A stretch of DNA of 64,000 nucleotides from a virus. The stretch covers positions 41,517-105,516 of IMG/VR virus record IMGVR_UViG_3300023174_000096; one strand, given 5' to 3'. A program made the translations under genes and the position numbers. Numbering within the stretch: position 1 is the stretch's first letter; every line of letters begins with the position of its first letter. Below, piece by piece: positions 1 to 64,000 of the stretch. The notes beneath the pieces are model-generated. The model was not told where the DNA came from. It ran no database searches and worked only from the letters and a program-made list of their open reading frames with translations.

Positions 1-1883
1 GCTCCGACCAAGACCCGAGCCCACAGCCCCCGTCGTCGGGCTACATTGTCGAAGTGTCCTGCTACGCCAAGGGGTTCCAAACGGGCTGGATCGCCCCCGC
101 CACGGCGGGCACCGGGAGCACCGTCCCCGGCGCGGCTGACAACGCCCAAGCCTACACCACGGGGCAGTACCTCAAAGGCTCGACGGGCCAGAGCCTCACG
201 ATCTTCGGCGGCGAGGACACCATCGAGATCCTCCCCGAGGTGGCTTGGCCAGATGGCTACACCCCCGGGAGTGGCACCCTCCCGGCGGGTAACACCCCGC
301 TCTATTTCTACCTCGACCCCTCCGCGCCCGAGCCCATCATCAAAGCCTTCGGCAAGAGCGCGGATGGCAGGACGTACTACAACCAACGGGCGTTCTTCGT
401 CCCCGAGCGGTCTGTGTTCACGCAGATGGTGGCCGGGGCGAACTACTCGTTTGAGCTCAAGAAAGAGGAGCTCCCCAAGTTCTGCCCCATCGTCAACGGG
501 CGCATGGACACGGCGCTCGCCCAAGACCCGCAGACCGTGTACGTCCGGGTCACCCCTGTCACAGGGCGCATCACCGAGACCAACTACACCCAAGCCCGGT
601 GGACCCCGCGTGCCCGTCACGACGACAACGCCGTGCTGGTGAACATCGTCTGCACGTCGGGCAACGCTGAACCTCCCATCGGGAACCCGGACTTCGGCAT
701 CCCGAGCGAGGTGCTGGAGGTGGCGATCCCCACCGTGAATCAGAACCTCTACTCCAAGGCCGTCCAGACGGCCATCGCCGTGCTGGTGCTGTCGCGGAGC
801 GATCTCATGGCTCCCGACCCCATCACTGAGAACGCACCCCCAGACCCGGCGACCCAAGACCGCACCTACCGCCCGACAGGGCTGGAAAGCGCCGCCACCG
901 AGGTGTTCCGCTGGATGAACATCCAGAACCCATCGGACTATTTCTCGCGGCGCAACATCTCCCCCACGTCGTTCACCGACGACATCTACACCCGCATCGT
1001 GGAACAGGCCGACAGGTACATCCGCACGCAGGGGGCTCTCCCCCCGTCCGTGCTGAACGCGATGTCCACGACCCTCCACGACCTCGTGAATTGGAAGTGG
1101 TCCGACGCCCCCGACGCGCGAAACAACCAAGCTCTCCGGTACACGATTCTGGAGTCCCTCACGGTGCCCACGGAGTCCGGGCTCACGCCCGTGACCCCGC
1201 TGGCGATGAACCGCTACGACACCAAGCAGTACTACTCGGCCACGACCCCCGCCGACGTGTTGAACCAACTCAACGAGAAATGGAGTGAGTCAGGCTTCGG
1301 CATCCGATATCACAGGGCGTCCGTAGACGCTGCCCCGGTGGTCGGCCCGTCACTGGAGGCCAGCCCGCAGTACTGGTACGCGCGGCAACTGATCCCCGAG
1401 AGCATCTACCAGAAGGCGCGGATGGTGCTGGGCATCACGTCCAATCAGTCCGCGAGGCGCGTGGGCTCGTGGGTGGCCACCAAGCCCTTTACCGTGCGAG
1501 CGCCCACGGGACGGCTCCTCAGCATCCTCAACAAAGTGGAGGGGGCCAGTAACCTGATCCTGTCGGGCGCGCAGACCGGGGCGGATGCCGTCCTGCGATT
1601 CATCTCGTTCCTTGAGCAGCGGGTGCGGGAGATCCAAGAGACGATCAAGCGCCTCGATGCCCTGCTCGACCTGCCGTTTCAGGTGCCCGTGCCCGAGGCG
1701 AAAGCACTGTTGCTGATCACCAATGGGTCATCAGGCATCGTGACCGGGCTCCTCCAAGCCGAGGGCAAGCCCCAAGATGGACCCGGTGCCTACGCTGGCG
1801 GGATCGTGCTGGTGGCGGGCGGGAGCGTCCCAAGAGTTCTCATCGAGCTCCTCTCAGCGGGCATCCGTTCCGCAGGGGATTGA
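1..1883 (+). CDS. 5'-truncated virion structural protein (probable)
   Basis: The reading frame is open from base 3 and continues off the left edge; a GTG at 54 is the first start-like codon but residues before it (SGYIVEV) read as protein, so the gene is 5'-partial, at least 626 aa. The N-terminal half is beta-rich and Pro/Thr-rich. The last ~130 residues contain an amphipathic helix (around FISFLEQRVREIQETI), then a Gly-rich hydrophobic segment (SSGIVTGLLQ...GGIVLVAGG). Such architecture is common in phage tail or baseplate proteins; the role is inferred from composition, not from a recognised catalytic motif. It is the only virion-like gene on the plus strand here. Its 3' end overlaps the 3' end of the opposing gene by 94 bases. 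Confidence 0.6.
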   Translation, partial: SDQDPSPQPPSSGYIVEVSCYAKGFQTGWIAPATAGTGSTVPGAADNAQAYTTGQYLKGSTGQSLTIFGGEDTIEILPEVAWPDGYTPGSGTLPAGNTPLYFYLDPSAPEPIIKAFGKSADGRTYYNQRAFFVPERSVFTQMVAGANYSFELKKEELPKFCPIVNGRMDTALAQDPQTVYVRVTPVTGRITETNYTQARWTPRARHDDNAVLVNIVCTSGNAEPPIGNPDFGIPSEVLEVAIPTVNQNLYSKAVQTAIAVLVLSRSDLMAPDPITENAPPDPATQDRTYRPTGLESAATEVFRWMNIQNPSDYFSRRNISPTSFTDDIYTRIVEQADRYIRTQGALPPSVLNAMSTTLHDLVNWKWSDAPDARNNQALRYTILESLTVPTESGLTPVTPLAMNRYDTKQYYSATTPADVLNQLNEKWSESGFGIRYHRASVDAAPVVGPSLEASPQYWYARQLIPESIYQKARMVLGITSNQSARRVGSWVATKPFTVRAPTGRLLSILNKVEGASNLILSGAQTGADAVLRFISFLEQRVREIQETIKRLDALLDLPFQVPVPEAKALLLITNGSSGIVTGLLQAEGKPQDGPGAYAGGIVLVAGGSVPRVLIELLSAGIRSAGD

Positions 1884-2569
1884 TACTTGGCCGCGATGCG
1901 GTCGAAGAGCTCTGGCAGGGCAAAGAACCGCCTCTTCGTGCTTGGGTCAGACGGTGGGAGCAGCCCCTCCAGAGTGACCCACGCTCGCAGGGTGTTCTCG
2001 CGCACGCCGATTCTCTTCGCGGCTTCCTTGGTGGTCTCTTTTCCCACCCTCTCGTCCGCGATGTGCCTCTCCCAAGCCACGGCAGCTTCGCGGGCGTCGT
2101 CAATGTCCACATACCGGACCCCGTCCCGCTTCCCGGCGTAGCTGAACCGCCGCACCTGCACGCTGGCGAACTTCAAGATCCGCAGGGTCTTGTAGTAGTC
2201 GTAGCCCCACGACGGGTCGTCCGAGAGGGACTTCACTGACACCATCCCTTGAGGGGGTCCCGCGCGCAGCCCCAACGTGTGCGCCCGCTCGTAGATGGCA
2301 GGGCGAGTCCTGTTGGGGAGGGCTTGGCGCATCAACCGCATGGATTGGTCGTTCCACCCGTCGAGGAGGACTTGATCTTCTTCGGGCGTCCACAGGGCCG
2401 GATCAGTCCACCCGTTGAGGTTCAACTTCTTGTAGACCGCCGCCTTGGTCCGGTGTGGGAACCGCTTGAAGATGGCCTTCCAGTTGAAGCTGCGGTTCCG
2501 CACCCTCTTGGCCGTCAAGCGTTGGAGGTCAGCTAGGTCTTCGGGGGTCCAAGGTGTCGGTCGCGGCAT
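1790..2569 (-). CDS. SANT/Myb-like and HTH DNA-binding protein
   Basis: 259 aa. Two tryptophan-led repeats, PWTPEDL near residue 6 and LWTPEED near residue 59, each followed by basic helices, resemble the first helix of Myb/SANT modules. A third segment at residues 178-200 (KETTKEAAKRIGVRENTLRAWV, split here as KEAAKRIGV and ENTLRAWV) looks like a helix-turn-helix. A role as a transcription or DNA-organising regulator is inferred. I chose the ATG at 2569 because the upstream 22 codons are low-quality reading frame and because the GCGTAA element (minus-strand reading) lies just upstream. No Shine-Dalgarno sequence is visible. It is divergent from the small-gene operon that starts at 2607, with only 37 bases between. 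The last 31 codons lie antisense to the end of the virion gene. Confidence 0.7.
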   Translation of the reverse strand: MPRPTPWTPEDLADLQRLTAKRVRNRSFNWKAIFKRFPHRTKAAVYKKLNLNGWTDPALWTPEEDQVLLDGWNDQSMRLMRQALPNRTRPAIYERAHTLGLRAGPPQGMVSVKSLSDDPSWGYDYYKTLRILKFASVQVRRFSYAGKRDGVRYVDIDDAREAAVAWERHIADERVGKETTKEAAKRIGVRENTLRAWVTLEGLLPPSDPSTKRRFFALPELFDRIAAKYQSPAERMPAERSSMRTLGTLPPATSTIPPA

Positions 2570-2580
2570 GGTGCAGGAGA

Positions 2581-2599
2581 TTACGCACGGAGAGCGTAA
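2581..2599. promoter_or_regulatory. Divergent pair of GCGTAA elements
   Basis: In the 37-base divergent gap, GCGTAA occurs on the minus strand (2581-2586) 11 bases before the ATG at 2569 and on the plus strand (2594-2599) 7 bases before the ATG at 2607. This matches the GGGCGTAAC element found before many replication and accessory genes. Promoter function is inferred from position only. Confidence 0.45.
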
Positions 2600-2606
2600 G
2601 TGAGGC

Positions 2607-2792
2607 ATGACCGACGCCAACGACGAGAACGTCATCCGAGCGATGACGGCCTATCTGGAAGATAGCCTGTCCCAAGAGAAGCTCCTGCGAGAGCTCCTCG
2701 CGAAAGCTGGTTACAACGACCCGGACGCCTCCGTGGAGGAGTGTGTGGCGAGGCTGGTGCAGGATCACCTCCGACTGAGGGTGCCGTGCTGA
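2607..2792 (+). CDS. small acidic protein, unknown
   Basis: 61 aa, acidic and predicted mostly helical (EDSLSQEKLLRELLAKAG). No recognisable domain. First gene of the plus-strand operon; weak Shine-Dalgarno (gtgagg) directly before ATG. Its stop codon overlaps the GTG start of the next gene, implying translational coupling. Confidence 0.6.
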   Translation: MTDANDENVIRAMTAYLEDSLSQEKLLRELLAKAGYNDPDASVEECVARLVQDHLRLRVPC

Positions 2793-3154
2793 TCCTCGAC
2801 CACACCGACCTCGCCAAGCACCTTGACTGCGAGGCCACGGAGAGAGGCATCGTAGCCGTGCTGTACCAGAACACCGAGTGCGGGATCATCTTCGACCTCG
2901 TCCCCGGTGGTGTGAAGGTCACCGGGTACTGCGAGGGTGTGGATGAGGCGTGTGAGCCCCGCACCCTCCAGTACCCCTTCGACAGCGCCACGTTCGACAG
3001 CATCGTGGACGATGCTGACCGGGACGGGGTCGAGCTCTGGAACCAGACCCACGGATGCCCGGACTGCTACCCGGATCGAGACATCTACGACGACGGCCCC
3101 ATGTTGGTAGACCCCGAGTGCGCCACCTGTGGTGGCGAGGGGACGGTTCTGTAG
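2786..3154 (+). CDS. small protein with C-terminal zinc-ribbon-like motif
   Basis: 122 aa if it starts at the GTG overlapping the preceding stop codon (an upstream frame extension to 2741 runs inside the previous gene). The C-terminus has CPDC, then about 21 residues, then CATCGGEG, a DnaJ/zinc-ribbon-like cysteine arrangement. The N-terminal part (LILDHTDLAKHLDC) has no recognised fold. Function unknown; metal binding is inferred from the cysteines. Confidence 0.65.
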   Translation: MLILDHTDLAKHLDCEATERGIVAVLYQNTECGIIFDLVPGGVKVTGYCEGVDEACEPRTLQYPFDSATFDSIVDDADRDGVELWNQTHGCPDCYPDRDIYDDGPMLVDPECATCGGEGTVL

Positions 3155-3161
3155 GTACAGT

Positions 3162-3244
3162 AGTGTCGGTGCGTCGAAGCGACGCGGCGAACGGCGAACC
3201 CCCCCTCGCCAAAGTTCGCCGTGTCACTTCGGCGCATCGGCGTT
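3162..3244 (+). ncRNA. 31-bp RNA hairpin with C-rich loop in the 112-bp gap
   Basis: Bases 3162-3192 pair with 3214-3244: 24 Watson-Crick pairs, 6 G-U pairs and a single C-A mismatch (3180/3226). Inside, 3193-3197 (ggcga) pairs with 3206-3210 (tcgcc), leaving a loop of A plus seven Cs and a 3-nt AAA bulge. All six wobbles are G-U only when read as plus-strand RNA; on the minus strand they would be A-C mismatches, so selection on a plus-strand transcript is implied. No U-tract follows, so it is not a standard terminator. It sits between the genes at 2786 and 3267. Confidence 0.7.
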
Positions 3245-3266
3245 TCAACCCCACGAAGCGCGAGCC

Positions 3267-3647
3267 ATGACTGACGCACCTCAATGTCGCCTCTGCCGTG
3301 ATGGCACCTACGCCACGATGTCCCTCAAGATGTTCTCCGACGAGGACTGCGAGTGGACGCACTACTGTGACCCGTGCGGCGAGGCGATGGCCTCCGTGAT
3401 CCGCGACGGGCAGAAACGCGAGCCCGAGCGACAGGTCTTGGCCCCACCCCCCGAGGGGAAGGCACCGGAGGCGACCGTGAAGGCCCGGGCCAAGAAGAAG
3501 GCACCGGAGGCCGCTGCGAAAGCTCCTGCCAAGGCTGCACAACCTACGGCCAAGGCCCCAGAGGCACCCACACCGCCCGCCCGGAAAACGGCCCCCGCCA
3601 AGAACACGGGCGGCTACGACCTCCTCGCCCTGCTGGGGATGAAGTGA
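3267..3647 (+). CDS. zinc-finger protein with Lys/Ala/Pro-rich tail
   Basis: 126 aa. The N-terminus has CRLC then CDPC about 29 residues later, a likely zinc-binding pair. The middle and C-terminal part is a low-complexity Lys/Ala/Pro tract (repeated KAPE and AKAP units) like histone-H1/AlgP tails, ending in a short hydrophobic segment (YDLLALLGMK). DNA or RNA binding is inferred. The ATG at 3267 is chosen over an upstream in-frame ATG because the intervening sequence forms the hairpin. ATGA overlap with the next gene. Confidence 0.7.
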   Translation: MTDAPQCRLCRDGTYATMSLKMFSDEDCEWTHYCDPCGEAMASVIRDGQKREPERQVLAPPPEGKAPEATVKARAKKKAPEAAAKAPAKAAQPTAKAPEAPTPPARKTAPAKNTGGYDLLALLGMK

Positions 3648-3874
3648 TGGGGCGACCGAAAGGTGCCAGCCAACAGACCCTCCGGGCTATCCGCCTCCTG
3701 CGTCGGCTCGACCGGGGGGAGCGCATCTGCCTCTACCGCACGGCAGAGGAATTGGGCGTGTCGGACCGGACTCTGAGCCGAGACATCCGGGTGCTTCGTG
3801 AGGCCGGGGAGAAGGTCGTCCGTCGTGGGGACAAGTTCTGGATCGAAGCCAAGGCAAAGGACGTGACACCGTGA
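3647..3874 (+). CDS. HTH transcriptional regulator (HTH_11/DeoR-like)
   Basis: 75 aa. The segment RAIRLLRRLDRGERICLYR followed by TAEELGVSDRTLSRDIRVLR is a winged-helix/HTH_11 pattern as in DeoR and BirA N-termini, with the recognition helix at SDRTLSRDIRVL. There is no ligand-binding domain, so it is probably a small phage regulator. It is coupled to its neighbours by ATGA on the 5' side and GTGA on the 3' side. Confidence 0.75.
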   Translation: MGRPKGASQQTLRAIRLLRRLDRGERICLYRTAEELGVSDRTLSRDIRVLREAGEKVVRRGDKFWIEAKAKDVTP

Positions 3875-4116
3875 GCACACTGATCGAAGAGGCCCAAGGC
3901 GTTCTCGACGCACACCTCACCCCCCACGGGGCTACGATCCGCGCCGAGGAGCGAGACACCGACTCCCTGTACGTCACGGTCGCCGTGGGCGGTAAGACCT
4001 TCGACGAAACGATCCTCGTGGCCGGGATGCCCGCCGAGGTGAAAGGTGAGTACGTCCACTGCCGCGCCCATGCGCTCGCGGCACGGGTGCTCGCCTATAT
4101 GCACCCGGTGGCATGA
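3871..4116 (+). CDS. small protein, unknown
   Basis: 81 aa, GTG start overlapping the upstream stop (GTGA). Alpha/beta composition (DSLYVTVAVGGKTFDETILV). No domain recognised. Part of the coupled operon and followed by an ATGA overlap. Confidence 0.65.
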   Translation: MSTLIEEAQGVLDAHLTPHGATIRAEERDTDSLYVTVAVGGKTFDETILVAGMPAEVKGEYVHCRAHALAARVLAYMHPVA

Positions 4117-4250
4117 ATGAAGGCTGGACGCGAGACGAACCGACCGAGGAACCCCCCGACGAGGTCAACTTCTGGAATCTCGTGCCCCTTGTCGTAGGCG
4201 CTTGGGCGGTAGGCTATTTTGGCGTGACGTGGTTTGTGCTGTGGAGGTGA
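4113..4250 (+). CDS. 45-aa single-pass membrane protein
   Basis: An acidic N-terminus (about 20 residues) is followed by one hydrophobic, Trp-rich helix (residues 21-44, [19 protein letters not shown] and TWFVLWR), ending in Arg. The ATG overlaps the upstream stop (ATGA), and the stop is two bases before the next start. Predicted N-out or N-in single-span inner-membrane protein. The role is unknown: early host-takeover, superinfection exclusion or holin-like are possible. Confidence 0.65.
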
Positions 4251-4252
4251 CG

Positions 4253-5146
4253 ATGAGGGACATCCGCTACTGGGCCGAAAAGATCAACCCGCTTACGGAC
4301 TACGCCTTCACGCAGTTCTTGATGGGCAACCGCACGTTTGAGGAGTGCGCGCAGGAAGCCCTCGACAACGTGCTGAAGGCCGAAGATGCCAACGGGGCGA
4401 GCGCCCTTGAGGGGATCGAGTGGGCGCTTCACGAGCTTGAGGCGGACGAGGCTGCGCGCGATGAAGTGGTGGCGAAGCTGGAGGACGTGCGGGAGATGCT
4501 GAAAGAACGCTTTCGTCCCGTGGACGGCGATGCGAAGGTCGAGTTCCCCAAGGGCGCTCCCGGCATCCTCCCAGACCACGAGATCACCGCGCTCGCCCAA
4601 GCCGGGATGATCACCCCCTATGAGAGCTCGCAAGTCTCGAAGCGCGACGATCAACGGGTGATCTCCTACGGGGTGAGCTCTTACGGGTACGACGCGAGGG
4701 TATCCGACGACTTCAAGGTGTTCACGAACACCTACGGCACGGTGGTGGACCCCAAGAACTTCGACGACCGCAGCTTCGTGGACGTGAAGGCCCAACTAGG
4801 CCGAGACGGGTACACCATCACCATTCCCCCCCACAGCTTCGTTCTGGGCCGCACCGTCGAACGGTTCCGCATCCCCCGGGACGTGCTGGTGGTGTGCGTC
4901 GGGAAGTCCACCTATGCCCGCTGCGGGATCATCGTGAACGTGACCCCGCTGGAGCCCGAATGGGAAGGTCACGTCACGCTTGAGTTCAGCAACACCACCC
5001 CGCTGCCCGCGAAGCTGTACGCCAACGAGGGGGCGTGCCAGTTCATCTTCTTGCGGTCTGCATCCCCCTGCCAGACCTCCTACGCCGACCGCAAGGGCAA
5101 GTACCAAGGGCAGACCGGGGTGACACCCCCGAGGATGGTGAAGTGA
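4253..5146 (+). CDS. dcd: dCTP deaminase with ~100-aa N-terminal extension
   Basis: 297 aa; typical Dcd is ~190 aa. The Dcd core starts near residue 103: [13 protein letters not shown], then [17 protein letters not shown] (nucleotide and catalytic loop), [20 protein letters not shown] with the catalytic Glu in HVTLE, and [12 protein letters not shown] at the C-terminus. It would convert dCTP to dUTP (or dUMP if bifunctional), feeding dTTP synthesis along with the thymidine kinase at 34469. The acidic helical extension (residues 1-100) is not part of the known fold. Strong Shine-Dalgarno (ggaggtgacg) before ATG 4253. GTGA overlap with the methyltransferase. Confidence 0.9.
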
Positions 5147-5859
5147 GCCTGTACACCGACTTCAGCGGCGTGCCGGATGGCACCTACGATGTCATCTATG
5201 CCGACCCGCCCTGGTACTACTACGGCGACGGCGACAAGTACGGTGCCGCCGGGAAGCACTACGGGCTGATGTCCGACGCTGACCTCGCAACGATGCCCGT
5301 GCGGGCGAAGTGTCGCGAACAGGCCGTGATGTTTATGTGGGCGACGTGCCCGAGGCTCGACGCCGCTTTGGACCTCATGGTCCGTTGGGGATTTCACTAC
5401 CGAGGCGTGGCCTTCGTGTGGGTGAAGACCTCCGTCACCGGGCGGGTGATCCACGGGCAGGGCGTCCGCCCCACGGTGGTGAAGCCCACGACGGAGCTGG
5501 TGCTGGTGGGCAGCACGCGACCGATCAAGCGCCCGTTACCGTTGGTAGACGAAAGCGTCGGGCAGGTGATCATGGCCCCCCGCGCGCGGCATTCCGAGAA
5601 GCCCTTGGAGGCACGCCGTCGTATCGAACAACTGTTTCAGCCCGACGTGCGCCGCCTAGAGATGTTCGCCCGAGGCGGTAATGTCGCCGGGTGGGATCGC
5701 TTCGGCAACGACCTACACGACGGGGGCGTCAGCCTCGAAGGACTACTGCGAATCCATGACGGCCAAGAAGAAAGTTACCTCTCGGAAGGCATCACCGAAG
5801 AAGCCTTCGATCAAGAAGACCTCTCAAAAACGGGTCGCGAAGCGGACACCCCCGAGTAA
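5143..5859 (+). CDS. MT-A70-like adenine-N6 methyltransferase
   Basis: 238 aa, GTG start overlapping the dCTP deaminase stop. The catalytic motif DVIYADPPW (DPPW) is followed by the MT-A70 pattern ([21 protein letters not shown], split as WATCPRL and [32 protein letters not shown]...GWDRFGND). Such enzymes methylate adenine N6 in DNA or RNA; in phages they usually protect DNA from restriction. The last ~35 residues are acidic and overlap the N-terminus of the next gene in another frame. Confidence 0.9.
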
Positions 5860-6112
5860 GTCGGCTAAACAACCCATGCCGCCCGACTTTGAGGCGAGTC
5901 TCGATGAAGATACCGTGGCCAGCCTTCGATCTGCAACCGGGCCAAGAGACTACGTCCTCCGCACGCGCGCTGGGAAGTTCTTGCACGAGGTATCCGACCT
6001 CGTGGTCGCCAATCAGTTGGCCCGGGCGCTGGGCGTGCGGGTCAAGGTGTTCAAGCGCACCAAGGACGGAGAAGTCCTCATGTCCTACAGCGGGCCGGGG
6101 AAGTGGGACTGA
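5756..6112 (+). CDS. basic N-terminal tail protein, unknown
   Basis: 118 aa from the ATG at 5756. The first ~45 residues are Lys/Ser/Pro-rich ([18 protein letters not shown]), followed by a compact domain (RDYVLRTRAGKFLHEVSDL...ALGVRVKVFKR). Nucleic-acid binding is inferred from charge only. It overlaps the end of the methyltransferase by ~100 bases in a different frame, and its stop overlaps the next start (TGATG). Confidence 0.6.
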   Translation: MTAKKKVTSRKASPKKPSIKKTSQKRVAKRTPPSKSAKQPMPPDFEASLDEDTVASLRSATGPRDYVLRTRAGKFLHEVSDLVVANQLARALGVRVKVFKRTKDGEVLMSYSGPGKWD

Positions 6113-6474
6113 TGTCCGAGGGGCACACCTGTTCGTGGGCGACTCCCGACGGTTGCCGCGAAAGCTGGGTAGTTCCCCGCCTGTGGGAGGCATCGAAGGG
6201 CCTCCCCGTGACCGAGGTTCGCCTCGACACCCTTGAAGAAGTCACCCTCTCCTACGGGTGGCTACGTCACTGTCGGGATGACTCGCACCCGATGGTCATA
6301 ACCGAGATGGGGCGGGTGAACGACGCCGACCTCACCTACCCGATCATCCTGCACCCCGAAGGGTGGTTGATGGACGGATACCACCGTGTGGCGCGGGCGT
6401 TGCGGGAAGGGCGGGGCACTATCCCCGCCGTGCGATTCACCTACGGGACGTTGCCCCCGCCGTCGAACGGCTAG
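6112..6474 (+). CDS. ParB-N/sulfiredoxin-like domain protein
   Basis: 120 aa. The segment ILHPEGWLMDGYHRVARAL (residues ~76-95) matches the D-G-x-H-R signature of the ParB N-terminal/sulfiredoxin-like fold, which in ParB binds CTP. No C-terminal HTH follows, so it is not a full ParB. Last gene of the plus operon; converges on the nuclease gene with a 4-base overlap. Confidence 0.65.
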   Translation: MSEGHTCSWATPDGCRESWVVPRLWEASKGLPVTEVRLDTLEEVTLSYGWLRHCRDDSHPMVITEMGRVNDADLTYPIILHPEGWLMDGYHRVARALREGRGTIPAVRFTYGTLPPPSNG

Positions 6475-6866
6475 ACGGGCTTGGGACCGTTACCGTCCCA
6501 CGGCAGGGCGAACTTCCCGTCGATCATCCGCTGGTTGACGCTGACCGTCTCCCCTTGGACGCAGATGTCCGCGAGCCAGCGCCCGTACTTGTCGGCCTTG
6601 TGGGAGGTCACCCGTAAGGGCTTCCCGACGAGCATCCCCTCCAGCGCCGCCTTCGCGGCGAGGCCCACAGCCCTCGACGGACCCGTCACTTCCGGGGTGT
6701 TGATCCCCTTCAGCCGGAAGGTGACTTCAGCAGTCTTGGTGAGCGCCATCGTGTCCTTGACGTGGAAGCCGAAGTCCACGTCAAGGGTGAAGGTCTTGGC
6801 GAGACGGAGCACCACCGTGTCGCCGTCGATCACCCGCACGCACGTCCCGTCGTAACTGTAGTCCAC
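6471..6866 (-). CDS. staphylococcal-nuclease-like (SNase) protein
   Basis: 131 aa. CVRVIDGDTVVL, RLKGINTPEV, DKYGRWLADI and VNQRMIDGKFAL match the SNase/TNase fold (Asp of IDGDT and of the RLxGIxxPE box bind calcium; Arg/Glu in the core are catalytic in the family). No signal peptide is visible, so it would act in the cytoplasm or virion. GTG start with Shine-Dalgarno aggtgaaca. It lies 11 bases after a virion gene and is likely co-transcribed with it. Confidence 0.85.
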   Translation of the reverse strand: MDYSYDGTCVRVIDGDTVVLRLAKTFTLDVDFGFHVKDTMALTKTAEVTFRLKGINTPEVTGPSRAVGLAAKAALEGMLVGKPLRVTSHKADKYGRWLADICVQGETVSVNQRMIDGKFALPWDGNGPKPV

Positions 6867-6877
6867 TGTTCACCTGT

Positions 6878-8242
6878 TCAGTAGTCGATGTTCTCCCCCG
6901 TACCCGTACGGGAGCGAATCTGGATTCCGTTCGGCACGTTGCCCTTGTCGGTGGACATGGGGAACACGGCGTCGGGCGTGACGGACCACGGTGCGCCCGT
7001 CTGTTTGTCGTACGTCTCGCGGTACGGGCGGTAGGGGTACCGGGTCTGCGGCCACGGGAGGTTGGGCGACGCCAGCACGATTTCCACGGGTACGTCGTAC
7101 CGGATGTCGTTCGGGTCGATGTACGCGATGTTGAAGTGCTGCTGCATCACGTTGCCACGGTTCGTGGGACGGCGCACCGGGCCAACGCTGTACCGCTCGT
7201 TGTTCTGCTTGAGGACGAAGTCGCGCATCGAGATGATGGGCGAGAAGCTCGTCCACACCTCGTAGCTGTGCTCTTTTCTCCGTCCGTTGGGCGTCTGCGA
7301 GATACGCTTCTCGGCGTCGTCCGGGGCCATCAGGATGTCGTAGGGACCCTCAAAGCCGCCAACAAATCCCGTCCCGTAGCAGACCCGGCACCTGTTGCTG
7401 GGCTGCTTGTTGTAGGCGCGGGACTGCGGGTCGGTCTCGCTGCGGCAAGGGCAGGGCATCCCGCTGACCTTCTGGACGAAGAGCTTCACCCGCTCGCCGC
7501 CCTGTTCCAAGATCCAGCGGTTGCGGCGCATGGCCTCGCGCCAGATGTAGTCAAGCTGCTCGATCTGCATATCCGACGCGGGCATCGTCTGATCCAACGG
7601 CGTCTCGATGTACCCCGTGGTTGATCCTTCCGCGACCGCCACCGTGGTCACCCGGTAGAAGAGCTTGCGGTCGATCATCGTGTTCGGGTAGAGCACGTTC
7701 CGGGCGGTGTAGTAGCTGACCACCACGGCGCTGTTGGGGCCGGGGAGGGGTGATTCCACGTTGCGGTCATCGCGCGGGTCGATCTCCACCTGCGTCTGGA
7801 GAGTGATTTCTCCCGTCTGGCCAAACACGGTGCCGACCCAAGCGGGCACGCCGTCGATGGTGACCAGCACGTCCTCCGGGGAGTTCGCGGGCACCCCCTG
7901 TGCGCGAGGCTTCGCGATGGGGTAGCGGGTCTTGAGGGTCCAGCGCGCCGCGTTTGGCGCGTCCCCCTTGGACTGCCACCCGCCCTCCCAAGGGATCACC
8001 TCACTGGAGACCAGCGCCACGTCGGTGAAGTCCCGGTAGAACGTCGCGCTCACCGGGTAGCTGTTCAACCGCTTGAACGGCCCCCGGTCGCTCGCCTCGC
8101 TACGGTAGACGTTCACGCCCACCACGTTGTACTCGGTGTTCGCGCCGATCAGGGATGGGTCATCCCAACGGATGTCCAGCACGCCCTTGCCGAAGGGCGA
8201 CACGACCATCGTGTTCAGCGGCGGCTGCGGGTACAGGGACAT
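6878..8242 (-). CDS. virion structural protein with internal zinc-knuckle motif
   Basis: 454 aa. The N-terminus resembles a fibronectin-III-like beta domain (DIRWDDPSLIGANTEYNVVG). In the centre PCPCRSETDP and RCRVCYGTGFVGG form a Cys pair-pair motif as seen in a family of neck/tail structural proteins of large phages. Rich in Tyr/Pro/Arg towards the end. Function in the virion is inferred. First gene behind the promoter-like element at 8250-8272. Confidence 0.7.
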   Translation of the reverse strand: MSLYPQPPLNTMVVSPFGKGVLDIRWDDPSLIGANTEYNVVGVNVYRSEASDRGPFKRLNSYPVSATFYRDFTDVALVSSEVIPWEGGWQSKGDAPNAARWTLKTRYPIAKPRAQGVPANSPEDVLVTIDGVPAWVGTVFGQTGEITLQTQVEIDPRDDRNVESPLPGPNSAVVVSYYTARNVLYPNTMIDRKLFYRVTTVAVAEGSTTGYIETPLDQTMPASDMQIEQLDYIWREAMRRNRWILEQGGERVKLFVQKVSGMPCPCRSETDPQSRAYNKQPSNRCRVCYGTGFVGGFEGPYDILMAPDDAEKRISQTPNGRRKEHSYEVWTSFSPIISMRDFVLKQNNERYSVGPVRRPTNRGNVMQQHFNIAYIDPNDIRYDVPVEIVLASPNLPWPQTRYPYRPYRETYDKQTGAPWSVTPDAVFPMSTDKGNVPNGIQIRSRTGTGENIDY

Positions 8243-8243
8243 A

Positions 8244-8273
8244 CCCTAGCGGGGGGATAAGGCGGGAAACGGC
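8244..8273 (-). promoter_or_regulatory. candidate late promoter (CTTATC variant)
   Basis: Minus-strand CCGTTTCCCGCCTTATCCCC followed by CGCTAGGGT and then the ATG at 8242. The T-rich block plus CTATC-like core recurs before other virion genes (see the finding on this element). Confidence 0.5.
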
Positions 8274-8276
8274 GGG

Positions 8277-8996
8277 TCAGTGCCAGACGGAGAACTCGTA
8301 CTTGTAGTTGATCTTGTTGGCCTTGAGCCAGTCGTCGAAGTCGTCCCAAGAGATGCCCTTCAGCGCGTCCGGGCTGGCCGTGAGCATCTGGTAGAACTTC
8401 CGAGCCGCCGTGGCGGACGACGACTTGATGATGGTGTAGTGCGGGTCCGACTGCTCAAAATCGCTGTTGGGCGAGTAGGACTTGAACTCCAGCCACTCGG
8501 CCTTCACCGAGAAGTTCTTGCCGTACACCGTGATGGGCTCGACGTTCTCGGGCACCACCGAGAGGTAGTTCACGAGGTCGTCGTACCACTTCACGCCAGA
8601 GAGGTCTCGCATCGGGTCGTACCCCGGCGTGGCGTGGGCTCGCACGTCGGCAAGCACCTTCTCGCTGGTCATCGCGCCGAAGATCTTGTCCTTGATCGTG
8701 TCGAACGAGTCCATCGCGGAAATCTTGCCGTAGTGGCGGATGAGGTTGATGGGCATCCACGCATCGAACTTCGTGGAGAAGTAGGGGTTCCGCAACTCGG
8801 ACACGCGGAGCTTGCGCTTCCCCTTGGCCGGGAGCTCCTCCAGCTTGAACTCGTAGCGGTCCCACGTCAGACGCCACCCGTCACCGACGAGGACACCTTC
8901 CATGGCTCCCGCCGTCTTGAGGATGGGCAGGAGGTGAGGGCGAAGGGTGGGTTGTTGATGGGCCAGACGGATCAGCTTGGAACGGAGTGTTGACAT
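8277..8996 (-). CDS. tagged protein 1 ([11 protein letters not shown]-terminus), unknown
   Basis: 239 aa. Residues 3-24 carry the shared N-terminal tag ([21 protein letters not shown]). The remaining ~210 residues ([46 protein letters not shown]) have no homology visible to me with the other tagged proteins. The ATG at 8996 is preferred over an upstream one, because the tag starts right there and a Shine-Dalgarno (agaggaatg) precedes it. Possibly an internal virion protein; that is inference. Confidence 0.75.
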
Positions 8997-9039
8997 GGGC
9001 ATTCCTCTCACATCTCGCAGCTATAAAGAGACCAACGAC

Positions 9040-9288
9040 GTGTGGCATGTCTACGTCCTCACCAGCACCGTCCGGGCTGTCACCTACGTCGGCTGCACCA
9101 ACGACGTGGGGCGCAGGGTGCGCCAGCACAACGGAGAACTCTCTGGGGGCGCGCGGTTCACCCAACGATGGCGACCGTGGGTGCTTGGGGTGGTGTACGG
9201 GCCGTTCGACGGGCGGGGTGATGCCCAGCGGGCCGAGAGGCTGGTGAAGCGCCTACGAGGCCCCGCGCGCCTACGATGGCGGGCGTAA
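9040..9288 (+). CDS. GIY-YIG domain protein (UPF0213-like)
   Basis: 82 aa from GTG 9040. WHVYVLTS...[17 protein letters not shown] is the GIY-YIG core (here VYV/YVG) with the catalytic Arg in RRVRQH, as in stand-alone UPF0213 nucleases. An in-frame ATG at 8995 would overlap the divergent tagged gene and is less likely. The gene ends CGG GCG TAA, and that stop lies inside the GGGCGTAAC element serving the next gene. Confidence 0.8.
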
Positions 9289-9289
9289 C
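9281..9289 (+). promoter_or_regulatory. GGGCGTAAC element before 9311
   Basis: GGGCGTAAC overlaps the stop codon of the GIY-YIG gene and lies 22 bases before the ATG at 9311. It is the same 9-mer found before the polymerase, the helicase and other genes. A promoter role is inferred. Confidence 0.5.
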
Positions 9290-9310
9290 TACCCGTGGAA
9301 AGGAGCACCC

Positions 9311-9808
9311 ATGATGGGCGCTTTCAACGAGGTAGACGACATGTTCCGTGGAGTTCAGTACAACAAGTTCACGAGTGGGCAGATCCGCGAGGCGATGAAC
9401 CGCAAGGTCGAGGCGGTGCGAGCGAAGATCGAGGAGCGCCGGGGCCGCATCGACAAGATCACCCGCGAGAACGAGATCACCCCCGAGGCCCTGTCCGACC
9501 TCATCGTGCAGTACTCGCAGGACCAGCGCCGGGGCGGAGGGGCCAAGATGTCCTACTCGATCCCGAACAGCAACACTTCTTCTGGCAACCGGACCAAGGA
9601 GACGGTGGTGCCCGCTGGGGTGATCGCCAACCTCGTGACCGAGAAGGAGCTCGTCACCTCCGAGACGGCAGAGGTGAAGCGCCTCGACCTCATCCTCCGC
9701 AACCTCAAGGACGACCAGCCCTTCGTGGACGAGAAGACGGGGGAGCTCCGTTCGCGCGCCGTGATCCACACGCTGGACGACGCCGAGATCGAGTATCTCG
9801 GCTTCTAG
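9311..9808 (+). CDS. unknown protein with helical N-terminus
   Basis: 165 aa. Residues 25-65 are strongly helical and charged (REAMNRKVEAVRAKIEERRG), a probable coiled coil; the C-terminal part is acidic. Shine-Dalgarno aaaggag lies 6 bases before ATG 9311. It precedes the AcrVA2-like gene by 41 bases and may be in the same transcript. No family recognised. Confidence 0.7.
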   Translation: MMGAFNEVDDMFRGVQYNKFTSGQIREAMNRKVEAVRAKIEERRGRIDKITRENEITPEALSDLIVQYSQDQRRGGGAKMSYSIPNSNTSSGNRTKETVVPAGVIANLVTEKELVTSETAEVKRLDLILRNLKDDQPFVDEKTGELRSRAVIHTLDDAEIEYLGF

Positions 9809-9844
9809 CCTGTCAGTATCCTCGGCCTTCCAACGTCCAGAGGG

Positions 9845-9850
9845 GCGTAA
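9845..9850 (+). promoter_or_regulatory. GCGTAA overlapping start of the AcrVA2-like gene
   Basis: GGGGCGTA runs directly into ATG (9850), the shortest spacing of all GCGTAA sites seen here. It could equally act as the ribosome-binding region (aggggcg). Confidence 0.3.
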
Positions 9851-11040
9851 TGAAGACCATGACCGCCGCCCTCCCCAATCCCGTGGTTCACTACGAGATG
9901 ATCCGCAAAGACCCGCGCAACCCGCTGCGGGTGTTCCCCGAAGACATCAAGTCGAAGATCCTGCACGACCCCTTCAACAAGCAGGGGGACAACCCCCTGC
10001 CCGCGCAGACGGTCAGCGCCTACAGCACCACCTACAACATGATGCGGTCTACCGTCGCTTACGAGCGCGGAGGGCAGCAAGTGGTGGTGCTGGGGCCACG
10101 GATGCAGGAGGCGTTCGCCAACACCTCGCTCTCCGAGGTGAGTGCGGAGCACATCCGTTTCCCCTTCCCCTGCTTCTACCTCGCCACCCCGCAGTCCAAG
10201 CTCAAGGCGTGGGGCGGAAGTGACACCCTGTGGCACCGGGTCGAAGGTGCCTACGTCATGGAAGACCCCGCCGAGCCGGGGGTGATGAGCGTCCTCATCT
10301 GGGGCGCGGCGAACGAGCGGTCGCAGTTTCCCACGGACGACGCGACGTTCTGGTTCTCCATGCGTCTGGGCCACGGCGGGACGGTGGACCTCGACGGCGA
10401 CCTTGAGAAGCGCCTCGACTTGGCCGAGCTTCGCGAAGGCACCCTGCGGAACATCGAACTGGAGTCCGCCGTCACCCGCATGGACCTCGACGCGCGGGTG
10501 AACGGGGTGCTGGACAACCGGGGCGCGAACATCAGTGACCGTCTCGCGAACATCCCTCAATCCGAGGAGCTCGCGCGGGAGGTCAAGGCCATAGTCAAGG
10601 CGTTCCTGCGGGTGGTGATCAACACCCTGCTGTACATCAACAGCGCGTCGTGTGAGACCAAGAGCGCCGACAACGATGGGAAGCGCCGCGAGCTAGAGAC
10701 TGCGCTGGGGCGCAAGAAGCACAAGAACGGCAAGGACGCCAAGAAGCTCGCCCGCGACCTCGACGCCCTCCCCAAGTACCGGGTGACGTGGATCGGCCCG
10801 ACCATCGAAACGAGCGCGGGCGGCGACACAGACCTCACGGGCACCCGCACCGTGAAGGGGCACATTCGCCGGGGCCACTGGCATACCTACCGGGTGGGGC
10901 CGCGAAAGACCGAGGCTGGCGAGAGGATCGACCCTGCGATGCGAAAGGCGTCGCTGAAGTGGGTCGCCCCGGTGTGGGTCGGCGGCGGGGTGCCCGAGGA
11001 CAAGCCCCGCGTCTACGGGGTGCGCGAGCCCGTCACTTGA
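9850..11040 (+). CDS. AcrVA2-like protein (anti-CRISPR-related family)
   Basis: 396 aa from ATG 9850. The C-terminus (residues ~338-385) reads HIRRGHWHTYRVGPR, then LKWVAPVWVGGG. This closely follows the end of anti-CRISPR AcrVA2, which as I recall has HIRRGHWHGYW followed by a RW-P-x-x-V segment. The centre (VSVLIWGA region and FLRVVINTLLYINSAS) fits the same layout. AcrVA2 represses Cas12a production by acting on the nascent Cas12a N-terminus and its mRNA; relatives are widespread in phages and plasmids whose hosts lack Cas12a. This protein is ~75 aa longer. An interference role is inferred, not shown. Converges on the next gene with an 8-base overlap. Confidence 0.7.
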   Translation: MKTMTAALPNPVVHYEMIRKDPRNPLRVFPEDIKSKILHDPFNKQGDNPLPAQTVSAYSTTYNMMRSTVAYERGGQQVVVLGPRMQEAFANTSLSEVSAEHIRFPFPCFYLATPQSKLKAWGGSDTLWHRVEGAYVMEDPAEPGVMSVLIWGAANERSQFPTDDATFWFSMRLGHGGTVDLDGDLEKRLDLAELREGTLRNIELESAVTRMDLDARVNGVLDNRGANISDRLANIPQSEELAREVKAIVKAFLRVVINTLLYINSASCETKSADNDGKRRELETALGRKKHKNGKDAKKLARDLDALPKYRVTWIGPTIETSAGGDTDLTGTRTVKGHIRRGHWHTYRVGPRKTEAGERIDPAMRKASLKWVAPVWVGGGVPEDKPRVYGVREPVT

Positions 11041-11689
11041 TCGCGACGTAGGGGTTCTCCATGAGGTAGTAGTTCATCGGCAACTGATAGAGGTTGCCGC
11101 CGAAGTCCAGAACAAAGTTCTGGCCCTTCACTTCCCGCACGGTCACCACGTCACCGGGGTTCAGCGTGAAACCGCTACGGTATGAGACGGGCTTCAGCAT
11201 CGTCAGCAGCATCCCGGGCTTCAGCGGCTTGGCGTGTTGGACGCCCGCTTCCAGCATGACGAAGTACCGGGGGAAGTAGCTGCGGATGCTCTTCTCCAGT
11301 TGGTCGTGGCTGTCCGAAAGCCCCAGAGCGCGAGCCCACTCCGGGCGTTCGTAGAGGGGGATGCTGATCGCCACGTCCTCCTCGTACCAGTAGTAGCCGT
11401 TGGAGAACTCGGCCATCTTGGTAGCCGCAGCCGTGAGCATCTTCTGGGCTACGCCCTTCGCCACGGCCAGACCACCGTGGCCAGCCGTCCCGTACAGGCG
11501 AACTCCACGAGCCGCTTCCTTCCCGTACTGGGCAGGCCCCCAAGGGGTCCAAGGGGCAGAGCGGTCACCGTCGGGCCAACTCAAGGGGCCAGCGGCGACC
11601 TTCCCGTTGTCCAGCAGCGGGAGGAGGTGTGGGCGAAGGGCGGGCGTCTCATGTGCGAGACGAATCAGCTTGGTGCGAAGGGTGGTCAC
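11033..11689 (-). CDS. tagged protein 2 (LRTKLIRLAH N-terminus), unknown
   Basis: 218 aa, GTG start with Shine-Dalgarno ggag eight bases upstream. Residues 3-24 are the shared tag (TLRTKLIRLAHETP, LRPHLLPLL). The rest has an amphipathic middle (AVAKGVAQKMLTAAATKMAEF) and a beta-rich end resembling an SH3-like barrel (PGDVVTVREVKGQNFVLDFG). No similarity to tagged protein 1 beyond the tag is apparent. Confidence 0.75.
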   Translation of the reverse strand: MTTLRTKLIRLAHETPALRPHLLPLLDNGKVAAGPLSWPDGDRSAPWTPWGPAQYGKEAARGVRLYGTAGHGGLAVAKGVAQKMLTAAATKMAEFSNGYYWYEEDVAISIPLYERPEWARALGLSDSHDQLEKSIRSYFPRYFVMLEAGVQHAKPLKPGMLLTMLKPVSYRSGFTLNPGDVVTVREVKGQNFVLDFGGNLYQLPMNYYLMENPYVAIK

Positions 11690-11713
11690 GGTGAGGTCTC
11701 CTGCTTCTTGCTT

Positions 11714-11735
11714 TTGATAGACCCGTTAGCGATCA
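11714..11735 (-). promoter_or_regulatory. candidate late promoter and small hairpin before 11689
   Basis: Minus strand: CTAACGGGTCTATCAAAAG. The CTATC core is at 11716-11720. Overlapping it, 11721-11726 (acccgt) and 11735-11740 (acgggt) form a 6-bp inverted repeat with an 8-nt loop just after the stop of the 11733 gene. There is no U-tract. Confidence 0.45.
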
Positions 11736-14700
11736 CGGGTTGATCTCGATTCCAACGAGGCCCCGAAGGGTGTCCGTCGCCGCCGTTTCGCCGCCTCCCA
11801 CGAAGTTCAGTGCCTTGCCTACCCCGCCCGCATCGTTCTTGATGATGACCTTCACCAGCACCGGGCACTTGCCCTCGCCGTTGATGAACAGCGCGGCAGG
11901 CGAGAGATTCACCGTCACGTCCGTGTAGCGAATCTGGGACACGGTGTCCGTCGCCACGGTGGAGGTCACAAGGCACCCCGCGCCGTCGAGGGCGATGTCC
12001 TGCTTCGACGGACCCGTGCCGTCTGCCCGCCCCGCGTCCATCCACGTCGTCAGCCCCGGCACCTTCACCATCACGGCCATGCCCGTAGCACCCGGCGCGG
12101 TGAGCGCGGTGTACTGGAAGTCCGTGAGCTCCACGCCCCACAGGCGGAAGGTCACCGTGGATAGGCCCGCGTTGGCCGCGTCCGCGTCGAACGCGCGGAT
12201 GTATACCCGGTCGCCCGTGAGCCCCGAGTAGTCTGGCCCTACTGGGACATAGACCGAGGTGTAGTTCGTCTGCGGGTAGATGAGCACCCCCCGCGACGGG
12301 AACGGAGAAGTCAGACCTTCCGTGTAGTCAGGGTTGCGTGCGGGGAGCCCCGCCACCTGTAGGGCGTTTCCGAGATTTCCTGCCGCGTTGACCAACACCG
12401 ACTTGTGGAGGTTCTGGAAGAACCACCCGGGGTAGTTGGGGTCGCCGTTCACCGGGCGCACGGGCACAGCGATGGGTGCGGGTCCGAAGGGAAGCCCCGG
12501 CCCTTGGAGTTGGGTTGCGTCGGCGGGAAAAGTGAAGTTGAGCGGGGTCCAGTTCTCTGGGTAGCGGTAGACCTCGTCCAAGAACCGCTCCGATACGTCC
12601 TTGGGGGCATTGAGCGTGGCCCGAGTTACGTCGTCGGGATTGCCATACGGCACCAGCGCCGCCGTGTTGTCCTCCCGCATTGAGTGGAACAACACCGCAT
12701 CGCCCGTGGTATTGGCGAGGGTGAAGCCCCGTGCAGGGCCACCCGTTCCGCCCGCGTAGGGGAGGGGGTAGCCCGTGACGCCGTCCACGTTCAGCAGCCG
12801 ACGCACGAACAGCCGCGCCTTGGCGTCCGTGGTGAATGCCGGGGTGACCGCATCTCCCGAGAACCGGATGGAGTTCAGCACGTTCCCCGACGCCGTGAAG
12901 TTGTAGATCAGATGGTCTGTGGGCACAGGTGCGAAGGCGTCCGCCGAGGCAAGCGCCACGTCCGCGTAGCCAAACTCGATCCGCTGGCGACGGTACTCCC
13001 CGAGCCCGTTGAAGAACACCGTGAGCGCCGAAGAGATCCCTCCCACGGCAGGGTTCTCTGTGCCCTCGTAGCTGAACGAGGAGAGGGACAGGAAGGCCAA
13101 ATTCTGATTGAGCGCGTACTTCCGAGAGTCGCCCGAGAGCGTGCCTCCCGTGGGAATCACGTCGTGCGAGCGGTAGCTGTCCGCGAAGACGTTGATCACC
13201 TCAAGGTCGAGCACGTTGATCCCGAAGGCCGGGTCGTTCGCCGTCGTGCGGTCGATGGGGACGTAGTATTCGACCCCCGAGTAGAAGGTCGTGTCGCCGT
13301 TGGTGACGTAGGTCACGTCCAAGGTGACGCTGGTGGGGGTGACCGTGCCGCTGTTGTCCTCGACGATTTCCGCGCGGTTCACGGGGTTCGCCACCGACGC
13401 TTCCGGTGACGTGGAGGCCGTGATCAAGTTCTCAAGGATGTCGTAGGGGAAGGCAGAGCCCGTCCATTGCACGAGGTTCACCGAGTACAACTGGTCGCTC
13501 GTCGGCACCACGCCATCCCGCACATACGCCTCGAAGTACGCTTCCTTCTTGAAGTGAACGAGGGCGTAGCTGTCGTCGGTGCGAGTGATTGCCGCCCCCG
13601 TCGCCAGCACGAAGCGGTGACGGTAGCGGGCGATCTGGAAGGCCCAGAAGTCCGCCGTGAAGTCGTCGTAGTCCCCAGCGGGGTCGAGCGTGACCACGCT
13701 GGCCGGGGCGATGGGCGTCGTGAACCGCCCCTTCTCAGCCGTGGGCGTGTAGATCAAGCCCGTCGTTGCCGAGTAGTCCTTGAGGTAGGGGAGGCGGTAC
13801 GCGAAGAAGTTGCTCGCTGTGCCACCGCCAACATTGAACGAGAAACCCGGCAGCGGGACCACTGACCCAATCGCGTTCGCCGTCGCGCCGAAGATGGGCA
13901 GACCACCCGGTGCCGTCCCGGGAGAGAAACCCACCGCTGCGGGGTCCGTGAGCAGTCGCACCTGCCCCGCTGCGGGGTTGAAGAAGGGGTCTTCACCACC
14001 AATGCTGACCGTGGCCCCGAGGTGGATCTCGTCGAGGTTGTACTGCCCCGCCGCGCGACCCGGGAAGTTGTACGGGCTGATGATCGCGTCCACCCCGCCC
14101 GCGCCGTTGACCAGCGTGTACGCACCGGGCGGGGCGGTGTCCGACAGGGAGATCGAGTTGCCCACGGTCCCCGTCGCAACGGGAATGATCTTCACGGTGC
14201 CGCCACCTGTGGGGATGGCCACGAGGAGGGTCGGGAAGTACAGGTTGTTGAGGGCGACCGCGAGGCTCTCCGACGTGAAGACGTTCGATCCGAGAACTTG
14301 GAACTCGTAGGGGGTCGTCGGCGCGGCGACGGTCGCCGTGAAGGTCACGAGCCCGGGCGGTCCACCGGGAAGCCCCGTCAGATCGAGGGTGATGGTATAC
14401 GGCGGAGCGGGGTTGGTGTTGTTCGTGATCAACGCCGAAGCGCGGGTGCCCCCCGAGGCTTCGACGAAGACCCCACCGGGCTCGCCGTCGCACCCGTTGT
14501 CGAGCACCCCCTTGCCGAGCAGAAGCGCCGCCACACAGCGGGCCTGAATGTCCGCGACGGACGCAGCGGGTCCGAAGTCAGGTTCGGTACCCGTGGGCCA
14601 CTTCACCAGCGCGAGCACCCCACGGTCGGCGGGGGATACGATGCCCGACACCACCGCGTGAGGGTCCGCGATGGAGGTGAAAATCCGCCACGTCGGATAA

Positions 14701-15260
14701 CCAGTGCCCACCCCTCCCATCGACAGGGTGGCGAAGCCAGCGTGGACCTTGCCCTCACCGCCGCCCGAGTACAGACCGTTCACCACGTTGAACGTCGGGT
14801 CCGTCGCGGGCTCGACGCCCGTGCCCGTCACTCCCGAGCCAGAAGCCGTGATGGGTGCCCTGTAGTAGTAGGGATACACGGCGCGGGCGTCTGCTGCCAC
14901 GTTGCCCGTGAAAGGCAGGATGCCGTCCCAGAGCTTGAGGATGCCCCAATCGGGCACACCCGTGTTGGAGCTCCCAAGCCATGCCACGCCTTCACTGCCC
15001 ACACCGCCCATTGGAGGAGGAATGAGCGCCGCGAGGTCATCGAGGGACACCTGTACGTTCACCCCCGAGTACCGCTCGTACAGGTTGAGCGTCGAGATCG
15101 CCGTCGCGGGGTGTGCGCCCGTGGGGTTCTCGACGTGCGCGTCGAGAGAGCTCGACGGAGCGCCAACGTCACCGGGAGTGAGAGACGAGGGGCTGACCGA
15201 GCCGGGGGGCGCGAGCCCACCGCCCGTGAGAATTCCCAAGGGGTCGTCAATGCGCGGCAT
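11733..15260 (-). CDS. large virion/tail protein
   Basis: 1175 aa. Starts MPRIDDPLGILTGGGLAPPG; beta-rich, Gly/Thr/Ala-rich and almost Cys-free, typical of tail fibre or baseplate proteins. Around residues 290-390 it carries a divergent copy of the VTFTA...LAxALN beta-module found in other virion proteins here (GLVTFTATVAAPTTPYEF, SLAVALNNLYFP). It starts 2 bases after the stop of the 15263 gene, so the two form one transcription unit. Confidence 0.75.
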   Translation of the reverse strand: MPRIDDPLGILTGGGLAPPGSVSPSSLTPGDVGAPSSSLDAHVENPTGAHPATAISTLNLYERYSGVNVQVSLDDLAALIPPPMGGVGSEGVAWLGSSNTGVPDWGILKLWDGILPFTGNVAADARAVYPYYYRAPITASGSGVTGTGVEPATDPTFNVVNGLYSGGGEGKVHAGFATLSMGGVGTGYPTWRIFTSIADPHAVVSGIVSPADRGVLALVKWPTGTEPDFGPAASVADIQARCVAALLLGKGVLDNGCDGEPGGVFVEASGGTRASALITNNTNPAPPYTITLDLTGLPGGPPGLVTFTATVAAPTTPYEFQVLGSNVFTSESLAVALNNLYFPTLLVAIPTGGGTVKIIPVATGTVGNSISLSDTAPPGAYTLVNGAGGVDAIISPYNFPGRAAGQYNLDEIHLGATVSIGGEDPFFNPAAGQVRLLTDPAAVGFSPGTAPGGLPIFGATANAIGSVVPLPGFSFNVGGGTASNFFAYRLPYLKDYSATTGLIYTPTAEKGRFTTPIAPASVVTLDPAGDYDDFTADFWAFQIARYRHRFVLATGAAITRTDDSYALVHFKKEAYFEAYVRDGVVPTSDQLYSVNLVQWTGSAFPYDILENLITASTSPEASVANPVNRAEIVEDNSGTVTPTSVTLDVTYVTNGDTTFYSGVEYYVPIDRTTANDPAFGINVLDLEVINVFADSYRSHDVIPTGGTLSGDSRKYALNQNLAFLSLSSFSYEGTENPAVGGISSALTVFFNGLGEYRRQRIEFGYADVALASADAFAPVPTDHLIYNFTASGNVLNSIRFSGDAVTPAFTTDAKARLFVRRLLNVDGVTGYPLPYAGGTGGPARGFTLANTTGDAVLFHSMREDNTAALVPYGNPDDVTRATLNAPKDVSERFLDEVYRYPENWTPLNFTFPADATQLQGPGLPFGPAPIAVPVRPVNGDPNYPGWFFQNLHKSVLVNAAGNLGNALQVAGLPARNPDYTEGLTSPFPSRGVLIYPQTNYTSVYVPVGPDYSGLTGDRVYIRAFDADAANAGLSTVTFRLWGVELTDFQYTALTAPGATGMAVMVKVPGLTTWMDAGRADGTGPSKQDIALDGAGCLVTSTVATDTVSQIRYTDVTVNLSPAALFINGEGKCPVLVKVIIKNDAGGVGKALNFVGGGETAATDTLRGLVGIEINP

Positions 15261-15262
15261 GG

Positions 15263-18200
15263 TCAGTTCCCTGCGGAGAGGAGGAGGTTCTTGGTGCGAT
15301 AGACAGCCACCACCGAGGTCGGGACACCCATAGGGTCGGCCACGATGATCTTGTTGTCCGCGTCGAGGATCGCGAAACGCGAGAACACCACGAGGACGAG
15401 CTCGCTGGGGCGAAACAGCAAGCTGGGGACTGCGGGGTTGACCCGCGCCAGCATGGTGGTGAAGGTCTTGTGCCGCACGGCCCCGGAGAGCGGTTGGGTC
15501 ATCGCCGTGGGCTTGTACCCGAGGTGGTTGACGTAGTCGTAGAAGGCACGGAACTCCGCGTCGATGGCCGTCCCCCTGCCTGCCACGGCGTTCCCGAGGG
15601 TCATGAGGTTCGACCCGTCCATCGGGACCATCGAGTGCAGGGTGAGCGTGCCCGTCGCAGCGTTGAAGTCACTCACGGACACCGTGGCCGTCGCCGCGAA
15701 GTACCACTCCTGCGGGAACCCAATGCCCACGTTGGGGGTGGGGATGGGGTCGAGCGGCGCGGCGTAGGGGAAGGCGAGTTCTGCACTGCCCGCACTGGTC
15801 TGACCCGTCCAGATTTGGTTGGACACGGACAGGGGTTCCAGCACCAAGCCCTCCGGGAGGAGCGTCGTGGGCACCCCGCCCGCTTGGACGCCACACGTCT
15901 GGGGCGCGGTCGTCTGGTAGTACACGTCGAGGCGGTACCCCGTGCCCGCGTCGGGGATCGGGTCTTGCGGTGTGTAGACCACCACCACGGGGACTTGTTG
16001 ACCCGCTGCGGGGTTGATGGTGACCTTCCGCTCCGAGCTCCCGAGAGATGCGGCCAGCGTCGGGAGACCGCCCACCGTGAGGCCCGTGGTGGTCTGGATG
16101 CGCCGAGGCGGATACACTAGGGTTTGACTGCGGGTGACGACGGTGTCGGTCACCAACTGGGACTTCTGCTCCAGCAGCACCTCACGGAACGGCACCCGGA
16201 GCTTGGGCTGTGGCACCCACGTCGCGTCCATCTCCGTCGGCCTTTGTGCCGCGTCGTACTGCACAATCGCCCCGCCGTCATACGGGGCGTAACCCGTGCC
16301 CGTGTCGGGGGTGAGCGCAGCACGGGGCGTGCGAGTGAGCCCCGCGCCCGTGGGGTAGGTGATCTCAAGCTCGATGAACAGTCGCCTCCGCGAACCGTTG
16401 CCGCCGAGGACCGTGTCCACGAGCTTTGTCCCCGACCCTACCACGTTGATCACCTGTGGGTTGGCGTCGAGGGTCATGGTGACGATGTCCGTCCCGATCC
16501 CCACGATGTTCTTGAACTGGATCGTCTGGTCTACCGGGACGGTGCTGTGACCGTCGTCGTGGTAGCTCACCAGCACGTCGGTCACGCGCGTCCCCAAGGG
16601 CCACGTCCCGGCCACCGTGTTTACCGCCGGGGCGGCGGTCCAGTTCTGGAGGGACGAGGTACGGAGCGCGCCAAAGTCGAGAGTGACAGTGTCCCCCTCT
16701 GTCCAGCGGTTGACCGCTGCGTTCGTCACCGCGAAGCCCGGGGGGTACGGCCCCGCGTTGGGGAGAACTTCAAAGATCACGCGCTCGACCACGGGCTGCG
16801 AGCCAAACCGTCTCGCGATGTGGTCGAACGTGCGGATGCGGTCGCCAAACACGTTGGCCGAGGGGTCGGTTGAGCGGGCGATCTCGTCGCACACCATCGG
16901 GGTGGTGGACTGCCCGCCCGACCCGCTCCCAATGATCCCCATGTCCGAGGCGTCCACCTGCCAAGTGAGGTTGGTGGAGTCGAGGAGGGATTGGGTCTGG
17001 ACCTTGAGCTCCGAGGCGTAGTCGTACCCCGGCGGGGTGACGTGCCGACGAAGGTCGAGGATGTCCACCGCACTGATGAGGTCGTGGAACAGACCGTCCG
17101 GGCGATCTGACTTGGTCGCCACGATGGCCACGGGACCCGCGCTGTCGAGGTGCGTGTTGTTGAAACCAAGGTGCGTCTGGGAGATGCCCCCGTTGGCGTT
17201 CCCTGCGGGGTTGAATCCACCCGTGCCCGAAGCGTCGTTGCGGCGGAACGCGAAGCACACGGGGATCGCGTACACGAACCCGTCCGCCGTGCCCAGCGCC
17301 GTGGCCGACGCAGAACTGCCATCACCCGCGAGGTACAGACCCCCGTCCACGAACCCGTAGGCCGTCGCGTCCGAGTTGAGGTTGATGGTGGTGTTGTCAG
17401 CAGGGACGAAGGGGTAGCCCGCGACGGGAGCGCCTGTAGCGCCCTGTGCGAGGACGCTGATGTTGCTGAACCCATCGGGCTGCGTCTTGGGGTTCACCCC
17501 GAGCGGCACGTCACCGTAGACACGGATGCGGTACTGCACCTGCACCCGTTGGGTGCTCTCCACGTTCAACGCCGGGTCTACCAAGTTGTCCGGGAGGTCC
17601 ACGCCCGAGGGAGAGCTCACGTTGCCGTGTCGGTAGATCGTGTCCTGCGTGGGCTTGTTCGGGCGATTGGCACCCCCCGTGAGGTTCGGCCCCGAGAGGA
17701 CGATGGAGCCCGCCACTGCTTCCACCCTCGCGAGGGTGACACCGTTGCCCGCTGCGCCACCAGCACCCGCTGTCACTTGGACGATGCTGGAACTGTGGGC
17801 GTTCGCCACGGCGAAGTTCGGGTACAGCGCAGTGGCATTGATTGCCGCCGCGAGGTTGATCCCCGTCACGTCCGCGTTCGCGCCGATCTGGAACTGGTTC
17901 GGCCCCGGCACACCCACGACCGCTGTGAAGGTCACGGTGGGGCCAACAATCGCGCCCGTGTTGAGGGTGACGGTGTCCCCCGCAGAAATCGAGAACGGGG
18001 CGTTGGCGATCTGGACATACCCGTAGGCGCGGGGCGACGGTGCCACCTGTGCGCGCCACACCTCCAAGAACACGAAGTCCGTGCGCTTGATGTCCGGGGG
18101 CAGACCCGAGGAAGGGTCTGCCGGGGGGAGCGTGATGAGGTTCTGTCCCGCCGTCGTGGTGTTGGTGTACTCGACCACCACGGGCATCCCCGCCACGTTG

Positions 18201-18493
18201 GCCAACAACCGAGAGAGGGCGAAGGTGTCAGCAGGAAACGCAGGGCTGAATCCGTAGTCCCCAAGCGCCGAGGTGATCCCCTGCCTACGGATGAACCCCG
18301 AGGGGAGCACCGAGCCCGAGAGAAGCACCCGGTTGTACTCGCTGGCGTCCTGCGCGAGGTTGAGTTCCGCGTCGAGGATCGGACGCCCCGCTTGGTACAC
18401 CACCGTGTCCCACGAGTAGTCGGCGGGCGTGAGGTCGCGCGATACCGACGAAGGGACGGCGGGGAGATTGAGATATCGGTTGAATAGGGGCAT
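15263..18493 (-). CDS. large virion/tail protein
   Basis: 1076 aa. The N-terminus (SWDTVVYQAGRPILDAELNL) resembles the start of large tail/baseplate structural proteins that describe a bound or folded plug segment. Residues ~160-270 contain the shared beta-module (AGDTVTLNTGAIVGPTVTF, NQFQIGANADVTGINLAAAI). The remainder is beta-rich. Exact virion location cannot be read from the sequence. It follows the promoter-like element at 18518-18534. Confidence 0.75.
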   Translation of the reverse strand: MPLFNRYLNLPAVPSSVSRDLTPADYSWDTVVYQAGRPILDAELNLAQDASEYNRVLLSGSVLPSGFIRRQGITSALGDYGFSPAFPADTFALSRLLANVAGMPVVVEYTNTTTAGQNLITLPPADPSSGLPPDIKRTDFVFLEVWRAQVAPSPRAYGYVQIANAPFSISAGDTVTLNTGAIVGPTVTFTAVVGVPGPNQFQIGANADVTGINLAAAINATALYPNFAVANAHSSSIVQVTAGAGGAAGNGVTLARVEAVAGSIVLSGPNLTGGANRPNKPTQDTIYRHGNVSSPSGVDLPDNLVDPALNVESTQRVQVQYRIRVYGDVPLGVNPKTQPDGFSNISVLAQGATGAPVAGYPFVPADNTTINLNSDATAYGFVDGGLYLAGDGSSASATALGTADGFVYAIPVCFAFRRNDASGTGGFNPAGNANGGISQTHLGFNNTHLDSAGPVAIVATKSDRPDGLFHDLISAVDILDLRRHVTPPGYDYASELKVQTQSLLDSTNLTWQVDASDMGIIGSGSGGQSTTPMVCDEIARSTDPSANVFGDRIRTFDHIARRFGSQPVVERVIFEVLPNAGPYPPGFAVTNAAVNRWTEGDTVTLDFGALRTSSLQNWTAAPAVNTVAGTWPLGTRVTDVLVSYHDDGHSTVPVDQTIQFKNIVGIGTDIVTMTLDANPQVINVVGSGTKLVDTVLGGNGSRRRLFIELEITYPTGAGLTRTPRAALTPDTGTGYAPYDGGAIVQYDAAQRPTEMDATWVPQPKLRVPFREVLLEQKSQLVTDTVVTRSQTLVYPPRRIQTTTGLTVGGLPTLAASLGSSERKVTINPAAGQQVPVVVVYTPQDPIPDAGTGYRLDVYYQTTAPQTCGVQAGGVPTTLLPEGLVLEPLSVSNQIWTGQTSAGSAELAFPYAAPLDPIPTPNVGIGFPQEWYFAATATVSVSDFNAATGTLTLHSMVPMDGSNLMTLGNAVAGRGTAIDAEFRAFYDYVNHLGYKPTAMTQPLSGAVRHKTFTTMLARVNPAVPSLLFRPSELVLVVFSRFAILDADNKIIVADPMGVPTSVVAVYRTKNLLLSAGN

Positions 18494-18517
18494 TTCTCGT
18501 CGCCTTCGCCTAGCGGT

Positions 18518-18536
18518 TGGGGATAGGCTTTCTAGC
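18518..18536 (-). promoter_or_regulatory. candidate late promoter before 18493
   Basis: Minus strand: GGCTAGAAAGCCTATCCCCAACC, with CTATC at 18522-18526. It lies in the 54-base gap between PhoH and the tail gene. Confidence 0.5.
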
Positions 18537-18547
18537 CGCCCACGACC

Positions 18548-19882
18548 CTACAGCGACTTCGCCGCGAGGTCTGCCAAGGGGCTGCGGACGCCCTCACCAA
18601 GGTAGACGGACCCTGCGAGGGGGCTGTCCCGAGTCATCTTCGCGGCGTGTACCAACCCGTTGCTGAAGGCATCCAGAAACGGGTCGTCGATCTGCGAGGG
18701 GTCGCCACACAGGACCACCTTGGTCCCGTTCGCAGCGCGAGACACCACGGTCTTCACCTCGTGGGGGGTGGCGTTCTGGATCTCGTCGAAGAGCAGGAAC
18801 GCCCGAGGGATCGACCGCCCACGGATCGAGTGCATGGGCTGGATCTCCACCTGTCCCGATTGGACCAGTTGCTCCCAGTTCTTCTCCTTGACGCCCCGGT
18901 GCTTGTTCTCCTTCGCGTCGGTGGTGAGCAACTGGTCGAGGTTGTCGAAGAAGCTCATCATCCACGGGTGGAGCTTGTCGCTCTCCGAGCCCGGGAGGTA
19001 CCCGAGGTCACGGCCCATCGGGACCACGGGCTTCGACAGGATGATCCGGTCGTAGACGCGATCTAGCTGCTGGAGGCCCGCTTGGAGGGCCATGAGGGTC
19101 TTGCCTGTCCCCGCTGCGCCGAGCAGCACCACCAAGTGGACCTTGGGGTCGAACAAGAGGTCGAGCGCCATGCGCTGCCCGTCGTTCCGGGCGTCGAACT
19201 TCAGTCCTTTCTGGCGAGACACTGGACGTAGTGCAGTGCCCGTCCAGCGGAACAGGCGGTGCGTGCCGTCCCCCTCCAAGAACTTGATGAACTCGTTGGG
19301 CTTCACCCCGGCGAGGTTCACATTTTCGATTACATCCGGCGGGTCGGCTCCGTAGAGAGGCTGAAGGGCATCCGGGTTGGGCAACGACCGCTCATAGACG
19401 CCAGAGGGCACCTCGTTGGGGTCCACCCGGTCTTTCCGGTAGTCCTCTGCCTTCACCCCCTTGGCAGCAGCGAGGATGCGGAGGTTCACGTCCTTGGTGA
19501 CCAGCACCACGGTTTTGTTCGTGAACCGCTCTTGGAGCTTCAGCGCACTCCCGAGGATGAGCAGGTCCATCTTGCGGGAGAGAGTTGTGTTTTGCAGACT
19601 CTCAAAGTGCTCGTCCTGCCCGACGACGTAGAACACGCTCCCGGTCTTGGGGTCAGCGATCCCATCGGGGCTGTTGACATCTCCCTGTGAGACGATCCGG
19701 GCGATGCGCCGCGAGGCCACCCGCGCAGAGCTCGCCACCTCTCGGCGCTGCGACACCTTGAGGTCGTCGAGCTCCATCACCACGAAGATGGGGATGGCCA
19801 CCGACGTGTCTCGGAAGGATCGCAGGGCTTCGGGGTCGTGGACGAGGACGGACGTGTCGAGGACGTACAGCTTGTTGTTCAC
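18548..19882 (-). CDS. phoH: PhoH-like ATPase with N-terminal PIN domain
   Basis: 444 aa, GTG start overlapping the stop of the upstream nuclease gene. Residues 1-140 form a PIN nuclease domain (YVLDTSVLVHDPEAL; VVMELDDLK with acidic active-site residues). Residues ~250-440 form the PhoH P-loop ATPase: Walker A GAAGTGKT near residue 254, Walker B FLLFDEIQNATPHE near 362, and VVLCGDPSQID. PIN-PhoH proteins are RNA helicase/ribonuclease factors in bacteria; PhoH is very common in phages, but its role there is unsettled. Confidence 0.93.
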   Translation of the reverse strand: MNNKLYVLDTSVLVHDPEALRSFRDTSVAIPIFVVMELDDLKVSQRREVASSARVASRRIARIVSQGDVNSPDGIADPKTGSVFYVVGQDEHFESLQNTTLSRKMDLLILGSALKLQERFTNKTVVLVTKDVNLRILAAAKGVKAEDYRKDRVDPNEVPSGVYERSLPNPDALQPLYGADPPDVIENVNLAGVKPNEFIKFLEGDGTHRLFRWTGTALRPVSRQKGLKFDARNDGQRMALDLLFDPKVHLVVLLGAAGTGKTLMALQAGLQQLDRVYDRIILSKPVVPMGRDLGYLPGSESDKLHPWMMSFFDNLDQLLTTDAKENKHRGVKEKNWEQLVQSGQVEIQPMHSIRGRSIPRAFLLFDEIQNATPHEVKTVVSRAANGTKVVLCGDPSQIDDPFLDAFSNGLVHAAKMTRDSPLAGSVYLGEGVRSPLADLAAKSL

Positions 19883-20985
19883 ACGCCCTCCAAGAGGGGT
19901 GCGAGGCTAGGTAGGCCGAAAATGTGGGGGTGGGTCTTCAAGTTCCTACCGGGGGTTTCCCATCGGTCGATCACCGACGAATAGCGGGAAGAGAGTGCTT
20001 CCCACAAAGGGTCACGCATAGACAAGACCGTGACGGGCTGGCCCGTCTCCCGCACGAAGGCGTCGATCTTGGCTTGGGTTGCGACCGTACCGTCCTCGTG
20101 CCTCCACCCCTTGAGCTCTACCCATCCGGCGGGAATCCCGTCCGGGTGATGGGCCAGTAGGTAGAAGTCGGGGGTGTAGTAGCTGCCGTCCGAGAGATGG
20201 AACAGCTTGGGCTCGTAGTTGTAAGGCACCGCAAGATGAAGGAGCACCCGGGCAAAATTCGCCTCGAACGTGGACCGACAGTAGTGCGGGATGCCCGCAC
20301 GGAATCCGCAGATGCCACGCCCACCACCTTGTGGTGCGAGGGTGCCGTTACGGATGCGGGACTCAAGGCTCTTGCGACGGGTCTCTGGGTCCCTCATCCC
20401 AATCATCGCACCGTCAGAGAATCGAAGGCGAAGGGCGTCAGATAGCTTTTCTGAATGGTCGGGTCTGGAACGAATTTCTGCAAGGATGACCCGTCCTCTG
20501 CGGCCAAGAGCCGCGCGATATTCTGGAGTGAGGTTATGGGACTTCCCCTTCCCACCCCTTGAGACGGCTTCTCGATGAGCTTCCGTTAGCGGCTTCCCGC
20601 GCCATGCCCCAGCGGCCTCGACCAGACGGGCGGACTGCATCTTCCGCTCGTCCTCACTGGACCACCTTGCCTTCGCCTTCTCGGCCATCTTCTGCTTGCA
20701 AGCGTCCGAGCGAGTGCGAGCTCCCGGGGCGTCCGTGAGGGCATCGGGATAGGCGGCGAGGTAGTCATCACGGGTCATCCCGTGAGCCGAGGCCAAGTGC
20801 GGTGTCAGCATTCGTCGAGACACCCCGCACAAGAGGCAGGAGACACGGTCGGTGGCTGGACTCCCCCGCTTCTGGAGGGACGGAGCCTTCCGGCACCCGT
20901 CGCACTTCACGTTGCGTGTCGCGGGTTTGTACCCCTCAACCTCGACACCACACGCCTTGCACCGGGGCATTTTGGCAGCATCCAT
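19879..20985 (-). CDS. PD-(D/E)XK homing-type endonuclease with zinc fingers
   Basis: 368 aa. The N-terminus has CKACG...CDGCRK, then CLLCGVSRRMLTPHLASAHG followed by YLAAYP, the MucR/Ros zinc-finger pattern. The middle has NUMOD-like basic repeats (GKPLTEAHREAVSRGGKGK; LTPEYRAALGRRGR). The C-terminus carries the nuclease core: RSTFEANFARVLLHL, then TPDFYLL and WVELKGW (E...PD...ExK). Free-standing homing nucleases of phages have this build. Its tail overlaps the PhoH start, so it is inserted between PhoH and a tail gene. Base composition in its middle looks slightly less GC-rich than the flanks (by eye). Confidence 0.8.
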   Translation of the reverse strand: MDAAKMPRCKACGVEVEGYKPATRNVKCDGCRKAPSLQKRGSPATDRVSCLLCGVSRRMLTPHLASAHGMTRDDYLAAYPDALTDAPGARTRSDACKQKMAEKAKARWSSEDERKMQSARLVEAAGAWRGKPLTEAHREAVSRGGKGKSHNLTPEYRAALGRRGRVILAEIRSRPDHSEKLSDALRLRFSDGAMIGMRDPETRRKSLESRIRNGTLAPQGGGRGICGFRAGIPHYCRSTFEANFARVLLHLAVPYNYEPKLFHLSDGSYYTPDFYLLAHHPDGIPAGWVELKGWRHEDGTVATQAKIDAFVRETGQPVTVLSMRDPLWEALSSRYSSVIDRWETPGRNLKTHPHIFGLPSLAPLLEGV

Positions 20986-21029
20986 GATATGCTGGCATAT
21001 TACCCGATGGTGTGGGGCTTGTCACGAGA

Positions 21030-21689
21030 TCACGTCGTAAGACGCCAAGAGATCGTGAGAAGAGAGTTTGCGGGCTTTACCAGAACCCCCATGACTGTGT
21101 AGTTCGCCAAGATGTCCAGCGGGGCAGCGGGGGCCGGGTTGAGGTTGATCGTCGGATCGTAGGTCGGGAATACCGCCGGGACCGGGTTGGTCACCAATGG
21201 GTTCGTGGACCCAGCCCGGATGAGCCCCATCTCGTTGAGCGGACCCACGGCCTCGCTGGCCCCGAAGGTCGCCGTGAAGTCCACCACGTTCGTCGGGTAG
21301 CTCACCGCCGCGCCCGTAGAGCTACGGAACTGCACCGACGAGAACGGCTTACGGGCGAGCTCGCTGTTGAGCCGCCGTTGCCGGGGGTCGGGCGCGTCCG
21401 GGTTGAGCAACGGTCCCGTCGCCCCGGTGCCCACGGCGAGCATCGTCAACCCGCCTTGGTACAGGGCGGTGGGAGACGCGCCCGACGCGAGGAGAATCGC
21501 GACGAGGATGCCACCGTCGAGCGTGACGATGTTGGACTTCTCGCGGTGGTCCAGCACCTCGCCCGTGTCGGCGTCCGTGAGCTCGATGATGTACGTCCCG
21601 CGAAGGGAAATCACTCCGTCCGTGTGGCCGAAGCTGAAGCCCGACTTGAGGGCCTCCCGGGGCGTGTTGAACTTGTCCTCGTGACGCAT
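21030..21689 (-). CDS. virion structural protein (tail-associated)
   Basis: 219 aa from ATG 21689, chosen over a GTG two codons upstream because of Shine-Dalgarno agaggtggg. YIIELTDADTGEVLDHREKS, then a tail-fibre-type block with LAVGTGATG, LARKPFSSVQF and VDFTATFGASEAVG. The last part matches a domain often seen in phage tail-fibre/structural proteins. Follows the element at 21700-21715. Confidence 0.7.
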   Translation of the reverse strand: MRHEDKFNTPREALKSGFSFGHTDGVISLRGTYIIELTDADTGEVLDHREKSNIVTLDGGILVAILLASGASPTALYQGGLTMLAVGTGATGPLLNPDAPDPRQRRLNSELARKPFSSVQFRSSTGAAVSYPTNVVDFTATFGASEAVGPLNEMGLIRAGSTNPLVTNPVPAVFPTYDPTINLNPAPAAPLDILANYTVMGVLVKPANSLLTISWRLTT

Positions 21690-21697
21690 ACCCACCT

Positions 21698-21719
21698 CTG
21701 GTTATAGGCGGGAAACCCT
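21698..21719 (-). promoter_or_regulatory. candidate late promoter before 21689
   Basis: Minus strand: GTAGGGTTTCCCGCCTATAACC. The block TTTCCCGCCTAT is identical to the one at 41346-41359 and nearly so at 8250-8272. Confidence 0.55.
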
Positions 21720-21739
21720 ACCGCGAGGGGCGGGGGATG

Positions 21740-22045
21740 TCAGACGGGAGGTTTGCCGCGAAAGGCACGGATGCTGGGGGCGTTGGTTTCCACGACCTCC
21801 TTCGACCCGTCTTCCCACTGGATGAGAGACTTGAAGGGCTTCGCGGAGGTCATCTTGAGGATCGTCCCGTAGACCGATCCGGTTCCCTTGGCGTCCGACT
21901 TGACCACAGAATACCCGACCTTCCAAGGTGAGGTGGCACCCTTCCCCGGAATAGCCGCTTCTTTGAGGAGGGGCAGGAGGTGCGGACGAAGTTCGGGCTG
22001 TTGGTGCGCCAGCCGGATGACCTTGGAACGGAGAGTGTTGCTCAT
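21740..22045 (-). CDS. tagged protein 3 (LRSKVIRLAH N-terminus)
   Basis: 101 aa. Residues 4-26 are the shared tag ([23 protein letters not shown]). The remaining ~70 residues resemble a small SH3/Tudor-like barrel (WKVGYSVVKSDAKGTGSVYG, SLIQWEDGSKEVVE). Shine-Dalgarno gagg upstream of ATG 22045. It is located between tail genes. Confidence 0.75.
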   Translation of the reverse strand: MSNTLRSKVIRLAHQQPELRPHLLPLLKEAAIPGKGATSPWKVGYSVVKSDAKGTGSVYGTILKMTSAKPFKSLIQWEDGSKEVVETNAPSIRAFRGKPPV

Positions 22046-22061
22046 GATGCCTCAATGGCGT

Positions 22062-22083
22062 GATGGAATAGACTCTCAAACGT
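22062..22083 (-). promoter_or_regulatory. candidate late promoter before 22045
   Basis: Minus strand: ACGTTTGAGAGTCTATTCC, with CTATT at 22067-22071. Confidence 0.4.
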
Positions 22084-22090
22084 CTGGGAC

Positions 22091-25000
22091 TCAGCCCCAC
22101 ACCTGTTGCTGGCTCCCGTCCACCCAGACGGTGACCACTCCCGGTGCCGCGCCCGTTCGCAGGACGAAGAGGGTCTGGCGGAAGGTCGTGCCCTCGTCGG
22201 TGCCCCGCACCACGCCATCGGAGGGACCCACGGCGTAGAGCATCCGGGGCTCTGCGTTGGTGGTGGTGGGTGACCCTTGGCCCGAGAACGGGATCACCGT
22301 CCCGGTCCCCGTGATGAACGAGTACGTCCCGAGGGGGCCACCATCGAAGCCGTTGCCCGACGCGAGCAGGGCGTAGCGGTAGGTGCCGGGGCCGCGCCCA
22401 CGTCTGACCGCGCCCATGCCCGCGTAGTTGTCGTTGAGGTAGCTGCCCGCGAAGGCGAACTCGGTCGCGCCCCAAGAACCGTTCGGGCCGGGACCGCCCT
22501 CGCAGTACGAAGACAACCGCCCTCTCTGCCCGCCGTCCTCGATCTGAAAGAACTCCAGCCGCTCGTACAGGTACTCCGGGTCGTCATCGAAGCGCCGCAC
22601 GAGGTACTGGTCGCGGAAGGCGTAGTCGGGGTCGAGCGGGACGGCAGTCCCCACGGGCACTGGGAGAGCGGGCGTCGGCCCACCGTCGCCCGAGGCCGTC
22701 GAGGCGATATCCGTGGGGAGGGTCACCGTGGGCGGCGCGCTCCCAGCTTGGGACTGCTGGAACGTGGGCGTCCCCTCGTTCAAGATCGTCTGCGACTCAG
22801 GGAAGGGCTGAGATTGCAGGTAGGTATTGGTGACGGGCTTTGCCGGGGCAAAGACCACGTTCACCGGGTGGTTCCGGGTGGGCAAAGCCACCGAGAGCGT
22901 GAGCTCTTGGCTGTCCTTGTTGAACCGCCAGAGGTTGAACGGGAGGGTCGCCCCGTCCACTCGCACGGCAAACACCCTATCCGCGAAGATGTGACAGGGA
23001 CGGAGGGACACCCGCTGCGGCGTGACGCTGGCGACCACCACTTCTTGGGGCGTCGTGTCCTTGAGGTAGTCGCCGCTGTTGACCACGTTCCAGCGGTTCA
23101 GCACCATCCCCTGCGGCGCGCTGTAGTCCACGGACGTGTTGGTGAACACACGGTAGCGGACATCATCCCAGACGGAGAGCACCGAGCCCGAGGGGTTGAG
23201 CGGTCCGAAGAGGGCCGTCCCAAACTTCTCCGTGGGGGTCACCCTTGGGAGTCGCCCGTACTCGACGCGCACCCAACCCGCCGTGGGGTCCAACGACTGC
23301 GTGGCGAAGTCGTTCGCGTAACCGGGCGGGGCAGGGATGTCCGGGCGAATGAGGGTCGCGCCGAAGGTCGGGTCCATGAACAGCCGCACCCAGCACCGCA
23401 CCGACCAATCCATCGAGGTGATGGTGGAGGAGGGATCACTGTTCGGGACGTTCAGCCCGTCCGTGCGGGGGAGCGCCCAGTTGTTGATGTCCGCCTCGTC
23501 GCCGCCCAGAAAGAGGCCCATCGTGCGGAAGAGGTTGGGAATCCCTTCCTCCGTCCCGCCGTAGCACACGCTCCGAAGGGACGCGCTGAACGACCCACCC
23601 GCCGGGGCGTCATGGAGAACTTGCACCTGCCCCGCGCCAGCCCCGAAGGCCCCGATGGGCACCGTGGCTTGGAGGGTGCCCTCGATGAAGAGGTCCACCG
23701 TGGCCGCGCCCACGTTGTAGACGAGTCGGTAGGTCCGTGCTGCACCATCGTCCCACGGGATGGTTACAATCACCACCGCCCCTCCGTTGGGTGCAGGAGA
23801 GAGGACGATGCACCCCGCACGGAAGTCGAGGTACACGTCGTTGCCGCCGAAGGTGCCCGCGAAGGTGAGCCCGCATCGACCCGCGCCGTCCAAGGTGAAG
23901 TCCGTGAGGGCCACACGGAACTCCAAGAAGCGCCCGACGCACGGTGAGTAGTAGGGCACCAGCGTGCGGTAGAACGACCAAGCGTTGTTCCCGTCCCCCG
24001 TCAGGAGCATCTCCGGGCCGTTCGGGAAAGCACCCCCGGCGTTCCCTTCCCACCCTTGTTGGTGGTAGGGCACCGAGCCCACGAGGGACACCGTGTCGAG
24101 ACGGTGGATGCGCTTGCCGAGCGCGCCTTGGTTCTCGTACCGGAGGGTCGCCGCCCGAGCCTCACGGTGGGTGTCCCGCATCACCAACGTGCTCCCGCCC
24201 ACACCCGCCGTGTCTCGCGCGACGGTGAACCTCCCGTCGAGGGCCGAGACGCGCCGCCCGGTAAGGAAGGGGTCCGTGTAGCCGTAGCCGTAGTAGGTGC
24301 CGAGGCCCGCGTCGGCGGGCGTGCTGGTGATCGCCACCGAGGCACCCGAGGTGCGAGTGTCCCCGAAGGGCGTGGCGAGATACCAATCCCCGTGCTCCGG
24401 GTCCGTGGCCGTGCCCGTGAAGCCCGTGGGCACCATGCGCCCCGCGCTCACCGACGTGACCGTGATGCTGGCCCCGGGAGAGCCACTGGAGTTCGTGGTG
24501 ATGGTGACGAGCGCCCCGGCGCTGGTGGCCGACAGGTAGTTGGGCGCGAGCACACTGGCGTTGATCGCCGCTGCCAAGTTCTCTGCGGTCGCGGTCAGGG
24601 ACGACCCAATCGCGAAGTTGGTCCCCGCCGTGAGCGTCACCACAGGGCCGAGCACTGGTGCCGCCGAGGCATTGAGGGTGACCGTGTCCCCCGCGAGCGG
24701 GAGCGCCGTGAGCCGCACCGTGGCCGTGGCCCACTGCGAGTCCACCACCGTCCCCCGCGCGTAGGTGTACGCGCCGTCAGGGGTGCTGGCCACCCGCACG
24801 AAGTCCCACGTCGTGTCGTTGGTCGCCGCCCGGTCGATGGAGCCCCAGACCATGCGGCCAAAGCCCTCTGGGAGGATGTCGGGACCGAGGTAAGCGGGCG
24901 AGGCCAAGATCCCGGTGCCGACCGAGGTGGTCGAGCCCGAGGCACCGCCAAACACCACGGTGACCGTCTGGCTCCGGGTGTTCGCGTACATCCGCCATGT

Positions 25001-27763
25001 GGAAAGACCCTCGTCCCAAGGGGTGTCGAAGTACAGGGTCACGTCCCGGTTGCCGAAGAGTTCGGGATTCGCCGGGAACACGGGCGACACCACCAAGAAG
25101 GTCTGCCCGGTGCGGGACGACTGATAGAAGTCCTCGACCGTGTAGACCCCCGTCTGCGTCCCCGTGAGAACTTGGAACTTGTCGCCCACGGACAGGAGCG
25201 TCGGGAGGCTGGTCGTCGGGACGGTCACCACCCCCTGCGTCGCGCCAAACTCCGGTCGCTGGACCCGTCCCTCTGCGGACGGCCCCACCTTCCAAGAGCC
25301 CACGCTGGAGATATCCCCCGGTCGGAGGAGAATCCCGACGTGACGGAGCACCTCACCCGTCAGCGGGTTCGGCACCTCCAGTGCGCCCACGAAGAACAAC
25401 CGCTGGTTGTTGTGGAACCCGAAGCCAACCCCCGTGAACACCCCGTCTGGATTGGCCTTGTTGACTTGGATGCGCGCCGCGAGGGACACGTTCGTGCTGG
25501 TCGGCAGCGGGAAGTCTCTCTTCCAGTACGCCACCGTCGTCGGGCTGTTGTCCACGAGGGTGTAGTAGCCGTCGTCCGAGACGAACCCCTGCGGAGTGCC
25601 GACATCCACCCAAGGGAACGTCGGGAAGACCTCGCCCTCAAAGCGGAAGCTCTGGGGCGACACGTCGGCCACGGCATACGGGACAGACACCCTCCCCGGC
25701 GCTTGGTTGAGCAGCATCGTGGTCGGGGAGTTGAGGCTCGCCGTGTAGCCCTTCTCAAACCCGATGAACCGATGTGCAATCTGGAGCGAAGGCAGTCGTC
25801 GGGGATACCGCCCGAGAGCCACTCCCATCTGGAAGCGCGTCGAGGGGAGGCCCCCGTACAGGCCCGACGAGGGCTCCAGCACTGTGGTGGTCGCGTTGCG
25901 CCCCCGTCGCAGGGACCACTTGTTGAGGGTCAGCCCCTTGGTGTTGAGACCCTTCAGCCCCTCGACAGGGCTGGGGAACCAAGTGTAGGACACCGTCACC
26001 GTGTGCGCCCCGGGCGCAAAGCTCGTGATCGGCGCGGCGAGAGTGATGACCCCCGTGTAGGGGTTGAGGGCACTGACCGTGACGGGCACGCCGTCGTAGA
26101 GGACGGTGACATCCGACACCTCTGCGGGAGTGCCATCGCCCCAAGGCTTCACCAAGGGGCCGAGGGACGTGGACAGGGAGTCGAAGGTCAGCACCCCGTC
26201 CCCAAAGAACTGAATCGCCACGTCCTCGTTGGCCACCGGGATGGGCACCCGCACGCCGAGGTGGTCCACGTTGACCGTGTAGGAGATCCCCGTGCCGGGG
26301 GTCATGATGCGCGGCAGCACCCGAAGGTAGGACGGCGCGGGACGGACAGACGTGCTTGGGCCGAGGGGTAGAAGCCCACCCGTGAAGCCCACGGGGCCAC
26401 CGTTGAGGCCGAGGAGCGTCTCCAAGAGGTAGGTGCCAGCGTTCGGTCCCGTGGTGATCGTGAGGGTCTCGCCCTCGACGCACGGGGCAAAATTCTGGGT
26501 GGTGTCCGTGAACGCCCCTTGGCTCACCGTCACGAAGCCCGTGAGGCCCGTGGGAGACGTGGTGTACGCGCGCGGCACCGGGTCGTCGCCGTAGGGGAAG
26601 GGCACCACCGCTGTCACCCGGTAGCGGTTCTCGCGGGGAGTTCCGGGAGAGGGGGCGACGACGGGCACCACCAGTTCCGCGCCCAACCTCACCGAGCGGA
26701 ACGACAGGGTGGGGTCGTGGAACAGGTAGCGGTCGGCACCCACCACACCGTTGGTGCCCGTGAGGGCGCGGATGCCCGAGCAGTCGTGACGGAAGTCCTC
26801 GTAGTAGTACGAGGTCAGGTCCATCGCGGTTACTTGGTCGGTGATGAGCCCCCGAAGATTCTCGCGGAAGAGATTTCTGTACTCGTACAGGGTCGCAGCG
26901 GGGCTGAGAGCCTGTAGGACGAGAGCGACGTTGCGCTGGAGCACCACCGGGAGGTCGGGGAAGGTGGAGAGCAGGTCGTGCGTGTGCTGCGACTGTCCCG
27001 TGCCCGCCGCGTCGATCACCACGAAGTCCACGATGCTGTGGGCGTGGGCGGGACCGCTCCCCGAGGCGTACACGGGGTCCACGGTCTGACCCGCGCCGAG
27101 CGCGTTGACGGTGACGGTGTGGTAGTGCTCCGTGACCGAGAGAGCCGTGGTCGAGAGGGTGCGGTTGTACTTCTCGACGCTCACCTCAAAGGCGAACTGG
27201 TCGGCCATCGTCCAGAGGACACCGGGCTCGTCCAAGAACAGCACCTTCTGGAGAAGCGTGATGTTCGCGTCGGTGAGCGCCTCGACCCCCTGTACCAGCG
27301 TCACGCCCTTTGACCCCTGCAACAGCAGGGCGACCATGCGCTTGAGGAACTCCCGGTAGCTGATGTCGCCATTGATTTCCGGGAGGCCCGCGTTGGGGGC
27401 GTCGGGGAACACCAGCGTGGCGAGGAATTGGTACAGAACCTCCGTGCGGGTGAAGTCGTAGTCGCTGTCCTCGTAGGCGTCGGCCAAGAGAACTTGGATC
27501 TTGGCGAGCTCCTCCGCGACGGCTTGGAACTGCTGGACGTAGTAGGGACCCTTGGTCTGCGAGACGTAGTTGCTGGGCAGGGAGTTCAGGAACACCCGCA
27601 CGATCTGGTCGGCCAGCGCCCGCACGCGGTCGAGGTCGATCTGCCCGTGAAGGTTGAAGGGCGCGGGGTTCTGCGGTTCCGGTCCGTAGACGAACGGCGG
27701 GAAGAACCTGTACAGGCCGAAGATGTTGGGCTGCGCCGGGAGCTTCACGGTCACTGGTATCAC
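22091..27763 (-). CDS. giant tail/baseplate protein (1890 aa)
   Basis: GTG start overlapping the stop of the gpJ-like gene (GTGA). The N-terminal ~300 residues (LPSNYVSQTKGPYYVQQFQA; YLFHDP...) look like a tail-protein-I/wedge-type region by position after the J-like gene. A central copy of the beta-module is at 24420-24730 (AGDTVTLNASAAPVLGPVV; ATAENLAAAINASV). A LamG/concanavalin-like segment (~23600-23960; RVALTDFTLDGAGRCG, TVDLFIEGTLQATVP) suggests carbohydrate binding. It may bridge baseplate and host receptor; that is inference. Confidence 0.75.
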   Translation of the reverse strand: MIPVTVKLPAQPNIFGLYRFFPPFVYGPEPQNPAPFNLHGQIDLDRVRALADQIVRVFLNSLPSNYVSQTKGPYYVQQFQAVAEELAKIQVLLADAYEDSDYDFTRTEVLYQFLATLVFPDAPNAGLPEINGDISYREFLKRMVALLLQGSKGVTLVQGVEALTDANITLLQKVLFLDEPGVLWTMADQFAFEVSVEKYNRTLSTTALSVTEHYHTVTVNALGAGQTVDPVYASGSGPAHAHSIVDFVVIDAAGTGQSQHTHDLLSTFPDLPVVLQRNVALVLQALSPAATLYEYRNLFRENLRGLITDQVTAMDLTSYYYEDFRHDCSGIRALTGTNGVVGADRYLFHDPTLSFRSVRLGAELVVPVVAPSPGTPRENRYRVTAVVPFPYGDDPVPRAYTTSPTGLTGFVTVSQGAFTDTTQNFAPCVEGETLTITTGPNAGTYLLETLLGLNGGPVGFTGGLLPLGPSTSVRPAPSYLRVLPRIMTPGTGISYTVNVDHLGVRVPIPVANEDVAIQFFGDGVLTFDSLSTSLGPLVKPWGDGTPAEVSDVTVLYDGVPVTVSALNPYTGVITLAAPITSFAPGAHTVTVSYTWFPSPVEGLKGLNTKGLTLNKWSLRRGRNATTTVLEPSSGLYGGLPSTRFQMGVALGRYPRRLPSLQIAHRFIGFEKGYTASLNSPTTMLLNQAPGRVSVPYAVADVSPQSFRFEGEVFPTFPWVDVGTPQGFVSDDGYYTLVDNSPTTVAYWKRDFPLPTSTNVSLAARIQVNKANPDGVFTGVGFGFHNNQRLFFVGALEVPNPLTGEVLRHVGILLRPGDISSVGSWKVGPSAEGRVQRPEFGATQGVVTVPTTSLPTLLSVGDKFQVLTGTQTGVYTVEDFYQSSRTGQTFLVVSPVFPANPELFGNRDVTLYFDTPWDEGLSTWRMYANTRSQTVTVVFGGASGSTTSVGTGILASPAYLGPDILPEGFGRMVWGSIDRAATNDTTWDFVRVASTPDGAYTYARGTVVDSQWATATVRLTALPLAGDTVTLNASAAPVLGPVVTLTAGTNFAIGSSLTATAENLAAAINASVLAPNYLSATSAGALVTITTNSSGSPGASITVTSVSAGRMVPTGFTGTATDPEHGDWYLATPFGDTRTSGASVAITSTPADAGLGTYYGYGYTDPFLTGRRVSALDGRFTVARDTAGVGGSTLVMRDTHREARAATLRYENQGALGKRIHRLDTVSLVGSVPYHQQGWEGNAGGAFPNGPEMLLTGDGNNAWSFYRTLVPYYSPCVGRFLEFRVALTDFTLDGAGRCGLTFAGTFGGNDVYLDFRAGCIVLSPAPNGGAVVIVTIPWDDGAARTYRLVYNVGAATVDLFIEGTLQATVPIGAFGAGAGQVQVLHDAPAGGSFSASLRSVCYGGTEEGIPNLFRTMGLFLGGDEADINNWALPRTDGLNVPNSDPSSTITSMDWSVRCWVRLFMDPTFGATLIRPDIPAPPGYANDFATQSLDPTAGWVRVEYGRLPRVTPTEKFGTALFGPLNPSGSVLSVWDDVRYRVFTNTSVDYSAPQGMVLNRWNVVNSGDYLKDTTPQEVVVASVTPQRVSLRPCHIFADRVFAVRVDGATLPFNLWRFNKDSQELTLSVALPTRNHPVNVVFAPAKPVTNTYLQSQPFPESQTILNEGTPTFQQSQAGSAPPTVTLPTDIASTASGDGGPTPALPVPVGTAVPLDPDYAFRDQYLVRRFDDDPEYLYERLEFFQIEDGGQRGRLSSYCEGGPGPNGSWGATEFAFAGSYLNDNYAGMGAVRRGRGPGTYRYALLASGNGFDGGPLGTYSFITGTGTVIPFSGQGSPTTTNAEPRMLYAVGPSDGVVRGTDEGTTFRQTLFVLRTGAAPGVVTVWVDGSQQQVWG

Positions 27764-30700
27764 CTATCGTTGTCGTAAGTGAACGTCACATCACCGAGGA
27801 CGAGATACTCCATCGAGTTGGGGTCGATGTCTTTGTCCCCCAAATCCGTCGCGGTGATGTAGGTACACCAGTAGGTGTGGTTCGACGGCGCGTCCCCCAC
27901 GGGGAGGGACACCAGCACTCGATTCCTTACGGAGCCAGTGCCCGTCCCGTAACCGGGAATCACCTGCCCGTCCGCCCCGATGATGTAGGCTTGGTTGGGC
28001 CGCATCCCGAGGTTCTGGGGCGCGGTCACTTGCAGTGTGAGCTCCGCGTCGTCTTGGAAGACCCCACGGAACTCATTGGGAGGCCCGCCACCCGTGAGCG
28101 TCGGCGCGTCGAGTTCTTGGAGAATCAGCCACACGGCGTACTGACCGTTGGACCATGCGTTCACTCGGAACGAGTCCCCGAAGGTCGCCGTGGACAGGTC
28201 ATTGCGGACGATCTGGTAGCCCGCCTGACGGACCATCTTGGTGAGCGGGACGACGACGTAAGAGACGCCCGCCGTCCCGTCGATCTCCGCGATCACGTCA
28301 CTCCGTCTCATCGGGTCGCCCAGCTTGAGCGTCCCGATGAGGTACTGGAGGTTGTTGCGGATCGCGATGTCCACGTTGGTGCGGTCGAAGCCCCGCTTGA
28401 GGATCACCGTGGCGGTGATGTCCACGGGGATCTGGACGGCTTGCTTCGCGAGCACATCCGACGTGGCGTGGGCCATGTCATCGAGATCCTGCTGGAGCAC
28501 CGAGGTCACGAGGTTGGTCTGGTACGCCACCACAAAGTTCTCGTAGTAGCTGTACGAGATGGTCACCGTGTCACCATCCGCGATGGCGCTCCCCTCCGTG
28601 CGTCGGATGCCCGCTGCGACGGTGCTGGACCCCTCGATGATGGTGTAGTCGGGCGATCCGCTGGGGTCGTAGGGGCCTTTGTAGGTGACCGTCCCTGATT
28701 GGTTCTTGACCACGATGGAAAGGGTCTCCGCGCCGAGGTTGTACAAGAACTCGGTGTAGAAACCCGTGACGACGTGGGGCTCGTCCACCACGGGGATGAG
28801 GTTGCCCGAGGGGGACACCACCGTGGGGTCAGCGGACTGATTGATCTGGAGGTAATCCCCCGCTCTGGTCGAGTACCCGAGGCCCAAGGGGCTGTTCGGG
28901 CGCACGAGCGTGTAGAGGGAGATGTCCACCGGGCCGATCACCTCGCCCGTCACGTTCAGAATCCCCGACACGGGCTGGCGCGTGAAGACGTGGCGATTCC
29001 CGAGACGGAACCGGAAGTCCCCCAGCACGATGTCGGTGAGGGTGACCGGAGGCTGCGGGATGGTGATGTCAAGCTGGATGGTGTTGAAGTTGAGGTAGGT
29101 GACATTCGTGAGGTCGAACGTCTCTCCCGTGGTTACATTCTTCAGCCCGAGTCCGTAGGTGGGGTAGTCGAGCATCTGGGCGAGCGGGTTGTCGGGCGTG
29201 ACCTCTTCGCTCACCACCCGGAAGACGTAGTTGAGCGGGCTCCCGATCACCACGAACTGCACGTCGTTGCGGCGCTCGTAGGTGAAGGCAAAAATGTCGT
29301 TGACGGTCACGGTGCGGACACCCCGCGCCCACACGTCCACCTTGCCTCCCAAGTGACGCTTGAGGGTGGTGTCGTAGTCCCGCTGCATCAGCGGGTCGCC
29401 CGCCCGGACCACGACGTTCTGAATCGTCCCCGGCACCCCTGCCGCGACTTGGGCCATACCCTGCGTCGTCCCGGTGTCCACGGACGCGAGGGCCGTGCGT
29501 GCCCTCGCCGCCAACTGGGCGTTGGTTTCCTCGTTGGCTCCCCCGAAGGTGGCAGCGTCGTTGGTGACGGCCATCCCGTACACGTTGGAGCCCGTCAGTT
29601 GGCGCGGTCCGACGTTGGTCACCGTCCCCACGGTCAACGCCCTCACGGGCACCGTGACCGAGTACTCCCGCGTCGAGGGGTTGTAGTAGCTGGCGAGCAG
29701 GGCCACGTCCATGACCGCCGAGCGAGACGTGCGGAACTGCACACCCCCGCCGAGGATCACGGTCCCAAGCGGGATGGTGATCGTGCGCGTCGGGGGAGAC
29801 AACGTGAAGAACCGCACTTCTCCCACGGCGGGAGTGCCCGCGCGTCGGATGACCCCGAAGTTCGCCGCGATCTTGTCGAAGCTCCCGTCGATGACGCTCT
29901 GCACGTCGTCCACGTTGGAGTAGAAGAAGGCCGCTGCGAGGGCCGTCTTGTACGCCGACGAGGCGGGAGGGTTGGATACCCCCGAGCCCGTGGGGTCGTC
30001 CACCAAGAGCAGGGTGTCGAACGAGCTCGCGCGGTACACATAGTCGAGCAGCAACCGAAGGCGCTCTGCCTCCGTGGTGAACGGGTCCAAGAAGATGTCC
30101 CGCACCACCGAGCCGGGTTGGACCGCGATATCCGGGTTCTGTCGGTAGATGGTCGCGATGGCGCTCTCAAGCATCTGCTGGCGCGTGACCGCCGTGAGCC
30201 CGTTGATCTGCTGGCGCACCTGCGCTGGAGCGCCCGCCACCTCCGAGGAGAAGTAGGACTCGTACTCGACCTTGATGACCGGGTCGTAGTAGATCGCCGT
30301 CGCGACGTAGTAGAGGAGATCCGTCGAGGGGGTGCTCGCGAACACGCCGCTGAACACCGTGGCGGGGTTGGACAGGGCGTTCGCGGTGCGGACGTGCGTG
30401 AAGCTGAAGTAGTTGATCGTCGTGACCGACGACACGGACACGTTGGTGCGGATGGTGGTGATGTCACTGGGGAGCTCCACCCGCGAGTCCACGTCCGTGG
30501 ACAGCACCACCTCGCTGCTGTTCTCTTGGTCGATCTTGGCGCGGTAGTAGAGGGGCGTCGCCGTCTGCGCCACTGCGTCCGCCGTGAGGGCGTACAACTC
30601 TGTCGAGTTCTGCACGGGGGTGCCCGTGGTCACCCGGTTCACGTTGATGATCCGGTAGCCGTCCGCGCCGCCCCCCTGCGTCGTGGCCGCGTAGAAGTTG

Positions 30701-31131
30701 TACCCGACGATGCGGCTATCAGTGAGCCCCTCGACCGTCACCTTCACCGAGCCGTCGAGGCGCTCGATGGTCACGCCCGTGGGAGGGAGGAACACGTCGG
30801 CCTCCTCCGGGGGGAGGAGACGGACCACCACCGTCGCCGGGACGCTGCGCCCGCCCGCGAGGTTGACCGCCCGGACTTGGATCGTGTTGTCGCCCGAGAA
30901 GAGTTCCAGCCCGGTGGGGTACGCGCTGGGGTTCGGGACGGTGAACCCCGTGCCCACGAAGGCCACGAGCGTCGGGTCAGCCGTGAAGGGTTGCCCGAAG
31001 AGAGACACCTCCACGTCCACGGTGTCGTCGGGGAGGGTGCCCGTGAAGAACCGGGTGGTCTGCGTGGTCGAGAACGTGGAGGTCTCCCGCAACACGTTGT
31101 CGGGACCAAGGAACTGCACAGAGGTCGCCAT
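27760..31131 (-). CDS. baseplate J-like protein
   Basis: 1123 aa. After a beta-rich N-terminus with a fibronectin-like segment (PPTGVTIERLDGSVKVTVEG), the centre has the baseplate-J/Mu gp47 pattern: AVGEVRFFTLSPPTRTITIP, GVQFRTS, VPVRALTVGTVTNVGPRQ, and ANEETNAQLAARARTAL followed by VPGTIQNVVV. Typical gpJ is ~300-400 aa, so this version is greatly enlarged at both ends. It indicates a contractile tail. ATGA overlap with the gp25-like gene upstream. Confidence 0.88.
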   Translation of the reverse strand: MATSVQFLGPDNVLRETSTFSTTQTTRFFTGTLPDDTVDVEVSLFGQPFTADPTLVAFVGTGFTVPNPSAYPTGLELFSGDNTIQVRAVNLAGGRSVPATVVVRLLPPEEADVFLPPTGVTIERLDGSVKVTVEGLTDSRIVGYNFYAATTQGGGADGYRIINVNRVTTGTPVQNSTELYALTADAVAQTATPLYYRAKIDQENSSEVVLSTDVDSRVELPSDITTIRTNVSVSSVTTINYFSFTHVRTANALSNPATVFSGVFASTPSTDLLYYVATAIYYDPVIKVEYESYFSSEVAGAPAQVRQQINGLTAVTRQQMLESAIATIYRQNPDIAVQPGSVVRDIFLDPFTTEAERLRLLLDYVYRASSFDTLLLVDDPTGSGVSNPPASSAYKTALAAAFFYSNVDDVQSVIDGSFDKIAANFGVIRRAGTPAVGEVRFFTLSPPTRTITIPLGTVILGGGVQFRTSRSAVMDVALLASYYNPSTREYSVTVPVRALTVGTVTNVGPRQLTGSNVYGMAVTNDAATFGGANEETNAQLAARARTALASVDTGTTQGMAQVAAGVPGTIQNVVVRAGDPLMQRDYDTTLKRHLGGKVDVWARGVRTVTVNDIFAFTYERRNDVQFVVIGSPLNYVFRVVSEEVTPDNPLAQMLDYPTYGLGLKNVTTGETFDLTNVTYLNFNTIQLDITIPQPPVTLTDIVLGDFRFRLGNRHVFTRQPVSGILNVTGEVIGPVDISLYTLVRPNSPLGLGYSTRAGDYLQINQSADPTVVSPSGNLIPVVDEPHVVTGFYTEFLYNLGAETLSIVVKNQSGTVTYKGPYDPSGSPDYTIIEGSSTVAAGIRRTEGSAIADGDTVTISYSYYENFVVAYQTNLVTSVLQQDLDDMAHATSDVLAKQAVQIPVDITATVILKRGFDRTNVDIAIRNNLQYLIGTLKLGDPMRRSDVIAEIDGTAGVSYVVVPLTKMVRQAGYQIVRNDLSTATFGDSFRVNAWSNGQYAVWLILQELDAPTLTGGGPPNEFRGVFQDDAELTLQVTAPQNLGMRPNQAYIIGADGQVIPGYGTGTGSVRNRVLVSLPVGDAPSNHTYWCTYITATDLGDKDIDPNSMEYLVLGDVTFTYDNDR

Positions 31132-32231
31132 CAGTAGTTCCCCAAGGACAGGCGGTTGGTTCCCGGCAGCGCGAACGTACCGGGGGCCGAGTACACGATG
31201 GAAATGGTCACGGGTTCAGACGAGTAGTTCCGCACGTCTACCTCGATGAGGAAGGTCGTGGGGTCGTTGGGGGACGGGGCCACGGCGATGTTGTCCACGG
31301 AGAAGAGCCTCTCCTTGGCCGTGACCCGCTGGTACTTGGACTGCGCGTTCTGGAGGTTCTGGAGGTTCGTGAGGGCTTGGCTCACCGACTGACGGATGCC
31401 AATCGCCGTGCCCCCCAGCACCTTGCTCCCGATACGCGAGACGAGGTCAGACCCATACCAAGTGTGGTAGATGTTCGACCCGAGCTCCGTCAGGATCATC
31501 TTGAGGCACATCTGGTAGAGCAGGTTCTCGTCCTGCACCACCAGCGCCTCGCCCTGTGGGTCGAAGCGGTAGTCGTTCTCGACCTCCGTCGCCCTGCAAC
31601 GGAGGCACAGGTACGGGGCCACAGGATACGTCACCGTGAAGAACGCTTCCTGCTTGACGACGGAGTCGAACCCGATGTAGTAACCGAGAGAATCCACGGC
31701 GTCTTCGGGGTTGACCGCCGTGCGAGAGTAGAGCCTCCACGGGGGGATCACCGTTTTGCCACGGTCGCCGCTCTGCTGGTCGAAGCCCAAAGGCTCCAGC
31801 GCCGAGCCCGTGAGTTGAATCCTCGACGTGGGGCCGGGAGTCGCTGTGTCCGTCAGGGTGATGTACCCGTTGGGGGAGGACACCACCACGAGCCCCCTCA
31901 CTGCTGCGGTGAGGGTGGCAGACACCTGCGCCGCCGACAGGTAGCCCGACGAGAAGTTCACCGTCGCCGCGCCCGCCCCCGTGGTGAGCACCAGCGTGCG
32001 GGTAGCCGTCGTGATCTTGTAGGGCTCGCGGCGGTAGGACCGCATCGTCGCCGGGGTCACCAGCCCCGTGAAGGGGGAGACAATGGCGTCGTCGTTGACG
32101 CGGACTTGCACCAGCGTCGGTCCAGAGATGGGCTTGGCCGTGTACAGCGTGCGTCGGTCGGTGCCGAGAGAGACCCTCTCCTCACCGATGACGTGGCTAC
32201 AAGTGAAGGCAAGCTGTACGTCGCGCGACAT
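31131..32231 (-). CDS. baseplate wedge protein, gp25/gpW-like C-terminus (probable)
   Basis: 366 aa. Residues ~85-180 contain a short form of the beta-module (TTRTLVLTTGAGAATVNF). The C-terminal ~150 residues (ENLLYQMCLKMILTELGSN, WYGSDLVSRIG, then ERLFSVDNIAVAPSPNDPTT) follow the gp25-like pattern in which a Gly-Ser-containing strand is followed by helices and ERI-type beta strands. Position directly before the J-like gene agrees with the usual W-J order. Cys pair LCLRCRA in the middle could bind metal. Confidence 0.65.
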   Translation of the reverse strand: MSRDVQLAFTCSHVIGEERVSLGTDRRTLYTAKPISGPTLVQVRVNDDAIVSPFTGLVTPATMRSYRREPYKITTATRTLVLTTGAGAATVNFSSGYLSAAQVSATLTAAVRGLVVVSSPNGYITLTDTATPGPTSRIQLTGSALEPLGFDQQSGDRGKTVIPPWRLYSRTAVNPEDAVDSLGYYIGFDSVVKQEAFFTVTYPVAPYLCLRCRATEVENDYRFDPQGEALVVQDENLLYQMCLKMILTELGSNIYHTWYGSDLVSRIGSKVLGGTAIGIRQSVSQALTNLQNLQNAQSKYQRVTAKERLFSVDNIAVAPSPNDPTTFLIEVDVRNYSSEPVTISIVYSAPGTFALPGTNRLSLGNY

Positions 32232-32245
32232 GGTTCACCGTGTGG

Positions 32246-32270
32246 TCGCGATAGCGGGGAAACCGCTTCA
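32246..32270 (-). promoter_or_regulatory. candidate late promoter before 32231
   Basis: Minus strand: GCGGTTTCCCCGCTATCGCG, with CTATC at 32250-32254, 19 bases before the ATG. Confidence 0.5.
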
Positions 32271-33164
32271 ACCAATGGCCGTCCACGCCTCCTCGCCGTT
32301 GGGGGCGTCGTCGAGGAGCATGGGCTGCGCCGGGTTCGGACCCGTCTGGCGCGGGCGACTGAAGTCCCGCGACCCGTCGTTCAAGGTGTCCGGGTAGAAC
32401 GCCGTGTCGATCTGGTCCACGATGGCCGAGACGTTGTGCGTGATCGCGTACTCGCCGTTGTCCGTCCACTGCAACCCCGGCACAGCCCCTCCCACGGCTT
32501 GGGGGAGGAGCTCGTCGCGCTCGATGGTGAGTTGCTCGCGGAGGTCGCAGAGCTTGATGATCCGGGCCTCCAAGTCGTTCCGCAGCGTTCGGATTTCTTG
32601 GGTGACCCACCCGCGCATGGCGTGGACCGTCCGGGTCATGTCCGCCGACTGCTGGGTGTAGCTCACGGCGTTGCCAAATCTCCGTGGGGGGTACCGCCAC
32701 AGGGGGAGCCACCCGCCGATGTAGATGCCGCCCGTCATGGGGTCCGTGCTCCCGGCGCTCGCGATGCCACCGTAAGGCTGCGTCTCTTGGACGTTGCTGG
32801 CCGGGGTCGCCTGTGGGTTGTCGAGGTCCGTCTGCGACTGCTCCGTCGCGTCCTCGACCACCTGCACCGCGTTGGGCGTCAGGAACATGGAGATGTCGAA
32901 GGGGTTACCCCCCATCGCGATGTACGCGCGGAGGAGCTTCTCGATGCTGGTGTTGGGGGTGACATCCAGCCCGATGCGGCGCTCCGTCATCGCGTTGGGA
33001 TTGCTGGCGTTTCGCTCGTAGAGGATGCGGATTTCTCCAATGCGGGCGAGCTCCGCGTTGATCGTCGTGACCCGCGCCATCACGTCCTGACGCTGGTTGA
33101 GGATGAAGCGTCGGAACTCACGATAGGCCCCGGCTCGGAAAAATCCTGTCCATCCGAAACTCAT
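32268..33164 (-). CDS. virion-associated protein, unknown
   Basis: 298 aa. Helical N-terminus (EFRRFILNQRQDVMARVTTI) and a C-terminal helical hairpin (MRGWVTQEIRTLRNDLEARI), linked by a Gly/Tyr/Trp-rich loop (GGIYIGGWLPLWRYPP). First structural gene of the tail transcript after the small basic ORF. No family recognised. Confidence 0.65.
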   Translation of the reverse strand: MSFGWTGFFRAGAYREFRRFILNQRQDVMARVTTINAELARIGEIRILYERNASNPNAMTERRIGLDVTPNTSIEKLLRAYIAMGGNPFDISMFLTPNAVQVVEDATEQSQTDLDNPQATPASNVQETQPYGGIASAGSTDPMTGGIYIGGWLPLWRYPPRRFGNAVSYTQQSADMTRTVHAMRGWVTQEIRTLRNDLEARIIKLCDLREQLTIERDELLPQAVGGAVPGLQWTDNGEYAITHNVSAIVDQIDTAFYPDTLNDGSRDFSRPRQTGPNPAQPMLLDDAPNGEEAWTAIG

Positions 33165-33295
33165 GGCCTAACCTCCGAAGTTGTTGATGTTTTCTCACGA
33201 CGAAGACGATGAGCCTCGATTGCAGACGGGCGCATCTTCTCCTTGGTTTCAGGAGTGTTCGTTCGACGGGGACGTGCCTGTGCTGCTTTTCGCAT
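33161..33295 (-). CDS. 44-aa basic protein, ATGA-coupled to the next gene
   Basis: MRKAAQARPRRTNTPETKEK at the N-terminus, very rich in Arg/Lys, ending EVRP. A Shine-Dalgarno-like gtaggga lies 5 bases upstream. The stop overlaps the ATG at 33164 exactly as at other real junctions here (ATGA). The candidate promoter at 33311-33335 is immediately upstream. It may be a true leader gene or a nucleic-acid-binding peptide. Confidence 0.5.
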   Translation of the reverse strand: MRKAAQARPRRTNTPETKEKMRPSAIEAHRLRREKTSTTSEVRP

Positions 33296-33302
33296 TCGTT
33301 CC

Positions 33303-33596
33303 CTACTCTAGCGGGGGGATAGACGAACTGAAGGCTCGCTCCCGGTCGAGCATCTGCACGATGGCCCGAGCTCGCGCCCGCCGGAAGTTCACCACCTCAC
33401 CGAAGAGGTAGAGGGCGAAGGCCGCTCCCAAGGTGTACACCCCGTAGACGGCCTTGTCGGGCTCGTGAGCGACGGGGGCAACGAGCGCCACGGTTGCTCC
33501 GATCATGGCCAAGAAAAAGGCAGGGACGCCCAAGTAGCTGCGTCCGAGGTTGGCACGGGTGCGGAGGTTTAGCTCCTCTTTGTCCGTCAGGTCCAT
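33303..33596 (-). CDS. two-helix membrane protein
   Basis: 97 aa. Two hydrophobic segments (residues ~22-42, YLGVPAFFLAMIGATVALVA; and ~51-68, VYGVYTLGAAFALYLFGEVV) separated by a short charged loop (HEPDK), with a basic tail. Size and topology would suit a class II holin, but no lysin gene is adjacent, so the role is open. Confidence 0.7.
   Translation of the reverse strand: MDLTDKEELNLRTRANLGRSYLGVPAFFLAMIGATVALVAPVAHEPDKAVYGVYTLGAAFALYLFGEVVNFRRARARAIVQMLDRERAFSSSIPPLE
33312..33333 (-). promoter_or_regulatory. candidate late promoter inside the end of the 33596 gene
   Basis: Minus strand: TTCAGTTCGTCTATCCCCCCGC, with CTATC at 33319-33323. It overlaps the last codons of the membrane-protein gene and would drive 33295 and the tail genes. 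Confidence 0.45.
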
Positions 33597-33613
33597 CTCA
33601 TCACCCTACGCGA

Positions 33614-33630
33614 GCGTAATCGGTTACAGG
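33614..33630. promoter_or_regulatory. GCGTAA element in divergent gap 33597-33659
   Basis: Plus-strand gagcgtaatcgg (GCGTAA at 33614-33619) lies 41 bases before ATG 33660. On the minus strand the same bases read TGTAACCGATTACGC before ATG 33596, sharing TAACCG with the elements at 39338 and 43057. Both readings are inferences. Confidence 0.35.
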
Positions 33631-33659
33631 AGCACCCTTGGCTCCGTTGAGGTTTTACG

Positions 33660-34103
33660 ATGGCCACCATCATCCCGACAGAGGGGGAGCTCCTTGAGGT
33701 CCCCGCCCCCGGCAACTCCACGGAGGCCCAGACCGTTCTGGGCGCGCTTGGGGTCGTTGCACACGGAGCCCCGGATGGCTCATCGTGGTGGGTTCTCGAC
33801 CCCCCTCTCGTGGGCGACACGGCCCCCAACCACCGGGCCACCCGGTTCTACGCCAACCGTGTGGGGGGTACAGCGCCACGGACACTGTACGGCAAGGTGC
33901 TGTACATGAGCGCCGACGAGACCAAGGCCCTCAACGGCGCGAAGCCCGCTGAGGAGATGGTGCCGATCCGTGGGCGCACCTACGAGGTGCGGGGCCTCCT
34001 CAAGGCGATTGGTGCCCGGTGGTTCGCCGCCGAGAAGGTCTGGAAGATCGCCAAGGCCAACCTCGCGGAGGCCGAAGAGATCGTGAGGCGCGGGTGCGGG
34101 TGA
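33660..34103 (+). CDS. unknown protein with DUF5710-like C-terminus
   Basis: 147 aa. The C-terminal segment VRGLLKAIGARWFAAEKVWK resembles the DUF5710-type motif (LKxLGxRWdxxxKxW) found in phage and plasmid proteins. The N-terminal ~100 residues are unrecognised. GTGA overlap with the next small gene. Confidence 0.7.
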   Translation: MATIIPTEGELLEVPAPGNSTEAQTVLGALGVVAHGAPDGSSWWVLDPPLVGDTAPNHRATRFYANRVGGTAPRTLYGKVLYMSADETKALNGAKPAEEMVPIRGRTYEVRGLLKAIGARWFAAEKVWKIAKANLAEAEEIVRRGCG

Positions 34104-34261
34104 AGAGGAAGCCCAAGGGGCCTCCCCGGTGTGCCCTCAAGGGCTGCGTGGGGTGGGGCGGCACTTGCGTGTGCCCACGCATCTCGTGGGCTCCCACAGA
34201 GAAATCCACGGGGGTCGGCGTCAGGGCTTGGCTGGGCTTCCGTCAGTCGCGTCGGAAGTAG
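34100..34261 (+). CDS. 53-aa basic Cys-containing protein
   Basis: GTG start overlapping the previous stop (GTGA). Sequence contains PPRCALKGCVGWGGTCVC, four Cys in 15 residues, flanked by Lys/Arg. May bind metal. Its last 19 bases overlap the end of the opposite-strand small gene. Confidence 0.5.
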   Translation: MKRKPKGPPRCALKGCVGWGGTCVCPRISWAPTEKSTGVGVRAWLGFRQSRRK

Positions 34262-34401
34262 TCGTAGAGCACCCTGCCCATGTCCCGGTCACAGAGGTAG
34301 CAACGGATGCCCTTGGGAGTGATCCGCAGCCACTTGTGCTCGCAGGGGTCTTCGACGAGGGATTCCCAGCGATCCTCTTGGTCAGGCTCCTCGTCCTGCA
34401 T
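34243..34401 (-). CDS. 52-aa zinc-knuckle-like protein
   Basis: MQDEEPDQEDRWESLVEDPC then EHKWLRITPKGIRCYLCDRD; C/H near residues 20-22 and CYLC near 34-37 form a short zinc-binding knuckle typical of tiny phage proteins. Upstream: candidate promoter at 34412-34432 and CCCCGTAGGGT directly before ATG, the same leader as before 8242. Confidence 0.6.
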   Translation of the reverse strand: MQDEEPDQEDRWESLVEDPCEHKWLRITPKGIRCYLCDRDMGRVLYDYFRRD

Positions 34402-34409
34402 ACCCTACG

Positions 34410-34434
34410 GGGACGATAGACGCTCTGTAACCGT
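34410..34434 (-). promoter_or_regulatory. candidate late promoter before 34401
   Basis: Minus strand: CGGTTACAGAGCGTCTATCG, with CTATC at 34415-34419, 13 bases before ATG. The leader CCCCGTAGGGTATG resembles CCCCGCTAGGGTATG before 8242. Confidence 0.5.
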
Positions 34435-34468
34435 CTTCACGAGGGGGTAGCATCGCAGAGGAGAACCG

Positions 34469-35020
34469 ATGACTTTGACCGTGATTTGCGGACCCATGTT
34501 CGCAGAGAAGTCCACCACCCTCTACCGCTACGTCTCACGCGCCCTGCGCTCCAAAAAGCGCGTGGATGTGGTCGTGCCCACGGTGGACACCCGCAGCAAG
34601 GGACAAGTCGTCACCCACTCCGGGCTCACCCTTGAATCGCTGGGAGTGACGCCGAGAACGGTGGCCACGTCGTCGGACCTGTACCGGGCGATGCCCACGC
34701 CCGCGCCCGACCTGATGGTGATCGAAGAAGCCCAGTTCTTCGACATCGACCTCCCGCTGTGGGTCGGGAAGCTCGTCGAGCGGGGTGTTCACGTCGTCGC
34801 GGCGGGGCTCGACCTCACCAGCGAGGGCGGACCCTTCGGCCCGATGGGGCACCTGATGTGCCTCGCGGACCGGGTCGAGAAGCTCACGGCGATCTGCGCG
34901 TGCGGTGCGGAGGCGACCCGGACGATGTGCAGGGTGCGGAAGGACGGCGCGGTGCTGGTGGGCGGTGGCGGTGAGTACGTCCCGGCGTGCCTACCGTGCT
35001 GGATGAAGCGCCCGCGCTAG
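34469..35020 (+). CDS. tdk: thymidine kinase (type II) with altered P-loop
   Basis: 183 aa. P-loop region GPMFAEKST (residues 8-16), where the family has GPMFSGKST or similar. LMVIEEAQFFD carries the catalytic Glu; AAGLDLTSEGGPFGPMGHL is the lasso/substrate region. Zinc residues: CACGAEATRTMC and CLPCW (the first pair spaced C-x-C rather than the usual C-x-x-C). It would phosphorylate thymidine to dTMP in the salvage route. Shine-Dalgarno gaggag before the ATG. Upstream GAGGGGGTAGCATCG resembles GAGGCGGTAGCGTCG before 53360. Confidence 0.9.
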   Translation: MTLTVICGPMFAEKSTTLYRYVSRALRSKKRVDVVVPTVDTRSKGQVVTHSGLTLESLGVTPRTVATSSDLYRAMPTPAPDLMVIEEAQFFDIDLPLWVGKLVERGVHVVAAGLDLTSEGGPFGPMGHLMCLADRVEKLTAICACGAEATRTMCRVRKDGAVLVGGGGEYVPACLPCWMKRPR

Positions 35021-35023
35021 TCG

Positions 35024-35398
35024 TTAGCGGGCGAGTTTCGTCAGAGCCTCAAAGGCTTCTTGCATCGGACGGCTCTGCGAGCGACGGCAGTCCATCAGGC
35101 TGTGTTGGACCTTGTCAAGGATCTTGACCAAGAAGTCATGACCCTGCCCGGGGTTCTGTTCGGCCCCGTCGAGGACGTGGGCGAACGCAAGGCGCGCGTT
35201 TTCTTCAGCCATCCGCAGGTAGGCGATGGCGTCGTTCATGGCTTCCTTCGCCGCCCCGTAATCCGACTTGCTCGAATCGACCGACTCGAAGACCATCGGT
35301 CCCGCCGTCTTGGTGAGGAGGGGCATGAGGTGCGAACGGAGCTCCGGGTTGGTGTGAGCCAGCCGGATGATCTTGGAACGGAGTGCTTGATCGCTCAT
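35024..35398 (-). CDS. tagged protein 4 (LRSKIIRLAH N-terminus), helical
   Basis: 124 aa from ATG 35398; an upstream ATG lies inside the neighbouring gene. Residues 5-27 are the shared tag (ALRSKIIRLAHTNPELRSHL, MPLL). After it comes an all-helical domain, probably a helical bundle (AKEAMNDAIAYLRMAEENAR; FLVKILDKVQHSLMDC). Shine-Dalgarno aaaagg. It lies directly downstream of the 1289-codon ORF. Confidence 0.75.
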   Translation of the reverse strand: MSDQALRSKIIRLAHTNPELRSHLMPLLTKTAGPMVFESVDSSKSDYGAAKEAMNDAIAYLRMAEENARLAFAHVLDGAEQNPGQGHDFLVKILDKVQHSLMDCRRSQSRPMQEAFEALTKLAR

Positions 35399-35439
35399 TG
35401 GGATGGAACCTTTTCTTACGGGGTGTGGTGAACAGTCGG

Positions 35440-38400
35440 TCAAACGAGGCCCGACCAGCCCTTGAGGGAGGCGAGGATCTTCTTGGCGGCGGACGCCCCC
35501 TCCGTGACCTTCACGGGCTTGGTGGGGGACTCTTCGTTCGTGCGGTCGATCACCGTGAGGTAGACACTGGTGTCACCGAGGGTGCATTGGGACAGCAAGA
35601 ACTGCTGGTACTCGGGAGCCCCCTGCGCGTTGTCCTTGGGCTGGGGGTAGACGGTGAGGTACACGCTGAAGGCCATCCCGTCCACGGTGCGGTCGCCCAC
35701 CTTGCAGGGGACGAAGTGCGGGTGGACGGTGATCGACAGGGAGTTGGGGAAGCGCATCCCCGCCCGCACCTCGTCCACCGCCGCGCTGGAGATCAGTCGG
35801 AGATCCTTGGGCATGATCTTCTGCGAGAGGGCCGAGAGAACCTCCCGCGCCTGTGCCCGGAACGCCTCAAACCGCTCGTAGAGCATCTGGGCATCCCGAA
35901 GCGCCGCGCTGATGGTGGCGTCACTTGGGTGCTCGGTGAGGTAGGTGCGGCAGTGGGCGATCACCCGCTCGGCGTGTCGCATCCCATGCTCAGACTTGGC
36001 GAACACCTCCGTCTGCGAGTGCAGGGTGAGCGCCGCGATGCGCCCCACCACGGGCATGGGCACCGTCTCCGCGTAGGTGTCCAGCACCGCTTGGATGTCC
36101 GACGCCAGTGCCTCCAGCGTCTCCAGTTCGCCCGTGATCGTGGCCACGGGGTCGATGGCATCGAGGTGCTGGGACACGACACGGCGAACAGATGCACTTC
36201 TCACGGGTACCTCACAGACAGTCGGAGGGGGGTCTTGGCGACCCTTCCAGAACACGGTGACGATCTCGATGCGCCCTGCGTCGGTGGCGAACACCACTTT
36301 CAGCCGGGTCTTGGGGTCCACCCACTCAATCTTCTCTTGGGAGAGCAGGGCTTCGTACTGGTCGGGGTTCACCTTCTGGAGCCCCTGCGCGTAGACGATG
36401 AACGAGTTCAGCGCAGCCTCCACGTCCTTGACCGTCACGGATCGGTAGTCCATGCGGAACTGGGCGTGGGGGAGGATGGTGAAGCTCTTGAAGCCCGACC
36501 CGCTCTCAGTGGTCAGCGGGTAGACCTTCCGGGCGTCCGGGTTGGACAGATCACCCGTCTCGGCGTCGTCGGTGAGCTTCTCCCGCAGAGCGGGGTTGCG
36601 GATCGCGCGGTTGATCCGGTCCACCACCTTGCACGGGCCACCGTTGAGCCCCAGCGGTGGTGACAGGTCGGCGGTCTTCTTGGCCTTCTCGTCGGCGGCT
36701 TCCATCTGACCCTTCACCTTCTCGGCCCACGCTCGTCCGGGGTCACCACCCCAGATCAGCCACGACACGTTGCCCTTGTCGTTCCACGGCTCACCCTTGT
36801 TCTCCGGGGCGACGCCCTTGTTCTTCTCGTGGCGCGAGAAGAACGCGGTCATCTGCTTGATGGTGTCGGGCGAGATGTTGTCCCGGTTCTTGAGGTTCAC
36901 CGCCCGCTGCACGCCGCTCCCGATGCCCTGCTCGGCAGCTTCCGCCGGGGTGAGCCCGCCCTTGTTCGACGGGCTGGCTTTCTCACGGTACTCCAAGCCC
37001 TTTTCCGCTGCGTCGGCCACCGACTGCGGGGGCTTGAAGTCGATGTGCTCGTACTTCTTGGGCACGTCGGCGGTTCGGGTGCGGCGGTGGTTCATGGTCA
37101 CGTCTTGATGATGAAGTTCACGGCGAGCCACGGCTGCATATTGGCGTGCGCGCTGCCACCGCCCGTCGAACCCGTGGTGAACGTGTGCGTGTAGACGAGC
37201 GAACCGTTGGGCGACACGGACGGGGGATGCGCGGAGCCTCTCTCGCACGCGGTCGTTGAGTTTCACGTCTTGGTCGGCCAAGTTCGGGTCCGACAGGAGG
37301 AACTCGCGAGCAATGGGGACAAGGCTCGCGCGAGCCCTGCCCGTCAACGAGAACTCTTGAATGAGCGCCATGTTGTCCACTGCGGGTTTCCGCAGGGCTT
37401 CAAGGTACTTCCTTGCCTCGTCACTGGACCATCCGCTGGTGTTCTGCTTGAACTGCTCGCGCTCGTTCGGCGTCAAAAAGTCCAGCACCCTCCCCGCGAT
37501 CCCGATGTCGGCAAGCTCCAACAAGAGCTCGACCGTATGGTTGCCGTTCGCCAGTTGCTTGGTGAGGTATGCCGCGAACGGGGGGTTCTCTTGCACCATC
37601 TCGACGATCACGTCGAGTAGGCCAAGGGAACGCATCACTTTGAGGCCCATCGTCGCCTTGGGTGACTTGAGGATGTCCCCGACGAGGATGTTCCCGACAG
37701 CTTCCCACGGCATATTCTTGAGCTTCGCGGCGTTGCGCCTCACAGAGGCCATAGCATCGGGCGAGATGGTCAAGTCATACCGCAGCAAGAACTTCAAGAC
37801 CCGGAGCATCCGAGTCGGGTCGTCGCTGAAGGTCTTGTCGGGGTCCACGGGCGTCGAGATGAGCTTCTGCTCAAGGTGCTGACGACCCAGCCCCGTGAGG
37901 TCAATCACTTCGGCCTTGTCAGGGCCGTTGGCGAGGTCATGCATCCGCCACAGCAGGGTGTTGAACGTGAACTCTCGGCGGAACACATCCTCTTCAATGG
38001 TCGCGGGGGACACGTCCGTGGGCTTGTATCCCTTGCCTTTGCCCCCCGCACCCTCGTAGGACTCCTTGCGGGCGTTGGCGATCTCGATCACCTCGCCCTT
38101 CAGGTTGATCCCGTCGAGCAGCCACTCCCCCTTCACGGTGAGGATCACCACCCCGTACTGGTTGGTCGCGAGGTTCGTCGGGACAGGGATGGCGTCCACC
38201 ACCTTTCGGGCGAACCACTCTGAATCCCGGCCCGCCGACACGGAGTCCACCACCACGTCGATGTCCTTGATGGGCACACCGAGGATGAAGTTCCGCACGG
38301 CACCGCCGACGACGTAGACGTGTCGGGCGACGCCAGCGTCACGGGCCACCTCAGACAGAAAACTCATCAACGCGATGGACTTGGCGTGTGCCGAGGATGC

Positions 38401-39309
38401 CATCAGGTACCGGGAAGCGAGCTTCACCGGGTCCACGGACTTCCTGACCTGTCCGGTCTTGGGTGACAGTTCCACGAGCTCTTTGCCTCCGTTGCGGTAG
38501 CTAAACGCCCTCACCGTGATCTTGGGCGAGTAGTCCTTGGGCAGACGGTCCTCCAGCCCCTCGTAGTCCATCTTGCCGGGGATGACGTAGAAATCCAACT
38601 CCCGGTCGGTGAGGTTCATCACCATCTGGGAGGTGGTCGCCATCGAGTCCGTGTCTCGCACCGGGTCGTTGTGGGTGCGCGGCCCTTCGGAGCGGTTCCG
38701 CATGAGGTCCGGGCCAAGGTCCGTGGGCGTCTTGCTCTGACGGAGGATCTGGGTGGACTTCTCCTTGCGGGCGGCGGACGAGAGATACCCCTCGCCGTCC
38801 GTGTAGCCCGTCCCGCCCGTGTCGCGCCCGTGGTTGGTGCGGACATGGATCTCACTGCCCTCCAAGGGCTTGGTGACGCAGTCCCCGTTGATGAGCTCGA
38901 CCGAGAACGCCCGGTTCGGGTCACTCACGAACGAGTGCCCTTCCAGCCCCCCAAGGTGGGAGCACAGGGAGTCAATGGCGTCCTGCACGGTGCGGCACGA
39001 GAGGGCCTTGAGGATGCGGGCACCGTCGAGCGCCTTGCCCTTCTTGCCCTTCTTGTCCTCGACAGCCGTGGCGGTGCCTTCGGCCTCATCGAGGCCCACG
39101 GCGAGCGCCGCGTTGGCGATCCCGATCCCGTGCTCGTTCAACCCCTCGCACCACCCCGTGACGTTGTCGCGCATATACGCGACCTCGACGCCGTCGAGGA
39201 GCTCGCGGACGAGGGTGACTCGTGGGGTGTACTTGCGGTCACGGTTCTTGAGGAGAGCCCTCTTCCCGTCCCACACACCAGCAGCAATGACGCAAGCGAG
39301 TCTGTCCAT
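35440..39309 (-). CDS. multidomain protein: Ntn-hydrolase, nucleotidyltransferase and C-terminal modules
   Basis: One open frame of 1289 codons. Residues 1-300: Ntn-hydrolase (acyl-CoA:6-APA acyltransferase/C45-like), with Cys6 as likely nucleophile after a 5-residue prosequence (MDRLACVIAAGVWDGK), KNRDRKYTP and TGWCEGLNEHGIGIAN. A KLASRYL linker (~38405-38425) precedes residues 310-690: a tRNA-nucleotidyltransferase/poly(A)-polymerase head (VVGGAVRNFILGVPIKDIDV, the G-G-x-V-R and D-x-D catalytic pattern) plus a helical body (DDPTRMLRVLKFLLRYDLTI). Around 37100-37260 the frame crosses an out-of-frame tail-fibre relic. A second module begins MNHRRTRTADVPKKYEHIDF (ATG 37095; 551 aa) and may be translated separately. 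Confidence 0.75.
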   Translation of the reverse strand: MDRLACVIAAGVWDGKRALLKNRDRKYTPRVTLVRELLDGVEVAYMRDNVTGWCEGLNEHGIGIANAALAVGLDEAEGTATAVEDKKGKKGKALDGARILKALSCRTVQDAIDSLCSHLGGLEGHSFVSDPNRAFSVELINGDCVTKPLEGSEIHVRTNHGRDTGGTGYTDGEGYLSSAARKEKSTQILRQSKTPTDLGPDLMRNRSEGPRTHNDPVRDTDSMATTSQMVMNLTDRELDFYVIPGKMDYEGLEDRLPKDYSPKITVRAFSYRNGGKELVELSPKTGQVRKSVDPVKLASRYLMASSAHAKSIALMSFLSEVARDAGVARHVYVVGGAVRNFILGVPIKDIDVVVDSVSAGRDSEWFARKVVDAIPVPTNLATNQYGVVILTVKGEWLLDGINLKGEVIEIANARKESYEGAGGKGKGYKPTDVSPATIEEDVFRREFTFNTLLWRMHDLANGPDKAEVIDLTGLGRQHLEQKLISTPVDPDKTFSDDPTRMLRVLKFLLRYDLTISPDAMASVRRNAAKLKNMPWEAVGNILVGDILKSPKATMGLKVMRSLGLLDVIVEMVQENPPFAAYLTKQLANGNHTVELLLELADIGIAGRVLDFLTPNEREQFKQNTSGWSSDEARKYLEALRKPAVDNMALIQEFSLTGRARASLVPIAREFLLSDPNLADQDVKLNDRVRERLRASPVRVAQRFARLHAHVHHGFDGRWQRARQYAAVARRELHHQDVTMNHRRTRTADVPKKYEHIDFKPPQSVADAAEKGLEYREKASPSNKGGLTPAEAAEQGIGSGVQRAVNLKNRDNISPDTIKQMTAFFSRHEKNKGVAPENKGEPWNDKGNVSWLIWGGDPGRAWAEKVKGQMEAADEKAKKTADLSPPLGLNGGPCKVVDRINRAIRNPALREKLTDDAETGDLSNPDARKVYPLTTESGSGFKSFTILPHAQFRMDYRSVTVKDVEAALNSFIVYAQGLQKVNPDQYEALLSQEKIEWVDPKTRLKVVFATDAGRIEIVTVFWKGRQDPPPTVCEVPVRSASVRRVVSQHLDAIDPVATITGELETLEALASDIQAVLDTYAETVPMPVVGRIAALTLHSQTEVFAKSEHGMRHAERVIAHCRTYLTEHPSDATISAALRDAQMLYERFEAFRAQAREVLSALSQKIMPKDLRLISSAAVDEVRAGMRFPNSLSITVHPHFVPCKVGDRTVDGMAFSVYLTVYPQPKDNAQGAPEYQQFLLSQCTLGDTSVYLTVIDRTNEESPTKPVKVTEGASAAKKILASLKGWSGLV
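37098..37262 (-). pseudogene. out-of-frame relic of a tail-fibre/collar C-terminus
   Basis: In the minus-strand frame shifted relative to the 1289-codon ORF, 54 codons run from a stop at 37263-37265 to a TGA at 37098-37100. They end GSTGGGSAHANMQPWLAVNF then IIKT and stop. That ending (GxGxAHxNMQPxLAxNFIIKT) is the classic C-terminus of tail-collar/fibre proteins. There is no start codon. The TGA lies two bases before the ATG at 37095, as a normal gene junction would. It looks like the scar of a deletion. Confidence 0.75.
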
Positions 39310-39332
39310 AGGGGGGTTGGTCCTACGGGCGC

Positions 39333-39354
39333 AGGGTGATAGAACGGTTAAGGG
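39333..39354 (-). promoter_or_regulatory. candidate late promoter before 39309
   Basis: Minus strand: CCTTAACCGTTCTATCACCC, with CTATC at 39338-39342. TAACCGTTCTATC is shared exactly with the element at 43057. Confidence 0.55.
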
Positions 39355-39364
39355 CGGGGGGTCG

Positions 39365-39844
39365 TTAGAAGAGCTCGACGAGGCCCGAAGCCTGAATCCA
39401 AGCCACGTTCACGGGCGCACCGAAGTGATTCGCGACGATGGTCATCTCAATCATGGCGCGGGGCATGAGGGCGTTCATCGCCGTGCGGTGCGGAAGGCTG
39501 TCCTGCATCAGACGGTCGAGCTCGTTTCTAGCTTCGTCGGTGCTGGCCTCTTGTCGAAGGGTGGCCATCGCCGCAAACACTTCGCCCTCGTCGAAGGTGC
39601 CTTCCGCGAGGGACTGTTCTTCAACGGAGGTGACATCCGGCTCACGGAAATTGATCGTCCACAGGGGTGCCCAGCGGGCGACGAACTCGCGCAGGGCTTC
39701 GGGCGTCTCGCACGCCTTCAACCCGGCGGTGTAGTCGGTCATCACCGAATCGCCGTTGACGGCGAACGGATACGGGGGGAGTTTGCGGATCGCAGCCCTG
39801 ATGGGTTCAAGGGCGGGGTCGTCGGCGGGGTGCGGTCGTTCCAT
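39365..39844 (-). CDS. unknown protein, helical
   Basis: 159 aa from ATG 39844 (MERPHPADDPALEPIRAAIR); upstream in-frame codons belong to the neighbouring gene in another frame. Predominantly helical C-terminus (DEARNELDRLMQDSLPHRTA). No family recognised. The start codon lies inside the 3' arm of a perfect 13-bp hairpin with GGGCGTAAC spanning the arm and loop, and there is no Shine-Dalgarno. Confidence 0.65.
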   Translation of the reverse strand: MERPHPADDPALEPIRAAIRKLPPYPFAVNGDSVMTDYTAGLKACETPEALREFVARWAPLWTINFREPDVTSVEEQSLAEGTFDEGEVFAAMATLRQEASTDEARNELDRLMQDSLPHRTAMNALMPRAMIEMTIVANHFGAPVNVAWIQASGLVELF

Positions 39845-39870
39845 GCGGGGAGTTACGCCCGCATGGAACG
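39837..39870 (-). promoter_or_regulatory. perfect 13-bp hairpin sequestering a start codon
   Basis: 39837-39849 and 39858-39870 are exact inverted repeats (cgttccatgcggg / cccgcatggaacg) with an 8-nt loop. On the minus-strand RNA the 3' arm contains the ATG of the 39844 gene; the 5' arm and loop contain ATGCGGGCGTAA, which reads as a three-codon ORF (Met-Arg-Ala-stop), and the GGGCGTAAC element. Confidence 0.65.
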
Positions 39871-39879
39871 GGCGGGGGA

Positions 39880-40113
39880 TCAGCCTTCGTAGCCAGCGGG
39901 CTTGGCCTTCGCGGCGGCGAGGCTCGCGTCGCGCGCGGCTTGATCCTTCGTGACGGTCTTGCCCTTGACCGCCGGGGTCTCCTGTCCCCACTCCGACACG
40001 AACACCAGAACGGTGCCCACGGGCTGGGTCTTGGGGTCCACGGGGGTCTTGGCGGCGTCGCCCATCACATAGACGAACGGGGTGGCCTTCTCACGGGGGG
40101 TGCGGGTAGTCAT
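39880..40113 (-). CDS. small protein, unknown
   Basis: 77 aa from ATG 40113 (MTTRTPREKATPFVYVMGDA). Basic N-terminus, Ala/Lys-rich C-terminus (RDASLAAAKAKPAGYEG). Lies 20 bases downstream of a virion gene and is probably co-transcribed; a head/tail decoration or assembly role is possible but not supported by any motif. Confidence 0.6.
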   Translation of the reverse strand: MTTRTPREKATPFVYVMGDAAKTPVDPKTQPVGTVLVFVSEWGQETPAVKGKTVTKDQAARDASLAAAKAKPAGYEG

Positions 40114-40132
40114 GGTCGGGGGTCTCCTTGGA

Positions 40133-41233
40133 TCAGGGGGTGTGCCCGCCCGCGACACACGCGGCGGCGAGGCGGTCGAGGGCTTCGTGGACGCTCATCT
40201 GGGTGCTGCCGCCCCAATCCGACGAGTTGTCCGGGTAGTAGGTGGTGAAGCTCTGGTACTGGTCCCACTCCCCCACATCTTGGTTCTCACGGACGTAGGT
40301 GCCGGGGGCCGGGAACGTGGCGAGGTAGCCGGGGCCGAAGAACGTGTCGTTGCCGATCCAGCAGGGCGACCCGTCCGTCTGCACGACGGCGCTGCCAAAC
40401 ACGAGGAAGGCGTACCAGCGGATCGACGTGCCGTTCTTCAGACGCAGGTACAGGGTGGCGTTCGCGTAAACCGCGAAGCTACCAAACTCGTAGTTGCCGA
40501 AGCGGAAGTCACAGTTGTCGAGCGTGAAGGTCGTGTCCGTGCCCTCGTAGGTGCGGCACTGGAACACCGACGTGTCGAGGGTCACGTCCTGCTCGTCGCT
40601 AATCGGGTCACCGGGCGCGGCGTTCCCGTCCCAGCCCAGATTGCGAATCGTGAGGGTCGAAGTCTCGGCGGACACCGAGTCGATCTCGAACGCGCCCGCG
40701 TTGTCGATGATGACGAGCACGCCCGCGACGAAGCCGTTGACGAAGTTGTCCACGGTCACGGTGGCGGTATCGCCCACGTTGGGCATCGTGAAGGCGGACG
40801 TTGTGTACGTCGCCGTCCCGCTTCCTTGCCCGCGGAAGAAAATGTTCTTGAGGCCCGCGCACCCGTAGATGTGGCACGGCCACTCGTAGCCGCCGTCCGC
40901 TTCAAGGTACTGAAGGTACTGGTAGGGGCGGAAGCTGTAGTCGTAGTCGTCCCAGCCGTAGGACACGCCCACGATGGTGGTGTTGTTGAGGTGCCACTCA
41001 CCCGGTGGGAGGTAGATGTCTTCCTGCTCCGGGTTGAAGATGTAGATGCTGGTCTCGGGTGCGGAGCTTGATTGCACCGCCGCCACGGCCTCGCCCCACG
41101 TCGCCACCGCCCCGGTGGGGAGGGGATCGCTGAAGGGAGCCCACACGATGGTGGGGACAGAGCGGTTCGGGGCCGCGCCGACTTGGTTGAGCGCCGTCTG
41201 TTCGGTCGCTCCGACTGCTGCGAAGATGGGCAT
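40133..41233 (-). CDS. virion surface/fibre-like protein
   Basis: 366 aa. Repeating short beta strands with aromatic and Asp/Asn residues (FNPEQEDIYLPPGEWHLNNT; TDTTFTLDNCDFRFGNYEFG) suggest a right-handed beta-helix. Low Lys, acidic. Shine-Dalgarno gtaggag before ATG 41233. Probably a fibre or decoration protein; it has two promoter-like elements upstream. Confidence 0.65.
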   Translation of the reverse strand: MPIFAAVGATEQTALNQVGAAPNRSVPTIVWAPFSDPLPTGAVATWGEAVAAVQSSSAPETSIYIFNPEQEDIYLPPGEWHLNNTTIVGVSYGWDDYDYSFRPYQYLQYLEADGGYEWPCHIYGCAGLKNIFFRGQGSGTATYTTSAFTMPNVGDTATVTVDNFVNGFVAGVLVIIDNAGAFEIDSVSAETSTLTIRNLGWDGNAAPGDPISDEQDVTLDTSVFQCRTYEGTDTTFTLDNCDFRFGNYEFGSFAVYANATLYLRLKNGTSIRWYAFLVFGSAVVQTDGSPCWIGNDTFFGPGYLATFPAPGTYVRENQDVGEWDQYQSFTTYYPDNSSDWGGSTQMSVHEALDRLAAACVAGGHTP

Positions 41234-41362
41234 GAAGTTCTCCTACGGTTGTTGAGGGATAGGCGACCTAACGCCCGGTCGAAAGCTCACGCTTGGCCGG
41301 GGCACAACCCCGGACAGGGCCGACCTACCTAGCTAGAGACGCCGCGATAGGCGGGAAACCTC
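41234..41362 (-). promoter_or_regulatory. 129-bp leader with two CTATC elements and a GC hairpin
   Basis: The proximal element reads GCGTTAGGTCGCCTATCCC (CTATC 41258-41262). The distal one reads GGTTTCCCGCCTATCGCGG (41346-41350). Between them, 41297-41302 and 41308-41313 form a 6-bp GC stem with a 5-nt loop, followed by no U-tract. Tandem promoters for the 41233 gene are inferred. Confidence 0.5.
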
Positions 41363-43042
41363 CTACTCCTCGTCCTTGAACGTGGGGGTGAACACGGGCT
41401 TCTTGCCCTTCGGTGCCTTCTCCTGCACCCTCATCTTCTCTCGGGCCTTCTCGGCGCGCTCGCCCTTAGCCATGTCGTGGGCCTTGGGTCGGGCCATGCA
41501 CTTGAAGGGGGTCTTCCCGCCCCGGGTGAGGTCTTTCCAGTTCGGGTCGTCCGTGAGGTCGCCGCACGGCCCGATGATGTCACCGGGCTCGTAGGTCTTC
41601 TTGGTCCCGTCCTCGCGGGTGATCGTGCGCTTCACGGGCGAGATCGCCACCCAATCTCCCCACTGGGCCTCACCGGGTGATTTGCCCTTGCCCTGACCGT
41701 GGCCGCTGAACCACTCGTCTAGGCCCCCGTGACCTACGTCTTTTTTGGCCTTTCCCTTGGCGGACAGGTAGCGGGACGCAACACGGGCGGCGCTTGCGAA
41801 GCGCCCACGGTCCTTCTTGGCGAGGAACGCCTTGAACCGCTCGATCTGATCGCGGGTCATGTCCCGGCCCAGAACGAAGTGCGCGAACACCTCCGCGAAA
41901 TCCTCCTCCGTGGCGGTCCCCCCGTACTCCGACACGGCGGCGACTTCTTTGTAGAAGCTGTCGAACCGAGCGCGGTCGCCCGCGTCCATGAACTTGAAGT
42001 AGTAGCGGTGCCCTAGCTCATGGATGAGGAGCTCGACCAAGAAGGGCTTGGGCAACAAGAACACCACGACGTGGTCGGGGCCGATGACGTAGTGCGCCCC
42101 CACTCCGAAGTGCTTGCCCAGCGGGTTCTCACCACCGCACTTCGGGCACCCGACGAAGATCGGGCCATACCAGAGGTCGCCAAAGCCCTTCTGGTCGAGC
42201 AGCGCCTTGGCCTTCTGGAAGTAGGGGATGTAGTCAGACAGACCCCGGGGGTCACCGGGGTCGGGGCGGGTGATGAGGTTACGGTCGGGCTCGCCGTCGT
42301 ACACCAGCTTGACCTTCCCGATGTCGAACTCCAGCAGGATCTCGTCGGGATCGTAGGACGAGCCCCCCGAGTATTTGCTGAGAAATGTGGTGATCGCCCG
42401 CAGGAGTTTGCCCGAAAGGATGTCCTCGACCTTGGCGAGTGCCTCCCGGGCGTAGTCCTCGTACCCCTTCAGCGCAGCGGCGAACGGGTCGTCAGGGTTC
42501 ACCCGCTGGTAGAAGCCCAGTATATTCTGCCCGTCCATCGTGTAGGTGTGCGTGCCGGGGGTCATTGCATCCCGGACGTGCTGGAACTTCCCGAGGTCTT
42601 CGTCGAGAAGGTACCTCGCTTCCTTGAGCTCATCACGGACTTTGAGTCGAATCGCCTCAAAGACGCTGGACGGGTCCATTCCACGGGGCAGCAAGCCCTT
42701 CGTGTAGGCCATGTGCTCCCACAGGCGCTCTAGCTCCCGGTCCCGCAGGGACTTGAAGTGCGCGATGAGGTCGTCGAGTGAGGCGTACCGTGGCTTGGGC
42801 GCAAAGGTCTTCTTGACCCACGCACGGATACCCTTGACCCATGCCGGGTCGATCTTGGTCTCCTCCCCGGCGGACTTCTTCGCCCGCCAACCGCCGCCCT
42901 CGTCCTTGTAGAGCTTGAGGGCGTGCCCGACCGCGTAGGCACTGGGCCACTTGGTGTAGCGTTCCTTCGCCTTCGCCTTGCACTTCTCCCAGAGCTCGGG
43001 ATTCGTGGGATCGTTGTCGTCGGCGGCAGTGAAGCGGTCCAT
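41363..43042 (-). CDS. multidomain zinc metallopeptidase, virion-associated (probable)
   Basis: 559 aa from ATG 43042 (a GTG one codon earlier is possible). N-terminus: ELWEKCKAKAKERYTKWPSA, a DUF5872-like segment common in phage virion proteins. Centre: LLIHELGHRYYFKF, a canonical HExxH zinc-peptidase motif, with EDFAEVFAHF downstream as a possible third ligand. CPKCGG may be structural. Then RVASRYL (~41765-41785) and a C-terminal domain (WGDWVAISPVKRTI; GDIIGPCGDL; KCMARPKAHDM) similar to a DUF6321-type module. A DNA-ejection or cell-wall role is inferred. Confidence 0.8.
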   Translation of the reverse strand: MDRFTAADDNDPTNPELWEKCKAKAKERYTKWPSAYAVGHALKLYKDEGGGWRAKKSAGEETKIDPAWVKGIRAWVKKTFAPKPRYASLDDLIAHFKSLRDRELERLWEHMAYTKGLLPRGMDPSSVFEAIRLKVRDELKEARYLLDEDLGKFQHVRDAMTPGTHTYTMDGQNILGFYQRVNPDDPFAAALKGYEDYAREALAKVEDILSGKLLRAITTFLSKYSGGSSYDPDEILLEFDIGKVKLVYDGEPDRNLITRPDPGDPRGLSDYIPYFQKAKALLDQKGFGDLWYGPIFVGCPKCGGENPLGKHFGVGAHYVIGPDHVVVFLLPKPFLVELLIHELGHRYYFKFMDAGDRARFDSFYKEVAAVSEYGGTATEEDFAEVFAHFVLGRDMTRDQIERFKAFLAKKDRGRFASAARVASRYLSAKGKAKKDVGHGGLDEWFSGHGQGKGKSPGEAQWGDWVAISPVKRTITREDGTKKTYEPGDIIGPCGDLTDDPNWKDLTRGGKTPFKCMARPKAHDMAKGERAEKAREKMRVQEKAPKGKKPVFTPTFKDEE

Positions 43043-43051
43043 CACCGCGCG

Positions 43052-43074
43052 CGGGCGATAGAACGGTTACTACG
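43052..43074 (-). promoter_or_regulatory. candidate late promoter before 43042
   Basis: Minus strand: CGTAGTAACCGTTCTATCGCCC, with CTATC at 43057-43061. Confidence 0.55.
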
Positions 43075-43630
43075 AGCCGACCTTGGCGTCCCGCTCGGCG
43101 CGGAGGTTCTCCTCGCCCTTGGCGACGAGCTCGATGAGCTTCTTCTGGGCGGCGTCGAGGGACATATTCCCCGTGAGGGTGAGGTCCCCCGTGTCGCGGT
43201 CGAAGCGCCGGGAGGTGAGCCCCACCACCCCCGGCATGAGCATCTTGACCAGCTTGGGGTCCATCGCACGGATGCCGATGTGCCAGACCATCTGGATCAC
43301 CGTCCCGCTGCCCACGGACAACGGTTGACCGCCGTACTCGCAGGGCTGCTTCTCCCGGTACAGAGAGATACCTGACCCCGTGAGAAGTTCCAGATCGAAG
43401 TGGTGGACCGGGATGGGGATCTCCGGGCGGTCGAACTTGAGGGTGAGCGGGATGATGACTTGGAGATCACCCACCGTGACCGTGGGGTTCGGGACCACCC
43501 CCCAGCCGTGGACCTTCACGATCAGGTCGCCCGACTCCACCAATCGAGAGACGAGCTCCTGCTCGGTCTCTGACATGGGGACATACAGGCTGTGGGGGTT
43601 CTTGCCACCGAAAGTGTTTTGGTCACTCAT
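43070..43630 (-). CDS. unknown protein, alpha/beta
   Basis: 186 aa. Beta-rich core (SGDLIVKVHGWGVVPNPTVT; VIIPLTLKFDRPEIPIPVHH) and a helical C-terminus (LDAAQKKLIELVAKGEENLR). No family recognised. ATGA overlap with the cold-shock gene upstream. Confidence 0.65.
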   Translation of the reverse strand: MSDQNTFGGKNPHSLYVPMSETEQELVSRLVESGDLIVKVHGWGVVPNPTVTVGDLQVIIPLTLKFDRPEIPIPVHHFDLELLTGSGISLYREKQPCEYGGQPLSVGSGTVIQMVWHIGIRAMDPKLVKMLMPGVVGLTSRRFDRDTGDLTLTGNMSLDAAQKKLIELVAKGEENLRAERDAKVGS

Positions 43631-44031
43631 TGGAACACCGTGACGTAACAGGCGCGAGGTTTCTTCCCAGCCACGGTGGTGTCCGTGGCGTAGAAGTGTA
43701 CCGCTGAACCCACGGCGGGAATCCCTCCCCCGATCACCTCGGACTTGTGGAGGTAGTAGCCCCCACGGTCGGTGGTGATGAACCCGTAGCCTCGCACGGG
43801 GTCGTAGGACGCCACCGCTCCCTCAAGGTGCAGGGGGGCGTTGCAACGCATGACGACGCTGGCGCGAGTGCCCTCGCCCAGTTCGTACTCGACTTCTTCG
43901 CCCGTGAGAGGGGGGACAGTGGTCGGGCCGGAAAACACCGACAGGTGAAAGAACACCTCCACGTCGCCCGCCTCGGAGAGGATGAACCCGTACCGCTTCT
44001 CGGGGAGATAACGCCGCACGGTGCCCTTCAC
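43627..44031 (-). CDS. tandem cold-shock-domain protein
   Basis: 134 aa, GTG start overlapping the preceding stop (GTGA). Two CSD/OB folds: residues 1-60 with RNP1-like KRYGFI and EVFFHLSVF, and residues 68-134 with VRGYGFITT and GGYYLHKSEV. Each has the conserved aromatic-Gly-Phe-Ile nucleic-acid-binding strand. Bacterial Csp proteins have one domain; a fused pair is unusual. Would bind single-stranded RNA/DNA. Confidence 0.85.
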   Translation of the reverse strand: MKGTVRRYLPEKRYGFILSEAGDVEVFFHLSVFSGPTTVPPLTGEEVEYELGEGTRASVVMRCNAPLHLEGAVASYDPVRGYGFITTDRGGYYLHKSEVIGGGIPAVGSAVHFYATDTTVAGKKPRACYVTVFQ

Positions 44032-44402
44032 AGCTTGCCTCCCAACGCGACCCTCAGAAGTTCCCCTGCCGCCACCGTTGCGAGAGCGAGCACCCGCCGC
44101 AGTAGGTCCCTCGCGCGGTCTAGACGGTCCGCCTCGGCGTTCTGGAGAATCGCCAAGAAGTCGCTCGCGTCCCGCAGGGGCAACGTGCGACCTACCGCCT
44201 CAACCAACTGTGCCGTGTCCATGTGCCCGGTGTGTCCGGTGCGGGTTGAATCGACGAGAGTCTGAAGAATCCTCACCCCCTCCACCCCTCGGTCGCGCAA
44301 GGCGCGCATGGAGATTTCCACGAGGGAACGCTCCCACCCGCTGGGAAACTGGTCACGAAGGGACAGCAACGGAACGAGGGCACGATCACTCGGGTCGGTC
44401 AT
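44028..44402 (-). CDS. unknown helical protein
   Basis: 124 aa, nearly all helical, with a Leu/Ala-rich amphipathic C-terminus (ARDLLRRVLALATVAAGELL). No recognised motif. Overlaps the lipoprotein gene by 17 bases. Confidence 0.6.
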   Translation of the reverse strand: MTDPSDRALVPLLSLRDQFPSGWERSLVEISMRALRDRGVEGVRILQTLVDSTRTGHTGHMDTAQLVEAVGRTLPLRDASDFLAILQNAEADRLDRARDLLRRVLALATVAAGELLRVALGGKL

Positions 44403-44742
44403 CGGGTAGCTCGCAGCTTCTCGGGGGAAGCACAGGGGTTGAGGGCGGGCGGGTTTCCAGCAATCGCCCGTTGTACAGCATCATGTCTCGATGCCACGCC
44501 CACCGCACGGCGTACACGGTCCACCAATCCGCGTAGCCTTGGCATAGGAGGTCCGTCGCCCACGGGCTGTTGGACCGCCAAACTCCGTTCGCGCAGGTGC
44601 AGCGATGTACAACAATGTCCCGCGTAGCGGGTGCCCCCTCCCGCACCATGCGGTCAGCGAAGGTCACCTCGGTGAGATAGGTGTCCCGGTCGCGGAGCAC
44701 CACGCCGCACCCCGTGAGACACAGAGCGAGCAACAGCCTCAC
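44386..44742 (-). CDS. predicted phage lipoprotein
   Basis: 118 aa, GTG start overlapping the preceding stop (GTGA). N-terminus RLLLALCLTGCGVVL is a short signal peptide with lipobox LTGC; Cys12 would be lipidated. The rest has RCTC, a Trp/Tyr-rich stretch (ADWWTVYAVRWAWHRDM) and a Pro-rich end. An outer-membrane spanin or superinfection-exclusion lipoprotein are possibilities. No partner i-spanin is visible beside it. Confidence 0.65.
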   Translation of the reverse strand: MRLLLALCLTGCGVVLRDRDTYLTEVTFADRMVREGAPATRDIVVHRCTCANGVWRSNSPWATDLLCQGYADWWTVYAVRWAWHRDMMLYNGRLLETRPPSTPVLPPRSCELPDDRPE

Positions 44743-45053
44743 TTACGGTTTCTCCGGTTCGGGTCGTGGATGCCGGGGCGGTTCTGAGAAGCCATGAACA
44801 CGTCCTCTTGGCGCTGGTCGTTGAACGGGAACGGCTGGAGGGTGATGGGGTTCCTCGCCACGATCCCGTTGAGACGGGTCTGCTCGGCAGGGGTCATCGT
44901 CGGCACCACCGCCAAGAAGTCGTGCTTGGCGATGGGGATGTTGATCAGAAGGTCGATGATGACGTAATCGGGCAGCACCGCAGGGTTGTCGGGATCTCCC
45001 GGTATCCCTGCGAGATTGTTCCGACCTTGGTTGTCAAACCACCAGTTGGCCAT
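44739..45053 (-). CDS. unknown small protein
   Basis: 104 aa (MANWWFDNQGRNNLAGIPGD), Asn/Pro-rich with one hydrophobic stretch (YVIIDLLINIPIAKHDFLAV). No domain recognised. Leader CTGTAGGGC before ATG resembles the GTAGGGT leaders at 8242 and 34401. Confidence 0.6.
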   Translation of the reverse strand: MANWWFDNQGRNNLAGIPGDPDNPAVLPDYVIIDLLINIPIAKHDFLAVVPTMTPAEQTRLNGIVARNPITLQPFPFNDQRQEDVFMASQNRPGIHDPNRRNRK

Positions 45054-45083
45054 GCCCTACAGTACCTATTGGCCTTCTAGGGT

Positions 45084-45314
45084 ATGAACGACGACGAAGA
45101 TCCCGTGGACATGGGGAATCTTGAGCTCTACGAAGGCGACGTGTCGGTGGTTCTACGCGCCGATGGCGAGGTCGAGTTCTTGGTGGCGTGCGACGATGAG
45201 GAGAGCGAAGAGTACGTCATCTCCATTCGGAAGGTGCGCTATCTCAAGTTCGTGCTGGAGAGTGCTGAGTGCCAACGGTTGTTTGAACGCGCACTCATCG
45301 ACGAGGTCAACTGA
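45084..45314 (+). CDS. small acidic protein
   Basis: 76 aa, strongly acidic, beta-strand then helix (LRADGEVEFLVACDDEESEE; YLKFVLESAECQRLFERALI). Divergent from 45053 across a 30-base gap and convergent with 45307 (8-base overlap). A DNA-mimic role could be imagined from charge but is unsupported. Confidence 0.6.
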   Translation: MNDDEDPVDMGNLELYEGDVSVVLRADGEVEFLVACDDEESEEYVISIRKVRYLKFVLESAECQRLFERALIDEVN

Positions 45315-45621
45315 TCTCGGTGTAGACCTTCGACGCCTTCGCCAGCCACGCCTTGAGCGCGCCTTCATCCGCTCGCGTCGCAGCCCTCCACCCCGACAAG
45401 TACAGGTCAAAGCTCTCTGTCATTACGTCGGGTGACGCAGAGGCCGGGAGGATCGTCACGAGGCGACCGTTGGGCATCCGCGCCGTGCGCCCCGCATTCT
45501 GCTCGTACACGCTCGCCAGCACCTTGAGGGCGAGGGGGTACTCGGTCTCGGGCACGAGGAGCACCGCACGGGCGTCTCGGGCTCGGGCTTGGGTCAACGG
45601 GGTCAGTACGAAATGGCTCAT
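45307..45621 (-). CDS. unknown protein
   Basis: 104 aa. Alpha/beta (RARDARAVLLVPETEYPLAL; SFDLYLSGWRAATRADEGAL). Good Shine-Dalgarno (ggagggtgac) before ATG 45621. Downstream end of the replication transcript. Confidence 0.65.
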   Translation of the reverse strand: MSHFVLTPLTQARARDARAVLLVPETEYPLALKVLASVYEQNAGRTARMPNGRLVTILPASASPDVMTESFDLYLSGWRAATRADEGALKAWLAKASKVYTEIS

Positions 45622-45622
45622 G

Positions 45623-46258
45623 TCACCCTCCCATCTTGATCTTGGCCCCTCGGGGCACGACGTTCACCTTGGGCTTCGGAGCCCATGTATCCTCGGACAC
45701 AGGGGCACTCACCTTGGGTGAACCCCCACCGATCATCACCCCCTCCTCGGGGAAGTCCGTGTTGATGCCCAGCGCCACGGGCAGGGGCTTGGGGACGGAA
45801 GGGCGTGGAGGCAGGGGCGGGACATCCTCCACGGGGGGCTCCTCCACGGACACTTCTTCTTGGATGGCGATGACCGTGGGGAGTCGCCTACCGCGCGCCT
45901 CGGCCAGCTTCGACACGGCGTCTTCCACCACCTGTGACTTCGCCGTCTCCGGGTCGGGCTCCGCGAGATGGACCCCCGGCCCAACCCACGGGTCGGCACG
46001 GCGCGCGATGGACAGTGCCGCAGCGATCTCCACGAAGTGCATCGCGCGGACATGGTCGAACCGGGGGTCGTCGGGTTGAGCTTGTAGGGGGTGGGTGAGA
46101 AGCCGACCCACCTGCGTGCGGACCCGCTCCTCAAACGAGGAGCTCGACCACCCGGCGTTGACGCAGTTCTGATTCCGGCACCGCTTGCAGAAGGTCTCCT
46201 TGAACTCTCGCGGCGGGATGCGCTGGTCGTTGCACTCGTTCAGCAAGTCAGGTTTCAT
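45623..46258 (-). CDS. Cys-knuckle protein with Pro-rich tail
   Basis: 211 aa from ATG 46258 (a TTG at 46264 is the only earlier start-like codon). Residues 20-38: FKETFCKRCRNQNCVNAGW, a zinc-knuckle-like CxxC...C motif recurrent in small phage proteins. The C-terminal half is Pro/Glu/Val-rich (EEPPVEDVPPLPPRPSVPKP) and probably disordered. Overlaps the end of the coiled-coil gene. Co-transcribed with the polymerase. Confidence 0.65.
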   Translation of the reverse strand: MKPDLLNECNDQRIPPREFKETFCKRCRNQNCVNAGWSSSSFEERVRTQVGRLLTHPLQAQPDDPRFDHVRAMHFVEIAAALSIARRADPWVGPGVHLAEPDPETAKSQVVEDAVSKLAEARGRRLPTVIAIQEEVSVEEPPVEDVPPLPPRPSVPKPLPVALGINTDFPEEGVMIGGGSPKVSAPVSEDTWAPKPKVNVVPRGAKIKMGG

Positions 46259-46574
46259 GAGCAACCCCCAGCCTCACGGACGTTTGGTACTGCGCCCGCA
46301 GACGCTTCACCTCGGCCTTGAGGGCCTCGACCTTCTGCGCGGCGCTCTCACCACCGCTCTCGGTGAGGTTCTCCTTCGCCGCCAGCATGGCATGGTGGAG
46401 CTCCACCAGCATCGTGGCCACCTCCCACGGGAGCGTGGGGAGTTGGCCCGCACGGGTGAGCTCGTCCATCACGAAGCACACCCGTAGCGTGTCGTCGGCC
46501 ACCGCCGCGCACACTTCGACCAAGTTCTCAATCCGTCGCTCGATCTCGTCGAACCGGGCTTCCACGTCGCTCAC
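46248..46574 (-). CDS. coiled-coil protein
   Basis: 108 aa, ATGA-coupled to the polymerase gene. Two long helices (VEARFDEIERRIENLVEVCA; AQKVEALKAEVKRLRAQYQ) predict a coiled coil. Coupling to the polymerase suggests a replication accessory factor, an inference from position only. Confidence 0.6.
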   Translation of the reverse strand: MSDVEARFDEIERRIENLVEVCAAVADDTLRVCFVMDELTRAGQLPTLPWEVATMLVELHHAMLAAKENLTESGGESAAQKVEALKAEVKRLRAQYQTSVRLGVAHET

Positions 46575-49234
46575 AGGGTTCCTCCTACCATCGGCAGCTT
46601 CCCGCCCCAGACCGTTGAGACCACCGCCGTGAGGTCCTCGTCGTTCGGCCCCAGCACCTTGACACGCGCCGTGGGCGCGCTCGCCCCCGCCGCAATCTTC
46701 TGCGCCAGTGCCTCGACCTCACCTAACGAAAAACTCTTTACCTTGTGCATGACCGTGGGGGTTTCCACTGCCTTTTCGGTGGGTTGGGCCTTGGGCTTGT
46801 CCACCTTCGGGCCGATGCCCTTGAAGCACCCGTCGAGCTCGGGCGGGCACTCGCCCTTCTTGCGGATCTTCTTGAGGTCCCACGGCACGGTCCAATCAGG
46901 CCCCATCTCCACGTCGGACGTGAGGGGGACGGCCCAGCCCAACCGCTGGAGGAGGGGGTTCCGGCACATGATGCCGACGAACAGGTCGATGGCCTCCTCC
47001 AGAATGTCCTTGTCGATCTCAAACACCAGTTCGTCGTGCATGGTGATGAGCATATGCACTTTCTCCAGCCAGCCGCGCTGCTTGCAGTCCTTGTAGATGA
47101 GCCCCATCGCGATCTTGGTGATGTCGGCGGACGTACCCTGCACCGGGCCGTTCACGGCGTTACGCTCGGCCTTGGCGCGGAACCCCCCAAGCTCGTGGTC
47201 GATGTCGGGAAGGGGGTACCGCCGCCCGAAAGCCGTGGTCACGAACTTGTGCTTCTTGGCGTACAGGGCTTGGGTCTTCCACCAGCCCGACAAGGTGCCG
47301 TAGGTCTTGTCAAACTGCTCCTTGATCCGCCAGCCCTCGTTCTTGTCGCAGCCCACAGCGGTCACCACGGCGTTCCCGCCGCCGCCGTAGCACAGGGCGA
47401 AGTTACACGCCTTGGCGAAACCACGGAGTTGCTTCCACTCGGGCCGCTTCGGGGCATCCTCGCCGTAGACGGCGAGGGCCGTGAGGGTGTGGAGGTCACC
47501 GATCTTGTCGCTCCCGCAGTCCGGGCAGTAGGGGGGCGGGGCCACGGGGATGGGGTCTTCCGCCGTCCCCATCGGGAACATCCGGTCGCAACCGGAGCAG
47601 TGAAAGAACTCCCGCAGCCACTTGCCCTCGCCCGACAGGTTGGTCACGATGCGGAGCTCGACGCCGCTGAAGTCGATGGCGGTGAGCACCTTGCCCGGTC
47701 GGGCGATGATGCACTCCCGCACGCGCGCGAGACACGCGGGACGGTTCGGGTCGTAGGTGGCGGGCGTCCCGTGGAACGGGAATCGGGTGCCGCCGTCCAC
47801 CTTGGGGTCCTTGCTCGATGGGGCGTTGAAGCGTCCCGTCTCGATGCTGTGCGCGTTGAAGTAGGCTCTCAGCGTGCCGTCCGTGTGGGCGTCCTCGATG
47901 ATGGGCAGAAGGTACGTCGAGAGGGCCTTGCTCACCTCGCGGAACCGCTTGATCTTGCCCGCGAAGGGGAATTTGTCGCCCACCTTCTCCAGCACCTCCT
48001 CCAGCGTGTCCTTGCTCGTGTCAACCTGCCCCGACTTCTCGGTGGCCGTGAGACCCGGCACCTTGCACTCGCGGAGGAGCTTGCCGAGTTGCTGGGCGGA
48101 CAGAACGTCGTACACCACCGGGAACTCCACGTCCTCGGACACCCCCTTGGTGGTGATCGAAGCCACCCGCTTGGTGACCGTGGCGATCTTGCCCTTCTCC
48201 TTCATGGGGTCGAGCTTCGCCTTGGTGGCAGCAGTCCGCGCCGTGTCGATCCGGTCGGTGTAGCTCGGGGTCACCACCTCGGGGTCGAAACGCAGAGACT
48301 CCAGCCCCTCCACGGAGCCCCGGAGCACCCGGTAATACCCCGGGCGGATGTCCCGGCCCACGAGGGAGGATGAGCTCTCGTACACCTCCTCCAGTGCCGC
48401 GATCCACTCACGCTGACCGATGCGGATGAGCTCCTTGGCCTTGTTCTGGTCGGTGAGGATGCGGGCGCGCTCCATCCAGCGGGTGCTCGCCACGCACAAC
48501 TTCTCAATGGCGTACACCACGTTCTGACCCACCACGCCCATGCTGGGCTCCAGAACCTCGGGGGCGAGCTTCTGGTACAGGTTCCAAGTGCAGATGGCGT
48601 CCGACGCGCCGTACCACGTCACGGGCTCCCAAGACGGGTCGAGATCGGAGAAATCAAGCCCTCCCTTGCGCTTGTCCTCGGGGAAAAGCTCATCGAGCTC
48701 GATCATCTCCATGCCGAGTTCGGTCTTGGAGAGGTGCTTCAGACCCTTGGTTTTCGACCGGGTGTCCCGCAGGTACGCGAGGATGAGGGTGTCGTCCCAC
48801 TTCTTGGGCTCGTCCCACTCACCGATGGGCTCGCCGCCGCAGTTCTGGAGGAACTCTTGGTCGAACTTGCCGTTGTGGAACACGGCGATGGAGGGGCTCG
48901 CCACCAACCGCAGCATCTCCCGCTTCCACAACGACCACGACACGTTGTGCTCGATGCCCGTGCGGTGACGCAGCGGGATGTAGTACCCGCGTTTGCCGTC
49001 CGGGGACAGGCAGCACCCGACGATCTTCGACACCGTCTCCCCGTCGTAGACGCAGGAGTTCAGCCCGGTGGTCTCAAGGTCGAGGGCGTACCGACCGCTG
49101 GCGATGCAATCGTCGATGATGCCGGGGAGGGTGTCGTTGGTGGCACGGGCGAGGGTGTAGTCACCCCCCTGCATCCACGACTTGGGCGCGACCTTGAGGG
49201 CGGTAGACTCTTGGAGGAAGTCGAACAGGTCCAT
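46571..49234 (-). CDS. polA: family A DNA polymerase with 3'-5' exonuclease and zinc-ribbon insertion
   Basis: 887 aa from ATG 49234. Exonuclease: ALDLETTG (D52, E54), FHNGKFDQEF (D125), YGASDAICTW (Y208, D212). Polymerase: motif A LTAIDFSGVELRIV (~518), O-helix RGFAKACNFALCYGG (~602; the Phe accepts deoxy- over dideoxynucleotides as in E. coli), motif C LITMHDELVFEI (~732). Between motif A and the O-helix, HCSGC...YCPDCGSDK (47505-47605) is an extra zinc ribbon. A ~100-aa tail follows the catalytic core. No 5'-nuclease domain. Motif GGGCGTAAC lies 8-9 bases before the start and no Shine-Dalgarno is seen. Confidence 0.94.
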   Translation of the reverse strand: MDLFDFLQESTALKVAPKSWMQGGDYTLARATNDTLPGIIDDCIASGRYALDLETTGLNSCVYDGETVSKIVGCCLSPDGKRGYYIPLRHRTGIEHNVSWSLWKREMLRLVASPSIAVFHNGKFDQEFLQNCGGEPIGEWDEPKKWDDTLILAYLRDTRSKTKGLKHLSKTELGMEMIELDELFPEDKRKGGLDFSDLDPSWEPVTWYGASDAICTWNLYQKLAPEVLEPSMGVVGQNVVYAIEKLCVASTRWMERARILTDQNKAKELIRIGQREWIAALEEVYESSSSLVGRDIRPGYYRVLRGSVEGLESLRFDPEVVTPSYTDRIDTARTAATKAKLDPMKEKGKIATVTKRVASITTKGVSEDVEFPVVYDVLSAQQLGKLLRECKVPGLTATEKSGQVDTSKDTLEEVLEKVGDKFPFAGKIKRFREVSKALSTYLLPIIEDAHTDGTLRAYFNAHSIETGRFNAPSSKDPKVDGGTRFPFHGTPATYDPNRPACLARVRECIIARPGKVLTAIDFSGVELRIVTNLSGEGKWLREFFHCSGCDRMFPMGTAEDPIPVAPPPYCPDCGSDKIGDLHTLTALAVYGEDAPKRPEWKQLRGFAKACNFALCYGGGGNAVVTAVGCDKNEGWRIKEQFDKTYGTLSGWWKTQALYAKKHKFVTTAFGRRYPLPDIDHELGGFRAKAERNAVNGPVQGTSADITKIAMGLIYKDCKQRGWLEKVHMLITMHDELVFEIDKDILEEAIDLFVGIMCRNPLLQRLGWAVPLTSDVEMGPDWTVPWDLKKIRKKGECPPELDGCFKGIGPKVDKPKAQPTEKAVETPTVMHKVKSFSLGEVEALAQKIAAGASAPTARVKVLGPNDEDLTAVVSTVWGGKLPMVGGTL

Positions 49235-49242
49235 CACGGGAC

Positions 49243-49251
49243 GTTACGCCC
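49243..49251 (-). promoter_or_regulatory. GGGCGTAAC element before the polymerase
   Basis: The element spans the TAA stop (GCG TAA) of the type IIG-like gene and lies 9 bases before ATG 49234. Confidence 0.5.
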
Positions 49252-51700
49252 GCAAGAATCCATAGCCGTACACCCCCGGACGAAGGCGATCTGACAGAGC
49301 CTTGAAAGCTACCTGAAGTGCGGCCCAGCCCGCCGGGTCGTAGTCGCGAAACAGCGTTTTCAACTGATACACACCAGCGTCGTGACACCCCAAGTGAAGC
49401 TCGGGCCGTGACGTAGCGAAGCTCTCCCGGTGCGGGAGGGTGCTCACCAGCAAGGTGTCGAGCAGGGCAAGACACTCGCGGGCTTCGGGTGACAGGTCGA
49501 GGCCCGCGATGATTGTGGCGAGGTAGCTGTCCTCCGTCTCGCCCCTCACGTCGCTGTACAAACCTTGGGTGTCGGGGCGGTCGTAGAGAGCGCGGGACTC
49601 CTCACGGGTGCGCCAGAACCAGTGGTTTTTGATGCGATGCGCCTTGCCCTTGTACTGCACGTCCCTCATGGCGGTGCAGTTGTTCTTCCCGTGGAGTAGG
49701 GCATAGACGATGGTGTCATCGTTCCACTGACGGTAGGCGTCCACGGTGTCCGTGGGCGCAAGGTACTCGTCCGTGTGGATAGACCACGCATCAGTCACGA
49801 GTTTTCTCGCCGCGTAGAGGGCCGTGCAGCGGCGGAAGGATTCGCCGGGCATGACTGAGATCCCATGGGCCATGCTTGAGCACGACGACGTAAAGAACAC
49901 ATCGGTATCAGATTTTTGCAGGTTGTTACCCACAGTCGTCAAATAGCCCAACGCACCGTGGACCATCGTGCCACGGCAACCCGGACCTTCCTTCACCTTG
50001 AGACCACTCGAAAACTGCGGGGCATCAACCGCCTTGAGTCCCTTGATGGGCTCCCGCACCCAGTCACTCGCCGCCAGACCGTCGCTGTTGTAGATGGCCT
50101 TGACTCCCGTGGCACTCACGTTGAAATCCGCCACGTCCTTCAACGCGATGGGGAGGGTGACGGTGCTGTCCGTTTTGCCTTCCGACCACACGGTAAACGA
50201 GATGCCCCACGCCCCAGACACGTCCGCGAAGTGCGAGGCTTGGAAGAGCATCCCCGACCGATAGGCATACCGCCCGTACCAGAAATCACGGAACCCCTTG
50301 TAGCTCGCGCTGCACATGAACGTGACGCCACTGAACAGGGCCACGGTCGAACGGGCGAACCCGTAGCCCTCGGCCAGCTTGGCACAGCGGTACATGAACT
50401 GGGCATAGAGTTGCTGCGAGCTTGCCCCGATCTTGGCCTTCTTCATCTGCGTGTTGACCGCAGTGATGGCAATCCCCGCCTTGTGGTCCCCATCTTCGGT
50501 CCCGGCGTTGTTCGCCGTCCCATACGGCGGGTTGATGAAGAAAACCAGCCGCTTGCCAGCCTTCGCGGCACTACGCAGCATGGCGTCCACGGCGTCGGGG
50601 ATCACGTTCTTTTCCGCGAAGAACGGCGAGGAATCGTCATTCAAGAAATCGTAGGTGAAGAGGGTGCAGCCGGGGTTGTATCCCTGACTGCGAATCACCT
50701 CCACGTCGGCCTTCTCAACGGTCGAGAGAATCAGGTCACGGAAGGTGTAGTCGCGGGTGAGGTTCCCCGTACCGGCGGCGCAGTCCCACACCACACACTC
50801 GTCCCGCCAGTTGGGGCCAAGTTCAGCCTCAACCATGCGGTGGGCCTCGTCTACCCACAAGGTTGGGGTAAAGAACGCCCCAGAGCGCCTACGGGCGTCA
50901 TCCTCCATGAGGCGGTCCTTGGCCGCGTAGAACGCCTCGACCTCGCTAGGCTTGTATCCACGGACGAAGTGCCCCGTGAAGCTCTCCCACTGGTGCCCGT
51001 TGACGGGGATCTTGCGACCCTCGACGACCAACAGGTTCTTGTTGGTGGGGTGTTGGTACACGTCGTCGGGCTTGAACAAGCACCGAAGAAATACGTCCAC
51101 CTGTTCCACGGGGGTCAGCCCCGAGGTCTTGAGGAAGATGCGATCTTGCCACTGTGCAAACATGGCTGCGATGTTGGACAGGGTGGCCCGCACGCGGTGA
51201 ACCTCACCCTTGGCGAGCATCTCAATCTTGGCGATCACGTCCTTGAAGTCACAGTCCGCCACGTCGAACACGAACGGCGACACGTCCAGCCCGGTAATCA
51301 AGGCTTGCGTGAGGTCGGGCGAACCTGCCGATGGGGGCACCTTCCAGTCAATAGGGAGGGCGAGGAACCGTTGCACCGCAGCGGTGTCCAAGGCGAAGCA
51401 CTCGTTCTTGTCTCCGACGAAAAGGACGTTGGGAAGGGGCTGACCCGACGCCTCAAACTTCTTGATGTACAAGACCATCTGGCCCAACACCCCGCACTGG
51501 TCCGTGCGGGCCTTGAGGTTGCGGTCGTACTTGAACTCCAGCAGCGCCCGCACGGTGCCCCACTGAGCATAGCCGTCCGTGCCGTAGGGGGACGTGATGC
51601 CCACCGAGGGAACGCTCTGCGTGAGCTCCCCCCGGTAGGCGTTCTCTACGTCCTTCTCATTGCGGGCGGCTTCGAGGAGTGCCTTGGTTTGCGTTCTCAT
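49244..51700 (-). CDS. type IIG-like restriction/N6-adenine methyltransferase protein
   Basis: 818 aa from ATG 51700. N-terminus: RALLEFKYDRN (~residues 50-60), with an acidic residue ten or so before, fits the (D)...ExK core of a PD-(D/E)XK nuclease. Methyltransferase: motif I DCAAGTGNLT (~305) and motif IV NPPY (~388, FFINPPYGT), as in gamma-class adenine methyltransferases of type IIG/Eco57I-like enzymes. The C-terminal ~350 residues would hold the target-recognition region. Base composition seems less GC-extreme than flanks. It may protect phage DNA or attack competitors. Regulatory palindrome at 51744-51759. Confidence 0.75.
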   Translation of the reverse strand: MRTQTKALLEAARNEKDVENAYRGELTQSVPSVGITSPYGTDGYAQWGTVRALLEFKYDRNLKARTDQCGVLGQMVLYIKKFEASGQPLPNVLFVGDKNECFALDTAAVQRFLALPIDWKVPPSAGSPDLTQALITGLDVSPFVFDVADCDFKDVIAKIEMLAKGEVHRVRATLSNIAAMFAQWQDRIFLKTSGLTPVEQVDVFLRCLFKPDDVYQHPTNKNLLVVEGRKIPVNGHQWESFTGHFVRGYKPSEVEAFYAAKDRLMEDDARRRSGAFFTPTLWVDEAHRMVEAELGPNWRDECVVWDCAAGTGNLTRDYTFRDLILSTVEKADVEVIRSQGYNPGCTLFTYDFLNDDSSPFFAEKNVIPDAVDAMLRSAAKAGKRLVFFINPPYGTANNAGTEDGDHKAGIAITAVNTQMKKAKIGASSQQLYAQFMYRCAKLAEGYGFARSTVALFSGVTFMCSASYKGFRDFWYGRYAYRSGMLFQASHFADVSGAWGISFTVWSEGKTDSTVTLPIALKDVADFNVSATGVKAIYNSDGLAASDWVREPIKGLKAVDAPQFSSGLKVKEGPGCRGTMVHGALGYLTTVGNNLQKSDTDVFFTSSCSSMAHGISVMPGESFRRCTALYAARKLVTDAWSIHTDEYLAPTDTVDAYRQWNDDTIVYALLHGKNNCTAMRDVQYKGKAHRIKNHWFWRTREESRALYDRPDTQGLYSDVRGETEDSYLATIIAGLDLSPEARECLALLDTLLVSTLPHRESFATSRPELHLGCHDAGVYQLKTLFRDYDPAGWAALQVAFKALSDRLRPGVYGYGFLRA

Positions 51701-51705
51701 GGTGA

Positions 51706-51714
51706 CTGTTACGC
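51706..51714 (-). promoter_or_regulatory. GGGCGTAAC element before the type IIG-like gene
   Basis: Located 8 bases before ATG 51700; no Shine-Dalgarno sequence is present between it and the ATG. Confidence 0.5.
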
Positions 51715-51743
51715 CCGGGGGCCTACCCGCACTCTTCTGCGGT

Positions 51744-51759
51744 GACCGATCAATCGGTC
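51744..51759 (-). promoter_or_regulatory. 7-2-7 palindrome, operator candidate
   Basis: gaccgat-ca-atcggtc is a perfect inverted repeat with a 2-nt centre, too tight for an RNA loop and typical of a dimeric-protein operator. It lies ~30 bases upstream of the GGGCGTAAC element in the 113-base gap 51701-51813. Confidence 0.5.
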
Positions 51760-51813
51760 GGGGGGTCTTCGCCGTCTGGTTCGCTATTCCGGCGCACCCG
51801 TCGGTTCCCCCTG

Positions 51814-52284
51814 TCACTTCGTGTCGAAGGCGTACAACCCGTGCCCGCCGTCCGTGAGACACTGGGCAAGGGACTCACGCCCTTCGATGGTGGAGAACCG
51901 GGGGGCGAACTTCGACGCCTTCACGGTGGCGAGCTTCACCCACCACTCCGCGCCCGTGTCCCGGCAACGAAACCCCAAACGCAGGGTGCGGGGGTCGTCC
52001 ACGGCCTCGATCACCGTGTCGGGGGCCGCGTAGACGACGTGATCGGTGATGTCCGTGAACATCCCCTCTACGTCGGTCCACGCCTCGGGTGCCCCGGCAC
52101 GGGACTCCTTGACGTGACTCACCCACGGGCCGTTGATGCCGCCCCACACCTCGAACGTGCGAAAGGTGTCGCCCTTGCGGCAGGTGATACGGGCGGGGTC
52201 CCCTTCGCGCCCTTCGCCCGCCTCGACCTTCGTGACCGTGAACCCCACCAGCAGCGGGGCCAGAACTTCATGGAACGCCTTCAT
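51814..52284 (-). CDS. unknown protein
   Basis: 156 aa from ATG 52284 with Shine-Dalgarno aagaggt (a TTG at 52290 is less likely). Alpha/beta (FHEVLAPLLVGFTVTKVEAG; ITCRKGDTFRTFEVWGG). No family recognised. Confidence 0.65.
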   Translation of the reverse strand: MKAFHEVLAPLLVGFTVTKVEAGEGREGDPARITCRKGDTFRTFEVWGGINGPWVSHVKESRAGAPEAWTDVEGMFTDITDHVVYAAPDTVIEAVDDPRTLRLGFRCRDTGAEWWVKLATVKASKFAPRFSTIEGRESLAQCLTDGGHGLYAFDTK

Positions 52285-52305
52285 AAACAACCTCTTGATC
52301 CGGGG

Positions 52306-52821
52306 TCATACCTTCTCCGTGCCGCCGTTGAGCGGGTGCGCCGTCACCTCACAGGTGTACTTCCCGCCCCGGTCTACCGTCTCGGCCTCGGCGGCGTCCT
52401 TCGCCTCGTCCAGCGTGTCGTACACCCCGACGACGTAGCTATGCTGCTCCCGGTCGCCCCATCGCAGGGCTTCCACGACGTAGAGGATTTTCGATTCCCT
52501 AGACTCAAGCTCCGCGAGCTTGGCCCCCAAATTGGGAATCTGTTGAATGACGGGTTCTGCGGGAATGTCGATGAGTTGCACATCAAGCCGCTTCACCGGG
52601 TATTTCGCCGCACGTTCCTCGATGGGTGACGGGGGCGGGGTGACTACCGCACCCGTCTCCACGGTGCCCATCTTCGGGCACCACTCGGGCGTTCGCCCGG
52701 TGGGCGGGACCAAGTTGTCCCCCGGTGCGTCGGAGTGTTCGCAGCGCATCTCGTCCGACAACGGTCGCTCCCAGAGGTAGTAGCACCCGCCGCACAGGAC
52801 GATGTTCAGCCGGGTCGTCAT
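52306..52821 (-). CDS. Cys-containing protein, unknown
   Basis: 171 aa, ATGA-coupled to the preceding gene. N-terminus has CGGCYYLWER...CEHSDAPGD...WCP, four Cys likely binding zinc, as in small phage zinc-ribbon proteins. The C-terminal half carries a predicted beta-alpha segment (SYVVGVYDTLDEAKDAAEAE). Confidence 0.65.
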   Translation of the reverse strand: MTTRLNIVLCGGCYYLWERPLSDEMRCEHSDAPGDNLVPPTGRTPEWCPKMGTVETGAVVTPPPSPIEERAAKYPVKRLDVQLIDIPAEPVIQQIPNLGAKLAELESRESKILYVVEALRWGDREQHSYVVGVYDTLDEAKDAAEAETVDRGGKYTCEVTAHPLNGGTEKV

Positions 52822-53321
52822 CGCTTCTTCCCCAACAGTATCCTCTCGTCCTCGGCCTCGCAGATCGAAGCTGCGCCGACGTTCACGGCCACGGCGTCGA
52901 GGGCCGCATGAACCTTCGCGTCCTCGTCGGCTTGGACTTGGGTGAGCTCCCCGATGTAGACGGGCACGGCACCCTCGGGCAACGGCTCGACTTGGATCAT
53001 CGACCGCCCAAGGTAGCCCGTCACCGAGTCACGGTAGTCACACTGGGTACACCGCACGCTTCCCGCCCACGGGGACATCAGCATCAGACCCGTCGTGCGC
53101 TCCATCCCCGCCTTGCACCGGGGGCAGGAGAACTCGGGGCCGCACGGGCTCCACGAGATGGCGAACAGGTTGGCGACCTGTAGCGGGATGGACTTCTGCG
53201 CCGCTTCCCACAGTTCTTTCGCCTCACGGATGACCCGCTCACGCTCCTCATCGGGCATGGTATGGCGGGCCTCGTTGTCCAGCAGGGCTTGGACGAGCTT
53301 GTCGGTGTAGGGGGTCTTCAC
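52818..53321 (-). CDS. zinc-ribbon protein, unknown
   Basis: 167 aa, GTG start. Helical N-terminus (DEERERVIREAKELWEAAQ), then FSCPRCKAGMERTT and VRCTQCDYRDSVTG, a classical CxxC-x27-CxxC zinc ribbon, then a hydrophobic C-terminal helix. Transcription from the GGGCGTAAC element 9 bases upstream would give an almost leaderless mRNA. Confidence 0.7.
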   Translation of the reverse strand: MKTPYTDKLVQALLDNEARHTMPDEERERVIREAKELWEAAQKSIPLQVANLFAISWSPCGPEFSCPRCKAGMERTTGLMLMSPWAGSVRCTQCDYRDSVTGYLGRSMIQVEPLPEGAVPVYIGELTQVQADEDAKVHAALDAVAVNVGAASICEAEDERILLGKKR

Positions 53322-53329
53322 GGGGAGAC

Positions 53330-53338
53330 GTTACGCCC
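53330..53338 (-). promoter_or_regulatory. GGGCGTAAC element before 53321
   Basis: CGGGCGTAACGTCTCCCC then GTG. Divergent from the plus-strand gene 53360, which has GGCGGTAGCGTCGGGC before its ATG. Confidence 0.5.
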
Positions 53339-53359
53339 GAAGAGGCGGTAGCGTCGGGC

Positions 53360-53665
53360 ATGGAAGCACTGACCTTGGTTCGCAACCGGGTGCCCCGCTA
53401 CGGGGACACCTACGTCTTGGACCTACCCACCAAGGGAGCTCTCGCGGAGGTGCCCGGTCGCGTCGGCGCGGCACCGCAGGTGTTCATCGGGTGCTGGAGC
53501 AACGAAACGTACCCGCCGGAACAGAACGGGGAGCAGAAGCGCGCCCTCGTTGAGATCCTCACGGGCCTTCGCGGCGCGCAGACCGACGCTTACCGGGTGG
53601 TGTTGATCGACAGGAACATGAAAGACTCGGTGGACCGAGAGGTCGCCGGGTGGTGGCCCTACTAG
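53360..53665 (+). CDS. unknown small protein
   Basis: 101 aa. Alpha/beta (DTYVLDLPTKGALAEVPGRV; AYRVVLIDRNMKDSVDREVA), ends in WWPY. Isolated plus-strand gene in the minus-strand replication region, with GAGGCGGTAGCGTCG upstream as in thymidine kinase. No family recognised. Confidence 0.6.
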   Translation: MEALTLVRNRVPRYGDTYVLDLPTKGALAEVPGRVGAAPQVFIGCWSNETYPPEQNGEQKRALVEILTGLRGAQTDAYRVVLIDRNMKDSVDREVAGWWPY

Positions 53666-53690
53666 GGCCTCCCCCTCAACCCACCTGAGA

Positions 53691-54128
53691 TCACGTTTTG
53701 GCGTCGGGCTCCTCGACCACGACCACCACGCCGTCCCGCCAGTAGCGCACGACAAGGTTGACGAGGGTCGCCTCCTCGCCCGTGAACGTGGTGGGCTCCC
53801 AGCAGTCGGGGAGCTTCGGTCCCGGCACGCAGTTCGGGGTGGCGTTGAGGCACGAGCGTCGCTGGGCGCAGGGTGTCTCCACCACGGGGAGTCTCTTGAC
53901 CAGCGCCTTGGGTGGTGGTCCTAGCACCTTCATCAACGGGGTGGCGTGGCCGCGCAGGGCTTGGTCGAGCACCAGCTTCGGGATCACCGAGAACAGCGGC
54001 TCCCAATCCGTCCCGACGAGGAAGTGCAAAGCGCCCCACGGGCCACCCGTCTCCGTGGGGATCACCCGTGCGATGGTGGGCTCGCCCCACCGGGGGTCGG
54101 GGAGCTTGACGGTGACGATGCCCTTCAT
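53691..54128 (-). CDS. unknown protein
   Basis: 145 aa from ATG 54128, overlapping the preceding stop (ATGA). Beta-rich N-terminus, then CAQRRSCLNATPNCVPG (three Cys) and a C-terminal strand-rich segment ending VVVVVEEPDAKT. No family recognised. Confidence 0.65.
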   Translation of the reverse strand: MKGIVTVKLPDPRWGEPTIARVIPTETGGPWGALHFLVGTDWEPLFSVIPKLVLDQALRGHATPLMKVLGPPPKALVKRLPVVETPCAQRRSCLNATPNCVPGPKLPDCWEPTTFTGEEATLVNLVVRYWRDGVVVVVEEPDAKT

Positions 54129-54337
54129 CTGTTTTGGTATCTGGCGCGGAGCTCGTTGATGGGCTCGCTCAGAGGGTGCCCCGCTGCTTGAAGGCACTCC
54201 AAGATGCGCCCGTCCTCGTACGGGTCGTCGGACATCCCCAACACGGATTCGATCTTGTCTGCCTCGGACATCTCGCCCCAGCATTGAGCACAGGGATCGT
54301 AGAAGCCGTCTTCCCGGGTGTGATTGAACGAAGGCAT
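54125..54337 (-). CDS. small Cys-pair protein
   Basis: 70 aa from ATG 54337 with Shine-Dalgarno gaggt (GTG 54343 is two codons earlier). CAQC near residue 16 and a helical acidic body (ADKIESVLGMSDDPYEDGRI). Unknown function. Confidence 0.6.
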   Translation of the reverse strand: MPSFNHTREDGFYDPCAQCWGEMSEADKIESVLGMSDDPYEDGRILECLQAAGHPLSEPINELRARYQNR

Positions 54338-54353
54338 AGGCACCTCGGCGTAG

Positions 54354-54362
54354 ATTACGCCC
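54354..54362 (-). promoter_or_regulatory. GGGCGTAAT element before 54337
   Basis: Overlaps the GCG TAA end of the primase gene and lies 17-23 bases before the start of the small Cys-pair gene. Confidence 0.45.
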
Positions 54363-54906
54363 GGGGCCGCAGCAGGGCCGTCAGCAAAGATCGCATCGGA
54401 CCCGTGTCACCTTGGTCCTCCAGCACCCGCGCCCGGTCGAACGCCTCCCACAGCTTCAGCACCCGTGGAAGGGGCTCCGTGCGCTCGATGGTGAGGGCTC
54501 GTAGCACCCTCTCGGTGCGGACCCGTACCGGGTCTGCGTGCGGGGCGTCGAGCACCGCCGCTACGGGATCGGCAGCGGTGGTGTCGTCATCGCCCTCTTC
54601 CCAAGGGAGGGTGGGTAGTCCGTACCGTTGCTCCAGCGCGTCGAGGGCCGCGTGGAAGGCCATGCCCTCCTTTTCTCGCACCGTGGCAACGGCGTCCCGT
54701 GACCGGGCGCACGCCCAGCAGTACCACTGGTTGGTGCTCGGGTAGACGCGGGCAGATGGTTTGCCATCCGTCCCGTCACCGTGGAGGTCGCACTGGAACT
54801 GCTGCTCCCGGTCAACGTCCTGCACCCGGTAGCCGTAGTCCTCCAGCACACGGGTGATGGGGATGTCCGTGCGGATGCGCGCGGCGCGGCGCTCAGACCT
54901 TGTCAT
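54355..54906 (-). CDS. CHC2 zinc-finger primase subunit
   Basis: 183 aa, ATGA-coupled to the ABC-GNAT gene. FQCDLHGDGTDGKPSARVYP followed by YCWACARSRDAVATV (CxxH...CxxC) is the DnaG-type CHC2 zinc-binding domain. There is no TOPRIM catalytic domain, so it is a primase zinc module acting with another subunit, or a degenerate primase. In the same operon as both helicases. Confidence 0.85.
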   Translation of the reverse strand: MTRSERRAARIRTDIPITRVLEDYGYRVQDVDREQQFQCDLHGDGTDGKPSARVYPSTNQWYCWACARSRDAVATVREKEGMAFHAALDALEQRYGLPTLPWEEGDDDTTAADPVAAVLDAPHADPVRVRTERVLRALTIERTEPLPRVLKLWEAFDRARVLEDQGDTGPMRSLLTALLRPRA

Positions 54907-56108
54907 GGGTCGAACAGGTCCAAAACAGACGTTTCTTGACCGTGGTTCGTGGGGGCAAGGCCCGACATACCCACATACTCATGCGAGTAGCACCAGCGGT
55001 TAGCGTGCTTCAACTTGTAGCCATCCTCTTTTCCCCGTTGTTTGCCGGGGGTGACTGTGTCAATGGGGCCAAAACCCAACGACCCTGTTTCCTCCGTGAC
55101 GGACTCGTTTGCAGACCCGTCGTTGTAGTCCTCCCGGGATCGCTTGTTCTTCGTGGTCCCCTTCCACAGAGGGGACCGCTCCCGGTACTCACCCATGCGA
55201 GGGTGTGAGGTTTTCGAGAAGTACCTGTTACCCTCACGGACGAACATCTCACCAATGGCGTCGGATAGCCTTACGCCAAGACCCAAACCTTGGTAGTCAG
55301 GGAGAATCACGGTGCGGTGCCCACGCCATGAGTTCCGCAAATTCTTGTTGGGGAAAGCCAAAGCCGATGCGAAGCCCACGAGGACACCACCCCACGTCGC
55401 TACCCAACACCGCGCACTTCGATTGATGTTCCCGTCGAGATAGTGATGGTGGCGGAAGGTTGCCCATGCTTCGGGGCTACAAGGCAAGACCTCCAAGAAG
55501 ATCTCAGGTCGTCTTTCCAACCTCCCGGTCGCCATGCGACCTGATTGAGTGTCAAACACCCAATCCGGGTTGAGCCACTCGATGATGTCGTAGTGGCACG
55601 ACGCGAATACCATCCCCTTCACGCCATGAGCGTCCGCGTACCTGCGGATGGAATAGGAGCACGACTTGGCGACGTTCCGGTCCACGACGGAGGTGAACTC
55701 GTCAATGACAGCCCTGTCACCAAGGCGGCGGGCCATGTCCGCCCGGAACTTCTCTCCTGTCGATAAAACGTGGTGAGGCCGCGTCCATGACGGGATGCTG
55801 TTGAGCCCCACGGCGGACAACCTGTCGCGGGCATCCCCAGAGCTAGCAAAGTGAGAGCAAATGGCCTTGTTCGGTTCCCACGTCGGGGTGGTTTCCACAC
55901 CAAACCGCCTCAACAACGTAGACTTCCCGCTGCCCGACGGCCCCACGATGAGTCCGATCTTGAACCCTTCCTTGGGCGTGGGCATATCAGGAACCGTGAA
56001 CGTGGAACCCCCGTCAAAGGAATAGTCAAAAGCGTTGGCTAGCTCCATAGTGATGGGGTCCATCTCCACAGAGCATTTGAGGATGTCAGGTTCCTTGAAC
56101 ACGACCAA
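54903..56108 (-). CDS. ABC ATPase fused to GNAT acetyltransferase
   Basis: 401 aa. TTG at 56108 or GTG at 56102 may start it. ATPase half: Walker A GPSGSGKST (~55-63), signature LSTGEKFR (~114), Walker B AVIDE (~137), then SCHYD as H-loop. No membrane helices, so not a transporter. C-terminal GNAT half: GGVLVGFASALAFP, VILPDYQGLGLGVRLSD (acetyl-CoA pyrophosphate loop) and YFSKTSHPRMGEYRERSPLW. The family is found in phages and bacteria; a DNA/RNA modification role is suspected because it sits among replication genes, but the substrate is unknown. Confidence 0.85.
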   Translation of the reverse strand: MVVFKEPDILKCSVEMDPITMELANAFDYSFDGGSTFTVPDMPTPKEGFKIGLIVGPSGSGKSTLLRRFGVETTPTWEPNKAICSHFASSGDARDRLSAVGLNSIPSWTRPHHVLSTGEKFRADMARRLGDRAVIDEFTSVVDRNVAKSCSYSIRRYADAHGVKGMVFASCHYDIIEWLNPDWVFDTQSGRMATGRLERRPEIFLEVLPCSPEAWATFRHHHYLDGNINRSARCWVATWGGVLVGFASALAFPNKNLRNSWRGHRTVILPDYQGLGLGVRLSDAIGEMFVREGNRYFSKTSHPRMGEYRERSPLWKGTTKNKRSREDYNDGSANESVTEETGSLGFGPIDTVTPGKQRGKEDGYKLKHANRWCYSHEYVGMSGLAPTNHGQETSVLDLFDP

Positions 56109-56111
56109 CTC

Positions 56112-56588
56112 TCATTCTTCCCACTGTTTGAGTGCGGCCAGAATGACGTTGAGGTTCTTGACCTCGACCTCTGTGAGGATCGTCTTGGTAAACTTCTTGC
56201 GAAGGCGCAAGCATCGGTCGCTGCAAATCTTGGAGCAGTACGGGCTGTTCCGGCGGGACACCTTTCGGCACTTCGGGCCGGGACACAGGTGTGCCTTGGA
56301 CTTCTCGGTGACCGGGATGTCCTTGGGGCGCTTCCCCGCCTTGGGGGCCGGGGGCTCCTCGGGAGCCGGGGGCGGCGGGGCCTTCACCTCCACACGCGGT
56401 GGTGGGGGGACGATCCGCACCACGGGCTTCTCCTCCTCGGGGAACATCGGCGGGCGATACGCGGCGTCGGGGCGAGCGAACCCACACGCGGGGCACTTGG
56501 CGATGATCTCCGGGTAGACCTTGGACGTGGGGATGTGCCGCTCGCACTTCCACATGAAGTAGTTGACCCAAGACGATGAGGTTCTCAC
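56112..56588 (-). CDS. zinc-knuckle protein with Pro-rich linker
   Basis: 158 aa, GTG start coupled to the DnaB-like gene (GTGA). N-terminal CERH...CPACGFARP and C-terminal CPGPKCRKVSRRNSPYCSK then CSDRC bind metal by appearance. The middle is a Pro/Glu/Ala linker (VVRIVPPPPRVEVKAPPPPA). Basic C-terminal end (LRKKFTKTILTEVEVKNLN). A nucleic-acid-binding replication accessory protein is inferred. Confidence 0.7.
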   Translation of the reverse strand: MRTSSSWVNYFMWKCERHIPTSKVYPEIIAKCPACGFARPDAAYRPPMFPEEEKPVVRIVPPPPRVEVKAPPPPAPEEPPAPKAGKRPKDIPVTEKSKAHLCPGPKCRKVSRRNSPYCSKICSDRCLRLRKKFTKTILTEVEVKNLNVILAALKQWEE

Positions 56589-58120
56589 AGCATTCCTTCG
56601 ATCTCTTTGATGGTGTCAGCCATCTTGGCGTCGTCCTTCTTGCCCTGCACCATAGGCACCTCCTGAGAGGTGAGGATACGCCGACAACCCCATTCGACCC
56701 GCGCGAAGTGGTTCTGGAAGGGGGCTTGGTCACGAGACTTGAGGCACTGGAACAGCACCTTGTTCTGTGACCGTAGCTCGTTGTCAACGTAGCTGGCGGT
56801 CACGATGTCGGAGCTACGCTCGGCCTCGTTCGAGTAGGACAGGTGCGTGAGATTGTAGGGGCCGTTGGTGTACGTCCCGTTGGACTTCTCCGCAGCCTTC
56901 TCCGCAGCCTTGAAGCCCTCGCGGCTGATCTGGAAGAGGTTCACCACCGCCATGCCCGCGCCGCGATTGAAGTTCATCGCGAGGCGCTTGAGATCCCGCA
57001 ACACCTCGTTCAGTCGCTCGGTGGTGCTCGGCACCCACTGCCTTGGGGAGAGCAGCCCCGCGTGGTCCACGAACAGCAGGTGAAAGGGCGTCTTGCTGTA
57101 GACGAGCTCGGCCTTGGAACGGAGGTCGGCCACGTTGAAGTCGCTCTTGTCCGGGTCGCTCACCTCGATGTGGATCTTGCCATACTGCCCAGAATTGAAA
57201 TCCGGGATGACGTAGTCCATCAGGAACGCCTTCTCGTTCTCTGCGAGCTTCCCGTCGCGGATCTTGCCGTAGTCGAGCCCCGTGTTTGGGCCGGGGGACT
57301 TCTGGATGCCCAGACGGATGCGGTCGTCCCGGAACTTCCCGTGGAGGCTGTGCATCGCGTAGAGGATGCGGCGGCACTGGTTGTACGGCATCTCCAGAGA
57401 GAAGATCATGCCGTCGTACTTGTAGTAGACGGCTTGGTTGTAGAGCCAGTTGAGGGCGAGCGTGGACTTCAGACCGCCCGTGAACGCGGCGTGCGTCCAG
57501 AGCTCGTACCTCTTGGCCCCTCCCAGAGCCTCATCCATCTGCTGGATGCCCGTGAACTGCCCGATGCCCGCCAGCGGGTCGCTCTCGACCTTCTCGTACT
57601 CGCGCTTGAAGTCCTCACCGTCGCCCGTGATCTCCCCCGACAACCGCGCGCCCGTCGTGGGCATCACGATGTCGTGGGACTTGTTGACGAGGTAGTGGAC
57701 GGCGTCCACGGGGCCACGAAGATGCCGTGACTTCTTGCCCTCCTTGATCTCGACCCCGGTCTGGAGAATCTGCGCGGCTTCGCGGAGGATGTCCCCCACC
57801 ATGCGGGACCGACGCTCCTCGGCGCGCTCCTCCAGACGCTTGATGAAGTCGCCCTTGAAGATGGGCTTCAGCGGGGCGAGCACCTCCAGACGGTCGCTGA
57901 CCTCTGGGTTCTTCAGCGTCTCAAAGTGCGAACGGACCGTGCGAACGTCAGGGACGTGGTTGTGCGTCCGCGAGAAGTCGCGCACGAACTCCCACAGCAC
58001 CGTGTCCTCGGGCACGTCGAAACCCAGCCCGCTGTCCGACAGCGCGAGGTAGTTGCGAAAAGCGAGCTCGGGGTCATCAGAGGGTAGCGCGACGAAGCAC
58101 GAACGGAGAAGAAACTTCAC
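56585..58120 (-). CDS. DnaB-like replicative helicase
   Basis: 511 aa, GTG start coupled to the upstream gene (GTGA). RecA-fold: P-loop AAFTGGLKSTLALNW (~211-225; Leu where the family has Gly before Lys), IFSLEMPYNQCRRILY (Walker-B-adjacent), LLFVDHAGLL (Walker B), and QISREGFKAAEKAAEK then SYSNEAERSSDIV (sensor/Arg finger region). The N-terminal ~180 residues match the DnaB accessory domain only loosely. It would unwind the fork in front of the PolA-type enzyme. Confidence 0.88.
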   Translation of the reverse strand: MKFLLRSCFVALPSDDPELAFRNYLALSDSGLGFDVPEDTVLWEFVRDFSRTHNHVPDVRTVRSHFETLKNPEVSDRLEVLAPLKPIFKGDFIKRLEERAEERRSRMVGDILREAAQILQTGVEIKEGKKSRHLRGPVDAVHYLVNKSHDIVMPTTGARLSGEITGDGEDFKREYEKVESDPLAGIGQFTGIQQMDEALGGAKRYELWTHAAFTGGLKSTLALNWLYNQAVYYKYDGMIFSLEMPYNQCRRILYAMHSLHGKFRDDRIRLGIQKSPGPNTGLDYGKIRDGKLAENEKAFLMDYVIPDFNSGQYGKIHIEVSDPDKSDFNVADLRSKAELVYSKTPFHLLFVDHAGLLSPRQWVPSTTERLNEVLRDLKRLAMNFNRGAGMAVVNLFQISREGFKAAEKAAEKSNGTYTNGPYNLTHLSYSNEAERSSDIVTASYVDNELRSQNKVLFQCLKSRDQAPFQNHFARVEWGCRRILTSQEVPMVQGKKDDAKMADTIKEIEGML

Positions 58121-58926
58121 TTGCCAAACCCCTTCCCGGTACGCTTCTTGGGCTCAGGCGCGGCGCGCTCGATGCGGGTGGTGTTCCCAACGGACGCCCC
58201 CGGTGACGAGTACCCCGCCGACAGGGTCAGTGCCGCCGTGGTCACCTTGGGCGAGACGGGTGCCGACCCTACCATCTCGATGGCGAGCCCCTGCTGGAGC
58301 TCCCCCAGCACCACCCGCTCCCACTGTTGAATGTGATGCAGCCCGTCCTCGCTGAACGCGAGGTGTGAGGGGTCGAAGCGCCGGGTGGGCTGGTCCACCA
58401 CCCATGTGGGCTTGGCGACGTGCGCCCGATGGTAGAGGGCTTCCAAGAGGACCTCTGGCGTGGCGCTGTTGCGGGCGCTCTTCACCCCCAGACGGATCAC
58501 CAGAAGTTCGGGCGGGTCCACGAGGTCTACCAAGGTGGCCTTCTCGGTGGACACACTGGCCGCGTCGGGGTCGAGGATCTCCTTTCCGACCAACCCGATG
58601 GGCGACAACCACGCGGTCATCAGGTCACTGTCCGTGACCACCTTGAACCCCCAGTAAGGGCCAGCACGGAGGGCGACGTGACGGAGGTGGGCGCGGAGGG
58701 ATTCGTCGGGAGCCGTGATGTACAGGTCGTTGCCCGTGTGCTCCGCGAGCGGTGAGTTCTCTACCTTGGGCGCGGACGACAGGCCCGCCCAGCCCCGGTT
58801 GACGTTTCGCAGGATGTCCCGCGCGATCTGACACGGGCACGGCTTGGTGAGAGGGATACCCCGCGCGTCGGCCCCTGCGTCGAGGTACCCCCTCCCGTAG
58901 CACTTGTCGCACAGCTTGTCGGTCAC
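58117..58926 (-). CDS. degenerate DnaC-like helicase-loader candidate
   Basis: 269 aa from GTG 58926, overlapping the SNF2 helicase stop (GTGA). N-terminal CDKC...PCPC (CxxC-x20-CxC) zinc module. The following region (GFKVVTDSDLMTAWLSP, PPELLVIRLGVK, TWVVDQPTRRF) matches the strand/loop pattern of DnaC/IstB AAA+ loaders, but no Walker A is present. Position between the two helicases supports a loader role. Alternative: a non-ATPase primosome scaffold. Confidence 0.55.
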   Translation of the reverse strand: MTDKLCDKCYGRGYLDAGADARGIPLTKPCPCQIARDILRNVNRGWAGLSSAPKVENSPLAEHTGNDLYITAPDESLRAHLRHVALRAGPYWGFKVVTDSDLMTAWLSPIGLVGKEILDPDAASVSTEKATLVDLVDPPELLVIRLGVKSARNSATPEVLLEALYHRAHVAKPTWVVDQPTRRFDPSHLAFSEDGLHHIQQWERVVLGELQQGLAIEMVGSAPVSPKVTTAALTLSAGYSSPGASVGNTTRIERAAPEPKKRTGKGFGK

Positions 58927-61900
58927 TTGTGCCTCGCGCGGGCGTCCGAGATGAGCTCGGAGAACAGGTCGGAGAGGTCGTTCGTCGCGTCTACCATTAC
59001 GCTCGCGTCGTCTTCGCCCTTGATGCGCTTGCCCAGAACGCTCTCCACCAGCCCCATCTTCTTGGTGAGCACCTTCACCACCCGGTCGTCGATGGTCCCC
59101 TCGGTCACAAGGTGAATCGCGTAGCACCTATCGTGAGTGCTACCGATGCGGATCATCCGCCCAAGAATCTGGAGGTAGTCCCCGGCGCTCCACGGGGTGT
59201 CGTAGAAGATGAGTGCCTTGGCGGCTTGGAGGTTGATCGCTTCCGCAGCGGCGGTCGTGATGCAGCACACCGCCGCATCGCTCTTCGGGTCTTGGAAGGC
59301 GTCCTGCGAGGTCTTTCGCTCCCGCTCGTCCTCCGCGCCCGTGATCCGCACCGCCCTCACGCCCCGCTTCTTGAGGGCCGGGACCATGATGTCCACCATC
59401 TTGCGGAACCGAGAGAAGACGATCACCTTCTCGCCGTCGAGCTCGCCGCCGTCCGACACGAGGTCGAGCAGGGCGTCGAGCTTCTCGGAGTCACCGTCCA
59501 CACCGATGAGCTCCGGGTGGTTCACGATCTGCTGGCAGTAGGCGACGGCGGTGAGCTTGGTGACTTCTTTCTCCTCGGTCTGCCCGGTCTTCTCGCCCAC
59601 CAGCAGAAGGCCCTCCAGTGCCTCTTGGTACTTGGCTTCTTGCAGCTTGGTCATGCCGACCTTGACGTGACGGGTGACGAGGGGAGGAAGCTCGCTCGCA
59701 ACCTCAAACTTGGGCCGACCCAAGAAGTACGGGTCGATGCGCTTGCGGAACGCCTCGATGTCCCGCTGTCGGTACCCCACGATCACGGGCACCTGTCTCC
59801 GCGTGCCCGGGAGCACCTGCATCCGGGTGATGCAGTACTCGTTGAGGAAGTGGTTCTTGGAGCCGAAGAGCCCCGGCACCAGCACGTTGTACACGCCCCA
59901 CCCCTCGATGAGGTTGTTCTTGATGAGCGTGGCGGTCAACGCCCACGTTCGCTCTGCCTTGCTCGACAGGTACTTGCAGACCTGATGGACCTGCGTCTCG
60001 CTGTTCTTGTACGCCGCCGCCTCGTCGGTGATGATGATGTACCCCTCGCGGTCTTGCAGTTCCGCGAAGTCCTGCACCGCCGTGCGGTAGCCCATGACGA
60101 GCACCGTTGGCCCCGTCGCCGCCCAGAACGCTTCCCGCACCTTGCGGCGCTGAACGGGCGTACCGCGACTAACAAAGGGGGTGACCCCCTTGGTGAACTT
60201 GCGAAACTCGCCCGCCCACTGCTCCACCGACGACTTGCTGGTGAGGATCAGCACCTTCTGGTCGGGCGTGCGCTCCCACAGGTAGCACAGGGCCGAAATC
60301 GACTGGAGCGTGTTGTGACTGATGATTCCGTTCGACACGAAAGAGTGGTCGGGATCATCCACCTCGATGTCCACCACCTCGTCCTCGCCATCGGTCACGG
60401 TCACCACCGGGTCGTAGAAGAACCTCGCAGTGAGGATCGAGTCGAGCTCCCGGTAAGCGTCGGTGTCGGCTACCCCTACTTGCCGAGCCACGTCGAGGAG
60501 GGTCCGTAGGAAAGCATAGGTGGGGTCACGCCCCGCCGTTTCGATGTTGTTGAGAGCCTTCTCAAACGGCACTCCAAACTGCTTCAGCCCGCTGCCCTTG
60601 CGGTTGCCGTTTGCGCCCGTGCGAGCCGTGGCGCGAACGATGGCCGTGCGGAGCTCCCGCACGAGCTTCCGGGCGTGGGGCACCACGTCGAGGTTGGAGT
60701 TCGACTTCTTGGCGCACAGTTCCGCCAGAGCATCAGCCTTGCGGGGGGTGATGAACCCCACGGTGTCACGGAACTTCCGGGCATCATCACCACAGAGGGC
60801 CAAGCGCCAGTAGGTGTGGTCGCGTCCCTTGACCTTCTTGGATGACCGGGAACAGACGATCCCGAGACGGAGGAGAAGAATCTGCACCTCGCGAAGCAAG
60901 CGTTCCGACGCACTGGATACCTCCAGCACCCCGCCCGACACGGACCCTTCACCGTCGAAGAAGGCCCGGAGGAAAGCCACCACGGAATTGCTGGTGCCTT
61001 GGAAGATCGGCCACGGAATACGCTTGGACGCCGACAGTTCATAACTGACGCCCAGCCCCGTGAGATACTCGCGAAGGTACACGCTGGACACGATGATGGA
61101 CGTGTCCCGGTCTTGGTTCGCTTCATTGCCCGTCCACCCGAGCACCTTCGCGCACAGATCGCGGACGTGGTCGTGGACTTCGGAGTTCTGGTCTCGGTGC
61201 TGTGTGATGGCGAACCCCCAACGGCTCGCGGTCCAACCCTCCGCGACGACGTAGCCCAAGAGGGCTGCGAGGTCGGGCGTGAGCACACCCGGTACGCTGA
61301 ACTTGCGGGTGTTTCCCGCAAACGTGGCGGGGTCGGGCACCGGGATCGCGGGCTCTGCCATCGGAAATGCGGCACCTTGTCGGTCGATGCACAGGTGCAT
61401 CCCCAGAGAGATGTCCCCCACGGGCACGAAGCCCTCGCCCGTTTCCCGGCGGGCGTACAGAGGATGCACCACGGACCCCGTGACCTCGTACCCCCGACGG
61501 GTCACGACACGACGAGAGGGCTTCCGGCCCGACGTGTAGAAGCTCTTGACGGGAGCCCACTTCCACCCGGTCCATACGGACGTGGGTTGGGGGAGGGGGT
61601 GGAACGTGTCGGGCGGGAGGTCTCCCTTGGGTCCAAGATCACCGATCTCGATGAGCCCCCGGTCGGTGAGAACTAGAGTATCCCGCGTCACGCACTTGCC
61701 CAAGCCCGTGTCGTCACCGAGCAGGAACCGCTTCATGGCGAGGAGGTGCATGACCCCCTGCACTTGGTAGTAGCGGAGCTTCAGCGGGCGGGGCGTGCCG
61801 TCCAGCGCCGTGAAGCTGTCCCTCATGTACGGGGACGGACGAGCCTCAAGGTCCGTGCGCTCACGGATCTTCTTGAGCTTCTCGTAGGCGGGGTTGGGGG

Positions 61901-61955
61901 GGAGAGAGTCGGCGGGCGTCTCGTCAGAGGGGAGGATGTCGTCGTCGCTGGACAT
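58923..61955 (-). CDS. SNF2/DEAD-type helicase interrupted by an intein
   Basis: 1010 codons from ATG 61955; 549 aa after intein removal. Extein: KLRYYQVQGVMHLLAMKRF, then P-loop GDDTGLGK with T resuming after the intein (TLQSISALCYLW). IIITDEAAAYKN is Walker B, WALTATLI motif III, then VIVFSRFRKMVDIMVPAL and GRMIRIGSTHDRCYAIHLVT (motif VI). SNF2-type translocase/helicase, likely for replication or recombination. GGGCGTAAC lies 12 bases before ATG. The longer in-frame extension upstream is not used. Confidence 0.9.
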   Translation of the reverse strand: MSSDDDILPSDETPADSLPPNPAYEKLKKIRERTDLEARPSPYMRDSFTALDGTPRPLKLRYYQVQGVMHLLAMKRFLLGDDTGLGKCVTRDTLVLTDRGLIEIGDLGPKGDLPPDTFHPLPQPTSVWTGWKWAPVKSFYTSGRKPSRRVVTRRGYEVTGSVVHPLYARRETGEGFVPVGDISLGMHLCIDRQGAAFPMAEPAIPVPDPATFAGNTRKFSVPGVLTPDLAALLGYVVAEGWTASRWGFAITQHRDQNSEVHDHVRDLCAKVLGWTGNEANQDRDTSIIVSSVYLREYLTGLGVSYELSASKRIPWPIFQGTSNSVVAFLRAFFDGEGSVSGGVLEVSSASERLLREVQILLLRLGIVCSRSSKKVKGRDHTYWRLALCGDDARKFRDTVGFITPRKADALAELCAKKSNSNLDVVPHARKLVRELRTAIVRATARTGANGNRKGSGLKQFGVPFEKALNNIETAGRDPTYAFLRTLLDVARQVGVADTDAYRELDSILTARFFYDPVVTVTDGEDEVVDIEVDDPDHSFVSNGIISHNTLQSISALCYLWERTPDQKVLILTSKSSVEQWAGEFRKFTKGVTPFVSRGTPVQRRKVREAFWAATGPTVLVMGYRTAVQDFAELQDREGYIIITDEAAAYKNSETQVHQVCKYLSSKAERTWALTATLIKNNLIEGWGVYNVLVPGLFGSKNHFLNEYCITRMQVLPGTRRQVPVIVGYRQRDIEAFRKRIDPYFLGRPKFEVASELPPLVTRHVKVGMTKLQEAKYQEALEGLLLVGEKTGQTEEKEVTKLTAVAYCQQIVNHPELIGVDGDSEKLDALLDLVSDGGELDGEKVIVFSRFRKMVDIMVPALKKRGVRAVRITGAEDERERKTSQDAFQDPKSDAAVCCITTAAAEAINLQAAKALIFYDTPWSAGDYLQILGRMIRIGSTHDRCYAIHLVTEGTIDDRVVKVLTKKMGLVESVLGKRIKGEDDASVMVDATNDLSDLFSELISDARARHK
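60312..61694 (-). mobile_element. LAGLIDADG intein in the helicase Walker A motif
   Basis: 461 aa, host residues 88-548. Starts at Cys (CVTRDTLVLTDRGLIEIG, block A). Hint block with VTGSVVHPLYAR (block B, T-x-x-H). LAGLIDADG motifs TPDLAALLGYVVAEG and SVVAFLRAFFDGEGS flank the homing domain. C-terminal SFVSNGIISHN, then extein Thr +1. It splits GLGK from T, a well-known intein site in P-loop ATPases. Catalytic His-Asn pair and Cys1 all intact, so splicing should work. Confidence 0.93.
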
Positions 61956-61965
61956 GGCCTCCGAC

Positions 61966-61974
61966 GTTACGCCC
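61966..61974 (-). promoter_or_regulatory. GGGCGTAAC element before the helicase
   Basis: GGCGGGCGTAACGTCGGAGGCC then ATG 61955; here a partial Shine-Dalgarno (ggagg) is present 2 bases before ATG. Confidence 0.5.
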
Positions 61975-61983
61975 GCCCACCCC

Positions 61984-64000
61984 TCACGGGTTGTACGGCG
62001 CGGGGGGGATCGCCGGATTGGGCACCGAGCGGGTGCGCCCACGGTCCATCGGGAGGCCGGGGAGACGGTAGCGGTCCACCGCCGAGTAGCCCTCACCGTA
62101 GCCCGTGGGGGAGTTGAGACCCGTGAGGACCACACCGTCGAGCGTGGTGCGGGTCTTCCCGTAGACGGCTTGAGTGAAGACGACCATCTGGATCTCGTCG
62201 CCCTCCGAGCGCGTCGTGAGGGAGGCAACCTCGTGGTAGTTCCTCACCAGCACCGCCTTGCACGCCAGCACCGCCCCCTTGAGGACGGGCTGCGACGCCG
62301 CGCCGAAGGAGTCCGCGACCCACGTCACGGGACCGCCCGGTGCGACACCTGAAAGGACGAAACCCGCGCCGCCGCCACGGAAAATGCGGAACACCTTTGA
62401 CCCGGCAGGGGTTGCGCCCGTGTACGGGATGTACTGGAGAACCGCGCCGTCCGTCATGGACAACAGTGACCCCGGCTCGCCCAAGAAGCGGTTGTACTCC
62501 GCGCCGCCCGTGGTGAGAGGGAGGGTCTCGTACACCGCCCGAAGGCTCCCTTGGTACGACCGCAGGGACGTGGCTCCGTCGCCCAAGAGGTTCTCCGCGA
62601 GGAAGTCACTGTCGGAGACGAGGATGCCCAGCGGGAGGCGTTCGGTCATTCCCGTCAGGGAGATCACCGAGTTGCCGTTGCCCGCGTTCGCCGGGATGTT
62701 CCTCCCGCCCACGAAGGGCACCGACGTGCAAGGGGGCGAGTTCCCGCTCTGGACGAAGGCCGCGTCGGAGATGTTCCCCGTGAACGACGTGGTGAACTGG
62801 AGGGAGATGGCCGCGAGGATGTTGCCGGGGGACCGCAGGGTGATGTGGACCACCGCCCCGTTGGCCGACGCCGAGAAGTAGGGAGAAAGGTTCGTGTTGC
62901 CGTTGATCAGGGAGGCGAGGTCACTCGCGTAAGCGGTGTTGTCCACAAACACACCCACGGGGGTGAGGGTCACGGAGAGGGGCATCCCTTCCGCGTACAG
63001 GGTCACGGTCAGGCTGTTCGTGGTGGCGATGTTGTAATCGAGAACTTGGAAGGTCGCCGCCCCGTAGGTACGCACGTCGGCGTAGGGGTCGGTCGCCAAG
63101 TCCGTGTTCTGGCCAGCCGTGAAGGCTCGCGGGAGCACCCGCCACGGAAGCTGAAGAGGGCCGTTGGGGATGCGCGAGTCGCCGTTGGTGTTGAGTGAGT
63201 TCGGGTCGATGTACCCACAGTCGAGGACCGTGTCGTTGTACATCTGCCCGCCGATCTTGCCCGTCCCCAGCGTGGTGTAGAAATCCATCGTGGCGAGGAC
63301 TTCCACGGCACGGGGGTTCGGGGTCTGGACTACCGACTGATTGATCGGCTCCCCGACGTAGTAGGCGCTTCCCTGCGGGATCTGCCCGTACCGAGAGCCG
63401 TAGTCCGCCGACTGCAACACACCCGTCGAAGAGGTCTGGAGGGGGTTGCCTTGATAGACGGTGCGGCTGTACACCTCGTAGGGGACCGAGCCCGAGGGAG
63501 CCGCGAACGGGAGGATCATCTCCACGCCGCCAGCGAGCTCTTGGTTCGTGGCATTGGTCACCGTCGCGCCGTTGCCCGCGTGGAACCGGGCGAGCACCCA
63601 GTTGTTCTTGTTGATGAAGCCCTCGCCGTAGCCGAAGACCACACACTCGACGACGTAATCAAAGTCGTTGAAGGTCTGCCCCGAGAGGTAGCCGGGGATG
63701 CGGGTGATGTCGAAGGCCGTGTCAGGGACGATGTAGGTGTGCGAGTCGCTCTGGTTCGTGAAGGTGTTGGCACCCCCCTGACGGATGAAGAGCGTCTGCT
63801 TGGTGGCATCCTCGCGGAGGAGGTTGACCGGGGGGTTGTTGATGGGCGTGATCCGGTCGCTGTTCTGGAACGCGCCGACGTTGCCGTTGCCCACCATCGT
63901 GGCGACGAAGTTCGACTGCTCGTACACCCCGTACAGGCGGGCGATCCCAAGGTAGGGGGGGAGCTCGATGCCCTTCAACCCCACGCCGAGGTCCGAGCTC
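61984..64000 (-). CDS. 5'-truncated virion structural protein
   Basis: At least 672 aa; the frame is open to the right edge (residues before GTG 63984 read as protein), so it begins beyond the window. Beta-rich, Gly/Asn/Thr-rich. A divergent copy of the shared beta-module lies at about 62770-63030 (SLTVTLYAEGMPLSVTL; ASDLASLINGNTNLSPYF). C-terminus is Pro/Arg-rich (RVPNPAIPPAPYNP). Probably a tail or surface protein. Stop at 61984 is followed by the helicase promoter region. Confidence 0.75.
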   Translation of the reverse strand, partial: SSDLGVGLKGIELPPYLGIARLYGVYEQSNFVATMVGNGNVGAFQNSDRITPINNPPVNLLREDATKQTLFIRQGGANTFTNQSDSHTYIVPDTAFDITRIPGYLSGQTFNDFDYVVECVVFGYGEGFINKNNWVLARFHAGNGATVTNATNQELAGGVEMILPFAAPSGSVPYEVYSRTVYQGNPLQTSSTGVLQSADYGSRYGQIPQGSAYYVGEPINQSVVQTPNPRAVEVLATMDFYTTLGTGKIGGQMYNDTVLDCGYIDPNSLNTNGDSRIPNGPLQLPWRVLPRAFTAGQNTDLATDPYADVRTYGAATFQVLDYNIATTNSLTVTLYAEGMPLSVTLTPVGVFVDNTAYASDLASLINGNTNLSPYFSASANGAVVHITLRSPGNILAAISLQFTTSFTGNISDAAFVQSGNSPPCTSVPFVGGRNIPANAGNGNSVISLTGMTERLPLGILVSDSDFLAENLLGDGATSLRSYQGSLRAVYETLPLTTGGAEYNRFLGEPGSLLSMTDGAVLQYIPYTGATPAGSKVFRIFRGGGAGFVLSGVAPGGPVTWVADSFGAASQPVLKGAVLACKAVLVRNYHEVASLTTRSEGDEIQMVVFTQAVYGKTRTTLDGVVLTGLNSPTGYGEGYSAVDRYRLPGLPMDRGRTRSVPNPAIPPAPYNP

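Follow-up and report, generated by a model that had tools for sequence, protein, structure and literature searches.

Polyvalent proteins of phages and conjugative elements carry several unrelated enzymatic domains in one polypeptide (Iyer et al. 2017, PMC5512222). Fusions of neighbouring genes by in-frame deletion, with a pseudogene remnant left between the partners, are also a known kind of event: a stop codon and an intervening gene are lost, and the flanks are identical to those of an undeleted relative. Tail collar proteins (PF07484), such as WQY99831.1 of Microbacterium phage MO526, have a common ending, ...GGG.AH.N.QP....NFIIKT-stop. The locus described here combines these features: several unrelated enzymatic domains lie in one reading frame, a stop codon and a gene have gone between flanks identical to those of a relative, and the collar ending is still legible. 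The fusion adds a new example to a known class of events. It differs from known deletion fusions with a remnant in that the gene was lost twice, independently, in two sister phages that retain opposite ends of it. The result is a base-resolved before/after pair for the joining of neighbouring phage genes into a multidomain protein by deletion, and the sister loss allows a comparison.

The window, the whole stretch of 64,000 nt that was analysed, covers positions 41,517–105,516 of the bacterial-virus record IMGVR_UViG_3300023174_000096 (G000; 105,516 bp, itself a fragment). A search with the long open reading frame (ORF) found two syntenic relatives: the close relative G001 (contig L002; IMG/VR 3300032243_000867, 265,895 bp) and G002 (contig L003; IMG/VR 3300032331_001209, 57,200 bp). 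Contig L110 is a fourth relative.

Composition of the 1289-codon ORF

The ORF (35440–39309, minus strand, from the ORF list) consists of an AAT-like (Ntn-hydrolase family) domain, a nucleotidyltransferase, an out-of-frame bridge and a third module. It matches Pfam PolyA_pol above the cut-off (E = 9e-15), Pfam AAT below the threshold, and PHROGs 2244 (tRNA nucleotidyltransferase, E = 1e-31) and 2859 (E = 1e-12). The AAT-like domain (300 codons, 38410–39309, minus strand), assigned by alignment, is 89% identical to its counterpart in G002, where it is a gene of its own, and 64% identical to that in G001. The tRNA nucleotidyltransferase-like domain (405 codons, 37195–38409, minus strand) is 99% identical to that of G001 and ends in the peptide tag SPVRVAQRFARL (37224–37201). 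It is followed by the 32-codon bridge HAHVHHGFDGRWQRARQYAAVARRELHHQDVT (37096–37191, minus strand), which is the collar relic read in the wrong frame. An annotation of the 1289-aa protein as an established architecture would be misleading, since a stretch of 32 residues in it is collar sequence read out of frame.

The third module (35440–37095, minus strand), a separate gene in G001, comprises a PHROG 2859-like N-terminal part and a C-terminal part. A search with the C-terminal module matched only G001 and G002. For the function of this part, an AlphaFold model (three sequences) was poor, with a mean pLDDT of 58, and a Pfam hint of DUF4258 was below the cut-off and was set aside. The former start codon of the module gene, an ATG at 37093–37095 on the minus strand, lies two bases past the relic stop, as the first-pass annotation of this DNA had reported. 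No Shine–Dalgarno core was seen in front of this ATG, either in the window or in G001.

The collar-gene relic

In a second frame, the relic reads ...SPNGSLVYTHTFTTGSTGGGSAHANMQPWLAVNFIIKT and closes with a stop at 37098. The first-pass annotation had recognised this collar/fibre ending inside the long ORF, with no start codon and with an in-frame stop just upstream; all of this is present, the upstream stop being TGA 37265–37263. It had assigned the whole interval 37098–37262 to the ending, of which 37192–37098 is collar sequence, while 37262–37193 is the 3′ end of the nucleotidyltransferase read out of frame. The relic proper (37098–37192, minus strand) is composed of the last 30 codons, THTFTTGSTGGGSAHANMQPWLAVNFIIKT, plus TGA, with two bases of the previous codon, and has no start of its own gene.

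The relic keeps the conserved C-terminal ending of tail collar proteins in the collar gene's own frame. A 36-aa relic peptide matches PHROG tail protein 8763 (E = 4e-8), the relic DNA is 81% identical over 64 nt to the tail collar gene of phage MO526 (E = 1e-6), and the intact collar protein of G001 matches the relic site with an E-value of 1.6e-16. These alignments place the resemblance far beyond chance. Unlike tail collar proteins, the window retains the last 30 codons only, without a start or a collar domain; PF07484 has no match in G000, and the relic is a remnant and not a family member. Another intact collar gene was sought in G000, and none is present in the 105.5-kb record, which is a fragment.

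Codon-position composition shows which of the two frames was constrained. Over the 31 long-frame codons at 37191–37098, the GC fractions at codon positions 1, 2 and 3 are 0.90, 0.42 and 0.58, against about 0.62, 0.42 and 0.87 in the flanks. Read in the collar frame, the relic bases give 0.41, 0.56 and 0.88, with the high third position of real genes. Other viral contigs supplied 46 distinct ends of collar-type genes for comparison with the relic; the distant ones align poorly and carry little weight. In the closest ends, the differences fall mostly on third positions of the collar frame (for example, 8, 5 and 20 at positions 1, 2 and 3). Stops occur in the long-frame equivalent of 35 of the 46 ends, and no relative has the bridge as a conserved protein segment; such conservation is what the first-pass annotation had named as fatal to its reading. 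Since both codon-position GC and the homologue comparison favour the collar frame, the bridge HAHVHHGFDGRWQRARQYAAVARRELHHQDVT is not an evolved protein segment, and a conserved protein in the long frame is ruled out.

Continued use of the relic, for example through a programmed frameshift giving the nucleotidyltransferase a collar-like tail, is very improbable. The relic frame is indeed open back to 37262, overlapping the end of the nucleotidyltransferase; however, the relic is only 30 codons long and lacks the collar domain, and in the intact state the genes are separate, the collar gene having its own start and ribosome-binding site.

A 366-aa protein encoded at 40133–41233 of the window (minus strand) has a start, MPIFAAVGATEQTALNQVGA, that resembles the start of the collar protein, MPIYTSIGATPETARALIDAVG. 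The two proteins possibly have a common virion-anchoring end.

The intact arrangement and the deletion junction

In G001, a nucleotidyltransferase gene ending in ...SPVRVAQRFARLSSQH and a stop is followed by an intact collar gene and then by the third module. The collar gene runs from an ATG at L002 10856 to a stop at 11569 and encodes 237 aa (Pfam Collar, E = 1.3e-23 to 2.3e-22); the third module begins with an ATG at 11572, two bases past the collar stop. An intact collar gene between the two modules of relatives had been predicted from the window, and L002 10856–11569 bears this out.

Relative to the G001 arrangement, the window lacks 648 bp (216 codons), and the flanks are identical to either side of the junction at 37192–37193 (minus strand). 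On the left, identity holds without a break to L002 10827; on the right, it resumes from 11475. Both bases map to window position 37192, so that the missing segment is L002 10828–11475, or one base earlier, with an overlap of 1 bp. Two marks of a deletion-derived fusion with a remnant are therefore present, namely an intact gene at the syntenic place of a close relative and a junction with exact ends. A deletion joining the end of the nucleotidyltransferase to the end of a fibre gene had been proposed from the window; the deletion is supported, but the gene encoded a 237-aa collar-domain protein and not a long fibre. Over about 1.25 kb upstream of the junction, a SNP and a 6-bp indel are the only differences between the window and G001; downstream, identity is complete until about 37040. 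Elsewhere around the locus, identity is 65–97%. Given this difference from the near-identical flanks, the deletion is recent relative to the rest of the locus.

The same similarity pattern bears on whether the junction arose from a chimeric read or a faulty assembly, with the collar gene intact in the actual phage. Material of a G001-like phage could have mixed in, as 38444–37040 is near-identical to G001 amid surroundings of 65–97%, and the junction was found in none of the other viral contigs. Such an artefact is nevertheless improbable: the joined ends share a single base, so a k-mer overlap cannot have joined them; the segment differs from G001 by the SNP and the indel; a clean in-frame ORF results; and G002 has lost its collar gene in its own way. 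The preferred reading, with a probability of about 0.9, is that a 648-bp deletion in a G001-like ancestor removed most of the collar gene and fused the outer genes.

The segment of the window that is nearly identical to G001, unlike its surroundings (37040–38444, minus strand), is bordered by a peptide tag (38444) and by the start of the third module (37040). These borders suggest that the segment represents a recent cassette exchange.

Loss of the collar gene in G002

In G002, the collar gene is lost as well, and its opposite end is left as a 24-codon mini-ORF behind a good ribosome-binding site. This stub reads MPIYTSIGATPETARALIDAVG and then KT-stop; its closing 15 bases, CAAGACGTGACCATG, match the end of the G001 collar gene exactly. 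The mini-ORF ends in TGACCATG, the same link to the module as in G001. In the next gene (L003 9059–11962), a phosphatidylserine decarboxylase domain (PF02666, E = 3e-15) is joined to the third module. By this sequence comparison, G002 lost the collar gene independently of the window.

Cassettes are often gained and lost at these loci, and the relic might accordingly be pictured as a fragment captured from a collar gene elsewhere instead of a residue of deletion. Synteny already contradicts such a capture and leaves it hardly any probability, since at exactly this position G001 has the intact gene, with identical flanks and likewise linked to the module through TGACCATG, and G002 has a stub from the gene's other end.

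Proposed history and consequences for translation

The ancestral order would have been that of G001: an AAT–nucleotidyltransferase gene, a tail-collar gene and a third-module gene. A deletion of 648 bp with a one-base overlap at its ends, presumably an illegitimate event, would then have started within the nucleotidyltransferase gene, five codons from its end, and stopped at collar codon 207 of 237. The losses would comprise the last codons and the stop of the nucleotidyltransferase gene and collar codons 1–207, the last of them in part. The collar gene would thereby have been deprived of its ribosome-binding site, start and collar domain, with its last 30 codons becoming dead sequence. The neighbours were fused into one ORF because 648 is a multiple of three and both stand in the same frame. 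As the third-module frame was already open through the collar gene, the deletion would have yielded the 1289-codon ORF directly, and the remnant in it would be translated out of frame into a linker of 32 residues.

The collar start in G001 and the stub start in G002 have a Shine–Dalgarno core, unlike the third-module start. Loss of the collar gene could threaten translation of the third module unless a start and a stop survive, as in G002, or an in-frame fusion arises, as in the window. Because the module has no Shine–Dalgarno core and starts two bases past the collar stop, the in-frame fusion would keep it translated once the collar gene had gone, and the G002 mini-ORF would serve the same end by another route. 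Translational coupling as the background to both the fusion and the G002 mini-ORF is plausible, though weakly tested, given that a visible core is absent from many other starts in the window.

Peptide tag and module shuffling

The joins between the modules of the locus differ from relative to relative and often lie at a short peptide tag that recurs. In L110, acyltransferase-like, decarboxylase (PF02666, E = 5e-25, phosphatidylserine decarboxylase), nucleotidyltransferase and C-terminal modules form one 1250-codon ORF (6977–10729), and no collar sequence was found in this contig. This single ORF means that the nucleotidyltransferase is joined in frame to the C-terminal module elsewhere too. 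Among other viral contigs, the module precedes the nucleotidyltransferase in L004 and the acyltransferase in L010, and in L191 it follows the nucleotidyltransferase.

The tag, [RK][VIL]A[SAQ][RK][YFW], often lies at domain seams and at the ends of unrelated proteins (PVKLASRYL, SPVRVAQRF, SAARVASRYL). It occurs in the window at 38430–38404, 37224–37201, 41791 and 19729 (all minus strand), and in other contigs at L003 8928 and 9875, L010 9873 and L112 6929–7927. The window, G001 and G002 together contain six tags, some mutually homologous, against 0.1 expected from shuffling, and the acyltransferase loci contain eight against 0.3 expected. The motif was chosen after examples had been seen in these phages, which biases the counts for the window group; the control loci and permuted patterns are fairer, and control phage loci have no tag in 156,000 residues. 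Printed forms of the tag were not found in a literature search. The tag may direct processing or targeting, and its position at domain seams offers a testable lead on the packaging or processing of such proteins by large phages.

Polyvalent proteins are recognised by at least two biochemically disparate domains per polypeptide, and the long ORF has PolyA_pol above the cut-off and an AAT-like domain by alignment (Pfam AAT being below). Variation of domain order between relatives is a further likeness (PMC5512222), as is a zincin-type motif, HELGH, in the neighbouring ORF 41363–43045, a candidate processing metallopeptidase whose Peptidase_Mx match is weak (E = 0.057). The locus is a shuffling region of polyvalent-protein-like character. 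The last join in the window differs from polyvalent proteins in being a recent deletion scar and not an established architecture, and a text search of Iyer et al. 2017 (PMC5512222) found no decarboxylase or NTN-hydrolase terms. A wider and tentative reading, against which the odds lie, is that the locus serves as a construction site where virion polyproteins are put together. Acyltransferase-like, nucleotidyltransferase, phosphatidylserine decarboxylase and metallopeptidase modules would be swapped, fused in frame or separated at tag seams, with the tag acting in processing or in targeting to the capsid; on this view, the collar deletion would be a recent step in the making of a new polyprotein.

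Two further rearrangements were observed in G001. At L002 8001–8734 lies a GIY-YIG/NUMOD3 homing-endonuclease-like ORF, preceded by a 45-bp stub that matches the start of the window's acyltransferase gene at 97.8% identity and followed by a divergent full acyltransferase gene; this is a second gene stub at a cassette border. A segment of about 1.07 kb with the HELGH (zincin-like) domain (window 41799–42868, minus strand), also present in G002, is missing in frame from G001, and the join it has left there adjoins an RVASRYL tag.
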